The translations under genes were made by a program, and so were the position numbers. Under the pieces are notes generated by a model. It saw nothing but the letters and a program-made list of their open reading frames with translations, had not been told where the DNA came from and made no database searches. Source: Ophiura sarsii (taxonomy: Eukaryota; Echinodermata; Ophiuroidea; Amphilepidida; Ophiuridae). From it: a stretch of 64,000 bases of DNA. Below, piece by piece: positions 1 through 64,000 of this stretch. Numbering within the stretch: position 1 is the first letter of the stretch; every line of letters starts with the position of its first letter. Location of the stretch: NCBI GenBank assembly GCA_035610835.1, contig CM069449.1, forward strand, positions 6,656,542 to 6,720,541, given 5' to 3'.

Positions 1-1000
1 AGCTATGCCCTTATTTGACAACTCAGTACCAATTAGTCGACTCGTGCCCTGTGAATCGGGGGAGGAGGGTGGCTCTAATTTGTATTCTCAATTACAAACA
101 AAACATGATTAATTAGGCCTAAAAAATTGGATCCCTAGCTCTGTATCATCCAGACATCCTAGCTCTCATCTCAGTCTCAGTCTCAGACTCATCATACGAC
201 TATCTATCACTATCACTCATCATACTCATGATCATGTGATGGATGTCACTTGTTTATCAATATCAGGCCCCTGCTACTGAGATTCTCGGCGGCTGTGACT
301 CCGATACAACGTGCAAATCTGATAGAAACAATTCTTAACAAAGACGGGACCGGCTAAATGCCGAGAACAACGTGGGGAAAGCCATTGACTTTCGGCAGCT
401 TAAGAATTACCCTGTATTGTCTTGGTTCCCAATTTGAATACGATTTATACATTCAAAATAAACTATCGGGTTCCACGCAGTATGTTGAAAACACCGTGTA
501 TACCGCCCTCTAAATTCGCCAGTCCAATCCAGTTAAGGTTTGTCCGGCAAAAACCTAGACAATCCAATTGGGGCTACACAGAGCTTGGACACAGTTTCGT
601 CCGAGCTTAGCCTCTCAACAAGCTCTTGCATTGTAGTTTTCAATTCGCAAGCCAACGCATCACCACACCTATCAATATTACTTTATATCCAATTAAATAG
701 CTATGCAGTACATGCAGTAGTTAATGAAATAATGTATTCTATGTGAGGGGAAAATGCAACAAGCACCCACACCCACATGAATGAATACACCTTGAACATA
801 GCGTAAACAATAACAATATAGCGTAAATAAAGACTTGCATAAGTCTATAGAGGTTAGCAGACGACAGCTCTATGTCGATAGCTTCATATCTCTGTTTCAT
901 ATACTGATAGTTTTGATTTTATGCATTGAATCATGTGTGTTTAACGTGCAGCACCTGCTGCGAATGAGGTGGTTTTGGGGCTTGTCGCGCTGGGTAAAAA
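1..1000. other. Unassigned AT-rich sequence
   Basis: I see no coding exon or recognisable mobile element here. A pyrimidine/purine-biased stretch at about 160-240 repeats TCTCAG- and ATCACT-like words, which is simple-sequence drift. Open frames are short and lack splice or start context. Confidence 0.5.
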
Positions 1001-1407
1001 TGGGCGGTTTTTGGCGAGTTTTTGAAGTCTTGTCTTGCAAGTGTGGAACGGTAACAGTGTACCACTTAGCATGATTAGAAGACACGGGCCACTACACTTC
1101 CCCGACGGCTTCAGGAAGCACACATTTGCCAGAAGACAAAGACTCAGAATAAAAACTGTCTTCAATACAGAAGACAGTTTAATGACACCAACTAAGTTTG
1201 GTCGTACATATGCGTGTTATATTACGTGTCTTCGTGATAATTCATCGCGGGACATCTTGCATTGTTGCATATAGCCTTGTGTTATGAAGAATTGTAAATT
1301 CTTACAACTTACTTTACAGTTGTATAGGCTTGGTTTGTCATTCTTTGATTGCTCTAACCGATTTGCCTTGCAAGATATGACTTCAAAAAGTCTGAAAAAC
1401 ACCATCA
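1001..1407. mobile_element. MITE-like element with imperfect ~40-bp terminal inverted repeats
   Basis: The left end (1001-1040) and the reverse complement of the right end (1368-1407) share GTTTTTGAAGTC and CTTGCAAG in the same order with scattered mismatches. No protein is encoded and no clear target duplication is visible. The superfamily is unknown. It could also be an inverted duplication of older sequence. Confidence 0.5.
1153..1180. repeat. Perfect 11-bp stem hairpin
   Basis: AAACTGTCTTC (1153-1163) pairs with GAAGACAGTTT (1170-1180) across a 6-nt loop. It lies inside the 1001-1407 inverted-repeat element and is probably its internal palindrome rather than a regulatory site. Confidence 0.6.
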
Positions 1408-1806
1408 GTACCTCGAGAATAGAAGAGTAGGCCTATTACATAACCCTTAGGTAGAGCCCAAAGTTATCTGCTTTGTAAAGTTCAAATTCTGCTTTGTAAA
1501 TTCAACTTGCACCTGGGCTTGTGCCTTCTTCAATTTTCAATTGAGCTAAACACACTTGCACCCAGGATAAGCATTTCTTTTAATTTTGAGTATTTAGACC
1601 AAGGCATAACGTGGCATAATATAATAACATCATCAAATCATCAAATTGTTTATCATCACTGCACCGCATAGCAGCCCTCAGCGTTTATCCCATACTACAA
1701 AATATATAATTTATAGGGGTTTTTCTTTTGTTCAGATCCAGTGAGTTAACTATGAACGCTGCAAAAAGTGTATGTTACAAAAAAAACCAGCCATATAATA
1801 ATGATA

Positions 1807-1880
1807 TGGTTGGATGAGGAATTGAACCCGGGATTCCTGCGTGGAAGCGCTAGAGCGTGGCCACTACACTACACTAGACT
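1807..1880 (-). repeat. tRNA-like SINE head
   Basis: Read on the minus strand this has an A-box-like TAGTGTAGTGG and a B box GGTTCAATTCC at tRNA-like spacing, with a loop containing TTCC reminiscent of glycine tRNA. The acceptor ends do not pair cleanly, so it is a tRNA-derived retroposon or pseudogene rather than a working tRNA. No poly(A) tail or target duplication is obvious. Confidence 0.55.
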
Positions 1881-2425
1881 AACTGTTTTGGCATAGTCGT
1901 TGATAAAGATATATTAAGTATGGAGTGATTCAAGCATTACATGTCGTACGCGTTGATGATCCCCATACTTATTTCAAAATTAAAACAATGAATCGATTAG
2001 CATTTTAAACAATGACAAATAAAATTGTTCATAATAGGACTCCGTGTACAATTACGTGACTTCGTTTTCGCGCTGATTTTATTAGACTGATGTAAGTCTG
2101 TTATAACTGTATTGTACCGAACTATTAAAAGAGTAAGACTAATTACCTCTTTTGGATTACGCACAGAAACAGTCATACACTTTATACACTAAGTTTCAAG
2201 CGGGCCACTGCAACGTAGTCTAATTTAACTGGATTGACCTGGCGGTTTTTGAGGGCGTCCCAGCCCATATCAGTTTGACTTTCAAAAAGAGTGACCCCTC
2301 CTTAGTTAATTTCTCTATGTCAATATCACTGCTATCATTTCATTTCAGCAGTAATCAGTGGATGATCATCCAGTAATGCACTTATCAATTGCATTTACTG
2401 CAAAGTGCAAGCCTGGCCCACCACA

Positions 2426-3117
2426 GACAAGACGTTCAAACCCGGCTGAACGTCCCTTTCTTATAACAATAGATTCTATACAGACCAACAACCATTTGTT
2501 GTCAGACAATGCACACACTTCCACTTCAATACTCTCTAGCACACCAATCATCTAAAACACTTGTTCATTTGAGATAAAAATACTACAATTCATAGAATTT
2601 CGTGTAAAAATGTTGTTTAAACGACAATAACTATTCAAGAAATTGTTAATTTGAAATAATTCCAACGCCAATGTTTTGAAGAACACTTTGCTTTACCGCA
2701 TAAAAACATGTACATCACGATAGTAAAATCGGAAATGTATAATTTCAGCTGAGACGAATATACCTATATTCGTCTCAGATTTCAGTGAAATAACAAAAAA
2801 AGAAAACACAATTTTTATTGTTACTGTTGATAAATAGTTTTATTTAAAAAACAATTTAGAATAGAGGGCGGCTCGCTTTGACACTTAATCGGATCCTGCC
2901 ATTTCTGATAACGGTGATGATTTATCGATCACGCTAGTATCAATATAACAATATCACGTGATCACTATTGAAACATCGCGTGTGCCAGTAGCATTAAGTG
3001 GTTGAGATTATAACGATTTCAGAGACGCCAGACAATGGTGACAACAAATGATTGTTGGTCTGTATAGAATCTATTGTTATAACAAAGCGACGTTCAGCCG
3101 GGTTTGAACGTCTTGTC
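2426..3117. mobile_element. Inverted-repeat element with ~85-bp arms
   Basis: Positions 2426-2512 and 3035-3117 are reverse complements with few mismatches; both contain AGACGTTCAAACCCGGCTGA and a run ending in ATAGATTCTATACAGACC. About 520 bp of AT-rich, non-coding sequence separates the arms. This is the structure of a non-autonomous DNA transposon, but I could not find a target duplication. Confidence 0.6.
2750..2777. repeat. 28-bp perfect palindrome
   Basis: TGAGACGAATATA and TATATTCGTCTCA form a 13-bp perfect stem with a 2-nt CC centre. It sits between the arms of the 2426-3117 inverted-repeat element. Confidence 0.75.
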
Positions 3118-4390
3118 ACCACAGGGACCCGGGACATGGCAGGGACTGTACGCGAATGTACAATAAACGATGCCTGGCTATGCGGGGGAGTGTATGGGGG
3201 ACCAGTGTCCGAATTAATAACAGGGAATCTACATGCACTGGTGCATGCAGAGTCAAATTTCTACATGCACAGCATCAAAGTTACATGCAGGCTCATGCAC
3301 CAAATTTCCTGGACTGTGTACAAAAACATAAATGATAAAGTAACAGTAAAACAACTAAGGCTGGGCGCGAGTCCCGGGAAATCGAGTCCCGCCCGAAAAT
3401 GTCGGGTCCCGGGAACCAGAATCACCTTCCCGAATCCCCCCCCCAAAAAAAAAAAATAAAAAAAATAAATAAAAAAAATAAGCTTACTTAAAAAAACATG
3501 TGGTCGGGTAATTCATGATTATTTGATGCAAATGTATAGCGGAGATGTATTTGAAATAGATTTATTTAGTCAAATCTGTGGATTTTTTTTACTCCTATGC
3601 TCGCAAAATGTGATTTTCACTTCATTATCCGCCGCGCTGCGCGTCGCCGGCCATCTTTAAACTTTGATTGACAGATCGAGTTTGTTATTGTTATAGTGCC
3701 ATCTATTGACGAAATTGTGTAATTTTTCGTAAGGATTTGCCGATCGTTCCAACTCAATTGGATAGTTAATTATATTAATTTACTAAATTTGAATTTTGAA
3801 CGGAATTTTTTCTTTTTCTTTCTTTTTTCCTTATGATATCCCGAATTATTATATGAGCAGTATCCCGATCTGCCGATCATTTACAGTGTTGCTTCTTGAT
3901 TAAGCTTAGCCTTAGGCCTACATGCACAGTGTGCATGCAGCATAGAAAAGTTACATGCACTAGCAAAAAACTACATGCACCGGTGCATGCGTGCACCCGA
4001 CTATTTCGAACACTGGGGGACGTACAAACTGTGCCCCCGCTAATCGGGACGTGTAGCGGGGATGTACGCTAGGGTACACAAATGTAGACCCTGGGCGTAG
4101 CTACATACAAAGCTATACATAAGCTAGAAATGTGATGCGCTTGACGGAATAAGCCTAATAACACATAGGGAACACATAGAAATGCATCCCGTTATGGTTG
4201 CAGAAAGAAATTAAGCGACCCGCAGACTGTAGCCGGGGCGTACACTTTGTCCTGACTAAGGGTGACCGGGACTGTACACTTTGTCCCGGCTAAGGAGGGC
4301 AGGGACGTACAAAAAATGGTGCCCCGCCCTGCGGGGACCGTACATGAATGTACCAGGGATGTCATATTTGCAATTTGTGCATCCCGGCCC
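3118..4390. repeat. GC-rich composite repeat block with TGCATGC and GTACA motifs
   Basis: The word CTACATGCAC and its inverse recur at 3228-3302 and 3917-4018. A GGGAC..TGTACACTTTGTCC..GGCTAAGG unit occurs twice in tandem at about 4236-4305, and GGGAC-GTACATGAATGTA-like words mark both ends of the block. A C-run and an A-run follow at 3438-3480. The outer ends (CAGGGACCCGGGA at left, reverse complement CAGGGCCGGGATG at right) would suit a hAT-like element, but no 8-bp duplication is present. Long open frames here are chance. Confidence 0.45.
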
Positions 4391-4655
4391 TGATGAGAGA
4401 TAACGTATAAGTCAAGAGTGCGCTCTCAATTTTTCTGGAAATCAATTTGTTGGTATAATACTTTAGGCATATAATATTTTATAACACCTTGAAATGTCCT
4501 TGTCATTTGATTGGTGGATTCTTTGTCACATGACATCAACTATTTGGAAGTTCATACTTGGACCACTGGATACTCATGCTTCACGCTCACAATGTTATAA
4601 AAACGGGATAACAATTAATATTATAAAAATTAACCATTCGCGACCCGGGGGAAAT

Positions 4656-4732
4656 GGGGAACCTGTTTTTCAACATAACAATTTGGGGAACCTGTTTTTC
4701 AACACAACAACCTGTTTTTCAATAACAATTTT
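4656..4732. repeat. Short degenerate tandem repeat
   Basis: The word CCTGTTTTTCAA with a GGGGAA lead recurs three times at uneven spacing. No function is inferred. Confidence 0.6.
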
Positions 4733-6098
4733 AACCATCTATACTTAAATCAAAAAAATATCAGTATATTATATAATTATATGCACAACTTCTTTCTTCC
4801 AAAATGGCTATCTAGCATTGATAAAAACAAAATATTGCTTGGAAACGAAGTGGTGGCTTTTCAATAAAATATTGGTCAAAAGTATACACCAGATCACACC
4901 AATTTGGTTCGAAAATTGAAAACATTTACTCTTGTGAGGGGCCAACACCCCCCTCAAAATCCCCCTGTCCGCGCAAGCGCGGTGAACACCGCTTTGGTTA
5001 CACAATATTCAAATATTGGGGCCCCTAGAATTTTCTGGATCCGCGCCTGTTATATACGTAGGTGGCAACAGCAGCTTTTGTATAAAATATATAAATATTT
5101 AGGTATTTTTATCCTCTACTTCACAGAAGCACTTTTCACAAAATGTAATGGCCAAAACAAGTTGACTTGTGCTTTAAATGCCAACATCTTGGTCCAGCGG
5201 ATGATTTCTTTTTGGCAAACAAACAGAAATTATGCAAGAGCACAGATAAAAAAAATGCTGAAATGCATCTTTCTTCTTTGGGATAAACTCTTAACTTTTA
5301 ATATTTAACAAATGAGTAATTGACAATGTTTGTAATTTAATTATAACCAATATGATTAATGCTAGGATAGAGATATCGTTTAATTTCCTATCTGTTTAAA
5401 CGTGTAAACGTTGATAACATTTAAGGCCTATGAAATAAGTGTGTGCAATACTGGGCATCACCAGTGTTTTTCATCTTGCATCTCAATATTGCGGCTAAAT
5501 GTGATGCTCAAATTTAAATAAACTTTCCTGGTTTTAGAACTATTCAATAATGTACATGTGTTAAAGAATTGTCGAAACTAACAACAACAACAACTGTTTT
5601 TTTTTATCGTCTGTCAAAATGTCACTTATCATACGGTACAAAATTAACAACATTTTCTCACAAAGAATCCGTCCCCAGTCTTCAATATTACAGCATGGTC
5701 GCTAGCGCTGTATGGAGCCCCGGGATGGAGCCTTCCACGATAGCGACACAAGAGAGCGCACAGATAGTCTCAGTCTATAATACCATGCGATCCGATCTCT
5801 GAACAATATTGGTGGTACCAAACCAAAATGTAATGCAGTAGCGTAACATGGTGAAAATAACACGCCAGGAATTGGGGTCTGGATACCATACCCTAGTAGA
5901 CTCTAGCACACGTGTATTGTATAGATTGTTGAAAAGATTAACACTATTGCTTTTGTTTACATCGAAAAAGGTATTTCCCAACGGGTCATCTTCGTAAGTT
6001 TCGCAACTTTATTAAGCTTTCTTTTGGGCATTTTTGGGCCTAAAGTTACTTAAGTTCCCTTATATGGTGGCTGAGAAATGACACATTCATTCCTCGAC
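4733..6098. other. Unassigned intergenic or upstream sequence
   Basis: AT-rich sequence without a recognisable exon, RNA or complete mobile element. The longest open frame (4904-5308) lacks a credible start context, has AT-driven codon use and matches no family I know. Confidence 0.45.
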
Positions 6099-6175
6099 CG
6101 AGATTTGAACCCAAAACGTCCTGAACTCCAGACAGACAGACACTTTACAACTGAGCTATTGAGCCAACTGGTATC
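6099..6175 (-). repeat. tRNA-like SINE head
   Basis: On the minus strand it has an A box TAGCTCAGTTG and B box GGTTCAAATCT with an expanded CTGT repeat between them. The extra length and poor acceptor pairing argue for a retroposed tRNA relic rather than a functional tRNA. An 11-bp direct repeat, GCCAACTGGTATC-like, follows at about 6163-6187. Confidence 0.55.
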
Positions 6176-6767
6176 AGCCAACTGGTATCGAAGCGTTAGA
6201 AATACATCTAAAGGCGTAGGGTTCAACTTCCCATATTTCTCCCGTGACAAGCATGGTGGAGAAATAATATCAAAACATGAAAACAAAGCTACTCAGTTCA
6301 CAAGGTGTTGAAAATAATTAATCAAATCCCGGGCGAAGAATGAAATCTGCTATCATAGATTATAACCTTCTTGACAAGAATTAAGCATAATAAGCCCCCC
6401 CCCCCCGCAATATAACACAATCTTTCCAATTCAGAAATTCACTTATCCACATATTCTCACTAAAATATAACCATGTTTAACTCCAAATATGGTAACAATT
6501 TATAAATCAATAGATACAACAACAAAAAATTCTAATTTTTTAAAATCAGAAATGACCTCACCGTTATTGGTTCCACCCTGTCACACGCACACAAACAAAC
6601 AAATAAACCAGTCTATCTCTCTAAGGCTTTTAAGATTCCCCTTTCTCCCCCTTCCCTCAAATCTGAAATAAATCCCTTGTGAGCTAAACAATTTCGATGA
6701 TTGTGATCAATAATATAATACCCACACAATATTCCCCTTAAATACGAGTTATGCCAATGCTCAGTGT

Positions 6768-6790
6768 GACTGACTGACTGACTGACACTG
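6768..6790. repeat. (CTGA)n microsatellite
   Basis: Short run of the tetranucleotide CTGA/TGAC. Confidence 0.8.
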
Positions 6791-7045
6791 TTGTTAGGTA
6801 AGGATACAAGGTGGCTTCCTATTTGAATGTAAAGCGAGACTGTGACTAAGTCTTCAGAAATCCTTACACATGAACCTCAACTTGACAGCTCTGACCTTTT
6901 ACTATTAGACTGATGTTGAGTCTGTGAGAGTGTATCGCCAATTGTCATCTACATACAGACTGTATTGCTATTTTAAATGTTGCCAAAGAGCCAATTATCA
7001 AATTGCATGTACCATTTTGTTTTAAATGACTAGGCAAAAAAAAAA

Positions 7046-7375
7046 ATGTTTGGTTGCCCTCCGCGACCGACCGAAAAAACAGGAACAAAACAGGTTGCGT
7101 TTTTTATTTTTTATTTTTTAAAAATATTTTGTAACTCTGAAAATTTCATAATTTTGGACAAATTTTGTCCCAAAGATGTAGAAATAAATTCTATGAAATG
7201 TTTTGAAGTCCAATTTATCAAATGTAAGTCAAGAATATTGCGTTTTTACATTCCATATATAAATTGCACTTTTTGTCGAAGCCTGGTATAGAGGGAAAAA
7301 ATGAATGAAAGGGGAAAAAACCCCTACCTACCGACCGACCCACAATTTTTTTCTCTCTGGAGGGCAACCAAACAT
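7046..7375. mobile_element. TIR element of the 'GACC' palindromic group
   Basis: The termini ATGTTTGGTTGCCCTCC (7046-7062) and its reverse complement (7359-7375) are perfect 17-bp inverted repeats. Just inside each lies a GACCGACC-type run, in inverted orientation, followed by A/T runs. The interior is non-coding. Related copies with GTTGTGTTGCCCTCA ends lie at 30776-31095 and 50438-50976. Target duplication not resolved; superfamily unknown. Confidence 0.75.
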
Positions 7376-7490
7376 ATCATTTTTGTTGGCCCTATTGAGA
7401 GCATGAAAATCCACGATCAATCAATCACATTTAAACTCAGAAATTTGGTACAATGTTTTTAAACAAATGTTTTATAAATCTTATTCTTGA

Positions 7491-7728
7491 CTTAACCCTA
7501 ACCAGCTGTGCTATGTTTTCGTGTGGATCGGGGTTGGGGGGGACAAAGTATGAATTTGTTACCAAACAAACCTCAACAAAACCTCCCGGATTCGACCCCC
7601 AGACCCTCCGCACCGCCGCATCCTTAATTAACCACTGAGCTAAGCTGCCGATTTCGTACCCACATTTCATCAAATCAATGCGGTAGCATGAGCGTGGAGA
7701 TAGTTTTTGGCCGTAGTGAATCGTAGTG
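7491..7728 (-). mobile_element. Composite tRNA-containing SINE, copy 1
   Basis: Read on the minus strand this has three conserved blocks. First is a ~65-bp leader (CTACGATTCACTACGGC onward). Second is a tRNA-like segment at 7585-7655 with A box TAGCTCAGTGG and B box GGTCGAATCC. Third is a ~90-bp tail containing ACAAATTCATACTTTGTC and ending in GGTTAGGGTTAA. All three blocks recur in the same order at 49435-49680 on the plus strand, so they belong to one mobile unit. The tRNA part is internal instead of being at the 5' end, which is unusual for a simple SINE. Confidence 0.75.
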
Positions 7729-7913
7729 CTCATCAGGAGATTTACTTATAAGGTTAATGTGAACACATTTCCTTGGGGTTCCTTTTTAGGGTAGGTTATT
7801 AATAATTTACAAGCGGGTGTTTCAGAAATATTTGTCAATGCCTCTTTTGATAGTCATTCTTTATTAGTCTTGGATAAAGGTGGGCAATCAATTAGGGATT
7901 GGCAAAAAAAGAT

Positions 7914-8008
7914 TATGTTTTTCCTACCCCTTTACGTTATATATAGGGGTAGGAAAATGTTATATAGGGGTAGGCAAACACAACACAAGATTGCATTTTT
8001 TCCTACCC
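7914..8008. repeat. Local inverted/direct repeats of TTTTTCCTACCCCT
   Basis: The 14-mer TTTTTCCTACCCCT occurs at two places and its reverse complement AGGGGTAGG twice between them, making small alternative hairpins. No further assignment. Confidence 0.6.
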
Positions 8009-8307
8009 CTGTTACAAGATTGCATTCCATCATCATATTCATAACCAATAACATGAATTATTATTATTCATATGGGCTTTCCAAACGGTACAATAAAAGT
8101 GCGTATTGAATATTGTGCACCAACTTCCCGGATGTGCGTCCAATATTCAAAAAATATTGCCATCGAATATTTTTTGTGCGGCACAGAAGATGTGCGCGTG
8201 AGTATAATATATGCGCAGAGAAGGTCAGTTTGGGATAACTTATTTAGTTTTTATCAAAACAGTCTGTTATATAAATAATAATAATAATATTGAATGTCTT
8301 ATTTTCA

Positions 8308-8381
8308 GGTGATACAAGAATATATTGCACTCGCTATAAAAATATTTGAATAGCTCATGCAATATATATTCTTGTATCACC
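8308..8381. repeat. Long hairpin, ~22-bp stem
   Basis: GGTGATACAAGAATATATTG at the left pairs with the inverse at 8359-8381, leaving a ~28-nt AT-rich loop. It is flanked by an (AAT)n run. It resembles a miniature foldback element; a precursor hairpin RNA is possible but nothing here shows transcription. Confidence 0.65.
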
Positions 8382-9383
8382 CTCATAGCCATTCCATATT
8401 ATGTAAGCACTCTGCCTCTTTCCTCTCGGGAACACATTCCATGTTCCTTTTGACTCCCATCATAGATTTTATGCTCCCATCCACTCTTTCTAAATTCTTC
8501 ACGTTTAGAAAAGCCAATGGATCTGAGGAGTTGGATTCGACACAACATTCCACCTTATAACTTCACATGAAAACAAAATCTTTTGGTTTAAATTTTTGGT
8601 TTTTAAAGATAAGCCATTCAGATCAGATTCTTACATTGTTACTTAGCAGAATTTGTGCGAGAATGGATTTCTGGCTTGAAAGTTCATCTGTTTTGGTAGT
8701 AGCATGATGAGATCAACTTATGATCACAACATGAAGAAATAATAAACACTTGGACTCTTCAGGTGTACAATATGTACAAGCTACAACTTTCGTCAACAGT
8801 TCTCACCAAAATTCTAACTTTGTGCCCATAAGCTTTTGTTGTCAACTTGGATCTACATAAATTGTATAGAGCAAGTTTGTTTTTCATTGCGTTTATACAT
8901 GCCTGAAGACAGGGATAAGGGTAAATTCTTTTGGCCCTGCACTAGTTCATAGTCCACTGCTTTAATATAAACTAACATGCATCAAAATGATGCGAGTTTG
9001 TTTGGGATTCACAAATGCCACATGTAGACTCCAGAAGATGTAAAGCGGTGAGTGTAAAATGGATCATTTTTACCCGGTTAAATTTTCCTGCATTTCCATA
9101 TTTAGACATCTTTAGTTTTGTCTGTAGACTACATGTAGAGAGCATTTGGCAATCATGTGTTTCTTTCCAGTTATACAATATTTTGAATATGTTTTATTGT
9201 TCTAATTTGTCACGCAATTGTTGTGATTGGCAAATTAGTTTTTGGATGGAAATGTAATAGATATGTCACCAAAATTCACATGTCTTAAATCAAATAATTT
9301 AACTAGTTCAATGCCCACATTAAAACTTCAATACAATTTGAGGCCAAATTTGAGAGTTTTTAGTCAGCCAGGTACATATAGTG
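8382..9383. other. Unassigned sequence
   Basis: No exon, RNA gene or repeat with recognisable ends. Short open frames are at chance density. Confidence 0.4.
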
Positions 9384-9530
9384 TCAGTTCCAAATATGTG
9401 ATTTTTATTTCTCTGTGTAAAGTAGTCCAAGCGTATGTGCGCGATTCTGGCGTAGCCAATGTAACACATTATGCACAGTAGTGTGCCAGTTTCGTTCTTG
9501 TGCAACCACACTAATCCGACTCAGTTTGGG
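9384..9530. mobile_element. Degenerate copy of the TATAG MITE family
   Basis: Shares CAGTTCCAAAT, the segment around GTCCAAGCGTA, and CGCGATT..GGC in order with the better copies at 34127-34327 and 63347-63564. The ends are too decayed to place exactly. Confidence 0.5.
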
Positions 9531-10657
9531 ACGCATCCACCATAAGGTACATATTATGGGCCAGGCTTTATTTTGAGACATTACATGTAGAGCAAAATGG
9601 TTTGAAATATAAATAAAATATAAATACCATATTTCCTCATATTTTCAAAAGTATTTAATTCAATTAACAAAAACTAAGTATCATTGAAATACTTGTTTAA
9701 ACTGTTTTGTCATATGTTGTCAAAAATCTCATATTTTTCAAAACTAGATAAGAATAAGATAGCTTTTGATTTGATGCATCACAATTGAGGTGCATGTCAG
9801 AAGTTAAACATTATGGACTAGAGAGTGAAGTTCCACTGGGTTGGGTGGCGGGAGGGAGGGGCAATGTTTGCTGCCCTTGGGCGTCTGATTCTCCATCATG
9901 GTGATGGGTAGGTTTTGGCCCTTGGACTAGAACTCTCCAATAGCATTACAGTGCATTATACTAGACTTGGTCTAAGGACTTGATCTATCCATCTGTGTAA
10001 TCAATGCAGCCTAATAGTGACCTTACAGTCTACCCTCTTAGATCATCGGATAAAGCAATAAGATACACATAACACTGGATAGGATGGATTGGAGATAGAT
10101 ACAATGACTGTATGTAGTCGTCTTGTAGATCCCAACAACTTGCCTACATGTATATTATAAACCAATCGGAATATAACCTGACAAGTGGGTACAAAATGGA
10201 TATATTTTGGAATATATAAAAACGGTCTACGCATATACGGACGATATTAATACGGGAACGGGAGATGCGTAAGAGTGAATGTTGATAGGGCACAGTTCTG
10301 TGGATGGATGGGGTCACAATGGTTGTTTAGCGTGACACAATGCTGTCAGTCAGCCCTATGATATGACCAAGTATTGGATCATAACCTGTGTTTAAATGAA
10401 ATACACAAGGGGCTACATGTAGGCCAGCTTATAGGCATAGCTCTCTCCATTGAGTATGTATACGCAGGTAAGACACATGCCTGGGTAGGTGGAAGCAGGG
10501 GCGGGGGCATTCAACATGTATGATACTAACAGCCGAAAAAAACATATCTGAGTATATATAGGTAAAAGACACATCAGGGTAGGGACGGGGGATGTTGCGG
10601 AGGGAGCAGAGGGCATTTAACTTAAGGCAAGACATCTGTAAATCAAATCAAGTATGC
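9531..10657. other. Unassigned sequence
   Basis: No supported feature. A short purine-rich run (GGGTGGCGGGAGGGAGGGG) lies near 9844. Confidence 0.4.
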
Positions 10658-10668
10658 GCACACGGGTT

Positions 10669-10905
10669 ATCATGTACACCAGGGCAGATACGGTTCAGAT
10701 TCGGATGTCTGTCAAAGGCTGCAAGAATCCATTTAGATTCTTGCGAAGGATTTGGCGAGTATCTATGGATTCTCCTCCATTCAAATAGTGTGTAAGACAG
10801 ATTATCCACCAGAATCAATTTGGATTCTTGCAACTTTTCTGGCAGGAATTTTTGCGAGAATGGATTCACGAATTCTCCTCCAATTTCTGACCCTGCCACT
10901 GGGTA
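10669..10905. repeat. Repeat block with CAGGG ends and a 9-bp stem hairpin
   Basis: The block begins CAGGGCAGA and ends with the inverse of CAGGGTCAGAAA. Inside, GCAAGAATC..GATTCTTGC (10720-10743) is a perfect 9-bp stem, and TGGATTCTCCTCC- and GAATTCTCCTCC-like words recur at 10768 and 10869. The ends suggest a small hAT-like relic but the 8-bp flanks do not match. Confidence 0.4.
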
Positions 10906-11101
10906 ATGGATACTTTTGTTTCAAATACAAGATTCCAATAACTAACAGCAGCAACAGAGCAAGTAAGCAGGGTCTGTGGTGTGAGGCGTAAGCGTCCCTA
11001 CTCCCTGCCCATCGCCTTTTCTAATGTAAGTCCAAGCCTTGTATCTCAGGATAGTGATGACAATGTGCTGCGATATGTATCCTCAATAACAACATAATTA
11101 C

Positions 11102-12948
11102 TTAATAATAATAATAATAATACTTAATATAGCGCCCAACACAAGAAAAGGCCTCTAAGCGCTTTACACAGTAAAATCTTAAAAACTACAACTAAAAAGC
11201 CTAAAATTGTACCATATTAAACAATGACCAATAGTAAAACATTTATAAAAAGATATTGCATAATTATTATGATTGCATACAATTATAAGTGATAAAACAC
11301 CATTATTAAAAACAAGGTCCATAGTACTGATATAAATCTAAAAACACCAACAATTTAAAAGCACAGGATTAAAAGTCCAACACGCACTTATTCCATAAAA
11401 ACGCAATTACATGGGGTTATTAAAAAGATGTGTCTTAAGATAGAGCCGCTTAAACGTGGCAAGGGTGTTGGCATTTCTGATCTCTGCAGAAAGTTTGTTC
11501 CACAAAGTTGGGGCAGCGACGGAAAAAGCCCTATTGCCATAGTATAATGTTGACACCTCGCGACTGGGTGGAAGTGAGAGGAGAAGTTGTGAACTTGATC
11601 GAAGAGTGCGCTTTGGGACGTAGGTAGTGATAAGTTCAGAAAGGTAGGATGGAGCCATACCGTGGATTGCCTTGAATGTGATAAGAAGAAGCTTGAATAT
11701 TATGCGATCCTTAATGGGTAACCAGTGTAGCTCACGACGAAGTGAAGTAATGCTACAGTCCTTCTTTGCACCAGTTACTAAGCGAAGAGCGCTATTTTGT
11801 ACACGTTGGAGTTTTGCAAGCGTAGTGGCAGGAAGACCGTAGAGCAAACTATTATTGGCGTCCAGACGGGAGGTGACGAAAGCATGCGTAAGAGTTTCTG
11901 CTGTTTTTCTGTCGATGAATTTGCGTATTTGCCCTATCTTGTGAATGGCAAAATATGCAGAGCGACATACGTTGTTCACGTGCGTAGTCAAAGTCATATG
12001 CTTGTCCATAACAACTCTCAAATTGCGTGCCTCGTCAACAATATTTACTTCCGACTGCCCAATTGTCAAAGATAAGATGGAAGAGATGTCTTTCGAGAAA
12101 TGTGACGTCATGTGCACAACTTCTGTTTTGGAATCATTTAACAGAAGCCGATTAGCCGCAGTCCATTGCTTTATATCGCGGACACATTCTTCAATCTTTT
12201 CCAAATCCTTGGCTCTATCCGACTTATCAAAAGAAAGATACACCTGCGTGTCGTCAGCGTAGATCATCTTGTTAACACTATGTTCTGAGATAACATCCTC
12301 TAAAGGAGCAGCGTAGATTGTAAAATTAAAGGGGCCACTGACCGATCCCTGTGGAACACCACATTGCAAATGATGATTCTTTGACAAGCTCTTACCGATT
12401 GCAACGCATTGCTTCCGGTCATGGAGGTAACTCTCAAACCACTGCAGAACATCACCGCAAATACCATATCGATCCCTCAGTCGCCTCAGAAGAATATGAT
12501 GGTCAACCATGTCGAAGGCGGCCGAGAGATCAAGCAACACAAGAATAGTTTCCTTCCGATGATCTAGCGTACGAAGGACGTCATTGTGGACTCGAAGTAA
12601 TGCACTTTCAGTAGAATGGTTCTTCCTGTACGCAGATTGCACCTTTCCGTAAAGTCTATTATCTTGCATATACTCCTGCAACTGTGACATTGCTACGCGT
12701 TCGACAACCTTGGACAGAAATTTCAAGTTTGATATTGGTCTATAGTTGTTAAGATCTTCAGGATCTTTACCAATCTTCTTGATCAAAGGTGTCACGCGTG
12801 CAAGTTTGTATGAAGATGGAAACGATCCTGATAGCAAGGAGGAGTTCACGATTCTGGTGATTGCTGGCAGAAGTTCCTCAAGGCATTCCTTGAGTAGCCA
12901 TGTCGGGATGCAATCTGAATGACACGAAGTAACTTGTACAATGACCAT
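11102..12948 (-). mobile_element. 5'-truncated CR1/L2-group LINE
   Basis: The element reads on the minus strand. An intact reverse-transcriptase frame (12948 to 11407) is followed by a ~280-bp 3' untranslated region containing AGCGCTTTACACAG-type sequence in inverse, and ends in an (ATT)n run at 11103-11122, the usual non-poly(A) tail of this group. The 5' side stops just before the conserved start of the reverse-transcriptase domain, so the endonuclease region is missing, as expected from incomplete reverse transcription. The open frame argues for a recent insertion. No target duplication was resolved. Confidence 0.9.
11407..12948 (-). CDS. LINE ORF2 fragment: reverse transcriptase plus C-terminal region
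   Basis: This 513-codon frame is the 3' part of a non-LTR retrotransposon polyprotein, which copies the element's RNA into DNA at a nicked target. Visible motifs in order: NYRPISNL (68-75), a SAYRKNHSTESAL block (105-117), LLDLSAAFD with catalytic Asp near 140, GVPQGS (197-202) and YADD (230-233), followed by the thumb region and a typical end near FKRLYLKTHLF. All catalytic aspartates are present and there is no internal stop. The annotated start is only the first start codon in the open frame; the true upstream part (endonuclease) is lost by truncation, so this copy should not be autonomous. Confidence 0.9.
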   Translation of the reverse strand: MVIVQVTSCHSDCIPTWLLKECLEELLPAITRIVNSSLLSGSFPSSYKLARVTPLIKKIGKDPEDLNNYRPISNLKFLSKVVERVAMSQLQEYMQDNRLYGKVQSAYRKNHSTESALLRVHNDVLRTLDHRKETILVLLDLSAAFDMVDHHILLRRLRDRYGICGDVLQWFESYLHDRKQCVAIGKSLSKNHHLQCGVPQGSVSGPFNFTIYAAPLEDVISEHSVNKMIYADDTQVYLSFDKSDRAKDLEKIEECVRDIKQWTAANRLLLNDSKTEVVHMTSHFSKDISSILSLTIGQSEVNIVDEARNLRVVMDKHMTLTTHVNNVCRSAYFAIHKIGQIRKFIDRKTAETLTHAFVTSRLDANNSLLYGLPATTLAKLQRVQNSALRLVTGAKKDCSITSLRRELHWLPIKDRIIFKLLLITFKAIHGMAPSYLSELITTYVPKRTLRSSSQLLLSLPPSREVSTLYYGNRAFSVAAPTLWNKLSAEIRNANTLATFKRLYLKTHLFNNPM

Positions 12949-13250
12949 GTCTTACTAACTAACCTTGCAGAACCAAAAACACATAAGTGAAGGCTTGTGA
13001 TTGCATCATCAGTAACCAATCAGCGAACAAGATATTTCTGTAGAAGATTTTTTGCTGAACTTACAGATGTTTAATTTGTGAAAAACCATTTGATTTGAGA
13101 GATGGCACAATTAATACAATGCCATAATTGCAGGAGCACTGACACAAAATCCAAAGGGACTCAATAACCCTTACTCCCTAAGCATGTTTTTGACAATTAA
13201 ACTATCAACGGAGAAAAACAGGTCAGATGTTTGAGGAAAGATCACTGTTC

Positions 13251-13312
13251 GCCCAGGCTGGGGATCGAACCATGCCGCCTGCGACCAATCGATTGCGCTA
13301 ATGTGGGAGCAC
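13251..13312 (-). repeat. tRNA-like SINE head
   Basis: On the minus strand it has A box TAGCGCAATCG and B box GGTTCGATCCC with spacing close to a real tRNA. GATCACT words flank it on both sides (13231 and 13318), possibly a decayed target duplication. Acceptor pairing is weak, so a retroposed relic is more likely than a working tRNA gene. Confidence 0.5.
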
Positions 13313-13784
13313 GAAAAAGATCACTTTTTCGAGACCATTTGACAGCTCGCCGGATCGTGCCACAAGATTTGTGAATTGTGAAGCATGCGGTACAGCAGCT
13401 ATTTGCTGCACAGCCATTTGTGGCCTCTGGTAAGGTTAGGGATAGAAGGCTTGTTTTAATAGTACTACAGCGAAAAGGCTCCATCCCTTGATAGCATAAC
13501 ACTCTGTATCAGGGTACAGGGCAAAAAGGGGCATTCAAAAGTTTACCCACTGGGCAAGGCATCTTTAGATCTATGGAGTATAAAACCATTAAGCTTTGCG
13601 TCAATATTAAATGCCAATGATGCCTGCAATGGCCTCCACAAAGTCTGCTTTCTCTATTTCATTTCTCTACAAAATGAGGTGAACAAAATATAACAACAAA
13701 ACTCAAATATAGCATTTTCTTGCTTGATTTCTTTTGGAGAATTTGTTGTACTATTAATTAGGTTTGCACAACCTGGTCGCCATT

Positions 13785-13850
13785 AGTCGGGGTCGCGACC
13801 ATTGGCACTAGTCGCGACTGCGACTATGTACCTCGCAACAGTCGACTAGT
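13785..13850. repeat. GTCGCGAC-rich segment
   Basis: AGTCG, GTCGCGACC and AGTCGCGACTGCGACT words are clustered. This looks like the end of an old hAT-type element, but no partner end was found. Confidence 0.35.
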
Positions 13851-14033
13851 TAAGTGTACTTTCGGAAGTCCTTATAACATGCACACTGAATGAGAAAAAA
13901 ATCTGCTCTCAAGTAATTATTACTAATGTAACCAAGCAAAGACGTTATTGAAATGTCTTTTGTAAGTTATCTGTTCATTAGTTTGTGTCATACTTCCTTT
14001 ATTTTTACATTTTACTCAGATACTTTTTTCGTA

Positions 14034-14253
14034 GGGATGTGCCGCCGCCAGCAAAATGAAAATTTTCAGGGGAAAATGGACCCATTTACCAGAGACCCAT
14101 AATTTTCCTACATATTTGACAGATTTTGCAAAATTTCTGTGAAAAGCAGATTTATGGATTTTAGACCCATACATTTACTAAAAATGGCTATGAAAAGGGG
14201 TCATTCATTTACCAGACGTGAGAAAAATGGGACCCTATTTGGCGGCACATCCC
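14034..14253. mobile_element. 220-bp MITE with perfect 13-bp termini
   Basis: GGGATGTGCCGCC at 14034-14046 is exactly inverted at 14241-14253. The interior is AT-rich and non-coding and repeats ATTTACCAGA and GACCCAT words. Flanks CGTA and CGTG share three of four bases, hinting at a short target duplication. Superfamily not assigned. Confidence 0.75.
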
Positions 14254-14660
14254 CGTGACCTCATCCACAAAGATACCCCCCTCCCTCCCCCCACCCGGGT
14301 CCAAATCCTTCTGTCTCACCGTAGGGTACATGTATTTTTAATCATTTTGAACTCAATGTTCCTTAATATGCTTGAGATACATGTAGGTTGGGTGAATTGT
14401 TATTGCATAGGTATTTAATGTACAGCAATACAATTATTAATGCTCGTTTGCACAACGTCAATGGACGCATATCTTTCACTTAACTGAATCTGTATAGCGA
14501 GAGATTTAAATCGCAGATTACATAAATATGAAATTCAATCACTTCGGAATTTTTGTATGCCTTAGCAACAATCAGCAACCTGGGCCGTATCAAGTGACAA
14601 TGTATTCAAAATATTCTAGGATAAGACCATGAACAAATCTCACTGTTGTTAAACAGGCAT

Positions 14661-14784
14661 AAGACCTCTCGGGTAGGGTCGGTCGGTCTGGCGTTTTGAA
14701 CATGTTTTTTTTCTGATTTCTTTTTCTTTTTCAAAAAATTAGATAAAAATGGGTCGGTCGGGCCCGTAGAACAGGGTTTTTTCT
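14661..14784 (-). mobile_element. GGGCCCGACC family element, copy 1
   Basis: The reverse complement matches the copy at 59536-59787 at both ends: AACCCTGTTCTACGGGCCCG then ACCGACC at one side, and CGACCCTACCCGAGAGGTCT at the other. The outermost bases of one end have decayed. A third copy lies at 54115-54290. Non-coding. Confidence 0.65.
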
Positions 14785-15511
14785 GTCGTCTAAATAATAA
14801 TGTTCAATTTTATTCAGCCTTCATAGCCTTAAAGACCTTAAATAGTTGTATGCAGACTTGAGACTTGTGTGTGTGCTCAAGCTTGATAATCAACCCTTTC
14901 TTTATTTTGAGCTTTTTGACTATTTCATCACAGACATTTTATATAAAAAAGACATTGTTATATATTAACATTACACATATCACCTATTTTAATTGTTAAA
15001 AAAAGCGAAAAAGTGAATCGAAAGAGTCGACTTTCAGATAAAATAAGAGAGTTAAAGATACTGTATTTTAATGTATGAATGTGATGTCAGTGCATATTTT
15101 CATGTTATAGATGCAGTATTTATGTACTGATCCCGGCGCATGCGAAGACCGATTTCCCCCTCAAATTTGACCCGTTTTACTCCCCTGACGGCCCTGATAG
15201 TTTAATTCACAAAACCACGCCCGGGGAGTTAGGGTTAATGAGAAATATGTGGGTTTTTGTTTTCATTATAAAATCGTAATTTTATTTATCAGATAAAGTC
15301 ATTTTTACTTGTTTTCGATACATATCCTAATAATATTTTTACAATACTCATTCTCAACTTTATCCACGTGCAGGTCCACCAAGTAAGCTTGAAAACCTAC
15401 AAGCAATCTCCGTCGCCGCGTACTCGTCGCCCGCATGTCCGATACTGCAGCCAACCGCGGCGCTATACCTCTCCCGCGGTATACTGGGACCCGTGGGTTC
15501 CGAGGGGAGTC

Positions 15512-15561
15512 ATGACAGAGGCTGGAACAGCCGTAGTAGTAGTACCATCTTCCCCGGAGAG
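15512..15561 (+). CDS. Host gene exon 1a (alternative first coding exon)
   Basis: This short exon encodes MTEAGTAVVVVPSSPE plus two bases of the next codon. It ends at a strong donor, GAGAG|GTAAGTG. The ATG is the first in-frame ATG; the frame is open upstream through a CpG-rich stretch (from about 15365) that would be 5' untranslated sequence near a promoter. The exon ends in phase 2, exactly as exon 1b does, so either could join the 30-nt exon at 60416 to give a Ser-Gly-Thr-Gly-Thr junction. The product is not recognised. The weak points are its brevity and the 45-kb distance to the next exon; the shared phase and VVPS motif resemble exon 1b (LVVPSAAD). Confidence 0.5.
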
Positions 15562-15671
15562 GTAAGTGATGAGTCATTAGTGCCGTTTTTTCACCATCAC
15601 ATGTTGCCTGGCTGTTGGTGAAGTGGCCTTATTGGGCTTGTTTTGATGAGTTTAATTTGTGTGCTAGAGTA

Positions 15672-15861
15672 ATGTAAATTAGTTTAATTTCACGGCAACT
15701 TAATTTAGCGAATTAGCATTTAGCCAACTTTTTGCAGCAATTAAATTTCACTTATTTGTATCATCTTCCTATATAATCATTATAACTAATATAATTGGCG
15801 GCAATTTAATTTGGCGAATTGGATACCCTAGCGAAATTAGCGAAATTAAGTTGTCTTACAG
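15672..15861. mobile_element. TTAATTTCAC / GCGAAATT MITE family (TA-flanked), copy 1
   Basis: Bounded by TA on both sides. Reads ..TTTAATTTCACGGCAACTTA.. at left and ..AGCGAAATTAAG..CTTACAG at right. It aligns over its whole length with copies at 16862-17062 and 27339-27836. A Tc1/mariner-type MITE is the simplest reading, given the TA duplication and the CTGTAAAAC termini of the best copies. Confidence 0.75.
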
Positions 15862-16510
15862 TATCAATACTGTTTGGGTGAATTTGTTTAAATTTCTTAT
15901 CCTCTTAAATGGGTAAGAAAAAAACATTGTCTTTTAGTGTAGTAAAAGTGTGTGCTGGTCGTTTTAGTAGATTGTATGGATTTCGTCCAAGTCCCAGGTC
16001 GCCTTGTTATAATTTGTAAGAAAATACTAACTGTCTTACTTTGACTGGCTTCCAGGCCTTTATATAAAGCTCCCCTCTATCTCATCCTATGGCCTATTTA
16101 AAAATCTACCTTTGAACGCACTAAATATAACTATTTTATTTTTTAAATTCTTTATTATTCTTTATTGGGATGCAAAATGGCAATTTTTTCTTCTTCAAAA
16201 TTGCCATATCGACATTTCTTTATTTGGATGTAAAATTGTATGACACCTATTAAAACAAGATTATAATGAGATTTTCCTGAATGAACTTTGTTTCATTAGC
16301 TGTTTACTCTATTCATTTGGTTTACTCAGCCACATCTTGTAAGACTTAATTGACCGGCAGTTCTAGTATTGTGTTACAACTTAAACCACCAACCACCTGG
16401 CCATTGTGCCAAACCCAACTAATGCGTGACAATTTTATACCTCATTAAGCCTTATTTAGTGATAATATGTAATATCTACTCAGGAGTCTCTTGTAAAGAG
16501 ACCACTAATA

Positions 16511-16718
16511 CTGCAAAGTGGTCATTTTTGCGCTATTAATTTTCTGTGCTTCACGGATTTTTAACTGCTTTGTGTGTTTTTGAATTTTTGATTTGAAGCT
16601 TCCATCACATAGACCTATACGCAAAAGAAATACATTCATGAAGAATTATTTTGGTGGTAGCTGATTTGAGTACGAAAAGTGCAAAAATATATGTAGCGTG
16701 AACTTTCCACTTTTACAG
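16511..16718. mobile_element. CTGTAAAAGTGGAAA MITE family, copy 1
   Basis: Starts CTGCAAAGTGG after TA and ends CCACTTTTACAG. Internal words AGCTTCCATCACATAGACCTA and the CGAAAAG..GTAGCG stretch match copies at 22364-22557 and 49995-50193. TA target duplication is intact on the left and mutated to TG on the right. Confidence 0.7.
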
Positions 16719-16861
16719 TGACCATAGCGCTAGGCCAGAACTCCACCAAAAGTGTGTCAAATTGACACTTCATAGCCCCTCGCTATCGTATCATTGGCCA
16801 TTTACCATAATAGCTTGCTCATTCATTGTTTGTCCACGGTTTACAATCCTAATGTCAATTA

Positions 16862-17062
16862 CTGTAAAACACTTTAATTTCACGGCAGCTTAATTTAGCG
16901 AATTAGCATTAAGTCAACTTTTTGCGGCAATTTAATTTCACTTATTTGTATCATCTTCCTACATGTATATTATATAACCATTATAAATAATATAATTTGC
17001 GGCAATTTAATTTGGCGAATTGGATCTCCTAGCGAAATAAGCGAAATAAAGTTGTTTTACAG
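16862..17062. mobile_element. TTAATTTCAC / GCGAAATT MITE family, copy 2
   Basis: Starts CTGTAAAACACTTTAATTTC after TA and ends GTTGTTTTACAG. Near-complete alignment with copy 1, with a short TACATG-type insertion in the middle. Non-coding. Confidence 0.75.
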
Positions 17063-18917
17063 TTAGTTAAATTACTGCTGGGAAGCAATGCCAAAATCCA
17101 TTGATGTTAATACTGTACATAGCTCTTGACAAGTACTCCTGGTAAGTTCTAGTAATATCTACACACTTAAATAGATAGTTGATGTGACTCAGATTTTGAA
17201 TTTGTCCAGCCCCGTAAAAAAAGCTTGATTGGTCGCTCAGATTACAGTTAACCAATAAGAAACGCGGTGTTATAAAGAAGGACAGATGTATATTATGTAC
17301 ATGTATTATATTGCCAAGGGCGAAAAGGTTATTCTGACTGCCCGGCATCAGTCAATGATTGAAATTGATACGATTGAGTGATTTGTAAAGTGCACATGTT
17401 CATCAGTGAAGATACCATAATGGTAATTAAACCAGACACATAACGTCTATTTTTGTGGGATTGAATATTTGTTGATCCGTGTTTAGAAGAGCAACTATTA
17501 ATTTGGTATCAGTTTTGAATTTATACACCATATTTGTGGTTACAATTTAACTAATTACAAACGATACACTATGTTGACTGTATGGCAACGGCAGTTTTAA
17601 CTGAAGGGATGGTCCCGAAATAAAAAAATATCTCTTTCAAATTGCACTACCATAATTCATCTGTTCTGTACGTACGGAGGCCAATAAAATTTTCAAAATT
17701 TATTAGCCGTGTATTTCTGTCCACCAGCTTAGCAAGGGAGCGAGCAAGCATTCTATCTTATTGCTAGCTAGATGTGATTGCTGATAACCTGCTGCTGGTA
17801 GTGGATGAACAATCCGACATGCGTGATGGTTAAGGATGGGGTTTGTGTGCTAAGCTTTCCATGTCACAACTTGCATCCACTGTACAGAGTTGTAGGTTTG
17901 CATCACATTTTGTGATCAAAAGAGGATTCTCCCAGACCAAGTGGTGGAGTCAACAGTGGTAGTCCACTTTCTTATTAGTATGGCCTGGTTTGCCCGGTAC
18001 AGGCCTGAGGGAGATGCAGCGGGAGTGTGCCACAAACCTGGAATAACTAGACTGAAACTCCTATATGCAGGAAGTGCATCTCAATCAATGAGCAGTGTTG
18101 CCGAACTCCTGTGTTATTAGCCAGATTAGGGATAGATTTGAGGACTGAATAGTGATTTACAAAATATGATATTTTGCTAATTAGGTTAATTGTAGTATCA
18201 CTCTCTTGGCTCTTTGAACTGATGGTTTTGAAAGAATAAGACATGGTCTGTTTCCATGTGAAAAGTGGGCTATTTGGAGTGCTATTTGCAGGCAACACTG
18301 AGCAGTAGCGAGAGAGAGAGCGTACCAGTTTCAATCATTGGTAAACTAAACAGAAAAATGAAAAACCCCACAAAACGGTGAGTAACTGGATTTGTTATGA
18401 ACGTCAGTGCAGACCCGGCTGGCCGTAGGGGGGAAATGTGCATATGAAATATCTGATGCCAAATTCTCTGGAGGATTGCGACGTCATGACGTATAGGGAT
18501 GTATTTGCTGACCTTGTAGCTTTCTTGCGTTGAGTGTATTGTATGTGAACCTGGATATGTATCGCGCTATATAAAAATAAGGATTTACCAAGACGATGTC
18601 ATCATAATTGGATAACACCAAACGTTTTGGATAATACCCGTTGGATCATATTGCCATTGAGACGAATGGGAGAAATCATGGGGGCTGGCCGTGGATTTAG
18701 AAAACGCAAGAAAAAGTGGACGTTGTCAACTTCATCTTCGGATAGTACTTCTTCTACGGGATGTTGTGTGAAGAGAGCATTAGGATGGTGAGTAAAAAGT
18801 GCCCTCTTTACCGTATGTTCCGGGTGGAGGGGAGGCACATTGTTGGTCAAAACCGGCAGGGTTTGGCTTATATTAGTAGGCTCATGGTTTTGCTGGGAAG
18901 CTAATGCAATAAATGTA
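17063..18917. other. Unassigned intronic sequence
   Basis: No supported exon, RNA or bounded element. Short open frames at 17067-17348 and 18047-18334 (minus) have no recognisable domains and no splice context. Confidence 0.4.
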
Positions 18918-19561
18918 CACCTAGCACATAAAGTCCCTGACCAGGTGCTTTGAGGTTGGCTAATTCAAAATATATGATCGGTACCAAAAATCCGAGATAT
19001 ACATCAAATGAGCAAATTTCTTCTCCGCAGTTTGATACCTCATTCAACAAAATCGAATGGATACTTTTAAAGTTATGTCGATTTCAATGACCGCGCATGC
19101 AACAGAAATGTTGCACTAGGTATAGGAAATCATTGATTTGTGTGTGATTTACCATAGACGGTAAAAATCAATGTTTTACCCGTCTATGGATTTACGCACT
19201 GAAAAACTCACAGCTTATCAGCTAAGACTTGTTTTCTGCACAGCCAGATACACCCTTTGTCCTGCACATTGCGGTTATCACTAAAGACCCATTCATCTGT
19301 CTCGTTCAGATAGCACACAGTTATGACAGTAATCACACACAAATCAATGATTCCTATACCTAGTGCAACATTTCTGTTGCATGCGCGGTCATTGAAATCG
19401 CCATAACTTTAAAAGTATCCATTCGATTTTGTTGAATGAGGTATCAAACTGCGGAGAAGAAATTTGCTCATATAATGTATATCTGAGATTTTTGGTACCG
19501 ATTATATATTTTGAATTAGTCAACCTCAAAGTACCTGGTCAGGGACTTTATGTGCTAGGTG
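18918..19561. mobile_element. Foldback element with ~230-bp arms, TA-flanked
   Basis: CACCTAGCACATAAAGTCCC opens the element and its inverse closes it; the arms 18918-19155 and 19325-19561 are reverse complements with few mismatches. The element is flanked by TA on both sides. A second hairpin, ACGGTAAAAATC..ACCGT-like, sits at about 19155-19192 in the centre. No protein is encoded. The TA duplication suggests a mariner-type origin. Transcription through it would give a long double-stranded RNA. Confidence 0.85.
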
Positions 19562-20360
19562 TATATAATATACATACAGGCCTCCAAATAAGCATACATG
19601 AACCAGGAGCTACTTTTTATTTTTTTGACAAAAAATAGCTCCTGGTCCAATACTTGTTGCTGTGTTAAAACTGGAAAAACACCATTGGCAACCATTGGGT
19701 AAAAATCTCCAGGACCAGCTAATATTTGGAGCAGCATTATTGTGTGGTGAAGTTTAGTGCTCTCTTTAAAGAATCTTTGGGAGTCAAATGGCTATTTTAC
19801 TCTCTGGACTAGTCTCATCAGTAATTTAGAAGAACATTGTACAGGTTTCGACTAACCTGTTGTCATCCTCAGTGAATTTACTGAATTGTGATTGATCCAG
19901 AGCGAGTGTTTCTAGACTTTTTCTTGATGACGTCATCGAATGTTGATGATGACGCCCTCTGGATCACTGAGTCGTAAAGGTGACTGCGTTGGTACGCCCC
20001 CTCGTCACCATTCATAAGGTGCTTTTGTTGGTCTGTGATCTGGATTACATGCAGATCTAAAGAAAGCTCTTTTTCCATGGAAATTTGAAAATTACAATCA
20101 AAAGCAAAAAAACTTGTTAATCAAATATACACCTCAGAAACCCGCAAACATACATAATCTGTATTTATTCACGATACACAGGTCAACATAAAATAGTTTT
20201 TTTTCACCGAGGCAGTGATAAAGTCGATACAACATGTTATACAATACACCTAAAATAACATAATAAAAACATATTTCTTGAATCTAATCTAATACAGCAT
20301 AAATATAGTCAAATTGTTGTTGAATAATTTGAATATGGATAATTAATTACAAGTGACTCA
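19562..20360. other. Unassigned intronic sequence
   Basis: No bounded element or exon recognised. A GATGACGTCATCGAATGTTGATGATGACGCC stretch near 19925 is locally palindromic (TGACGTCA core) but isolated. Confidence 0.4.
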
Positions 20361-20870
20361 TTCGTTTTATTTAAGATGGTTGATAAATATACCAAAATTT
20401 GGGGAGACTTGAATATTTTGGTATAAATATGAGGGTGCAGTATCATTGATTATTCTATGACAAAATATTACAATTTTATGTAGTATCAAGTGGTAACCAT
20501 TTAAGTTTGTTAAGAACTTCTCCACAAGCAGACCTGTTTTGAATGATTTCAAGACAAGATGCTGAAGTTAAACCACAATTTCCCACAATTTCCCCAAACA
20601 ATATTACAATATTACAATACTGTAGATGAGGAAGTACTATGGCACTGTATACAGTCGTAAGAATATCATGTGGAAGAAAAGGCTTCACTCGCTTTAACAT
20701 GAGTAGCTAACCCTTAAAAGCTTTCCCGTTCGTTCGGGTATATTCAACATTTTCATTCCAAGTTAAATTCTTATCAATAATTACATCAAGATGCTTACAT
20801 TATCAACTTTGGTTAAATGTTTACCATTAATTTGAACTGTCAAATTATGATTAGGCAACAAAAAAAAGGC
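20361..20870 (-). pseudogene. Decayed LINE reverse-transcriptase C-terminal region
   Basis: On the minus strand, several frames together spell the region after the catalytic domain of a LINE ORF2. A GKHLTKVDNV-type stretch comes first. LLRVSY and LKRVKPFLPHDILTTVY follow, then the LPHLQYCNIV block, LKWLPLD, and IINDTAPSYLYQNIQ. Stops and frameshifts interrupt it repeatedly, so it is not functional. It differs clearly from the intact LINE at 11102-12948 and represents a separate, older insertion. Neither end is preserved. Confidence 0.75.
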
Positions 20871-21691
20871 AGTAAAAATCAGGAAAACTCAGTCAAATTT
20901 TTATTTTTATTTTTTTATATCGAGATTACAAATTTGTCACCTAAATGACCTCAATTGACCCTATGTGACCCCACTGCGAAATATTTATTATCCATGCCAC
21001 CAGACTTTATCTTTTTAATATCAAAATCTAGTTAAATTATAAACCTCAGTGTATTCCAGTGCACTGAGAATACACTGATTGGGTCATTCTTTGGAATCTA
21101 AAAAAAAAAAAAAAATCAACCTACCGATCCAAATGAATTTGTAAGGGCAATCCAACCTCTTTTGTTTAGGCCTTATAGTAGCTAAACGTTGCCTTGATGA
21201 TATCAGCATAATTATAAATTCTCATTGAAACTAAGTTGATTGAATTGAAGCCAAGTAGTATGCACTGGTTGGGTTTATCGTTTACTGCATTCATGCCTGG
21301 TTCATGCACGACATGATTTATGTGTCAAATTGATCAAGAACTATTTGTTTTGAAAGAAAGTTAGTTGCTGAAAGCATCCTGGAGTTAATTATCATTTTAA
21401 TTGCGGATTAAGGCGGATTTCCTTTGTGTAAAAATTCGCCTTAACATCACTTTTTATCGCCCTAACGTCGTTTAAACAATGGATGGAATAATTTGCATCA
21501 TTCTCTTTCTCTTATGAACACATAATATAAGCATATAAACCAATCATTTTACAAGTTTTGCTTTAGTACAACTCAACTGTAGTGTTAGTAGGATTTACAA
21601 CGTTGCTAATCAACTGAATGGATTTATTTTTAGCACTGTGGATTACATGCCCAGTGGTTTGTATATCCACGTCATACCGTCGCGGTTCCAT
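20871..21691. other. Unassigned sequence with A-runs
   Basis: Contains A-rich runs (20859-20868, 21100-21115) and nothing else I can name. Confidence 0.4.
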
Positions 21692-21884
21692 CCAGCCCTT
21701 CAGCATGTATACAGTAATACTTCCTATGTATAACCTTTGGGCAGTCTGCTCTAAACATGTTCAAGGGCTAAACACACATCTATCAAAACCATGTAAAAGT
21801 GCTCTTGCCCCTGAACATGTTCAAAACAACTCTTCATATGCAACACGGTTGGGCAGTTTTACTTTATACATGCTGAAGGGCCGG
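21692..21884. mobile_element. Inverted-repeat element with ~26-bp termini
   Basis: CCAGCCCTTCAGCATGTATA at the left is inverted at the right end (21861-21884, with one mismatch). Inside, AACATGTTCAAG and GAACATGTTCAAAA occur as a direct pair. Non-coding MITE-like structure; no target duplication found. Confidence 0.6.
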
Positions 21885-22363
21885 AAAAACATTGAAGGTT
21901 TGACAGAACAGTGACGATACTTCTAGAGGTCTTGCGGATGGATGGTACACCACTGATCTGTTTGTATAGATTAATATGCATGCCCCTTTGGCAAAAGATG
22001 ACACATCGTGATTCCTAGTCTTGTACCTGTGATGGTCTGGAAGTGGTTTTGTTTTTGTCACACAGATACTGTAGCGTTTTGAAGTGAGGAACGACCTTTA
22101 TGTAATTTCACAACTCATTAGTCTATTCTCATAAGAATTTAAGAAATGAACACTAACATTTCTTGAAGGTGAAAAAGACCATAAACTTGTTGTTGTTCCA
22201 TTTTTGCAATATAATGATTTGTTATTCAGATTTATACAAAATTGATGAGAAATCCAATTAGTATTCCCACTATTCAGATGAAGATGTCAATTTTGGCATT
22301 CATTTTGTGGAATAGGTGACACACAGTATGAATGGGGGTAATCACCATGAATAATGCTATAAA

Positions 22364-22557
22364 CTGTAATAGTGTAAATGTTCGCGCTTCGCACAATTTG
22401 AACAAATTTGCCTGTTTTTAATTTTCGCGATTTTGAGCTTCCTTACATAGACCTACATACTAAAGGAATATATTCGCGCGTTTCTATTTTTGCGCTTGCT
22501 GATCTTAGCACGAAAACCGTGAACATAAATGTAGCGCGACAATTTGCACCTTTACAG
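22364..22557. mobile_element. CTGTAAAAGTGGAAA MITE family, copy 2
   Basis: Internal sequence TTCGCGATTTTGAGCTTCC, ACATAGACCTACATAC and TTGCGCTTGCTGATCTTAGC is shared (inverted) with the 49995-50193 copy. It ends TTTACAG before TA. The left terminus is altered. Confidence 0.7.
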
Positions 22558-23236
22558 TACTTGTGCATGACCAGAGGTGGATTTCTGTAGTAAAATATGT
22601 TTGACTCTTTTCACCAGTAGCAGATTTGTCACAAACTAGGCTTGTTCTTTGAGAAGGTAAGGGGAGCCCTGTAATAAATGTCATTACTCCATATGGTTAC
22701 AATATTTCCCCAATCAAATTATTCAAATTTTCAGCATTTACCTTCATTCAATACTTTTAAATGAAAGATTGGGAAAAGGGAGAAGGGGCTCATAGTTTAA
22801 CCTCTTGGACCACCTGCCCTTGAAATGCCACTGGTGATATCCCGACATTAAACCCTGCCTATTGTATGATAATTGTTGAAATAAATTTGAATATACGCCC
22901 TCCCTCCGTTTTGCCAATCCCAATATCACCATTAACTGTCACTGATATCACAGACCACCAGTTGATGCTTTATTGTTGTATTGTATAGTAGACAGCTGCC
23001 AAGGTTCTAAAATAAAAGACATTAGATGGGATCAAGTACATGGACAATAATTAGTGGATTGCATAGATAAAAGATAAAGATAGTTCTGTAAATGCTCTAC
23101 TGAATTGTTTTCAACATACAACTGTTAGCCAATATTCTGGCACTCCAGATTTTTTCAGGTTTTCAATCTTTGAGAAATGTACATATGGATTGGAGGCACG
23201 GTCAAATTTCATTGAGGCCATTGCCGTGCTCTAATC
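22558..23236. other. Unassigned sequence
   Basis: No supported feature. Confidence 0.4.
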
Positions 23237-23345
23237 AGTGTTGTAGTCGAGTCCTCATCGTCCGAGTCCGAGTCCTTGCCAATTTCTGATGTCCGAGTCA
23301 GAGTCCCTCAGTATCTGAGTCCGAGTAAATTTATTCAGTGGCCTT
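23237..23345. mobile_element. Solo hAT-like terminus with GAGTCC repeats
   Basis: Begins CAGTGTTGTAGTCGAGTCC, a form typical of hAT ends, followed by CCGAGTCCGAGTCC runs. No matching opposite end or 8-bp duplication is visible, so only a fragment remains. Confidence 0.4.
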
Positions 23346-23615
23346 GAAATTGGGTGCCCTCAAAAATTAAAATTTCAGCCCGGATTGGAGGGACATTTAG
23401 CAAATCTAACTCTATGACTAAAGCGCATGTTGGCGCATATTGTTTCATTCATGTTGATATTGTGAAAGCACAAAATAAAAGCACCAGAACTAATTCCAAG
23501 ATTTGTACAGTTTATTGAATTCTGCCAACAAAATAGAGATTGTCTCATTTGCATATAGCATTTGAAATGACCATTGTATGCTTTAATTTTCATACCATAA
23601 GGTTGAAATTGTATC

Positions 23616-24389
23616 ATTTTAATGATAATATTAAAATAAACATACATGAATTAAGAAAAAAACTTAACAAAATGTTGATATCATTTTCTGTACACATTTT
23701 TTGATTTGAGTGATTTTAATGATAATATTATATAAACATACGAGGGGGTATCAAAAAGTTCTTGACTTCACCCAGAAGTGAAGGAGCTATATCGATGAAA
23801 TTTCGTCAGTGTAATCACTGGTCCTTAAAAACATTATGGTGCAAAAGTGGTCTCATAAGTATGTTTACTTTTTATACAGGTGGCGCTAGATGCCAAGGCC
23901 ATGTAAATCAATGACGTCTCTCAACGGTGCTGTGTACATGGTAAACGATAATGGTCCAAATACGGATCCTTGTGGGTAGCCTTCCAAAGGAGTATGAGGT
24001 TTAAAATTTTTGTCATTTACAGAGATAAATTGAGACCTACGAGTGACAAATGACAAATTTTTAAAAAGAATCTGAGAATAATATTCTTCTGGAAGGCGTC
24101 CTACAAAAATCAGTTATTGGACCATTATAATTTACCATGTACACATCACCGTTGGAAGACGTCATTGATTTACATGGCCTTGGCATCTAGCACCACCTAT
24201 ATAAAAAAAAAGTAAACCTACTTATGAGACCATTTTTGCACCATAATGTTTTTAAGGACCAGTGATTACACTGACGAAATTTCATCGATATAGCTCCTTC
24301 ACTTCTGGGTGATTTCAAAAACTTTTTGATACCCCCTCGTACATGAATTAAAAAAAACCTTTACAAAATGTTGATACCATTTTTTGTCA
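23616..24389. repeat. ~77-bp tandem duplication, second copy split by a mariner-type element
   Basis: Copy 1 (23616-23691) runs TTTAATGATAATATTA..AACATACATGAATTAA..ATGTTGATATCATTTT. Copy 2 has the same sequence but is interrupted after AACATA: left half 23713-23740, right half 24340-24389 starting TACATGAATTAA. Copy 1 therefore preserves the uninterrupted target. Confidence 0.85.
23741..24339. mobile_element. Palindromic mariner-type element carrying reverse-transcriptase fragments
   Basis: CGAGGGGGTATCAAAAAGTT opens the element and its inverse (one small difference) closes it. The arms (~190-230 bp each) are reverse complements. TA flanks both sides, and the adjacent duplicate supplies the empty site with a single TA. 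The inner parts of both arms contain a LINE reverse-transcriptase fragment: YPQGSVFGPLSFTMYT on the minus strand at the left, and SVIGPL..FTMYTSPLEDVID on the plus strand at the right, with a stop in the latter. No transposase is present, so it is non-autonomous. Confidence 0.85.
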
Positions 24390-25241
24390 GTGATAGTTAT
24401 AAATAGAATGGTTATAAAAGAAAATTCCATCAGTCTTTAATGGCAGGTTGACATGACACTTTCAGTGAATATATCTACCTACCAGATAGGCAAGAGGCAA
24501 TATGGATAATACTGGTGCAAAAACCATTCTGTTGTATAACTTGTATTATATCTGAAATCAAAGTAACCCTTGCAAATACTTTTACATTGTGTTTTTGCCT
24601 TTGATTTCATAGGGTTCTATTCCAATATGGCTAAAAGTTCAGAACCTCGCATATTTTTTTTCACTGGTTGTACCAATATGGCCACTGTATCAAGTATTCA
24701 CTGTTTGATGCGCAAAATAAGTTGATTATTGTAAGACAAGATGACTAAGCTTGTGCTGTTCAACCTGTAATTGTATAATGTCAACAATTTAGGATGGCAA
24801 TTTTGAGTTTTGGCAAGTTCGGTAGATTTCTCCCATTTGAAAATTGGTCACACGTCACAGGCGTACATTTGAGTCATTACTGGCTGGGTTCCTGACTACG
24901 CAGTTTATTTGTTACTATATCCGTCGTGTATGATGATTATATGACTACTTGTTATGTTGGATTTTCTCCAAGAAAATATCTCCCTGTATTTTACATTTTG
25001 AATTCATTTAATTTATACTTTCCTTATTTGGCTTAACTGATTTTGACAGATGGTACAGTAGTTTCTTGAATGTGAGCAATTTTAACACTACATTGATTTC
25101 CATGCGTTTTGCCAAGAGCTAAAACAACAAAAAAGCACCAATGAATCTATTTTTTTCTGATAACAAAAGTCAGCAAAAAATTGTTAACTTTATTTGTTGG
25201 GAGTGGCTGTTTTTAATAATAATTCAACCAGCATGCTTATA
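24390..25241. other. Unassigned sequence
   Basis: No supported feature. Confidence 0.4.
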
Positions 25242-26714
25242 CAGGGTGTCTCAGAAAAAATTACAACGCTCCGTTTCGTGAACGTAACTTCCAAAATAAT
25301 AATCGGAACAGAAAACTTTAAGCTGCAAAATATAGTCCTATTCGATTCAGCTCAGTGGTTACGGAGAAATGAGCGATTACGTAAAGGTAGGTATAGAACC
25401 CTTCCATCCAAGTTTGCTCAAATTGAGTGATTCAGACAGCACACACAAGAAATGAATCGATACTTCTCTCGAAGATAATGATCATAACTTTTTTAATGTT
25501 CTCTGTTTGTCATTCTTATTAATATGCCAGCTGCTAACCAAGTTCAACATAATATTGCACATGAAAGTTATCGTGGTTATTTTTCCACTTAGGTTTAAAA
25601 CTTTATAAAAGTTGCAATTGTTGAAATTTTCTATCGCCTATTTTGCGCGATAATTCAATCTGTAATCACAATAGAGAATAAAATGATGGTAAGTCAGGTT
25701 ATTAAACTAAATTGCACACTGTCAATTATTTAACATAAAGTATTGCGCATAGGTTTATCGAGGTTTCTTTTCCTTATTTTTTCAACTTGGTCATATTAGA
25801 ATATAACAAATCTTCATCTTAAGTTCTTTAAAACTTTGCCTAAAAGTTTATAGAGCAGCAATAAAATGTTCATTGTCCAGCAGACCTGCCTTCCACTTGA
25901 TGTCCATTAAGACGTATGCAGCGTTGTGCTCTTTCTGCCATATGGTGAACAGCACGATAGACTATCCTGGTTCTGCGTAAGGCTGTTACTTCATTCTGGA
26001 TTCTTTGCTGTAGCTCTTGAACTGTTCTTGGTGGAGTCACATAAACCTCCGCCTTGAGATAGCCCCACAAGCAGTAATCACACGGCGTTAAATCCAGGAA
26101 CGCGGAGGCCATTCAACAGCATGTCCTAAGCCGATGACACGGTTCGGAAAGATTTGAAGAAGTCTGTTCCTTACAACATTAGCCCTATATGGGCAGGAGC
26201 TCCATCTTGGCACCACCAGAGCCGTGGAACAGATCCATTACGCCCTTGTCCATACAAACGGTGGAGTTCAGGTGTCACAACTTGATCAAGCATATTAAGA
26301 TATGCAGCTGCTGTAATATTTCCAGCGAAGAAATGTGGGCCCAAGATTGTGTTTTACCAATCATCCCAATCCAAACATTGACTTTCTGTTGGTTATTTGG
26401 TACTAAGTACTCTAATGATTTGAAGAATTGCATTAATCAAGGTATTCAATGGTGCTATCTACATTTAATTATTTGAGAATAGAAAGCTATACCTGCGCAA
26501 ATGAAAATCAGTATATTACGCAAACTTGGATGGGAGGGTTCTTCACCTACCTCTATGTAATCGCTAATTTCTCCGTTACCACTAAGCTGAATTGAATGCG
26601 GTTTTTTTTAAATTATAGCCAACTAATTGGACTTAATTTTGCAGTTTAAATTTTTTCTATTCTGATTATTATTTTGGAAGTTACGATCACGTAAAGGAGT
26701 GTTGTAATTTTTTT
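25242..26714 (-). mobile_element. Tc/mariner-like DNA transposon with long inverted repeats and dead transposase
   Basis: Starts CAGGGTGTCTCAGAAAAAAT after TA. The left ~190 bp is inverted at 26505-26714, sharing TTACAACGCTCC, GTAACTTCCAAAATAATAAT, CGATTACGTAAAGGTAGG and CAAGTTTG. The last ~15 bp of the right end are lost. A decayed transposase lies between the repeats. The same CAGGGTGTCTCAGAA terminus occurs on the 665-bp element at 61914-62578. Confidence 0.8.
25873..26400 (-). pseudogene. Broken transposase of IS630/Tc/mariner type
   Basis: Spread over shifted frames on the minus strand, in order, are a GNITAAAYLN..LDQVVTPEL segment, WWCQDGAPAH (second catalytic Asp; 26191-26218), NRVIGLGHAVEWPPRS, LDLTPCDYCLWGYL (third catalytic Asp) and CIRLNGHQVEG near the end. 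The spacing between the two aspartates is about forty residues if the frameshifts are closed, nearer the DD41D group than classic mariner. Stops and at least three frameshifts make it non-functional, and the N-terminal DNA-binding part is not recognisable. The family would cut and paste its element at TA. Confidence 0.8.
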
Positions 26715-26800
26715 ATAGGCTTTTTAAGCCTGGCCCGAGCAATTTGCTTGAGTCTGGTACCTTCAGGACCCAAGCGTGTGTCTGTACGGACCGACCGTGT

Positions 26801-26840
26801 AAACAAACAAACAAGCAAACAAACAAACAAACAAACAAAC
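26801..26840. repeat. (CAAA)n microsatellite
   Basis: AAACAAACAAGC followed by about seven CAAA units. Confidence 0.9.
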
Positions 26841-26866
26841 TTTTACAGTAAGATATCACAACATAA

Positions 26867-27158
26867 AGCCAAAGAAGATTTTAAGCATATCCCACTGTTC
26901 CCACAATGCATTGCATTACATGATGCATTTGTGGAGCTCTTAAATTTTAGAAATAAGAAAAAGAAACACTGAGAACTAATTTATTAATTGATGTAAACTA
27001 GAATCTAAGAGCTCCAACGATGAATGCACTATGATGCCATGATTTTGTGCATAATGTCTATGGGAACCGAGACGAATTGGAGACCAGATTAAGGGCATTT
27101 TGCAAAAAACGCAATGCATTGTGGTGGTGTCTATAAAATCTTCTTTGGTAAGATATGA
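26867..27158. mobile_element. Inverted-repeat element with ~50-bp imperfect arms
   Basis: CCAAAGAAGATTTTA at the left and its inverse at 27139-27153 bound the element; CACAATGCATTGC is also shared in inverted order. TAAGATAT follows the right end and also occurs just outside the left end, offset by 12 bp, which could be a disturbed 8-bp duplication. Confidence 0.55.
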
Positions 27159-27338
27159 TCACCACAGAATCTGTTCCTTGGTTTTTTCGTGGATCCATCC
27201 ATCCATCACCACATGTTGATTTTGAGCTGGAAGAGTAGTCTTAAAATAGATGACCAAATACCTGGTTCAGGTCATTTCTAAATATAATTAAGCAAAATGC
27301 AATCCATATATTATATGACTAATATTATGGCATATGTA

Positions 27339-27836
27339 CTGTAAAACAACTCAATTTCACAGCAACTTAATTTAGCGAATTAGCATTTAGTCAACTTTTT
27401 GTGACAATTTGAGTTCACTAAATGTTTGTATCATCTTAGGCTATATTAAAAAAAATCTTTTGTCTCAAAGCTCTTCAGTTTTTCAAAACCTAATGCGGAA
27501 TGCGTTTTTTTTAAAGTTAATTTTATTTTATAAATTAATATAAAATATTGAAATCCTTGTAAAAGTAACCTTGGTATTTAAAATGATGTGATCAATGAAA
27601 ATCTGACAAATCGGTGAAACTTAAGGATTTTTTTTTTTTTGAAAAAAAAAAAAAATTCTAACGCGCACCAATTAACTAACGCACGCGGGAGCTTTGAGAC
27701 AAAAGATTTTTTTTAATATAGCCTTACTATATAACCATTATTAATAATATAATTGGCGGCAATTTAATTTGAAGAATTGGATCTCCTAGCGAAATTAGCG
27801 AAATTAAATTGCTAGTGAAATTAAGTTGTTTTACAG
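27339..27836. mobile_element. TTAATTTCAC / GCGAAATT MITE family, copy 3 (split)
   Basis: CTGTAAAACAACTCAATTTC at left and GTTGTTTTACAG at right with perfect TA flanks. The body matches copies 1 and 2 except where it is opened by a second element at 27439-27723. A small GCTAGTGAAATTA duplication lies near the right end. Confidence 0.8.
27439..27723. mobile_element. Nested PIF/Harbinger-like MITE with TTA duplication
   Basis: GGCTATATTAAAAAAAATCT at left is inverted at the right end; about 32 bp of the termini match. TTA (27436-27438 and 27724-27726) flanks it on both sides, as expected of PIF/Harbinger elements, which duplicate TWA. Uninterrupted copies of the host MITE show CATCTTCCTAT at this place. 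An A-run facing a T-run occupies the centre (27609-27652). Confidence 0.8.
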
Positions 27837-27930
27837 TAATTAAGAGCCAGTGTGTTGCCTTCAAAAGTTCGAATACATGGGTTCATCTTCATTCTATTTA
27901 ATAGGCAGATGATTGGGTGGGTTTATAGAG

Positions 27931-27954
27931 AGGGGGGGGGGGGGGGGGGGGGGG
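27931..27954. repeat. Poly(G) run
   Basis: About 24 consecutive G after GAGAG. Similar runs occur at about 30050, 30220, 32370, 37071, 39197, 42421, 45778, 53741 and 54470; their exact lengths are likely to be sequencing-sensitive. Confidence 0.9.
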
Positions 27955-28597
27955 CATGCAGCACGACCCCAGGTAAATAGAGATGAAATGTATATGTTAT
28001 ATATTTGACAATCATAGAATTAAAAATGCTTATTCTGCCTATTGCATATACATGTAATACAATGAAGTGGCTGAGCAAAGTAAGACAACACTTGTATGAC
28101 ACTAGTGTTCTGTCTAAGGCCATACAATTGGCTAAAAGCAAGTTGACAAATTGGCCAAGACAATGGCCTTTTGAATTGCTCTTTTGACTGATTTTGTCAC
28201 AAAACGCTGACATTGGCCCAAGCTTTTAAAAAAAAACTTCATGAGAAAACTACATCAGACCAAGTTATAATTACTATGATAGCTCGTATCGTACTTGCAA
28301 AACTGTTAGTTAGTAGTATGAATCAAATTGAATGTCCTAGAACAATGGTTTCTGATTTAATTGTTCCCTCCTCAAATCATATGAGATGACTCACTCACTG
28401 GTAAATATGGTCAGCTTTTAATTTAATGTTTTGTGGTGTTACGTAGAGTGGTATAAGGCGTCTTTCCTGGTTTCCATATACTGTGTTTTGGTTTCAGTAC
28501 ATCAATATGGCATTGTGTAAAATTCTTTTGCTTGGTTTAAAATCATCATATGAATTAATATGATTATGTTGCTACAGTTACTACAGCTACAGTTAAG

Positions 28598-28858
28598 TAT
28601 AGTGTACTCAGTTCCAAATCGGCGAGAAATATGCGGCTTTGAAATCTTTGTGCGCAAAAGTTACGTTATATGCACGCATAACGCACATGATGCAAAGTAT
28701 GTCCTGTTGCGTAATGCAAGCGTTATATGAATGCGTAACACACTTGATGCAAGAGATATGGCCTGTTGCGTAATGCAAGCGTTATGCATGCCTATGCTAT
28801 TCTTTATTAATGTGTTGCTGTTACGAGGCTCACAATTCACCAATGTGGTGTGCCTATA
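28598..28858. mobile_element. TATAG MITE family, diverged copy with internal duplication
   Basis: Starts TATAGTGTACTCAGTTCCAA and ends CCTATA. Inside, the segment GATGCAAAGTATGTCCTGTT..GCGTAATGCAAGCGTTAT is present twice in tandem (~58 bp, 28680-28792). Matches the better copies over the left 60 bp and near GAGGCTCACAATT at right. Confidence 0.6.
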
Positions 28859-30775
28859 GTTAACATTTTGATTAGTGGGAACATACGATCATAATATATT
28901 GGAGATGACATAAGGTAGGAATTGAGGAGAAGAAAAAGCTTAGATTTGGGTAGATGTTTTAGGTCAGAAGGTAAAATTTGGTGATGGGGGAAATCAGTTA
29001 ATTCAGTGTGCTATTTCTTCTCTGAAGACTGATGTCCCTGTCCCCTGCCCCACTACCCTAGTGTATTACAAACCAGCTACATCCAAACTTTCAGATACAT
29101 ATGAATGAAGGCTAATTAAAGTAGAAAAACAAAACAGTAAAATATTCCCTCACATTCAAATATTTGGTAATCAGGAAGCTATTTTTATGGCAATCAGGGT
29201 GCAAAAAACGAAAAAACAAAAGAAACAAACCCCAAAACCTGAAAACTGATAATCTAATATTACTTGAAATTACAAAACAGCAAAGCCTGCTGACTACCTT
29301 CGCATAAGAAGGTCGTCATTAAAAGGTCATATATAAAAAATCAATGAGATCCTTGATTATAAATTTGCCACATCTCTTAAGTGCATAGCCATTAATATTG
29401 GATCTGAATCGCGTTCTCACATCCCCTCGCTGTAAAGTACATGTTTTTTCCACCACATTTTAATTGTTTCACCTTTTAAACACTAACTATTTTTGACAAT
29501 AATCATGTATAGGATGGATAGCATTTTTGAGAATTTTATTCTACCGTGAAGAATTGAAATAAAAAGCAATATTTTCAAAATATACACAATTATGATCGAG
29601 AGAGCATGAACAAAATTAGCTGTGCGAAAAAGAAACCATTTGTTTACACTACCCTTATTCTAATTCATTAATTCTCTATGTAAATGACCACTGTCATAAC
29701 ACACATGCACATGCCATACAATTGCTCACTTGTAAAAATACCAAACAAATAAAATATAGCGCACTAATTGGATTGTGGTTCAGGATTTACGGTGATGCTT
29801 CGTTACATTAACAGGTCTCGCGGAATAACTTTGGCATAATTTTATTAGCGCTCATCCCATACAGCGTGCGCTGGTATCTGATTACCTGTATATATTCAAG
29901 CGGTGTTGCCATGGTACCTTGAGCCCAAGAATTAGATATAAACATTGTTTGAAAAAAAGAGCTCAAAAGAACTTCAAATACACATAAGGATATTCACATA
30001 GGGAGTAGTGCGAAAAAAGTGGCGGCACCAGCATCACAACAAACGAGGGTGGGGGGGGGGGGGGTGGTGGCAAGAGAAAAAAATTGAGTGAAGTGCACAC
30101 AAAATGGCTGTTTGAGTCAAATTAGCTCTGGAATTATAATTTTTTATTATTTGGGAGACAAATGAGCTGACTTGGGGACAAGTCAGGGGGTGGCAGAGGG
30201 AGATCATGAGTGACGTGACGGGGGGGGGGGGGGCTTTTGCCTGTAAATTACATTAAAAAGTGAACAATTTGTAGCAAACATTGGCTTGTTGTGGCATTGC
30301 ACCCCTGGCTATGGGCCTTCTCATATTTATTTGATTAGGAAAGTAGGAAATTAGCTTGTTATGCAGGTGAAAGAAGGTCCCCGTTTTGGAAGTGGAACAC
30401 AGTTTGCCAACATGACAACAGTATGTCCCCATTTAGGCAGGTGTTATCAGTAATGATTGGCAACACTGTAGTTGAACCATTTGGGCTTTTTAATCCAGTA
30501 ACTGGCAATGCTGTATATTGCGTGCGGAATCCCCTCCTCGCTGTACACCGCGCATACACATGAGTCATACGTTTTAGTAATCTATGAATACGTAATACGA
30601 TAATAAGGGACTCTAAGTCCTGATGGTGCAATATACATGTAATACGACATTGATAAGGGATTTAGCATGGCATGAGACACTGAGTTATTGGAGTGTATTA
30701 ATTACAATGCTTTTCTTCCCAACACCAGATCAGTTCACTAGATGAGCAACCCTTGCTTAGGCCACAAAAGAAGGT
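28859..30775. other. Unassigned intronic sequence with G-runs
   Basis: Apart from poly(G) runs at about 30050-30063 and 30220-30232 nothing can be assigned. The 30359-30631 minus frame has no known domain. Confidence 0.4.
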
Positions 30776-31095
30776 GTTGTGTTGCCCTCAAGTGCTAAAA
30801 AATTAAAATTGGGTCGGTCAGTCGGATTTTTTTTGATTTTTTTTTTTGGCTGAAAAATATATGGTTTATGTCAAGACAAAATTGGTATAGGCCCACATGT
30901 CAATTTAACTAATGTTTCTAGTGTTATAATAGTCTAAAAACATTTAGTAGAGCTAACTTATTCATGTCAAGCAAGAAATAGTAACATTTAGACACTTTAA
31001 GGACAAATTTAAATCTAAAAAGAAAAATTTTGAAGAAAAAAAAAGCTGCCCCTAATTTTTGCGATTTCAGGGTCGGTCGCTGAGGGCGACACAAC
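30776..31095. mobile_element. TIR element of the 'GACC' palindromic group
   Basis: GTTGTGTTGCCCTCA at left is inverted at 31081-31095 with one mismatch. Inside each end is a GGGTCGGTC-type motif in inverted orientation and a long T- or A-run. Same ends as 50438-50976. Confidence 0.75.
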
Positions 31096-31798
31096 TTTTT
31101 TCTTCTTCCTTAGTGGTGGGAGTGGGAGGAGAGTACCAGGGAAGGGTTGGAAGACAAGTAACCCGGTATGGGGTTATTAGGATGGGGTAACTCTTGGTGA
31201 AAGTGGGATTGGAAAAGATGTAGTCCACATCACAGAAGTACTGCGCTATTCGAGATAACACCTTTTTTTTAGAAAATGTTTTCACATCGACATATATAAC
31301 TTCAAAACCACATTAAACAAGTTGATTAAAAGATTGGCATATAGATTTCACCAACATAAAAAAAATTCAACTGTTTTCTTGATTAACCCTTTTTTGGAAA
31401 ATTGTTCAAGCAATTATTTAGATTAAAGCCAAATCCGAACAGTGCCGTCAATTAGATCTGTATGTGATAGTTTAGTTTTTATGGTGCATCGAATAGCGCA
31501 GTATAAGTGATGCGACCGATGAAGAGTAACCTGGGTGGAAGTTGGATGGGAGAAGAGTGACAATCCTAGATGGGGAATGGACCTAAACTGTGGTTTAATG
31601 GAGAGGAAATGGAAAGCTTGGTGATGGTGGGGAAGGAGGGAGTTGCTGTGGATAGGGATGGGACAGGTGCGGTCACAACTTAAGTCCAGGGCCAGATTTT
31701 TTTTTCCGGGAACGGAACATTGACAATTTCTCTTCATAAAGAAATATATATATTCCCTTCAAATTTGTATATGTATTTCTTTACTTTCATCCCTAAAA

Positions 31799-31855
31799 TT
31801 TCCCTCCAAAGTCAAAATTTCCTTCCAAAGTCAAAATGTCCCTCCAAAGTCAAAA
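31799..31855. repeat. 19-bp tandem repeat, three copies
   Basis: TTTCCCTCCAAAGTCAAAA three times in succession with one substitution in copies 2 and 3. Confidence 0.9.
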
Positions 31856-31866
31856 CCAAAACCTCT

Positions 31867-31935
31867 TTTAGCGTGATGCATGATCACCTTGACTCCCACC
31901 GTGATGACCCGGTTCGAAATCCAGCGTTGGCACAT
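31867..31935 (+). repeat. Possible tRNA-like relic
   Basis: GACTCCCACCGTGATGACCCGGTTCGAAATCC resembles the anticodon and T arms of glycine tRNA, and GGTTCGAAATCC is a near B box. The A box is poor, so this is a weak call. Confidence 0.35.
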
Positions 31936-32352
31936 GCCATATTACTGTTGTAAAATTGTCTCCTGTGTTAGCTTTATTCCTACAAACTACCCATCTAGGA
32001 TAGTATAGTACAATAGAGGGGATACAAATTGGGGCGGGGAGGGGGAATCGCTAATCAACCGACCAAATCTATTTTTGACAGTCCATTTATAACAAATATA
32101 TTTTTATGCCGTGGATGATTAGTAATGACTGTCCAACGCTATGCTAATTACAACTGTAGCTTGGAAGATCAATAACTTCAATACTAATCATTATATTCAA
32201 TGCACATATATTTGCATTTAATTTGATGCAAATATGCACATGTACTTCATTCAGATCCTGGTCAATTTATGAAGTAATTGATTGAATAATGTACATCGTA
32301 GGATTAATCATGATATTTTAATATTATACACAGTTGAAGCATACCTGGGAAC

Positions 32353-32450
32353 AGCCCTCGAAATAAGGTCAAGGGGGGGGGGGGGGCAAGGTCATTTTAA
32401 AAGGGCACCAAGGCAATTTCAAATATTTGAAGGGCACCAAAGCAATTTTT
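32353..32450. mobile_element. Partial copy of CAGCCCTC hAT-like family
   Basis: CAGCCCTCGAAATAAGG followed by AAGGGCACCAAGGCAATTTCAAA recalls the complete element at 34338-34525 (CAGCCCTCAAATTAA, GGCACC). Only one end can be seen and a G-run interrupts it. Confidence 0.4.
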
Positions 32451-32700
32451 ACTAGAAGTAAAGTATAACATGAAAAAACATGCAAAATAACATTATCGCG
32501 CTAGACTCTGTCTGTCGACGCTACTCTTTGCCATTTCTCCCTAGTATCAAAACTCACCCAATTGCTGCCCAAAATTCACACATTTACATTTCGTATATTC
32601 AGCTTATTTTCAACATATCTTATGGTAACTAGTATATTAATCCACGTAATGCATCTTTTCACTCCAAAATATGTGTAACCAGAAAAAAACAGTCATGTTT

Positions 32701-33014
32701 ATGCAAATCTGTTGTCATTTTGAGGATGCAAATCTGTTGTCATTTTGAGGATGCAAAGTGGATGTCATTTTTAGGATGCAAAATTGTTGTCATTTTTAGG
32801 ATGCAAAGTTGTTGTCATTTTTAGGATGCAAAGTGGATGTCATTTTTAGGATGCAAAATTGTTGTCATTTTTAGGATGCAAAATTGTTGTCATGTTTAGG
32901 ATGCAAAATTGTTGTCATTATGAGGATGCAAAATTGTTGTAATTTTTAGGATGCAAAGTTGTCATTTTTAGGATGCAAAGTGGATGTCATTTTTAGGATG
33001 CAAAATTGTTGTCT
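32701..33014. repeat. 25-bp minisatellite, about 12.5 copies
   Basis: Consensus ATGCAAAATTGTTGTCATTTT-TAGG. Three unit types (AATCTGTTG, AGTGGATG, AATTGTTG) are arranged so that AGTGGATG and AATTGTTG units alternate more than once, which suggests duplication of multi-unit blocks. Copy 11 lacks 3 bp. There are no unique spacers, so this is not a CRISPR array. Confidence 0.9.
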
Positions 33015-34126
33015 TGGGTTTACATTTTGAAAACTTGTGTACAATTGAGTGGCCCCAAGCACATTGCCAGAATCTTAATGGATATGTGGTAATGAATTAA
33101 TATGATAATCAACCCATTGAAATTTGGACTAATTCTTGAAATTTTTGTTGGGTAAAAACTTTGGCAAGAATGGATTCTGTGATTATATTCATCCATAAGT
33201 TTAGCTTGTACTAGTATGTAGTGTAGCTAGGATTGTTCAACGTTCAAGACCAATCATGTTTCTCCCACATTGATTTATTTCAGTACAATGCAGCAGCAAA
33301 TTATGTTCAATTTTAGGTCATCCAGAAGGGTTACAATTTTATTGGTTATGTATGTAATAATTCATGTATTTACAACTTGTTAGTTTATATACCATTTGAT
33401 TGCATTTCCTTTCAAGCTGTCCCCTAGTGACTGCAAGTGTGTGTAGCATTAGTGTACTGTAAAAGTGGAAATTTTCGCCCATGTAAAAAGTTCAAGCGAT
33501 CTATATTTTCATTCATGTGGATGCTTACAAGTACAATTTTATATCATAGTGTTGCCCCTCCCCCTTTCTGGGAACCCATCACTGGCTCAATTTACAAATG
33601 TTTACGAGCAAGTTGGTAGATTGAGTATTGACCTCAAGGTAGGTCTATATCAGCATTGGCAATTTGTGTGTACAGTGCTTCTCCAGGAAATGACACACAC
33701 ATAAGTAATTCTATGATAAATCTGATGAATGTCAGAACCTCTTTACATTGCACCATTTATACTCCTAGTCATCCCAAGGAGGCAAGGGGACCACCGCAAA
33801 GAGGCAAGCTGCACTGTTATTCTAGATGATCCTGCATTGTGATTATAACAACACAGGCAATTAAGAAGGGGCTATCAAATTTGGTGGACATTTTCCCTTG
33901 AGCTGTAGTAATAATCTTGACCTGACAGTGAAGTGACAGCTGTTCATAAAACTGACCAATCTCCATAGTCCATCCAGATCAGCTTTGGGTGCCTGTCAGG
34001 TAGTCATCCAGAAATGAAATTGATACAATGTATATTGTTGAATTTCTAGCCCTGTGTGGGGGAAACTGAATTTTTATTTATTTAAGGGTCCATGTATGGG
34101 GGTAATAATGTATGGTTAGATTACTA
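33015..34126. other. Unassigned sequence with a solo MITE end
   Basis: CTGTAAAAGTGGAAATTTTC at 33457 after TA is one terminus of the CTGTAAAAGTGGAAA family with no partner. The rest holds nothing I can support. Confidence 0.45.
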
Positions 34127-34327
34127 TAGTTTAATCAGTTACAAATTGGCGGGAAATATTCGGTTTTCATCTCTCCGTGCGCAAAAGTAATCCAAGCGTA
34201 CACGCGCGATTATGGCCACATGCATATGATGCACAGAGCGCTTGTTTCCTTTATGCGCACCCGCGTCCTCCTGTATTCATTCGCTGCTATAATGAGGCTT
34301 CTCCAATTTTTTAAACAGATCAAACTA
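34127..34327. mobile_element. TATAG MITE family, good copy
   Basis: TA flanks both sides. Starts TAGTTTAATCAGTTACAAAT and ends CAGATCAAACTA, with ATTGGCGGGAAATATTCGG and CCAAGCGTACACGCGCGATT inside. The 3-bp interval to the hAT MITE at 34338 means the two elements lie almost back to back. Confidence 0.8.
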
Positions 34328-34337
34328 TAGTGCCACC

Positions 34338-34525
34338 CAGCCCTCAAATTAACCGAAGGCACCGAAGGCAAATGCCGTCGGTGCCCCACCTAGTTGCCTC
34401 GATGCCCTCAATTTCTGGCTGTTTTTACTCCATTGAAAAGTACATAATTGCCTTGGATAAAGTTGGTGCCCCTTTCAAATTGCCTGAAATTGCCATGCCC
34501 TTTCCATTTCTTAATTTGAGGGCTG
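34338..34525. mobile_element. 188-bp hAT-type MITE with perfect 8-bp duplication
   Basis: CAGCCCTCAAATTAA (34338-34352) is exactly inverted at 34511-34525. GTGCCACC occurs immediately outside both ends (34330-34337 and 34526-34533). An 8-bp duplication and CAG...CTG termini are diagnostic of the hAT superfamily. The interior repeats GGCACCGAAGGCA and GTGCC words and encodes nothing. Confidence 0.92.
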
Positions 34526-34912
34526 GTGCCACCTCGCTCATGCTATGGGGCTTGCTGATGCAAGTTTCTGGTTTGCGTATAGGGGCAAAAACTAGTGCTA
34601 ACTGTGAGTAGCACAGAAGAAATCTGACTTGTTGAGACTTGGGGCTTTTTAAAGTTGGTTTGCATTTGCACAGTGTATAAATCACCGTAAATTATTATGT
34701 TTTAGACAACTTTTTTTCTCTCCTTAGACTGTATAATAACCCCGTTATTATCTAATGACTCTTGCAGCACAATCAAGTAACTGTACTCTGTCGCCACTGA
34801 AATTCAATAACTTCCTTAATAGGAAATGATGTGGAAATACTAGCATAGACCAAGGCATTACATACACTATTAAACTGATTTTATCTCATTTTGTACTTCT
34901 GAGAGTCTAGCT

Positions 34913-35189
34913 ACAATCTCGGCCAATATTGTTGGAACACTTTTATACGTGTGTTTAAAAACTCCCCCTCTCCCCCTGGATCAATGTTGAAACATGATTT
35001 TTGGGTTACGGGATACTGGGAAGGGCCAACATTGCCCAGTGGGGAGGGGGGAGTTATTAATGTTTAGGAAAGGCTTTAAGCCTTCCGTCAAAGACAGCAA
35101 TGTTTTGATAGTGTACATTTTGCGCAAACGGGAACGCACGAAAGGGTAATTATTACATGGATGTTCCAACTAATTATGGCCGCGATTGT
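34913..35189. mobile_element. Array element M, copy 1 (277 bp)
   Basis: ACAATCTCGGCCAATATTG..GTTGGAACA at left; the reverse complement of the right end reads ACAATCGCGGCCATAATTAG..TTGGAACA, giving ~28-bp imperfect termini. A GGAAAGGCTTTAAGCCTTCC palindrome sits inside. CT borders both ends. Non-coding; superfamily unknown. Confidence 0.85.
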
Positions 35190-35653
35190 CTGAATCATCT
35201 GTTAAAAAAATCATCTGTTTTAAGGGTTTTGGGCATAACTTTTGATTCAATAAAGCTTTCTTTACCAGATTTGGAGGATAGATAGGTTATGTTATTGGTC
35301 ACGTGGCCAACTACTTAAAAAGGTCATGCTTCAACTTATTGTTAGGGATAGGTCACTTTTAATTACAGAGGTATATTTGGCACACTAAATGCCCAATAAA
35401 TTATGGATGTTGCCAGTTATTTAAATGTAAATGGTTTCTCGATCACATATACCAACAGCTAAACATGATGGAACACACTCTCGTCGCTTACGCGACTTCT
35501 GCGTCATTCAAAATGGATTACATAACCAGGAAGGGGAAGGGGCGCTATCGTCGTTTGAAGACTATCAACAAGTTAAATTAATTGTTATATGGTATTTTTA
35601 AAAATCTACGGGGGAAATGGATATTATTTAAAAATAAAATATCGAAACATAGT

Positions 35654-35742
35654 CCGGTGCCAGGCTCGAACTTAGAACATTTGGTTTGAAAGCATGAAAG
35701 CAACGCAACAACAGCGCGCTTAACCACTACACCACGGATGAG
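35654..35742 (-). repeat. tRNA-like relic in spacer 1
   Basis: Minus strand: A box TGGTGTAGTGG (35724-35734) and B box GTTCGAGCC (35663-35671), with TTAAGCGCGCTG following the A box. The interval is longer than in a standard tRNA, so a SINE head or pseudogene is likelier. Identical copies lie at 38670-38758 and, interrupted, in spacer 3. Confidence 0.6.
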
Positions 35743-36153
35743 ACCATACCACGGAACAGCGTTTTAAAAGCTATCAGGACAATTATAGACATAATCGATA
35801 TGGTCAGTCGTTATTGTTAATGCACTGTATATAGTTCAATTTGACAACGTATTTGGATAGGCCATAACAGTAATCCATGGGATATTTTCAATCAGGAGTC
35901 CAAAATATTACGGGAATGTCGAGTTTCAACAGTATGCCATCATTTTCAGATAAAAGTCTTTGACCTAATTTTCTTTTAATTATCATGGCTTACTGTGGCT
36001 TCAATCGATTTTGCGTGTCGTGTGTTGGCATACTGTGGCATACTGTGAATAGACTCGACATGCACACACAGTTCCAGAATTACATTGTAACCTGTTATAT
36101 CTATGATTTGTTGACACGAGATTGCATATCATTTTACTGCGAGCGACGCTTAA

Positions 36154-37038
36154 GGTAGCTAACTCGGCTCCTACACCACTACAGAAAAACTGCTGTAATA
36201 CCAAATCAATTATATTTACACTCTTTATACTGCGACCACAGTAAAGATAAGTCTTTCCTCTACCTATTTCAGGACTTTCGGATCATTTTTGAAATTTCTT
36301 ATGTTTTTCTTTATTTTTTGAAAATTCCCTAAATTTTCACCTTCTGGAATTTCTGTAGACTAAGCGAAAAGTGCTATGGCCATGAAACTTTGGGAATAAA
36401 TTTATAAGCATATTACCTAAATTCTCTCGTGAGTTTTTGCAAATACAGTGTTTACTTTTTGAAAAAAATATTTTTTTCAATTTTGATTTTAGGGAAATTT
36501 TCAAAAGGCTGTAAAAAGTTCTAGAAACACTTAATTAGTAAAAACTCACGAGATAACTTTCTAAACTTAATTACCTTTAATATGACACCTTGTTTGTGCA
36601 AATTGAACAAGTAGTTTTTTCTGCAGAAATTCACAAAGTTTGGCAATATAGTGTTTCTAGAAAATAGTGAAAAAGTACTAACATTCCCAGTGAATAAACC
36701 ATCAATCACCACTCAGTTGTTGAGGAGAAAAAAATTGTGTGATACCTTGGTGTTTTGGCATCAAAATAAAATAAAAGTCTTTAGCATACATTGATTTTAA
36801 AGAAGAGAAAAAAATATTGACAAAACTATGTGTTTTCTGAAATTTGGCAGTATTTGGGAATTCGGCTACGCCTCCTGTATTAAGTCAATGGGTTTTCAAA
36901 TAACGAAAAATTCCGTAAATCAAAAACGGATTTTTGGAAAAAATTCAAACTTGGCATATCATCTTTTCTCATCAATATACACATCCTCTGTTATTTTGAA
37001 GCAAATCATTGCCGGTCACCGTAGCCGAGTTAGCCACC
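36154..37038. mobile_element. 885-bp TTAA-flanked element (Kolobok-like or piggyBac-like)
   Basis: GGTAGCTAACTCGGCT opens it and the inverse of GGTGGCTAACTCGGCT closes it. TTAA lies on both sides (36150-36153, 37039-37042), while spacers 2 and 3 have the uninterrupted GACGCTTAATATG. GG-starting termini after TTAA fit Kolobok better than piggyBac, which normally starts CC; a TA-flanked reading with AGGT termini cannot be excluded. The interior has A/T-rich hairpins (CTCGTGAGTTTTT and its inverse, 36426-36556) and no transposase. Confidence 0.88.
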
Positions 37039-37348
37039 TTAATATGTATCTCTGTGTAAAGCTCGGGATGGGGGGGGGGGGGGGGGGGGGGCGGTATGTT
37101 TTACTATGCATTATAACGCAAGGAGGTATACCAATATTGATGTTTATGGTTGACATGTCAATAAAAGAGAGCTACGAGTTTCTTTTTAAATAAAATCATA
37201 ACAAGTCCTGTGTGTTTTACATATTGTATTAGTCTACCGACTATGATTTTCACATGCTTCACAATTTTGTGAAAATGTGGAATGTCGTCTGCAGACGACT
37301 GCCGCGTGGAAAGTGTTAAAAAGAGCTTCATGAATATGTACACTTAGG

Positions 37349-37381
37349 TTTATTTATTTGTTTGTTTGTTTGTTTGTTTGT

Positions 37382-37447
<66 letters not shown>
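37349..37447. repeat. TTTG/TTTA tetranucleotide repeat
   Basis: Five to six TTTG units followed by about 19 TTTA units. Repeated in the other spacers at 39476-39574 and 42702-42790, with small length differences. Confidence 0.9.
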
Positions 37448-37449
<2 letters not shown>

Positions 37450-37928
37450 AACAAGAAATAAGTCGATTGTTAAAATTGCGTGAAGTTTGTTGAAAAAATA
37501 GAACAAATTCATATAGATAATCACTGCTTTCCAATTTGACATTAGACCTAAACTATCTAATTCCGATTCTAATGTGACCGTTTCTCCAAATAAATTAAAC
37601 ATAAAATGTTTAAATTGATAGTATGAACAGTGGGCATAATACTATTATCACATTCTGCTAATTTTACAGCGATCTGATAAATAGTTCTGGACATAAAGTG
37701 AATCCATATGACCATTTTATGAACAAAAATACACCAGAAATAGACCTTATATCTAAATAAAAGTGACCGTTCCCTAAAACCGTTAATGAAAAGATCAAAT
37801 TTTGTCATTCACTTTTATCTTTGGTATGTAGGCAAAATGATCTCCAAGTATCAATCAAATCGAGTTAGCCGTTACGAAAATACAATGATTTAAACTAATC
37901 GAAAACTTTACATTTGTCACTCGAGGAG

Positions 37929-38205
37929 ACAATCTCGGCCAATATTGTTGGAACACTTTTATACGTGTGTTTAAAAACTCCCCCTCTCCCCCTGGATCAA
38001 TGTTGAAACATGATTTTTGGGTTACGGGATACTGGGAAGGGCCAACATTGCCCAGTGGGGAGGGGGGAGTTATTAATGTTTAGGAAAGGCTTTAAGCCTT
38101 CCGTCAAAGACAGCAATGTTTTGATAGTGTACATTTTGCGCAAACGGGAACGCACGAAAGGGTAATTATTACATGGATGTTCCAACTAATTATGGCCGCG
38201 ATTGT
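37929..38205. mobile_element. Array element M, copy 2
   Basis: Same 277-bp element. It is bordered AG on the left and CT on the right, a mixture of the borders of copies 4 and 1, as expected if it arose by crossing-over between them. Confidence 0.85.
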
Positions 38206-39508
38206 CTGAATCATCTGTTAAAAAAATCATCTGTTTTAAGGGTTTTGGGCATAACTTTTGATTCAATAAAGCTTTCTTTACCAGATTTGGAGGATAGATA
38301 GGTTATGTTATTGGTCACGTGGCCAACTACTTAAAAAGGTCATGCTTCAACTTATTGTTAGGGATAGGTCACTTTTAATTACAGAGGTATATTTGGCACA
38401 CTAAATGCCCAATAAATTATGGATGTTGCCAGTTATTTAAATGTAAATGGTTTCTCGATCACATATACCAACAGCTAAACATGATGGAACACACTCTCGT
38501 CGCTTACGCGACTTCTGCGTCATTCAAAATGGATTACATAACCAGGAAGGGGAAGGGGCGCTATCGTCGTTTGAAGACTATCAACAAGTTAAATTAATTG
38601 TTATATGGTATTTTTAAAAATCTACGGGGGAAATGGATATTATTTAAAAATAAAATATCGAAACATAGTCCGGTGCCAGGCTCGAACTTAGAACATTTGG
38701 TTTGAAAGCATGAAAGCAACGCAACAACAGCGCGCTTAACCACTACACCACGGATGAGACCATACCACGGAACAGCGTTTTAAAAGCTATCAGGACAATT
38801 ATAGACATAATCGATATGGTCAGTCGTTATTGTTAATGCACTGTATATAGTTCAATTTGACAACGTATTTGGATAGGCCATAACAGTAATCCATGGGATA
38901 TTTTCAATCAGGAGTCCAAAATATTACGGGAATGTCGAGTTTCAACAGTATGCCATCATTTTCAGATAAAAGTCTTTGACCTAATTTTCTTTTAATTATC
39001 ATGGCTTACTGTGGCTTCAATCGATTTTGCGTGTCGTGTGTTGGCATACTGTGGCATACTGTGAATAGACTCGACATGCACACACAGTTCCAGAATTACA
39101 TTGTAACCTGTTATATCTATGATTTGTTGACACGAGATTGCATATCATTTTACTGCGAGCGACGCTTAATATGTATCTCTGTGTAAAGCTCGGGATGGGG
39201 GGGGGGGGGGGGGGGGGGCGGTATGTTTTACTATGCATTATAACGCAAGGAGGTATACCAATATTGATGTTTATGGTTGACATGTCAATAAAAGAGAGCT
39301 ACGAGTTTCTTTTTAAATAAAATCATAACAAGTCCTGTGTGTTTTACATATTGTATTAGTCTACCGACTATGATTTTCACATGCTTCACAATTTTGTGAA
39401 AATGTGGAATGTCGTCTGCAGACGACTGCCGCGTGGAAAGTGTTAAAAAGAGCTTCATGAATATGTACACTTAGGTTTATTTATTTGTTTGTTTGTTTGT
39501 TTGTTTGT

Positions 39509-39576
<68 letters not shown>

Positions 39577-40055
39577 AACAAGAAATAAGTCGATTGTTAA
39601 AATTGCGTGAAGTTTGTTGAAAAAATAGAACAAATTCATATAGATAATCACTGCTTTCCAATTTGACATTAGACCTAAACTATCTAATTCCGATTCTAAT
39701 GTGACCGTTTCTCCAAATAAATTAAACATAAAATGTTTAAATTGATAGTATGAACAGTGGGCATAATACTATTATCACATTCTGCTAATTTTACAGCGAT
39801 CTGATAAATAGTTCTGGACATAAAGTGAATCCATATGACCATTTTATGAACAAAAATACACCAGAAATAGACCTTATATCTAAATAAAAGTGACCGTTCC
39901 CTAAAACCGTTAATGAAAAGATCAAATTTTGTCATTCACTTTTATCTTTGGTATGTAGGCAAAATGATCTCCAAGTATCAATCAAATCGAGTTAGCCGTT
40001 ACGAAAATACAATGATTTAAACTAATCGAAAACTTTACATTTGTCACTCGAGGAG
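38206..40055. repeat. Array spacer 2, uninterrupted
   Basis: 1850 bp without either TTAA insertion; it supplies the empty site for both (38735-area GCGCTTAACC and 39165-area GACGCTTAATATG). The tRNA-like relic is at 38670-38758 (minus), the poly(G) run at ~39197-39218. Confidence 0.88.
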
Positions 40056-40332
40056 ACAATCTCGGCCAATATTGTTGGAACACTTTTATACGTGTGTTTA
40101 AAAACTCCCCCTCTCCCCCTGGATCAATGTTGAAACATGATTTTTGGGTTACGGGATACTGGGAAGGGCCAACATTGCCCAGTGGGGAGGGGGGAGTTAT
40201 TAATGTTTAGGAAAGGCTTTAAGCCTTCCGTCAAAGACAGCAATGTTTTGATAGTGTACATTTTGCGCAAACGGGAACGCACGAAAGGGTAATTATTACA
40301 TGGATGTTCCAACTAATTATGGCCGCGATTGT
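40056..40332. mobile_element. Array element M, copy 3
   Basis: Same 277-bp element with AG/CT borders like copy 2. Confidence 0.85.
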
Positions 40333-40863
40333 CTGAATCATCTGTTAAAAAAATCATCTGTTTTAAGGGTTTTGGGCATAACTTTTGATTCAATAAAGCT
40401 TTCTTTACCAGATTTGGAGGATAGATAGGTTATGTTATTGGTCACGTGGCCAACTACTTAAAAAGGTCATGCTTCAACTTATTGTTAGGGATAGGTCACT
40501 TTTAATTACAGAGGTATATTTGGCACACTAAATGCCCAATAAATTATGGATGTTGCCAGTTATTTAAATGTAAATGGTTTCTCGATCACATATACCAACA
40601 GCTAAACATGATGGAACACACTCTCGTCGCTTACGCGACTTCTGCGTCATTCAAAATGGATTACATAACCAGGAAGGGGAAGGGGCGCTATCGTCGTTTG
40701 AAGACTATCAACAAGTTAAATTAATTGTTATATGGTATTTTTAAAAATCTACGGGGGAAATGGATATTTAAAAATAAAATATCGAAACATAGTCCGGTGC
40801 CAGGCTCGAACTTAGAACATTTGGTTTGAAAGCATGAAAGCAACGCAACAACAGCGCGCTTAA

Positions 40864-41959
40864 GGGAAGTGTCAACCCTATTATTTTGATGATCAACTTT
40901 TGCTTCTAAGTTTGAGAATATTTAATAAAAGTACATAAAAGTATACATTTATAGAAAGGAAATTTGATAAGGAATCTGATGGTGATATCAATGTGATACC
41001 AAATAAACTCAATTTTGAGAAATGAACCAAAAAGCGCTTTTTTTACCCCAAATTTTTCAGACAGCATAACTATAAAATAAAAAATGGTAATTTGTTCTAA
41101 TATACATTTTTGTAAACAAAACAATTTTGTCTAGGAGGCAATTTTTTCTTTTTTTAAAATAAGGCTTAGTTTTGGAAATATTGATAAAAACATCGGAAAA
41201 GGGTAAAAGTCGTGTTTTTTTGCATACTTTTCGCTAGAAATGGATGCATATCTCGAGTTTAAAATCCTTAATCGAAAAAATAAAAAATTGCCTCCTAGCG
41301 CTGAAAGTCCTCTACGCAATGGTAGTAAATGCTTACCCGATAGTTTGATATATTTTTAGTTATGTTGTCTGAAAATTCGTAAAATTCCTTCAAATTTGAA
41401 CTTCTAGAAAACATCGATTTAGTAAAAAAATTGACCTTTTTCACCATTTAAAGCTAAATATTCTCGGAATACACGGGCGTGTGACCTAAAAGGCGAGTAT
41501 ACTATTATGAACAATCAAAATAAACTATCAGATTCAATTTATATTGTCATAATGTGAAGAAATTGGAAGAAAACTGAAATTTAAATGATCGTAAGATTGG
41601 CCTTTGTTTACATTTTTAGGCATTGTTTTGCGCTCTTTTGTTTTCGCGTCTTCGTCGCGGATACTAAGCGGCGCGTCTAGTATTACGCGCGGGAAGATTC
41701 AGCGCGCGACGCAATGATCGAACAGCTGTCGCAGCATTTGAAAAGCGCGGAACTCCGCTTAATTTCCCGCCAAATAAACATGCCCCTTTTCCTGACTCAA
41801 ACTTACCAAAATAACAATTTTAAATCACCCAAAAGAACGGGAAATAATCGCATCCGATTAGTAACTTATGATGGTAATGATAGAATACATATAAAAGTAT
41901 AAAATAATAGAGAAATATGAAATTCAATTTGTGAAACAAGTGCCGGGTTGACACTGCCC
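40864..41959. mobile_element. 1096-bp TTAA-flanked element
   Basis: GGGAAGTGTCAACCC opens it and the inverse of GGGCAGTGTCAACCC closes it, with TTAA on both sides (40860-40863, 41960-41963). The other spacers have one TTAA at the same place. Its ends differ from those of the 36154-37038 element, so it is a separate family. It has a GC-rich, CGCG-dense patch near 41640-41755 and an internal inverted repeat at 41132-41300. No transposase. Kolobok-like is the best guess from TTAA plus GGG termini. Confidence 0.88.
41132..41300. repeat. Inverted repeat inside the 1096-bp element
   Basis: CTAGGAGGCAATTTTTT at the left is inverted at the right. It may be a nested MITE; no target duplication is clear. 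Confidence 0.6.
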
Positions 41960-42731
41960 TTAACCACTACACCACGGATGAGACCATACCACGGAACAGC
42001 GTTTTAAAAGCTATCAGGACAATTATAGACATAATCGATATGGTCAGTCGTTATTGTTAATGCACTGTATATAGTTCAATTTGACAACGTATTTGGATAG
42101 GCCATAACAGTAATCCATGGGATATTTTCAATCAGGAGTCCAAAATATTACGGGAATGTCGAGTTTCAACAGTATGCCATCATTTTCAGATAAAAGTCTT
42201 TGACCTAATTTTCTTTTAATTATCATGGCTTACTGTGGCTTCAATCGATTTTGCGTGTCGTGTGTTGGCATACTGTGGCATACTGTGAATAGACTCGACA
42301 TGCACACACAGTTCCAGAATTACATTGTAACCTGTTATATCTATGATTTGTTGACACGAGATTGCATATCATTTTACTGCGAGCGACGCTTAATATGTAT
42401 CTCTGTGTAAAGCTCGGGATGGGGGGGGGGGGGGGGGGGGGCGGTATGTTTTACTATGCATTATAACGCAAGGAGGTATACCAATATTGATGTTTATGGT
42501 TGACATGTCAATAAAAGAGAGCTACGAGTTTCTTTTTAAATAAAATCATAACAAGTCCTGTGTGTTTTACATATTGTATTAGTCTACCGACTATGATTTT
42601 CACATGCTTCACAATTTTGTGAAAATGTGGAATGTCGTCTGCAGACGACTGCCGCGTGGAAAGTGTTAAAAAGAGCTTCATGAATATGTACACTTAGGTT
42701 TATTTATTTGTTTGTTTGTTTGTTTGTTTGT

Positions 42732-42791
<60 letters not shown>

Positions 42792-43270
42792 AACAAGAAA
42801 TAAGTCGATTGTTAAAATTGCGTGAAGTTTGTTGAAAAAATAGAACAAATTCATATAGATAATCACTGCTTTCCAATTTGACATTAGACCTAAACTATCT
42901 AATTCCGATTCTAATGTGACCGTTTCTCCAAATAAATTAAACATAAAATGTTTAAATTGATAGTATGAACAGTGGGCATAATACTATTATCACATTCTGC
43001 TAATTTTACAGCGATCTGATAAATAGTTCTGGACATAAAGTGAATCCATATGACCATTTTATGAACAAAAATACACCAGAAATAGACCTTATATCTAAAT
43101 AAAAGTGACCGTTCCCTAAAACCGTTAATGAAAAGATCAAATTTTGTCATTCACTTTTATCTTTGGTATGTAGGCAAAATGATCTCCAAGTATCAATCAA
43201 ATCGAGTTAGCCGTTACGAAAATACAATGATTTAAACTAATCGAAAACTTTACATTTGTCACTCGAGGAG

Positions 43271-43547
43271 ACAATCTCGGCCAATATTGTTGGAACACTT
43301 TTATACGTGTGTTTAAAAACTCCCCCTCTCCCCCTGGATCAATGTTGAAACATGATTTTTGGGTTACGGGATACTGGGAAGGGCCAACATTGCCCAGTGG
43401 GGAGGGGGGAGTTATTAATGTTTAGGAAAGGCTTTAAGCCTTCCGTCAAAGACAGCAATGTTTTGATAGTGTACATTTTGCGCAAACGGGAACGCACGAA
43501 AGGGTAATTATTACATGGATGTTCCAACTAATTATGGCCGCGATTGT
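43271..43547. mobile_element. Array element M, copy 4
   Basis: Last copy; ends GCGATTGT and is followed by unique sequence AGTTTTACC. Bordered AG on both sides. Confidence 0.85.
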
Positions 43548-43685
43548 AGTTTTACCATAGGCCTTGAACTAGAAAACAACTTGATTTTACCAAGGATTTT
43601 CTTTGATTTTACAGAAACTTTGTGAATTGCCAAATTTTTCTATTTTTAACATATCTTAAATCTGTGCGCCCTCTTGCGTCATCAT

Positions 43686-43901
43686 CAGGGCTGTAAAAAG
43701 AGGGCAAAACAGCAAGCTCCTTCCAAGAAATGTTGCCATCTCGTGGGAAACATCCAAAAATATGGGACCATATGGCATCAATTGGACCTTAATTTTCTAA
43801 AAAGCTTCTGAGGGGGGACACCCCTCCGCCGCTAAAGCAGCGGGAAATCCAACTTCGTCGAATTTCCCTTGCCGGGAAACTTTGCATTTATTCTAGCCCT
43901 G
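43686..43901. mobile_element. 216-bp hAT-type MITE
   Basis: Opens CAGGGCTGTAAAAAG and closes with the inverse of CAGGGCTAGAATAAATGC. The flanking 8-mers GTCATCAT and GTCGTCAT match at seven of eight positions. The right half (..GGGAAACTTTGCAT..) recurs inverted at 53170-53275, where only that half survives. Confidence 0.82.
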
Positions 43902-44740
43902 GTCGTCATCGTGGAAGGCTTTATTCAGCGCTAGCAATCGTGCGGTAACAATGAAGATTGTGGGATGTTAACATTTTGTTCATTTTGTACCGTATGATTA
44001 GTGATATTTTAACGGACGATAAACATTTGTTTTTCGGACACTTTTCTAGTTTGAACCGGGAAAGTTGGGGCCTGTTTACTTGATTTTGAGTATCGACATT
44101 GCGATGTTATTTCACCCCGAGTCGCGCTATGTATCAAAAATTGGGTGGAGTTTGCGGTGTGATCATGCTATCAACAGTTTTCAGGTGCTTTTCTTGGGAT
44201 TTGGCGTGCATTTTAGTGAAATTGTGTTTTTTTCCAGGGCTTAGTTATAAAGCAAGTGTAAACCTCACAGTGCCATTATTCATTTGAAACCTGGACACCC
44301 ACTACAATTCATATGAACCTCCCTCCCTGTTTAGTGTCATACCATGGTTATACTAAGTCCACCCAGAATACTATGGTTCACCTATCACCAGTGACAGCTA
44401 TCACTGACCAAAATTAGACTTGACCCAAGCCCAAATATTCTGCCGCACACTTTGTTTGGATAAAATCAGTGTTTGTGTTTAAATATTTTATAAATTTTGG
44501 ATCTTTTAAAAAGCGTAACCCTTTGGGCGTGGTTTTAGGAATAATACCACTAGGAGGAAACTAAAGGAGCCACATTTATTTAGGAAAACCTGAATTTACT
44601 GATGGTAATTAAACCTGAGTCGCTAGTGTGGGAATTTGAGCAAACATCTACAGGGTTATGTGCAGTGGCATTTGCCCTGTTGTCTAAGAAAGCACATAAG
44701 GCAGCAGAGGTAGGGGGAGTGCACTATCAATGCAACATAG
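43902..44740. other. Unassigned sequence
   Basis: No supported exon or bounded element; frames at 44099-44287 and 44602-44814 show no recognisable domain. Confidence 0.4.
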
Positions 44741-45851
44741 AACGTGTTTCTACTGGGGAAGAAACCGCTAATAAAGGGCAAGTTTGCCCAGTAGAAACAG
44801 GCAGAACCCGCTAAGAATCAGTATTTTTGGTAATCCCAAAAACCTTCACAAACCAGGTTTGGAACCGCTAAGCATCGGCAATAAACCCAATAGAAACAGA
44901 AAAGCGATTAATCTTAGCGGTTTGTGCCGTGAACCGTGTCACGCAAGAGGAGAAATCGTAGCCGGCAAACAATGCACCACGATTTGAAAACATGGCAATA
45001 AAATCAAAATGACATGTGTATCAAGTTGTACAGGTTCCCTTACAAACATGCAGTTTTGAGCTTTGGATTTGACAAGCTAAATGCTGATCATTAGTGGATT
45101 CATCAGTATCATTGGGGAGGACTGTGTTTCTTCTCTCCAGATTTGGTTTTCTTTTCACTAATGATCACTGTTTTGAACCAATTTGAACCAATATGAAACA
45201 ACCTATTCCTGGATTTGATGAAAAAAAGTTACACGAATCCAGCAAACTATTTTGTATGCCAACAAACCTTTTCAATCAATAGTATCATGACCTCGATCTA
45301 TTCATTCATTAAAAGCGATTACGGCTAATACGCTTATGATTGTAAGTTTGAATGCGCACAGCATGGATACACCTGATATTTAAAGTTCGCGCGGTCATTC
45401 AATTGTAGCAAGGCATGACGATGGGCAAGAGCTAACACTGTAAGAGTGTGTGTAGAAACATAGACTCTATAGGGTCTATAGCAGAGATCACATGACTTAT
45501 GAGAAGATACTTTGTTGTACTCACGATGAACTGATACGTCTGAAGAACACACTTGATTATGCATTATGGGATATAATAAGTTTGTCACAGTTTAACATAG
45601 TGCATTGTTTGCCAACTACGATTTCTCCTCTTGTGTCACGCTGGGTTATACACATTGTGAAGCAATATTTTTCAGGTGCGGTGGCATTGTTTGGTATTAC
45701 AAAAGGTCAAATGTCGTGGCCCATCAAACTAGGATCGATAAACTTTTATAGCGGTAACTTTTCGCGAGTAGAAACAGGGGGGGGGGGGGTTAAAAACTTA
45801 CCGATTATATCTTAGCGTTTATTTTTTGCAGTGCCCCAGTAGAAACACGCT
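44741..45851. mobile_element. TIR element with CATAG duplication, split by a nested element
   Basis: AACGTGTTTCTACTGGGG at left is inverted at right (AGCGTGTTTCTACTGGGG). CATAG lies immediately outside both ends (44736-44740, 45852-45856). About 420 bp of its own sequence remains, rich in CAGTAGAAACA and CGCTAA words; the rest is the nested element 44945-45632 and its duplication. A 5-bp duplication occurs in a few superfamilies (Transib among them) but the ends do not settle it. Confidence 0.75.
44945..45632. mobile_element. 688-bp TIR element with perfect 9-bp duplication, copy 1
   Basis: AAGAGGAGAAATCGTAG..GGCAAACAATGCA opens it and its inverse closes it (32 bp, two mismatches). GTGTCACGC occurs directly outside both ends (44936-44944, 45633-45641). 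A 9-bp duplication points to Mutator-like (MULE) elements, with Merlin as an alternative. Frames inside are broken and no transposase is evident. Confidence 0.9.
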
Positions 45852-46312
45852 CATAGTGATGGATTAATATTTCTTAGCATTGAGGGTGTAGACACATCCA
45901 TACTTTAACAGCCCGAACACTCGAAACCACTACTCCACCAGGTGCACTGGTGCATGCCCCACCAAAGATTGTCTAGTGTAGGGATCATAATCTCTATTGA
46001 AATGTTGTTAAGAACTGATACTATTTGTGTTTCATAGCACCTGTATGTTTGAAAAGCGCGATGATTAGTATGGGCAGTACTGAGTATGGGCATTGGTAGT
46101 CTCTTGCGACTACAGCATGGCCCTTGTAGTGGCTGTTGTGACACAAAACTAACGTTAAAAAGGAGATTTCACAGTGAAAGTGAAAGTGTAAATACTTCTA
46201 ACAATTTCAACATATTAAATGATCACATCACCATGTCCGATTGCCGTAACTATATTTGTGATGATTGAACGTAACTTCTCTATCCAGTGTTTTTATAGAA
46301 TTAAACTTGAGT

Positions 46313-46449
46313 TTTTTTAGGAATTTATTTCTAGAAACGTTATCGTAAAAAAAATTGACATTTATACTTGTTAAGGCCATTTCTACCGATTTGTTTTTAG
46401 AAATTTATTTCTAGAAATGTTATCGTAATCATTTTGACATTAACAAGGC
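46313..46449. repeat. Imperfect direct repeat, two units
   Basis: AATTTATTTCTAGAAA(C/T)GTTATCGTAA..TTGACATT occurs twice about 83 bp apart, each followed by AAGGCC. No bounded element recognised. Confidence 0.7.
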
Positions 46450-46597
46450 CGTGATGGCTGTATGGAACGAGAATTATGAGTAAGCTTACTTGTTTACCTA
46501 AAATTTAGTCGGACTTTTAACAGTTTATTACTATTAGGGCTTATGTTTAGCCATTTAGCGAATTGTGTAAACGATGTTTAAAAGTTTAGAACTTACA

Positions 46598-47875
46598 AGC
46601 TTAAAGTGTCTATAGCAACAACAAAAAAGAAGAATAAAGAAGGTAACCGACCGACTGACCCACTTATTTTTTTCCTTGTTTGGGCAAAAAAATGTTGGCC
46701 CTACTTTAGCGACTTTAACGGCCCTAAACACTCAAAAAGGAAGGGGGAATTGCGCCTCATCCGGTGCGGAATTTCAAATTTAATGGGTGAAAACTTTCTT
46801 TTCACTTCTCACTCAGTTTGTCAAAGTGAATGAATTTTATTTGGGGGGCAACCATTTTAGGTGAAGTCATTCGGGGAAAAACTCACAAAACTCTGATAAT
46901 GCCACCGTGCTCTACAAAAGTAGAAGCTTAGGAACAGTGCCCTCATTTTAATCTAGGGTTGATGTGGATGCATTTTATAAAACCACTCAGACAGGGACTT
47001 CCTCCATTAGAGCCTATTTTTTCTGAAGTATAAATGTTTTATGACTCATTTTAATCTCAGAAGACACACGCCTAGGGGAACACCATGATCACACATTGTC
47101 ATTATAGGCTTTTGTTTTTGTCTTCATGGAATGCTATAACCACTGTGGTGACACAGATAGCCGTGTACATTTGATACATTGTAAAATTTGAGTGATAGTT
47201 TGAATTTTATCATATTTTGTTCTAAAAATTGGCTGTTGATTTCTTTGGACCTACATCCAAAGAGAATTATGTTTTGCGCAAAGCGATTCACAGATTTATT
47301 CCAATTTCTAGGCCTGATCCGATAGGGCAAGATGAACTTATCTAGCTTCCAAATAACATGTTTTTATACCATTTTTTAAATTGAAATACAGCCAACTTTC
47401 CGGTATGGAAAAGTGGTCGTGCTTAGGCATGTTTTTTTATATCTAGAATCCCAGTAGACCCAAACAAGGCGAAAACACCAAGGAATGGAGTATGATCATA
47501 GCACACAAATTGCAATTTGTCAAAAAGTTTAAAAAAAGGTCTTGAACCAAGTCTACAACAACAAGGAAGCGCAGTCCATCCATATAAGGCATTGGTGACC
47601 TAACTTGAACTGTAAATAGTGAGAATGTTTTAGCTAAGAAAAATATGGAAGAAAATAAATATCAAGGTGTGTGTTACCATGGTTACCCCTCTAGCAATTT
47701 GCATGGGTAAGAAACATGTGAGACTTGGTTGTCAGTTTAGGCCTAAAAATAAAAGGTTTGTTTGCCCAAACAAGAGTTGAAAAAGTGGGTCAGTAGGTCG
47801 ATTACCTTCTTTCTTTTTTTATTTATTTTTATTTTTGGCTATAGACACATTTAGTGAAGAAAAAGATTAAACAAT
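46598..47875. repeat. Inverted pair of GACC-type segments ~1.05 kb apart
   Basis: 46598-46690 (GTGTCTATAGC..GAAGGTAACCGACCGACTGACCCACTT..TTGTTTGGGCA) is inverted at 47760-47875. The two may be the ends of one 1.28-kb element or two separate insertions. A third partial copy (GGGTCAGTCGTGTTTGGGCA) lies at 49948-49975. The interior is unassigned. Confidence 0.55.
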
Positions 47876-48049
47876 TTGATTTTAATACACTTAAATGTTC
47901 TTTAAAACTAGCGTTGAGTTTTTTCTCTTACGTGACACGGGTCATTCTATACGTGCGTGTAACGGGTACCCGTATCCCGTAAGTCTCACTCTCCGTGAAT
48001 TCCCTCAAACACACCGGGAGTAGAGTTCAAGCCCAGCAATAGCCTGCAT

Positions 48050-48747
48050 AAGAGGAGAAATCGTAGTCGGCAAACAATGCACCACGATTTAAAAACATGG
48101 CAATAAAATCAAAATGACATGTGTATCAAGTTGTACAGGTTCCCTTACAAACATGCAGTTTTGAGCTTTGGATTTGACAAGCTAAATGCTGATCATTAGT
48201 GGATGCATCAGTATCATTGGGGAGGACTGTGTTTCTTCTCTTCAGATTTGGTTTTCTTTTCACTAATGATCACTGTTTTGAACCAATTTGAACCAATATG
48301 AAACAACCTATTCCTGGATTTGATGAAAAAAAGTTACACGAACCCAGCAAACTATTTTGTATGCCGACAAACCTTTTCAATCAATAGTATCATGACCTCG
48401 ATCTATTCATTCATTAAAAGCGATTACGGCTAATACGCTTATGATTGTAAGTTTGAATGCGCACAGCATGGATACACCTGATATTTAAAGTTCGCGCGGT
48501 CATTCATTATTGTTCAGCAAGGCATGACGATGGGCAAGAGCTAACATTGTAAGAGTGTGTGTAGAAACATAATAGACTCTATAGGGTCTATAGCAGAGAT
48601 CACATGACTTATGAGAAGATACTTTGTTGTACTCACGATGAACTGATACGTCTGAAGAACACACTTGATTTATACGCATTATGGGATATGATAAGTTTGT
48701 CACAGTTTGACATAGTGCATTGTTTGCCAACTACGATTTCTCCTCTT
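48050..48747. mobile_element. 698-bp TIR element with perfect 9-bp duplication, copy 2
   Basis: Same element as 44945-45632, nearly identical along its length with a few short indels, in the same orientation. AGCCTGCAT lies directly outside both ends (48041-48049, 48748-48756). Confidence 0.9.
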
Positions 48748-48756
48748 AGCCTGCAT

Positions 48757-49434
48757 AGTGCATTAACCAAATGTAGCATCGCGAAATGCGAAACACTTTA
48801 GAAGACTTTGCGATGCTAATGCAAAAATATTTAGCAAAAGTGCGACGCAAAAAGATTCCCTACTTGATCTCTGATCACGTAGCATCAAAGCCAAACCTAC
48901 AAAGATTGAGTTTCATCTTCAAATAACTAGAAAAAGTATCATAAATCCTGAAGTATTGGCAGTTAATACTTCGTTTTCGTCAGAGTTAAAAAACCCATTG
49001 GATTACATGTACCTGCGCAGCATTTTTTCTGTCGGTTTAAAATCGGTACAAAATGGTGGATTTCTGCGCATTTATAATCATGACGTCACTGTTTTGATGC
49101 TAGTCTTGTTCTCATGTCGCCGAGTGTTACGATTTGGGAACGGCCGCATCCATCTGGACATTTTAATATTTCGGTGCACCATGGGCACAAAAGGAATCGT
49201 ATAACAATGGCGCTTTGGTATTTCCATCGTGACTCGAGCAATCGAAGTGCGGCTAATAATCCATTAATGTCCTTGTATTTCCTTGTGTTATTATGAAACT
49301 GTGTTAGTTCAAATTGTAAAATCTAGTTCGTGTTTTCGTATACTGTGTTTTGCTTACGGGCCACGGGTTATACGTGCGTTACACGGTCGAACCGTGACAC
49401 GGTCACGTGCCTATTTAAAACCCTAACCTTCCTA
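48757..49434. other. Unassigned sequence
   Basis: No supported exon. A CGTG/CACG-rich patch at 49355-49412 resembles 47925-47985 in inverted order. Confidence 0.4.
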
Positions 49435-49680
49435 CACTACGATTCACTACGGCAAAAAACAATGTCCACGCGCATGCTACAGCATTCGATTCGATCGCTG
49501 CCCGGGTGAGCGTTGGCAGGTTATTTAGCTGAGTTGTTGGGTGACGCGGATGTGGGACGCGGTCCAGGGTTCAAATCCCAGAGGTTTCGCGGCGATTATT
49601 TGGTTACAAAATTCATACTTTGTCTCCCTCCCTCCCGGTTTCCACACCGTAAAAACATAGCCTGGCTGGTTAGGGCTAAT
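49435..49680 (+). mobile_element. Composite tRNA-containing SINE, copy 2
   Basis: Plus-strand copy of the element at 7491-7728. It has the leader CACTACGATTCACTACGGC and the tRNA-like part TTAGCTGAGTTG..GGTTCAAATCCC (about 49527-49590). The tail follows with ACAAAATTCATACTTTGTC and ends GGTTAGGGCTAA. The A box is weaker than in copy 1. Confidence 0.75.
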
Positions 49681-49994
49681 ACATATATTTTGTTTTAATA
49701 GTGCAGATGGTAGCCTGTAGTACAAACCTTCAGACCATGCTGGATGGTCTGACATGTTCTGTTTTTCACTAGATAGTGGTAGGATCTTGGATTTGCATCT
49801 CGTGTTTTAAGGGGCAGTTTTGTCGATTAGTTTGGCAAATTAAGATAAAAATATCATTTAATACATATATTTTTCAACTTAAAACATTATTTAAACAAAA
49901 AAAATCTATAAAAAAAATCTTTAAAAAAAAAGGCATGGGGTTTTGAGATATTATGGGTCAGTCGTGTTTGGGCAAACAAACTTTTTTTTGGTTA

Positions 49995-50193
49995 CTGTAA
50001 AAAGTGGAAATGTTCACGCGGTTTTAGCGCTAAGATCAGCAAGCGCGAAAATAAAAACGTGCGAATATATTCCTTTTGTATGTGGTCTATGTAAAGAAGC
50101 TCAAAATCGCGAAAATTAAAAAACAGGCAAATTGTTCAAATTGTGAGAAGCACGAACATTTACACACGCGTAAATTTACACTTACTTTTACAG
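49995..50193. mobile_element. CTGTAAAAGTGGAAA MITE family, best copy
   Basis: CTGTAAAAAGTGGAAATG opens it and ACTTTTACAG-type sequence closes it, with TA on both sides (49993-49994, 50194-50195). Internal order is inverted relative to 22364-22557. Non-coding Tc1/mariner-type MITE. Confidence 0.8.
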
Positions 50194-50437
50194 TATCAGT
50201 TATTTTCACATACAGATTATATTCACATTTCAAAACACTGATAATTTTAGGTGGTATGAAATTCACAGTTGTTCAAATGTTGGCATATATTACATGTATA
50301 TATATCATGGAAGTAACTTACTTCCATGGTCAGACCAAGGGTCAAAACATATTCGATTTTAGAAAATCTAAATTTTGACTTGGCCAATAGAGCCACCTTA
50401 ACTTATCAACCCACCTATAAGGCCAAGAAAAATAAAT

Positions 50438-50976
50438 TGTTGTGTTGCCCTCAGCGACCGACCGTAAAAGTCGGGTCAGGTTTTTTTATTTTAATTTTTT
50501 TTAACTCGCGTTTTTTAGAAAAACTCTACCTTAAACTTCCTTTTCAACTGTTTTATAATAGCATTACCTTACTGTTTGTGTGCATATCTTTGACTTTAAT
50601 GTATTGTCTGTTATTTACCCGTTCTATATACACTGAGCCACAAAAGAAACTTATAAAATTTTAACAGATCACCATAGGGTCAGTGCGCATTTCTCTTGTG
50701 TCATTGAAGCAAACAAATGGTTATTGACTGCCATTTGAAGCAATACATTGCAGTAATATTGTATCCAAATTTGGTACATTTTCATGCACAGAATTTTATT
50801 TGGTGATCTTTTTAAAAAAAATGATAAGTTTCTTTTTTTATAAGTTTCTTTTTTGGCTCAGTGTATCTTAAACTTTAGTTCACATGGATTTTGCGATATG
50901 TGAAGAAAAAGAAAGAAAGAAAAAATCAACCGACCGACCAGACTTTCCAATTTTTCCCACTTGAGGGCAACACAAC
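50438..50976. mobile_element. TIR element of the 'GACC' group, carrying a nested MITE
   Basis: TTGTTGTGTTGCCCTCA at left, inverted at 50962-50975. CGACCGACCG and CCGACCGACC lie just inside. The middle is occupied by 50631-50863. Confidence 0.78.
50631..50863. mobile_element. Nested Tc1/mariner-type MITE
   Basis: CACTGAGCCACAAAAGAAAC at left and the inverse of CACTGAGCCAAAAAAGAAAC at right, with TA on both sides (50629-50630, 50864-50865). The AAGAAACTTAT segment is doubled near the right end. Non-coding. Confidence 0.85.
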
Positions 50977-51093
50977 ATTTTGTTTTGTTTTGTCTGACGG
51001 GATGATCATTAGGATAATCATTTTGAGTTTCTTTATAGCAAATATACCTCTAGGCCAACACAAAATACATAGAAAAATGAGTAAATATGCAAA

Positions 51094-51390
51094 TAGTCAG
51101 TCAATCATATCGATTGATCAATCGGTCATATTGATCGATCAATCGGTTATATTGATCGATCAATCGGTTATATTGATCGATCAATCGGTTATATTGATCG
51201 ATCAATCGGTTATATCGATCGATCAATCGGTTATATCGATCGATCAATCGGTTATATCGATCGATCAATCGGTCATATCGATCGATCAATCAGTCATATT
51301 AAATCGATCAATCAATCAATCAGTCATATTAAATCGATCAATCGATCAATCAATCAATCGATCAATCAATCAATAAATAAATAAATCAAT
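51094..51390. repeat. 21-bp minisatellite grading into (AATC)n
   Basis: Unit TATATTGATCGATCAATCGGT repeats about nine times in strict 21-bp register, then decays into GATCAATCAATC and AAATAAATC runs. The reading frame DQSVILI results from the 21-bp (multiple of three) period and is not a protein. Confidence 0.92.
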
Positions 51391-51428
51391 AAATCAAATC
51401 AAGATGGACTGCAGCAAGCCCATACCAT

Positions 51429-51897
51429 GCACCTGACTGCCTGGCTACCAGTCAGGTGCACTTATCCCATTCATGATGCACCTGGCCCCAGGGGGGCACT
51501 CAACTTTTTTTGGTAGGGGTGTGTCGCACAGGGCCTCAAAAAGGGGGGCTACAGAACTGAACTGAGTGGATTTTATGACGAAAAATAGGGTCTTAGGAAC
51601 TGATTTTTTCAAAAAAGTAGGTCTTGAGAACTGGCCTATAGTTCAATTTTGATTTTCGATTTTTGTTTTTGTTTTTCTTCTCAAAGAATAGGGGCTTTGG
51701 AACGCAAAATTTCGCGATTTTTGAATTTTCAATAAAATTGGAACTGATGCAGGCTCAAAAGGGGGTCATAAGAGCTAGCAGCAGAGGGCGAAAAAGGGGG
51801 TCTTCAGCGCATACCTATACCCTTTTCCAATGTCAGTGCTCCCCCCGGGCACCTGACTGCATGGCTACCAGTCAGACGCACTTCTCCCGTTCATGAT
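51429..51897. repeat. ~49-bp tandem duplication, second copy split by a MITE
   Basis: GCACCTGACTGCCTGGCTAC..TTCATGAT (51429-51477) is followed by a second copy that is cut after GCACCTG and resumes GCACCTGACTGCATGGC at 51849. The first copy is the empty-site reference. Confidence 0.85.
51485..51848. mobile_element. 364-bp MITE with CCCC/GGGGGGCACT ends
   Basis: GCCCCAGGGGGGCACT at left and AGTGCTCCCCCCGG at right, roughly inverted. GCACCTG (7 bp; 7 of 8 if read as 8) is duplicated at the junctions, suggesting a hAT-type insertion. The interior repeats GGTCTTAGGAACTG-like words. Non-coding. Confidence 0.8.
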
Positions 51898-52462
51898 ATT
51901 GACCCATCCTAAATTTCACAATAGCATTTTAAATCAACATCAAAGTCTAGACCAATCTGCTCTGCTTATGATAGAACAATATCTTTTAGATAATAGCTAG
52001 TAGGAAATGTTATGTTTGAACCATTGAATGACACAGACGATAATAACTAGGGTGCCACCATTTCAACCCAGAAAATCACAAGGACAATCCGATTCATCAT
52101 GCGTGTGGGTTCATTGATATCTAAAACCTCTAACATATATATCAGAATGCTGTATTTATGGGACATAACAGCAGTCAGTCATAATGACCACATGAAGTAT
52201 ATGAGGCTGGTTTGCCTGGCAGGAATGACTCATTCTCTCACCCTTCGTTCCTAGATCAGTCAGAAATGAGCAGAGATAGTAGAGTTTCCACACACGTCAT
52301 TGCTACAGTGGACGGTGTGTCCCAATTAATGCACACACATGTCAATTGGACGGAACCAGAACAGGATTTCTAGTTATAGTATTATTTTATTTTCAACCCG
52401 GATCCGTTGAGAGGAGGAAGTAAGGCGTAGATTGTAATAGTTTTGTTGTGATACACAAGGCT

Positions 52463-52608
52463 ATGGACTTGTTGCCAATGACAATGTTGGTGGTACCATC
52501 AGCAGCAGATTTGGCAGCGGGAGAGTACGAGATTGAGATCTTTTTTGATGCGCAGCAGGAGCTGACGGACTCTGCTGATGAGCAGAGTTTACACAGTTAT
52601 AGCGAGAG
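52463..52608 (+). CDS. Host gene exon 1b (alternative first coding exon)
   Basis: Encodes 48 residues starting MDLLPMTMLVVPSAAD, then an acidic stretch (EYEIEIFFDAQQELTDSADE) and a Ser-rich end (SLHSYSE), plus two bases of the next codon. An in-frame stop at 52421 lies upstream, which supports this ATG. The donor is GAGAG|GTAGGT. The exon ends in phase 2 and joins in frame to the 30-nt exon at 60416. Base composition is richer in G+C than its surroundings, as expected of coding sequence. I do not recognise the family: there is no signal peptide and no membrane segment, and an acidic, low-complexity N-terminus of a cytosolic protein is likely. Confidence 0.7.
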
Positions 52609-52611
52609 GTA

Positions 52612-52669
52612 GGTTGGTGGTTCTAACAGTGTCCCTGATTGGTTGGTGGTTCTAACAGTGTCCCTGATT
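52612..52669. repeat. Perfect 29-bp tandem duplication just inside the intron
   Basis: GGTTGGTGGTTCTAACAGTG..TGATT occurs twice back to back, beginning three bases after the exon 1b donor dinucleotide begins. The second copy lacks the GTAGGT donor context, so splicing should not be affected. Confidence 0.9.
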
Positions 52670-52836
52670 GGTGCTTTTATGTGAAATGATCATCTGTATT
52701 TAACCAGGCAGAATAGAGTTTATATTGTAGATGTTAATTAGAATGGGTTGAAAGTCATAATTCAGAAGGTATTGGATGCCTTTGGGAATTGTACTATACA
52801 CACGGTCATTAACTTATTTGCTTCAGCGCCTCAGAT

Positions 52837-53135
52837 TTTTACCCGCCTAGTTTTTTCCCAATTTTGATGAATCCAAGTTCTAGAAACACTGTAGATCAAC
52901 ATCTACCACATTACTAATACGGCGTGTGACAGTGACCATCGATAATTGGCCAGGCGGACCACAGGTTCGTCTGGCCAAGTTGAGTATAGGGACACACCAC
53001 CACACACCGGTATGGAGTACAGAGTGACTGCATAGAGAGATAGTTGGTAGAGTGTTGATCTACCTAGGTGTTTCTAGAACTTGGATTCATTTAAAAAAAT
53101 AAACATGGGTAATACTGTAGGCGGGTAAAAGCGGG
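52837..53135. mobile_element. Foldback element with ~75-bp arms
   Basis: TTTACCCGCCTA and ATGAATCCAAGTTCTAGAAACAC at the left are inverted at the right (GTGTTTCTAGAACTTGGATTCA then TAGGCGGGTAAAA), with GTAGATCAACA also shared. The unique middle is ~130 bp. Non-coding; no clear target duplication. Confidence 0.75.
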
Positions 53136-53169
53136 CAAATATTGAAATATCTAGGCTCTGCAGTAGAGC

Positions 53170-53275
53170 CAGGGCTAGAAAAAATGCAAAGTTTCCCGGC
53201 AAGGGAAATTCGAAGACGTTGGATTTCCCGCTGATTTAGAGGCGGAGGGGTATTTGAGGAGGGGGCTGACATGGG
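53170..53275 (-). mobile_element. Half of a hAT-type MITE (relative of 43686-43901)
   Basis: CAGGGCTAGAAAAAATGCAA..GGGAAATTCGAAGACG matches the reverse complement of the 43686-43901 element. The opposite terminus is absent. Confidence 0.65.
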
Positions 53276-53591
53276 GTTGACCTGCACCTCTCTTGTTCTC
53301 AAATACTGCATGTTTTTATCAAGAAACGCCATCTGATTGCGGTATCGATGGGCAATTGCCGGCTGCTGATGACCTCATTACCAATAAAATGCCAGTGAAA
53401 TGTCAAATCACATAATCGTGCCTACTCACAGATAGTCAATCTGTGGCCTCCTTCAGCATTCCACCAGCAAATGTGATCAGCTGGAAGCGTATGTGTTTAT
53501 ACTGCCGAAAGACAGCTTTTTCTAACCGGCATCAACTGCTATTATACTTTATTTCGAAGGATAAAAGGCGGTTAAATTTCAGGGGACTCAT

Positions 53592-53672
53592 CACCGGTAT
53601 AAGCAGGCAAATTGCGGTTGAGGTGCCATGTCACCCGTATGAGCAGGCAAATACCAGTCGAGGTGGCTTCTT
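53592..53672. repeat. ~40-bp imperfect tandem repeat, two units
   Basis: CACCGGTATAAGCAGGCAAATTGCGGTTGAGGTG and CACCCGTATGAGCAGGCAAATACCAGTCGAGGTG in succession. Confidence 0.75.
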
Positions 53673-54114
53673 ACTAACTTTAATAAAAACACACTGATAG
53701 TGTTGTCTTTTGTTAAGTTGACAAATAATCCATATGTAATGGGGGGGGGGCGGCGGTGGCAGGCAGGGAGTGACCCTTGAGACTTTTTGTGACTTTTCGT
53801 GACACTCGGGATATTGGTAATAAGAATTGTGTCAAGGGCATCTCATGATGTTTTGCATCAATAATATCGCTGAACTCAAAGGCATTCAGGACACCAATTT
53901 GTCAAATTTAATAAAAAATGAAAGAGGTAAATATTTCTGTATTGCTTTTAAAAGAATCGTCATTCCTTTTTTTTAGGTCTATTTCTGTCATGGCAGCCTT
54001 GATGACGGCATTTACTTGGCAAGGTTCCATTCAATAATGTACTTTGCTGAGTGTATGGCGATGATAGGCCTACACTGTATACCTTCCTAAGGCGACAACA
54101 AAATCCCAACACTG

Positions 54115-54290
54115 TGCTACGGGTGCGACCGTCCCATTTGTTTACACAATTTTTTGAAAATGTAAAAAATGTTTAAAATTAACCCACATTTTTGTGACAA
54201 TTTTTTTGGGAAAAAAAACACAAAATAAAAAAACGCCTGACCAACTGACCCTATACCTGAGAGGTCTGTTTGCACATAGAAAAGGTTTTT
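54115..54290 (+). mobile_element. GGGCCCGACC family element, copy 2 (decayed)
   Basis: CTACGGGTGCGACCGTCCCAT at left and CTGACCCTATACCTGAGAGGTC..GTTTGCACATAG at right correspond to both ends of the 59536-59787 copy. Confidence 0.55.
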
Positions 54291-54881
54291 TTTGTTGCCT
54301 GACCAGATCAGGATGTGTATGGGTATTGGGTCAGCACATTTTTTCAAGCTTCTGAATAGAAACAATAACCCAACAAAGATGTAATTGGATGTTCAGAACC
54401 CCAACTTTATATTTTAGTATCAACCAAATTGTGCTATGGAATACCTCAGGTAGACCATTTTTTTTTTTTGGGGGGGGGGGGGTGTAGGGTTAAGGATCAA
54501 AAACACATAGTAAGGGGCGATTTGTTTTAAAATAATTTCTAAATATCCATCTATTATGGACTTGAAATAATTTCGGTTCTGAAGAGAGAAAATCTGCACG
54601 CACCCCAAAAAAGTTGACTCCATAACCCCATGATAGATGACCTATGAATGATGAACGAGTCAAAATGATGTGCACCGTACATGGTAAATATCTGGACTTA
54701 TTGGCAATTATCTACAGACCATTTAAAGGCAGATAACAGACAGGAAATCCAGCAGGAAGCCACTGTGCTATTAATGCAGTCATACTGGCGATGGATTGAG
54801 AATTGTCTATTTTTGTTGATAGGATTTCATTTATTTATTCTTCTATTATCAAAGAATATGTTGTTGAATTTTGATTATATA

Positions 54882-55362
54882 AATTGCTCACAAAAAGTAT
54901 TGAAACACTTAGAAATGATCCAATATAATTATAATGGCTCGAAAAGGTATGCATTAATCAAAGCAAATAACCAAGTGCATAATTTTGTTCTGCGTATTTT
55001 GACACCTCGATCGTTGAGATGCGATGTTGCGGAGCGGAGTTATTGTCATTTCAATGATCGAGGGTCCAGTTTCAAAAGTGACACTCATCCCTATTGAAAA
55101 GCACGAATCTGATCATTCTAAACAGTAATGCAAACCTCTTTCTATAGGAATCCTATAGGATGATTGTCACTTTTGAAACTGGACCCACGACCATTGAAAT
55201 GACAATAACTCCGCTCCGCAACATCGTATCTCATCGATCGAGGTGTCAAAATATGCAGAACAAAATTATGCACTTGGTTATTTGCTTCGATTAATGCATA
55301 CCCTTTCGAGCCGTTATATATTGGATCATTTCTAAGTGTTTCGATACTTTTTGTGAGCAGTT
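54882..55362. mobile_element. Foldback element with ~200-bp arms, TA-flanked
   Basis: AATTGCTCACAAAAAGTATT opens it and the inverse of AACTGCTCACAAAAAGTATC closes it. TA is present on both sides (54880-54881, 55363-55364). The arms share GAAACACTTAGAAATGATCC, GCACTTGGTTATTTGCTTC-type and TCCGCTCCGCAACATCG sequence in inverted order; the centre (~60 bp) is unique. The long frame crossing the left arm is not a gene. Confidence 0.85.
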
Positions 55363-55606
55363 TAGTTTGATTCAGGGGTCAGCGTTGTCACCAACCAGAT
55401 AGGTTAAATTAAAGTCAGAGGATGCTTGAAGCTATTTCATATTCATAAGTGGCTAGACTATATGAATATAGAGCTGTATTTTACCATTTGGTGTGATGGA
55501 GAATAGTAAATAAGTAATTTTAACCCTAACCCCAGCGGGCGTGTTTCTGAGAATAAAGCTATTGGTGTGGGAGAAAAACTGGTCAAATTATGGGGAAAAA
55601 ATGGCA

Positions 55607-55676
55607 CCACGGGCGCCAGGATTCGAACCCGGGTCTCCTGCATGGCAGTCCAGTTCCTATCTTTATGAGCTAAATC
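55607..55676 (-). repeat. tRNA-Gly-like relic
   Basis: Minus strand: A box TAGCTCATAAAG and a perfect B box GGTTCGAATCC with GCC in the anticodon position (GACTGCCATGCAGG). CGGGTTCGAATCCTGGCGCC is very close to a real T arm. The acceptor 5' side (TTACGATT) does not pair with the 3' side, so it is probably a pseudogene or SINE head. Confidence 0.6.
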
Positions 55677-55934
55677 GTAAGTTTTTTGCTGCGCAAATGT
55701 CTAAAGTATGACTGTTTAAGAATGATGGTATTGTTTTTAGACCGTACCCGTGTTATATTGTCTGACATAAAATGCAGGCGGTAGTAGTATTTTAAGTGGA
55801 ACAACAACACCACAGGCAAATAATCAAACAAATAATACTAAAACAATACCTTTATTATCTAAGTATTGCAGTGCTGCCTCAGCAAGAAAGCCTATGTAGC
55901 CCGTGTTGTGGTTGGAAATACTGTCAAACACTAA

Positions 55935-56115
55935 CATTTCATGGCATTTAAATTTAGCAAATTTGCAAAGCACCACATTTTAGTGGCATTTTAATTTCAC
56001 AAATTTAAATCATCTTGCTATGTTAACCTATGTTTAAAAGCTGAATTAGTGGCATTTAAATTGAGAGAATAGAGGTCCTAGCGAAACTAGCGTAATTAAA
56101 ATGCTTGCTTAATTT
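55935..56115. mobile_element. Diverged TTAATTTCAC / GCGAAATT family member
   Basis: GGCATTTTAATTTCACAAAT, ATCATCTTGCTAT and GTCCTAGCGAAACTAGCGTA correspond in order to copies at 15672 and 16862. The ends are altered. Confidence 0.5.
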
Positions 56116-56141
56116 TGATAGAACAGATGCGTAAACGTGTT

Positions 56142-56716
56142 AGGCCTAGTAAAAAAATAAACATGTTTCCCGTCCCCGCCCGCCTCCTTTTTGGCCGCCG
56201 CCTCCTATTTTTTACTATTTACTATTTCCGAAAATTCTGTAAAAAAATTTTTAATTTTTTTTTTAGTGATTGATCCTTTGCCCATGAATGGCAGGTGTAA
56301 TAGTAATGCTGTATCATTTCATAGCATGTTCATGCCATGCATGACACGGAATTATTGACATGGCTTCTCAATTGAAATAGTAGGCTACCATGGGGACCAA
56401 TACATGTAGGCCTACATCATTTCGATCAATGATGTTTTGTTCCTTATATTCAACCTGAAAAATGAAGAAAAACATAGAGAAACAATGTGTACTTGGCTCT
56501 ATATATTAGGTAAACCATTTCATATTGTTATTCCTCTGACAATGAGAGTGGAAAATCCTGTTTAGGAGTGTCTGCAACACATCAGTTGGTCACTTTCGAC
56601 TTGGCGGCCATCTTGAAAAAATAGCAAAAAATGGGAAAATAGTAAATAGTAAGACCCTCCCTCCTCCTTTTTTTAAAAAGTCCGGACGGGAAACATGTCA
56701 TTTTTTTTACTATGCC
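56142..56716. mobile_element. 575-bp TIR element with ~45-bp termini
   Basis: The left end (AGGCCTAGTAAAAAAATAAACATGTTTCCCGTCC, 56142 onward) is inverted at the right end (56683-56716). Beyond these, CTCCTTTTT and TACTATTTACTATTT are also shared in inverted order, so the repeat extends over 70 bp imperfectly. Non-coding interior. Confidence 0.75.
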
Positions 56717-57111
56717 TTATCCCAGTGGCCCATCTGGGCCTAAATGAACCTAAAGCTGCTATGAGCCTGTTAAAAGTAATTGTCTTCTCACTATTTAGTA
56801 TCAATAAAATAAATAAGATGTTATGGCTAATTAAGTTGAGGGCAATAAGGATTTAATTAATTACCGCAAGTACAGCTGACCCAAAAAGTCATGGAAGGAA
56901 AAAATTACAAAATATGTTTTCCCCTCCCGCAGGTGACAGATAGGTAACATGCTGTACACTGTGTGACATGGGATTGCCTGCATGTACTCTGGCTGGCTAG
57001 AGACATAATAATAATGTCAATTGTTTGGTATGGCATATATATTCACTGACATTGTTATCTTTCTTAGGACCTTTTTTTAATAATTGAGGATCTCCTAGGG
57101 CTAATATAAGT

Positions 57112-57325
57112 AAGCAAATAAATAATGAAATAATGAAATAATGAAATAATGAAATAAATATTGAAATAATGAAATAATGTAATAATGAAATAAATAATGA
57201 AATAATGAAATAAATAAATAGATAATGAAATAAATAATGAAATAATGAAATAAATAAATAATGAAATAAATAAATAATGAAATAAATAAATAATGAATAT
57301 TTAAATGAATGAATGAATAACGTTA
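57112..57325. repeat. AATG/AAAT microsatellite block
   Basis: Interspersed AAATAATG, AATGAAAT and AAATAAAT units over about 210 bp, closing in GAATGAATGAAT. Confidence 0.9.
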
Positions 57326-59535
57326 CTTTTTAAAACTAGGCCTTTTAACCCTTACAACTTTTGAATAGCCTATAGGAAATACTTAATAAACATATATTTT
57401 TAATGAGGTGATAATTTTGGTTCATAAAAATGAGAGGTTTTAGCACTCATCAATGACAGTGTACAAGATTTGTTCTCAAGTTAACTGTCCCTCTTTTCGT
57501 TGTCTCATTGTAGCATCGAGAAATGGGAGTTAAATAAATTACTGACCGACCCAACCAGCTGTCGATGTCAAGCAAGCAAAATATTGTGACTTGAGGTAGA
57601 CATGGCCGGGTGTACGGTGTCATAATTATTATTTTTATTTTTGGCTCACCGAGAATATCTTCTTCATTTGTGGTTAAAAATACCGCCCTGTCCAGGCATG
57701 ACATAATTGCAGAATGATAGTCTGTGAAGATGCAAGGTCATTATACCGAGTTCAGTATAAATTGGATATGACCCATCATCTGGCCCTGTATATTGTGCAA
57801 TTTTTGTTGTTGAAGATACTCCAAAGATGTAGCAAATATATTGTTTACGTTCTTTGGTTGTACCATAATACAGATAGCTTTCAAGTGCGTTCAACATTCG
57901 ATATTATACTTGATTTCCTCTTGTTTGAAATTTAAGTACTTATCCGAAGGTCACAGATCAACGTTATAATAAATGGGTATAGCATGTTCGAATCATCAGC
58001 ATTGCACAAGGAACTTTATTTTAATCGAAGTGTATGGCACTTGGAAAAAAGGTTTTGTCATGTTCAACCTTCACCAATTGGAGTATAGCATCTTCAAATA
58101 TCATCGGTGAACTCATCTCCAACTCCAAATCAATGTTTCATGATAAAGTCTTATTTCAATCAAAGATTTTGTGACACTTAAGCCAGTATGTTATGACAGT
58201 CTAATGGGGAAGTGCTCAATATAAATAGAAACACCCGGTTTCCATGGGCGGTTGGTTGGTTGTAACTACTGCACGATTAGTAAAAGTCTTTAGTAGCAGT
58301 TGGACCAGATTTAGGCAGCAATTAGCACTGGGGAGTTAGTCACATGCGGCACGGACAAATTGTTCTTAATTTATAACGACAACAAGTACTATTAATGACA
58401 CAGGGGTGTAGTATGTGTAATGGCGACACAGGATTGATAAAAAAGCAGTACTATTTGGATGGAATTAACCCATACTTGTGATCAGGAGAGCATTGACGCT
58501 GCCGTCTCTATATGTTGGGATTTAATCGGGATCTTGGCGGATTCTGTGAATATATGGTTATTGATCTGTTTGTAAATAATAAACAATGGTGGATTATATG
58601 TTACAGCGCAGGCGTTGTTGGACATGGTCCCATACTATTATCGTGCCTAACAGGTAAATGTGCAGATTGGGATCGTGGAGATTTGATGTGTAGGGGGGAC
58701 ATAGGACCTGTAAATAAACACAGTCAAAGCAAGGAAATAGTTCTCTTTCCACTATCATTGATTCAGAATCTCATAGACCATAACATCGTGAACATGACAA
58801 CGCCTTGATGTTCAACGCCTATTGCACCGCCATGTTATTCACTTGCGTTATATTTCGGTGGGCAAACACGCGTCCGTTTTGAAACGGTCCAAGGCATTTG
58901 AACTATAGTACATATATTACATAATTTGATTTTGTATGACGTCATATATCCCCATGGCCAACAGATATCACTCATAGTATCATACCCGCAGTCAAAGTCT
59001 TACTGTTTATCGCATGTGAATCTATGCCATGTGTAGACCTACACAGGTGAATGCCAGCCAGCATCTTCCCCACAACCAAAGTTCTACTTAACAATAGTAA
59101 ACAATTTGGATAGACTCTTGTTCAGACGAGGCCATATTGAGGTTTTGTTTTTACACAGGAGTGTACTGTTCAGCCTTTAAGCGGATATCCTTTTTGGTCT
59201 ATATCTGGACAGCAGTCCTTCCTGTGCCTATATACATACGTACCTGCTGTGTACATGTATATGTGGTCAATTGTAGGCAGGCCTAGAAAAGATCACAATC
59301 AGTGCATATTTAACCAGTGCACATTAAACCAATTTAACCCATGTTATGTGTTTCCCATTAGAATGCAAAATATTTTTCGTTTGTATTTGCCTAAATTGTT
59401 TGATATCCCATGTTTTGGGAATTTTTGTTGTTGTAAACCACCATTTTCTGTTTTTGAGATAATTAGCCTGGATCCCAATGGAACCCCTTAAACCAATGGG
59501 CGGGCGTTGACACGACATTAGGCGACTACGAAACC
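57326..59535. other. Unassigned intronic sequence between exon 1b and exon 2
   Basis: About 2.2 kb without a recognisable exon or bounded mobile element. A short ACCGACCCAACC motif at 57543 may be a GACC-group remnant. Frames at 57664-57935 and 58512-58808 have no known domain. Confidence 0.4.
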
Positions 59536-59787
59536 AAACCCTGTTGTATGGGCCCGACCGACACATTTTTGTAGAAATTGGTGAACGTTTGTTTCCTATG
59601 CAAATGATTACCGACCCAAAACCTTTTTTTTGCTTGTCAAAAAATGGCAAAATATTTACAGATTTTACAAACACTTTTATAGTCATTTTCAAGGGAATAT
59701 AACTTATAAGGGAGATAGAAAAAGAAAAAAAGACCCGACTGACCGTCCCGACCTGAGAGGTCCGTTTGCCCGTACAACAGGTTTTTT
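59536..59787 (+). mobile_element. GGGCCCGACC family element, best copy
   Basis: AAACCCTGTTGTATGGGCCC at left is inverted at right (AAACCTGTTGTACGGGC, two differences). GACCGACAC and GACTGACCGTCCCGACC lie just inside the two ends. Non-coding. Confidence 0.72.
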
Positions 59788-60415
59788 GCCTTAATGTTAA
59801 AACTTATTGATATACATTTTCCCTTTTTTTTCTCTCGACAGGTAATTCAAGACCTCACAAAATAAAGTAGCTGTATTGTGTTGTAAAATACAGACAATAT
59901 AACACAATAAAATCTATCGCATCAATTCAAATGTGCACTTTCAACTTTGAAACCATTAAACACATACATTTTGTGGTGTATGGAAATTTGGTGATTGAGT
60001 GGTTGAAAAATAACCTCACCTTGTTCTAACAGAGGACCTTTAAAGTAGGCTTAGTCATTTGTTCATTTTTTAAAATTAAAAAATGAATAACAAAAAACAT
60101 TTTTCAACAACAAAAATTAAGTCTTTTACAAAAATTGTTTTCTCAAAAAAAATCAACAATTATTACAAAATAATGTTATTTCAAATAAATGATTGGTTGA
60201 TGGGACCCAAACCCGGGGACCCAAAAGCTTGTGAAAATGAAAAAATTAATGAAATTAAACACCTCACAATTCAGTAGCGGTACAGCATCACGCAACATGT
60301 TGTCTATTGTGAAGACTCATCATCGCTTTCTATTCAAAAATATTTAATATTAAATTAATCATTAATTATTCTTTTCTGTCTGTGTTCTTTCTCTTTCATG
60401 ATATTGGACGTACAG

Positions 60416-60445
60416 CGGTACTGGAACGCCGTTTGGATCTCTCAG
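60416..60445 (+). CDS. Host gene microexon 2 (30 nt)
   Basis: Encodes the end of a Ser codon then GTGTPFGSL and two bases of an Arg codon. A long polypyrimidine tract (60368-60396, CTTTTCTGTCTGTGTTCTTT and onward) and GTACAG precede it, and CTCAG|GTTAGT follows. Entry and exit are both phase 2, so including or skipping it keeps the frame. Joined after exon 1a or 1b it reads ..E-SGTGTPFGSLR... Thirty-nucleotide, frame-neutral exons are often alternatively spliced. Function unknown. Confidence 0.6.
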
Positions 60446-61756
60446 GTTAGTGCTATACAAATCTAAACAAATACAGAATATTTGTATGATATAGTGAACA
60501 CATTTGAATGCAGTGAAATACAGATATTTCTTTAGCATTAAAAGGAACAGTTACAATTTTATTGTATACAAAATATAAATTTTTATAGTAAACAGATGTT
60601 CAATATTGTCACATATAACTGAAATACTTAATAAGTAGAATAAACATTATGTTTATCAAAACCAGTAATTGAGGTGAATAAATAATAAATATTCACTCAC
60701 TAACTAACGTTTCATCATTACTTGGTCAGTCAGATTTCACCAGAGTTGTGACAGAGACCCTAAAACTATGGGACAAGTATCTCGGAGGCAAAGTCCCCTG
60801 TTTACTATGCTTAAATTGACGGATGATGATCTTAGAGGGGGCGCACTATCATGGTCGTAACAAACCAGACGACCTAACACACGGTGGATTTTATCGGCTC
60901 AAAACATGATTTGTGGCACAGGAATAGTACATCAATGGTCAAAAAAAGCTGATTGTGATTTAGAGTAAAACTTATTTGCTTTGATGATAGCAGAATTTAG
61001 TTCTTATATGACACGAAACATTCAGAATTGGTTATTTGAAATTAATTTTCGCGTGGAACAAAATACAAATTGTGGATGGCTTCGTCTGACAGTGACAGAG
61101 GAGGGGCGTGGCGTTATTTGCATTTTATGAATATTGTAATCAGATCAGTTGGGAAGGACGCTGGATCGCGACGATCACATGGTGTGAGGTCATGAATAGT
61201 CATGAATGAATATTCATTCACAACGAATGATTGACAGTTTACGCTTAACTTCCGGATGATGAACTTATAGAGTGCGCTATACTGTGAAACAAAATCTCAA
61301 CAATGGTCAGATAGGGTGTTACATCACCCTGGTTGTGATCCACTGCTGGAACCGCGGGAACTGGTGTTGCCAGAAACGCGGGAATCAGAGTTGCCTGATT
61401 CTTTCTTCAGGTCCTGTTGTCAAAAAATCAGGAAAATACGTCTTGTCAAATATTGGTTGATTTCATCATTGATGAGTAGAAACACGTCCTTATACTTCGT
61501 GAAGTTTTCAAGACAATACCTAATTGCGCTGTAATTACAACATATTTAAAATAAAAAAAAGCGAAATTCAAAGTGTTTCACGGATATGGATATACAGGGT
61601 ATATAAAAAAACACCAGCAACACATCTGTATTAAGGCAAATCACATATCGCTCTGAAAAGGTGATATAACGTTAGAGCTATATCTTGGCTACCATAGCCC
61701 TGTTGTACCATGTTAAATAAAGGTGATCATTTCTGTGTTTATCTATTGCATTACAG
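60446..61756. other. Intron between exons 2 and 3
   Basis: AT-rich, with the palindrome GAATGAATATTCATTC near 61204 and no bounded element. CAGGGTATATAAAAAAACACC at about 61597 may be one end of a mariner-type element without a partner. Confidence 0.45.
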
Positions 61757-61850
61757 GGGGAAGAAAGTGCGTAAATATTCTGAGAACGATGGAGATACAC
61801 GGAGTGGAATTATGCGCATTGAATCTGGAAGAAGTCAGCTTTACACAAAG
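61757..61850 (+). CDS. Host gene exon 3
   Basis: Preceded by ..GCATTACAG and followed by AAG|GTAATA. Entered in phase 2, the 94 nt encode R-GKKVRKYSENDGDTRSG.., then IMRIESGRSQLYTK, ending on a codon boundary. The stretch is basic with several Ser/Thr next to Arg (RKYSE, DTRSG, SGRSQ), which would suit phosphorylation or a binding linker, but this is inference. All three exons lie on the same strand in compatible phases. I do not recognise the protein. The frame must continue in exons beyond this window. Confidence 0.7.
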
Positions 61851-61913
61851 GTAATATAGATGGAACTTGGTGAAATAGAGACATGGCCCAAACAATGGTG
61901 TTTGTAAACAATA

Positions 61914-62578
61914 CAGGGTGTCTCAGAATGATCTATACCAAGTTTCAAAAAAATATCATTTCAGCACTCGCGATATGATGGTGGAGATGTTTCCTACGTA
62001 TTGCGTTAATTTCATTGAGATATCTCTTTTTATTCCGCTGTGGCAAGACATAATCGAAAATCGATGACAAATGTATTTTCATATTTTGGCTCACATAATT
62101 CATCTTTACAGCTATTCTCTCTAGCACTACCAGCATTTCAAACAATGAACTCCATACCTCAAAAGTTATATTCAAAATTCCCCCCAAAGAAAGGAAGGTT
62201 AAAACCACTCAAGCTAAACAAATCCTGCCCTATTCAATGAAAGCTTTGTTTTCTATGCAAACATCAATCGATTGTTATCAAAAAGCTAATTAAATTAGAA
62301 GAGGGTGCAACAATAATGCAAATAACATTTCAGAAATAATTTAATGTTTAAAAGGGTTAGTGACTTTATAGATTTTCATGATAATGGATCATTTCGACAA
62401 AAACTTGAAATCTAAGTCTGTATTTACCATCAGAAATGTCCGATTTTCAAAATCTAAAACTCCTAAGAAAGCTGGCCGTTTGCTCAAGATACATATGAAA
62501 ATGGTTTGGACAATATCAATAAAGTTCATACAGGAAAAAATTGCATTACCTCGGTATAGATCATTCTGAGACACCCTG
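61914..62578. mobile_element. 665-bp TIR element sharing ends with the 25242 transposon
   Basis: CAGGGTGTCTCAGAATGATC..TATACC opens it and its inverse closes it (26 bp, near perfect). TA precedes it; the right flank is CA, one transition away. The first 15 bases equal those of the transposon at 25242-26714, so that family's transposase could have moved it. It lies in the intron 63 bp after exon 3. Interior non-coding. Confidence 0.82.
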
Positions 62579-62788
62579 CATGTATCTACACACTCCTCAT
62601 TCTCTTGCTAATTATATAGTTTGACCTCCAATCAATATTGGGCATTGACTGTCTGTTTAGCTAGCATGCACATGTAGATGTTCAGGGTTTCATGTCCTCA
62701 AAATTTGAAACAAAGTTTACCTTAGTACCAACAAGATGGTTCTGAACCTCTATTCATACAGAGGTGGTTCGTAATTGGCCCTTTGTGA

Positions 62789-63254
62789 GAGCACCACACC
62801 AAATCAATGCGCAATTCGTGTAATCCTGTAGTAGTTCCGGAAAAGCATGAAGACTAGGCTTGTAAATGTGAGGTTTTCGCGCAATTTGTTTCTCCGGGGA
62901 TGGTATGTTTGTATTTAAATGAACGAGTGGGACCTATCCGTTGCACCTACAATGATAAAATACCTTATTTTTAATTTATCGACCTAAATAGTGCCCAGGG
63001 CGTAAGCACCTGCCTAAATGGTGAACAGGCATGCCAGAAAACGTGAAAAAGTGAGGGCGCTGTGTGCAGGTCCGTAGCGGAAAATTTAGCTTAATAACCC
63101 CTCATGAAACAAGGCTTAAATTAAAGTTAAGATGTTACTGAAAAGGGTCATAGGTGACAAGTATGCAATAAATGTAACCGGAGGGTAGAAAAGGTGTCTT
63201 GAAATATGGCACTTTTACACGTATTTCAATGAGAAAGATATTTGGTGTGGTGCA
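62789..63254 (+). mobile_element. GCACCACACCAAAT element, copy 1
   Basis: GAGCACCACACCAAAT at left and ATTTGGTGTGGTGCA at right are inverted. Flanking 9-mers CCTTTGTGA and CCCTTGTGA differ at one base. The body contains CAGGCATGCCAGAAAACGTG and GGTGTCTTGAAATATGGC, shared with copy 2. No coding capacity. Confidence 0.78.
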
Positions 63255-63346
63255 CCCTTGTGACATTGATGGTGTGAACACGTGGCTATTTGTAGCTTGT
63301 CACCTTTTATGGAACTACAAAACGTAACTCAACTACAAAGGTTCTA

Positions 63347-63564
63347 TAGTTTGATCAGTTCCAAATTGGCGAAGCCTCATTACAGCAGCGAATGAATACA
63401 GAAGGACGCGCATGATAACAACAAACGCACTGTGCATCATGCGTGACTCCAGCGTTTGACAAAAAACACATGCGTGCGGTCATGCTTGGATGACCTTGGA
63501 TAACTTTTACGCGTGGAGAGATAAAAACCAAATATTTCTCACCAATTTGGAGCTGATCAAACTA
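63347..63564. mobile_element. TATAG MITE family, best copy
   Basis: TA on both sides. TAGTTTGATCAGTTCCAAAT at left is inverted at right with two mismatches. It sits between the two inverted GCACCACACC elements. Non-coding Tc1/mariner-type MITE. Confidence 0.85.
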
Positions 63565-63574
63565 TAGCCCTGTA

Positions 63575-63993
63575 GAGGCGCACCACACCAAATAAATTCC
63601 CCATTGAAATATGTGTAAAAAGGCCATATTTCAAGACACCTTTTCTGCCCTCTGGTTACATTTATGGCATACTTGTCACCTATGACAATTTTCAGTAAAG
63701 TATGAACTTTAATTTGAGCCTTATATCATTTGGGGTTATCAAGCTAGATTTTCCGCAACGGACCCGCAAACAGCGTCATCATTTGTTCACGTTTTCTGGC
63801 ATGCCTGTTCACTATTTAGGCAGGTTGATAAATCATTTTTTTTATTATTATTATTGTTGGTGCAATGAATAGGTCCCATTCATTCATTTTAATACAAAAA
63901 TACCACCCTCAGAGAATAAAATTACCCCAAAACCTCACATTTTCAAGCTATTACAGGATTACATGAATTGCCGATTGATTTGGCGTGGTTCTC
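63575..63993 (-). mobile_element. GCACCACACCAAAT element, copy 2 (inverted)
   Basis: Reverse-complement relative of 62789-63254, about 320 bp away. Shared blocks include GTCATAGGTGACAAGTATGC, the AAAGGTGTCTTGAAATATGG block and CAGGCATGCCAGAAAACGTG. It ends GGCGTGGTTCTC at the window edge, where an (ATT)n run at 63841-63856 marks a difference from copy 1. Confidence 0.78.
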
Positions 63994-64000
63994 CCTTAAA

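Follow-up and report, generated by a model that had tools for sequence, protein, structure and literature searches.

According to the accessible part of the paper by Kojima and Bao (2022, Mob DNA 13:24, PMC9587614), long terminal direct repeats (LTDRs) set KolobokP apart from all other DNA transposons. The element is organized as LTDR-INT-LTDR, the LTDRs have their own TIRs, and solo LTDRs occur. Also reported there are multimers of the form (LTDR-INT)n-LTDR, usually flanked by target duplications, and INT-INT junctions, which were attributed to LTDR excision. The autonomous form encodes a Kolobok DDD/E transposase and a His-Me nuclease, and the endonuclease was proposed as the driver of multimer formation, while the non-autonomous families in oyster are 1.7-3.3 kb in length. 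A literature search by title and abstract, with subscription papers and preprints outside its scope, found no long terminal direct repeats in DNA transposons besides those of KolobokP and no description of KolobokP beyond this paper.

In the brittle star Ophiura sarsii, I found arrays of the form M-(S-M)n, in which a 277-bp element M alternates with a spacer S. Their layout is that of KolobokP, including Ms with their own TIRs at both ends of M-S-M, solo Ms, multimers, and S-S junctions. On the other hand, target, termini, and repeat length differ, and the arrays appear to be a second case of a known layout. Within the accessible part of the KolobokP paper, the LTDR is given as about 450 or 660 bp in length, compared with the 277 bp of M, and the KolobokP termini are 5′-RR..YY-3′, while those of M are ACAATC..GATTGT, or CAATC..GATTG without the target TA. 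KolobokP makes 3-4-bp or 4-5-bp target duplications without strong preference, while 38 of 39 arrays here lie in C-TA-G and only one has a 3-5-bp duplication (of 4 bp). The INT-INT junctions of KolobokP have 3-4-bp deletions, while the junctions here mostly carry a CATG scar, in arrays of up to 56 kb.

Other systems share single features with these arrays, as far as the accessible parts of the respective papers go. Sleeping Beauty donor concatemers in transgenic frogs (PMC3271037) are Tc1/mariner tandem arrays with plasmid parts, from which single transposons were remobilised to TA; however, they are laboratory-made and entered the genome in a non-canonical way, while whole arrays lie at TA here. 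The translocatable units and composite transposons of IS26 (PMC9587614) likewise have direct repeats of a mobile element around passenger DNA and a possible circle stage, but they are bacterial with the transposase inside the IS, while the present element is eukaryotic and non-autonomous. The MITE-borne tandem repeats Xstir and miDNA4 (PMC12628747) also tie a MITE to tandem arrays of variable copy number. In those cases, a single MITE is the source of the repeat or contains it, whereas here each repeat holds a whole MITE unless it has been excised, and the array ends in a MITE.

The array was first seen in the window, which is the whole stretch of 64,000 nucleotides that was analyzed. M1 (34913..35189) is the left end of the array and M4 (43271..43547) the right end, with M2 (37929..38205) and M3 (40056..40332) as internal copies, all on the plus strand. 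The left target flank CT (34911..34912) reads CTA with the A of M1, and the right target flank AG (43548..43549) reads TAG with the last T of M4; TA is the duplicated target. The borders are CT/CT for M1, AG/CT for M2 and M3 (GAG and CTG in the case of M2), and AG/AG for M4. The four Ms are identical across 277 bp (4/4), and the limits of the array are exact M termini on both sides. M has imperfect inverted termini of about 27 bp (24 of 28 positions matching, E 2e-4), and a second, inner inverted repeat, also imperfect, lies at its positions 43-148 (68%, E 2e-7). In these points, the preliminary description, which had reported four copies of a 277-bp inverted-repeat element alternating with three spacers and had given the borders and the exact ends of the array, was correct. 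Its spacer length of about 1.85 kb holds for S2 (38206..40055, plus strand), a clean, non-coding spacer of 1850 bp, but not for S1 (35190..37928, plus strand; 2.74 kb) and S3 (40333..43270, plus strand; 2.94 kb), which are longer because each holds a TTAA-flanked insert. The S1 insert (36150..37042) is 893 bp and the S3 insert (40860..41963) 1104 bp in length, TTAAs included; their TIRs are GGTRGCTAACTCGGCT and GGGMAGTGTCAACCC, respectively, and neither insert is present in the other two spacers. Without the inserts, S1-S3 show no substitution and three indels of 3, 1, and 8 nt, the latter two falling within a run of poly-G and a run of ATTT, respectively. The copies are recent, as had been proposed, and the identity among the M and S copies is beyond chance. 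The longest ORF starting with ATG in the doubled M+S unit has 88 aa. There is also a purine run ahead of the right M.

Is this arrangement limited to one locus? M right ends were found at 1081 places genome-wide (at most 2 mismatches). Terminal right ends (exact, with a next base other than C) number 244, with A as the next base in 98 of the 100 listed, and terminal left ends (with a preceding base other than G) number 257, with T as the preceding base in 97 of the 100 listed. Nowhere in the genome is an exact M right end followed by C and then a non-T base, as would be the case for an alternative spacer, and viral contigs have no exact match to the M end. Pairing was done with 100 of the 257 left termini and 91 of the 244 right termini, the listings being the first 100 places each, hence on contigs C1-C8, and the right ones used being the 91 of 100 up to C7:33.2 Mb. 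The resulting 72 pairs comprise 30 solo Ms, 3 partial copies, 17 copies of about n=1, and 22 longer arrays of up to 56 kb, where n was assigned from the pair length only; one pair of 5.3 kb, for example, holds an insert and has n=1. The window array and two others were read from end to end. M-(S-M)n is a dispersed mobile element, not a one-locus curiosity. Both M alone and M-spacer-M, the basic block of the preliminary description, are present at many loci beyond the window.

The flanks of 39 other arrays (at least 2 kb) have CT at the left in 38 and AG at the right in all 39, with TA on both sides in 38. Except for one repeat of 4 bp, no direct repeats of 2-8 bp lie outside ACAATC..GATTGT in these arrays. 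Among the solo Ms read, 10 of 11 have CTA..TAG. TA is missing on the left of one solo (L040) and of one array (C3:84044520), and these two count against the explanation favored below. At C1:95623903, where the M haplotype is 66A, 124T, 180C, joining the flanks gives a sequence that agrees with neighboring copies of a tandem repeat at 159 of 160 bases, CTAG being intact, which is a clear empty site. Two further comparisons are weaker, since the relative has CTTA at the site in one, and in the other a gap of 9 bases falls there in the best relative. From the TA at both ends and these empty sites, the arrays appear to be single insertions into C-TA-G. Duplication of TA and duplication-free insertion at CT^AG would give the same insertions, and TA is favored because the scars described next are CATG.

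S-S junctions lacking M were found at 127 places. Among the 100 listed, the scar is CATG in 87, AATG in 9, CATT in 2, and CAT in 2. The 55.9-kb array at C2:11.45 Mb holds at least 10 such junctions among those listed. It is known, from the accessible parts of the respective papers, that Tc1/mariner enzymes make their cuts at the 3′ ends and two to three nucleotides inward of the 5′ ends, with TA as the target (PMC2170065), and that Tc1/mariner footprints are 2-4 bp (PMC7913693). M was lost from arrays and CA+TG stayed behind, the scar of a Tc1/mariner-type cut. The TA target, the short TIRs, and the short footprint of outer TIR bases all resemble those of Tc1/mariner (IS630) elements and their MITEs, while the terminal direct-repeat layout and the mobile tandem arrays differ, and no transposase was found here. 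The TA sites and CATG scars suggest that the layout, the solos, and the multimers can arise outside KolobokP.

Taken together, M-(S-M)n is probably a Tc1/mariner-type DNA transposon that is non-autonomous and LTR-like, in which the transposase may use any two M ends, and repeat exchange or circles may alter n. M is best read as a TIR-bearing MITE (CAATC...GATTG) that also forms the terminal direct repeats of M-S-M and links the units of the multimers. A Tc1/mariner-type transposase encoded elsewhere would bring together a left and a right TIR from anywhere in an array. If the two ends of one M are paired, that M would be released; if the ends of different Ms are paired, M-S-M or a longer sub-array would be released and may reinsert at TA. 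The value of n may grow through unequal sister exchange or through copying or recombination of an M+S circle after its excision, and such repeat exchange may act both before and after M excision. One scar dimer was fully read as scar-S-M-S-scar, in an array built on the scar-bearing dimer, and the rare AATG scar is repeated 7 times at C3:81.99 Mb.

Within arrays, units differ by 0-2 substitutions per 2 kb, while arrays of one subfamily differ by 5-12 (14 units, 5 arrays; the spacer alignment does not show the two substitutions scored for the third unit of the window, which probably stem from how the insert was aligned). The first and last Ms show on average 0.71 differences within a locus and 3.57 between loci at 35 loci; the test dropped four of the 39 loci (C2:96545257, C6:7691184, C4:28471540, and C5:13792763), in which one of the two ends has an interruption, a truncation, or a poor alignment. 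Private variants common to both end Ms number 16, at 11 of the 35 loci, including 4 among the 16 loci whose length is that of n=1. The near-identical units and the private variants common to the outermost Ms look as if there was one template per array. Unit length is also uniform inside an array and different between arrays (8 arrays on C1; permutation 0/5000; single Ms, two one-spacing loci, and the outlying M at C1:19639895 were left out, and the C1:78.1 Mb array extends past the matches listed and is thus incomplete). As the structure recurs at many loci and each of these eight arrays has its own unit length, a copy number that is purely an assembly artefact, as the preliminary description had considered, is unlikely.

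A single template would also be expected if an extrachromosomal M+S circle or rolling-circle multimer joined TA via its M ends and made M-(S-M)n in one step, as in replicative cointegrates or the translocatable units of IS26. This possibility, to which I give a minor but real chance, would account for private variants being present at both ends also where the length is that of n=1, for the constant unit length of each array, and for scar dimers amplified as a block, as with the sevenfold AATG scar. However, cut-and-paste from a homogeneous array predicts identical patterns, no circle was observed, and cointegrates are not known from Tc1/mariner enzymes. If circles did come first, the element would be a eukaryotic Tc1/mariner-type counterpart of the bacterial translocatable units, its MITE and non-coding backbone moving together in circular form, and transposition itself, not later unequal crossing-over, would directly yield the arrays of tens of kilobases. 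In the favored cut-and-paste reading, the two ends of a new copy would have the same private variants because the donor array is homogeneous. The 22 variants private to one end only, at 10 loci, count against it.

Purely local amplification of one M-S-M through unequal crossing-over at the window locus, toward which the preliminary description had leaned, is improbable and is refuted as the whole story. The ladder of n and the repeats built on scar dimers fit exchange as a way for n to change, and it is likely a part of the story. Nevertheless, the independent C-TA-G insertions at many loci would be left unexplained. The alternative that the unit itself is mobile or a rolling-circle unit was partly right. 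M, M-S-M, and longer arrays occupy their own C-TA-G sites. Of the two observations that the preliminary description had named as refuting in combination, the first was made, the unit being dispersed with its own target duplications; M-only copies do exist, at independent sites. The earlier interpretation, based on one locus, is thus partly supported but incomplete. It is still more doubtful that an M+S circle recombined homologously into an existing solo M (model b1 in the accessible part of PMC9587614). Solo Ms at C-TA-G are frequent (30 of the 72 pairs), but chimeric ends would be expected, with old variants left of the crossover in the first M and right of it in the last, whereas the same private variant is found at both ends at 11 of the 35 loci. 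A non-autonomous LTR retrotransposon (TRIM) with M as the LTR, including TRIM-like tandem arrays, is hardly credible, since the direct terminal repeats, the solo copies, the neighbors with a common repeat, and the purine run would fit, but a 4-6-bp target duplication is expected (4 bp in 1 of 39 arrays, 5 or 6 bp in none) and TA in C-TA-G, the inverted termini of M, and the CATG scars stand against it.

The cut-and-paste reading would offer a route for satellite-like arrays of tens of kilobases to gain mobility, the excision scars inside them serving to mark time, and two parts are now separable for testing, namely the choice of ends by the transposase and repeat exchange. No transposase gene with M TIRs was found among the elements read, which counts against this reading, and no autonomous copy was found, S being non-coding and two oversized elements having been read. 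One of these (L157), with n=2 and with indels and a duplication in S, was rejected; its stop-to-stop ORFs of at least 100 aa are 105, 103, and 105 aa. The other (L158) was rejected as n=1 with a 2.9-kb insert, its ORFs on the same definition being 119 and 107 aa. Two further elements (L046 and L048) have only the right 86 bp or so in common with M and a different interior. The pattern from this interior occurs at 50 places, one of which (L151+L156) was rejected as an autonomous parent, since it lies in a composite repeat with reverse-transcriptase fragments and an M remnant inside.

A tRNA-like stretch lies in S (38679..38750, minus strand), with an A-box word at 38740-38750 and a B-box word at 38679-38687. 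No tRNA was called in the window or in 7 copies, and no Rfam family matched 34500-44000 at the gathering score. The spacing of the two words is unchanged in copies from other subfamilies. The window also has a reverse transcriptase ORF; among the 120 matches listed for it, the named relatives belong to the coral Oculina patagonica and to the brittle star Amphiura filiformis, at 48-55% identity.

The M-S system, in which the 277-bp terminal-inverted-repeat (TIR) element M, a MITE, alternates with a ~1.85-kb spacer S as M-(S-M)n, is best read as a mobile, LTR-like MITE system of Tc1/mariner type and as a variant of the layout known from KolobokP, a DNA transposon lineage with long terminal direct repeats (LTDRs) around an internal region. 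The sequence itself shows insertion at a single site and excision that leaves a scar, a short residue at an S-S junction where M is missing; the enzyme, any circle and the route by which n grows are inferred. In the available part of its description (PMC9587614), KolobokP has the same LTDR-based layout, but the LTDR length, the terminal bases and the target place the M-S system outside that lineage. Sleeping Beauty concatemers in transgenic frogs, as described in the part of that report available (PMC3271037), are a laboratory analogue of the arrays.

The window array, M1-S1-M2-S2-M3-S3-M4, occupies 34913-43547. Its four M copies are identical across all 277 bp, and the alignment of S1, S2 and S3 shows no substitutions and only three indels (3, 1 and 8 nt). 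Two unrelated TTAA-flanked inserts with short TIRs lie in S1 (36150-37042; 893 bp including both TTAAs) and S3 (40860-41963; 1104 bp, likewise), each confined to its own unit and absent from the others. Thus, the inserts postdate the amplification, and no later exchange has carried them to other units. S is non-coding. It carries a 24-bp inverted repeat (88 percent; 35342-35365 and 37754-37777), 152 and 151 bp from its ends, and tRNA-like A-box and B-box words (38679-38750, minus strand) whose spacing (63) is conserved between S copies ~6.5 percent apart; no tRNA was called on this stretch. At another locus, L158, S contains a 2.9-kb insert (about 1675-4587 of the reverse complement) with the TIR GGCTCATTCCATGAAGTTGGGGC; the longest stop-to-stop ORF anywhere in L158 is 119 aa.

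M is dispersed. It was searched for, with one flanking base, in the genome that the window comes from (1.57 Gb in 748 contigs). All 40 matches scored, among 1237 candidates, were at 100 percent; they are located on contigs C1, C2, C3, C4, C5, C9, C10 and C12, many of them ~2.1 kb apart. The right end of M, allowing at most two mismatches, occurs at 1081 places. There are 244 exact right ends without a following C (next base A in 98 and G in 2 of the 100 listed) and 257 left ends without a preceding G (T precedes 97 of the 100 listed), while an exact right end followed by C and a non-T base occurs nowhere in the genome. Therefore, an intact right end adjoins either the target or the CT that starts S; no other spacer was seen after one. 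When 100 of the 257 left termini were matched with 91 of the 244 right termini on C1-C7, 72 pairs resulted: 30 solo Ms without S (267-294 bp), 3 partial copies (651-1915 bp), 17 pairs of about n=1 length (2.27-2.80 kb) and 22 of 4.3 to 55.9 kb. Length is only a rough guide to n, as one 5.3-kb pair is n=1 plus a 2.9-kb insert. The array at C1:42.25 Mb has 20 regular spacings of 2040-2045 bp, and the 55.9-kb array contains at least 10 junctions lacking M. At G000:C4:55640362-55717921, less than 80 kb holds five left termini, all on the same strand, and one right terminus among those listed; this may be a rearranged cluster.

Flanks were compared for 39 pairs of at least 2 kb. CT directly precedes the array in 38 of 39 and AG directly follows it in all 39, with weaker preferences for A at -4 (30/39) and for T three bases past the first right base (28/39). 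Judged from these sequences, the target of the arrays is the palindromic ANCTAGNT. TA is present on both sides of 38 of the 39 arrays, and outside ACAATC..GATTGT no direct repeats of 2-8 bp were found in them except one of 4 bp. Ten of 11 solo Ms read are bordered by CTA..TAG, the exception (L040) lacking the left TA. For C1:95623903, the joined flanks agree with neighbouring copies of the tandem repeat around it at 159 of 160 bases, and CTAG is unbroken. Weaker matches were obtained for C2:19745052 (127/141; the relative has CTTA at the site) and for the 21.8-kb array at C7:77690 (97/120 in the best relative, which shows a 9-base gap at the site; 83/108 in a second, which crosses the site without that gap). 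Together, the flanks, the TA and the empty-site matches make each of the 39 arrays look like a single insertion. The window array is bordered in the same way.

Each array looks built from one template. Among 14 units from five arrays, substitutions per 2 kb number 0-2 inside arrays and 5-12 when the four arrays belonging to one subfamily are compared with each other; from these four the window's subfamily differs by 127-135. The SD of unit length in eight C1 arrays is 0.7-13.5 bp within arrays versus 52 bp between them (permutation, 0 of 5000). At the 35 of 39 loci used, the outermost Ms differ at a mean of 0.71 positions within a locus versus 3.57 between loci and are identical at 23 (permutation, 0 of 10000 for the 24 loci of subfamily A and 23 of 10000 for the 11 of subfamily B). 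Both ends carry the same locus-private variants, 16 in all, at 11 loci, 4 of which are among the 16 of n=1 length; a further 22 private variants occur at one end only, at 10 loci. Such agreement between ends is what LTRs show at insertion. End-sharing alone does not separate copying of one circle, a piece cut from a homogeneous array, and conversion. It speaks against a circle recombined into an unrelated solo M, as the outermost Ms share private variants, and the variants common to both array ends likewise speak against a composite whose two Ms had long evolved apart.

S ends joined to S starts over 0-12 bases were found at 127 places. Between GAGGAGA and TC, the 100 junctions listed contain CATG (87), AATG (9), CATT (2) or CAT (2). 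CATG joins the outermost bases of M, CA and TG, and indicates that M was cut from arrays. The scar of Tc1 itself is TACATGTA; a literature search on that word returned no transposon paper containing it among the best 8 of 502 matches. According to the parts of two reports available, the targets of Tc1/mariner enzymes are TA sites, and cleavage falls at the 3′ ends and 2-3 bases inside the 5′ ends (PMC2170065); the footprints left are 2-4 bp long (PMC7913693). Scars and TA together place M with Tc1/mariner. No transposase for M was found. At G000:C16:52203548-52227124, one scar junction lies on the other strand from those around it, which may reflect an inversion inside an array.

Amplification continues after excision. 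At C11:70.68 Mb, 12 scars recur ~4.1 kb apart; the same interval separates 7 scars at C3:81.99 Mb, every one of the rare AATG type, and scars in stretches of C15 and C148. In C19 the interval is ~3.9 kb. Seven scars ~1.87 kb apart at C9:71.43 Mb fit S units without M. One C11 repeat reads scar, S (1918 bp), M, S (1913 bp), scar, its two S copies being 5 substitutions and 2 indels apart. Therefore, the repeat unit arose from a dimer in which one M had been lost; either of two processes, exchange inside arrays or the copying of a circular dimer, would suffice for its repetition.

Three of the 11 solo Ms read (L053, L064 and L067) show 17-21 differences to the majority and belong to another subfamily of M, which is found in none of the 39 arrays (Fisher p 0.008, small sample). 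M probably existed as a plain MITE before joining to S. The right 86 bp of M also occur with reverse-transcriptase fragments in a composite repeat (L046, L048 and L151+L156; C8:4858071-4863420), and the motif beside these 86 bp has 50 matches, of which 10 are exact. In the window, a 513-aa ORF with a reverse transcriptase domain (RVT_1) lies on the minus strand at 11407-12948.
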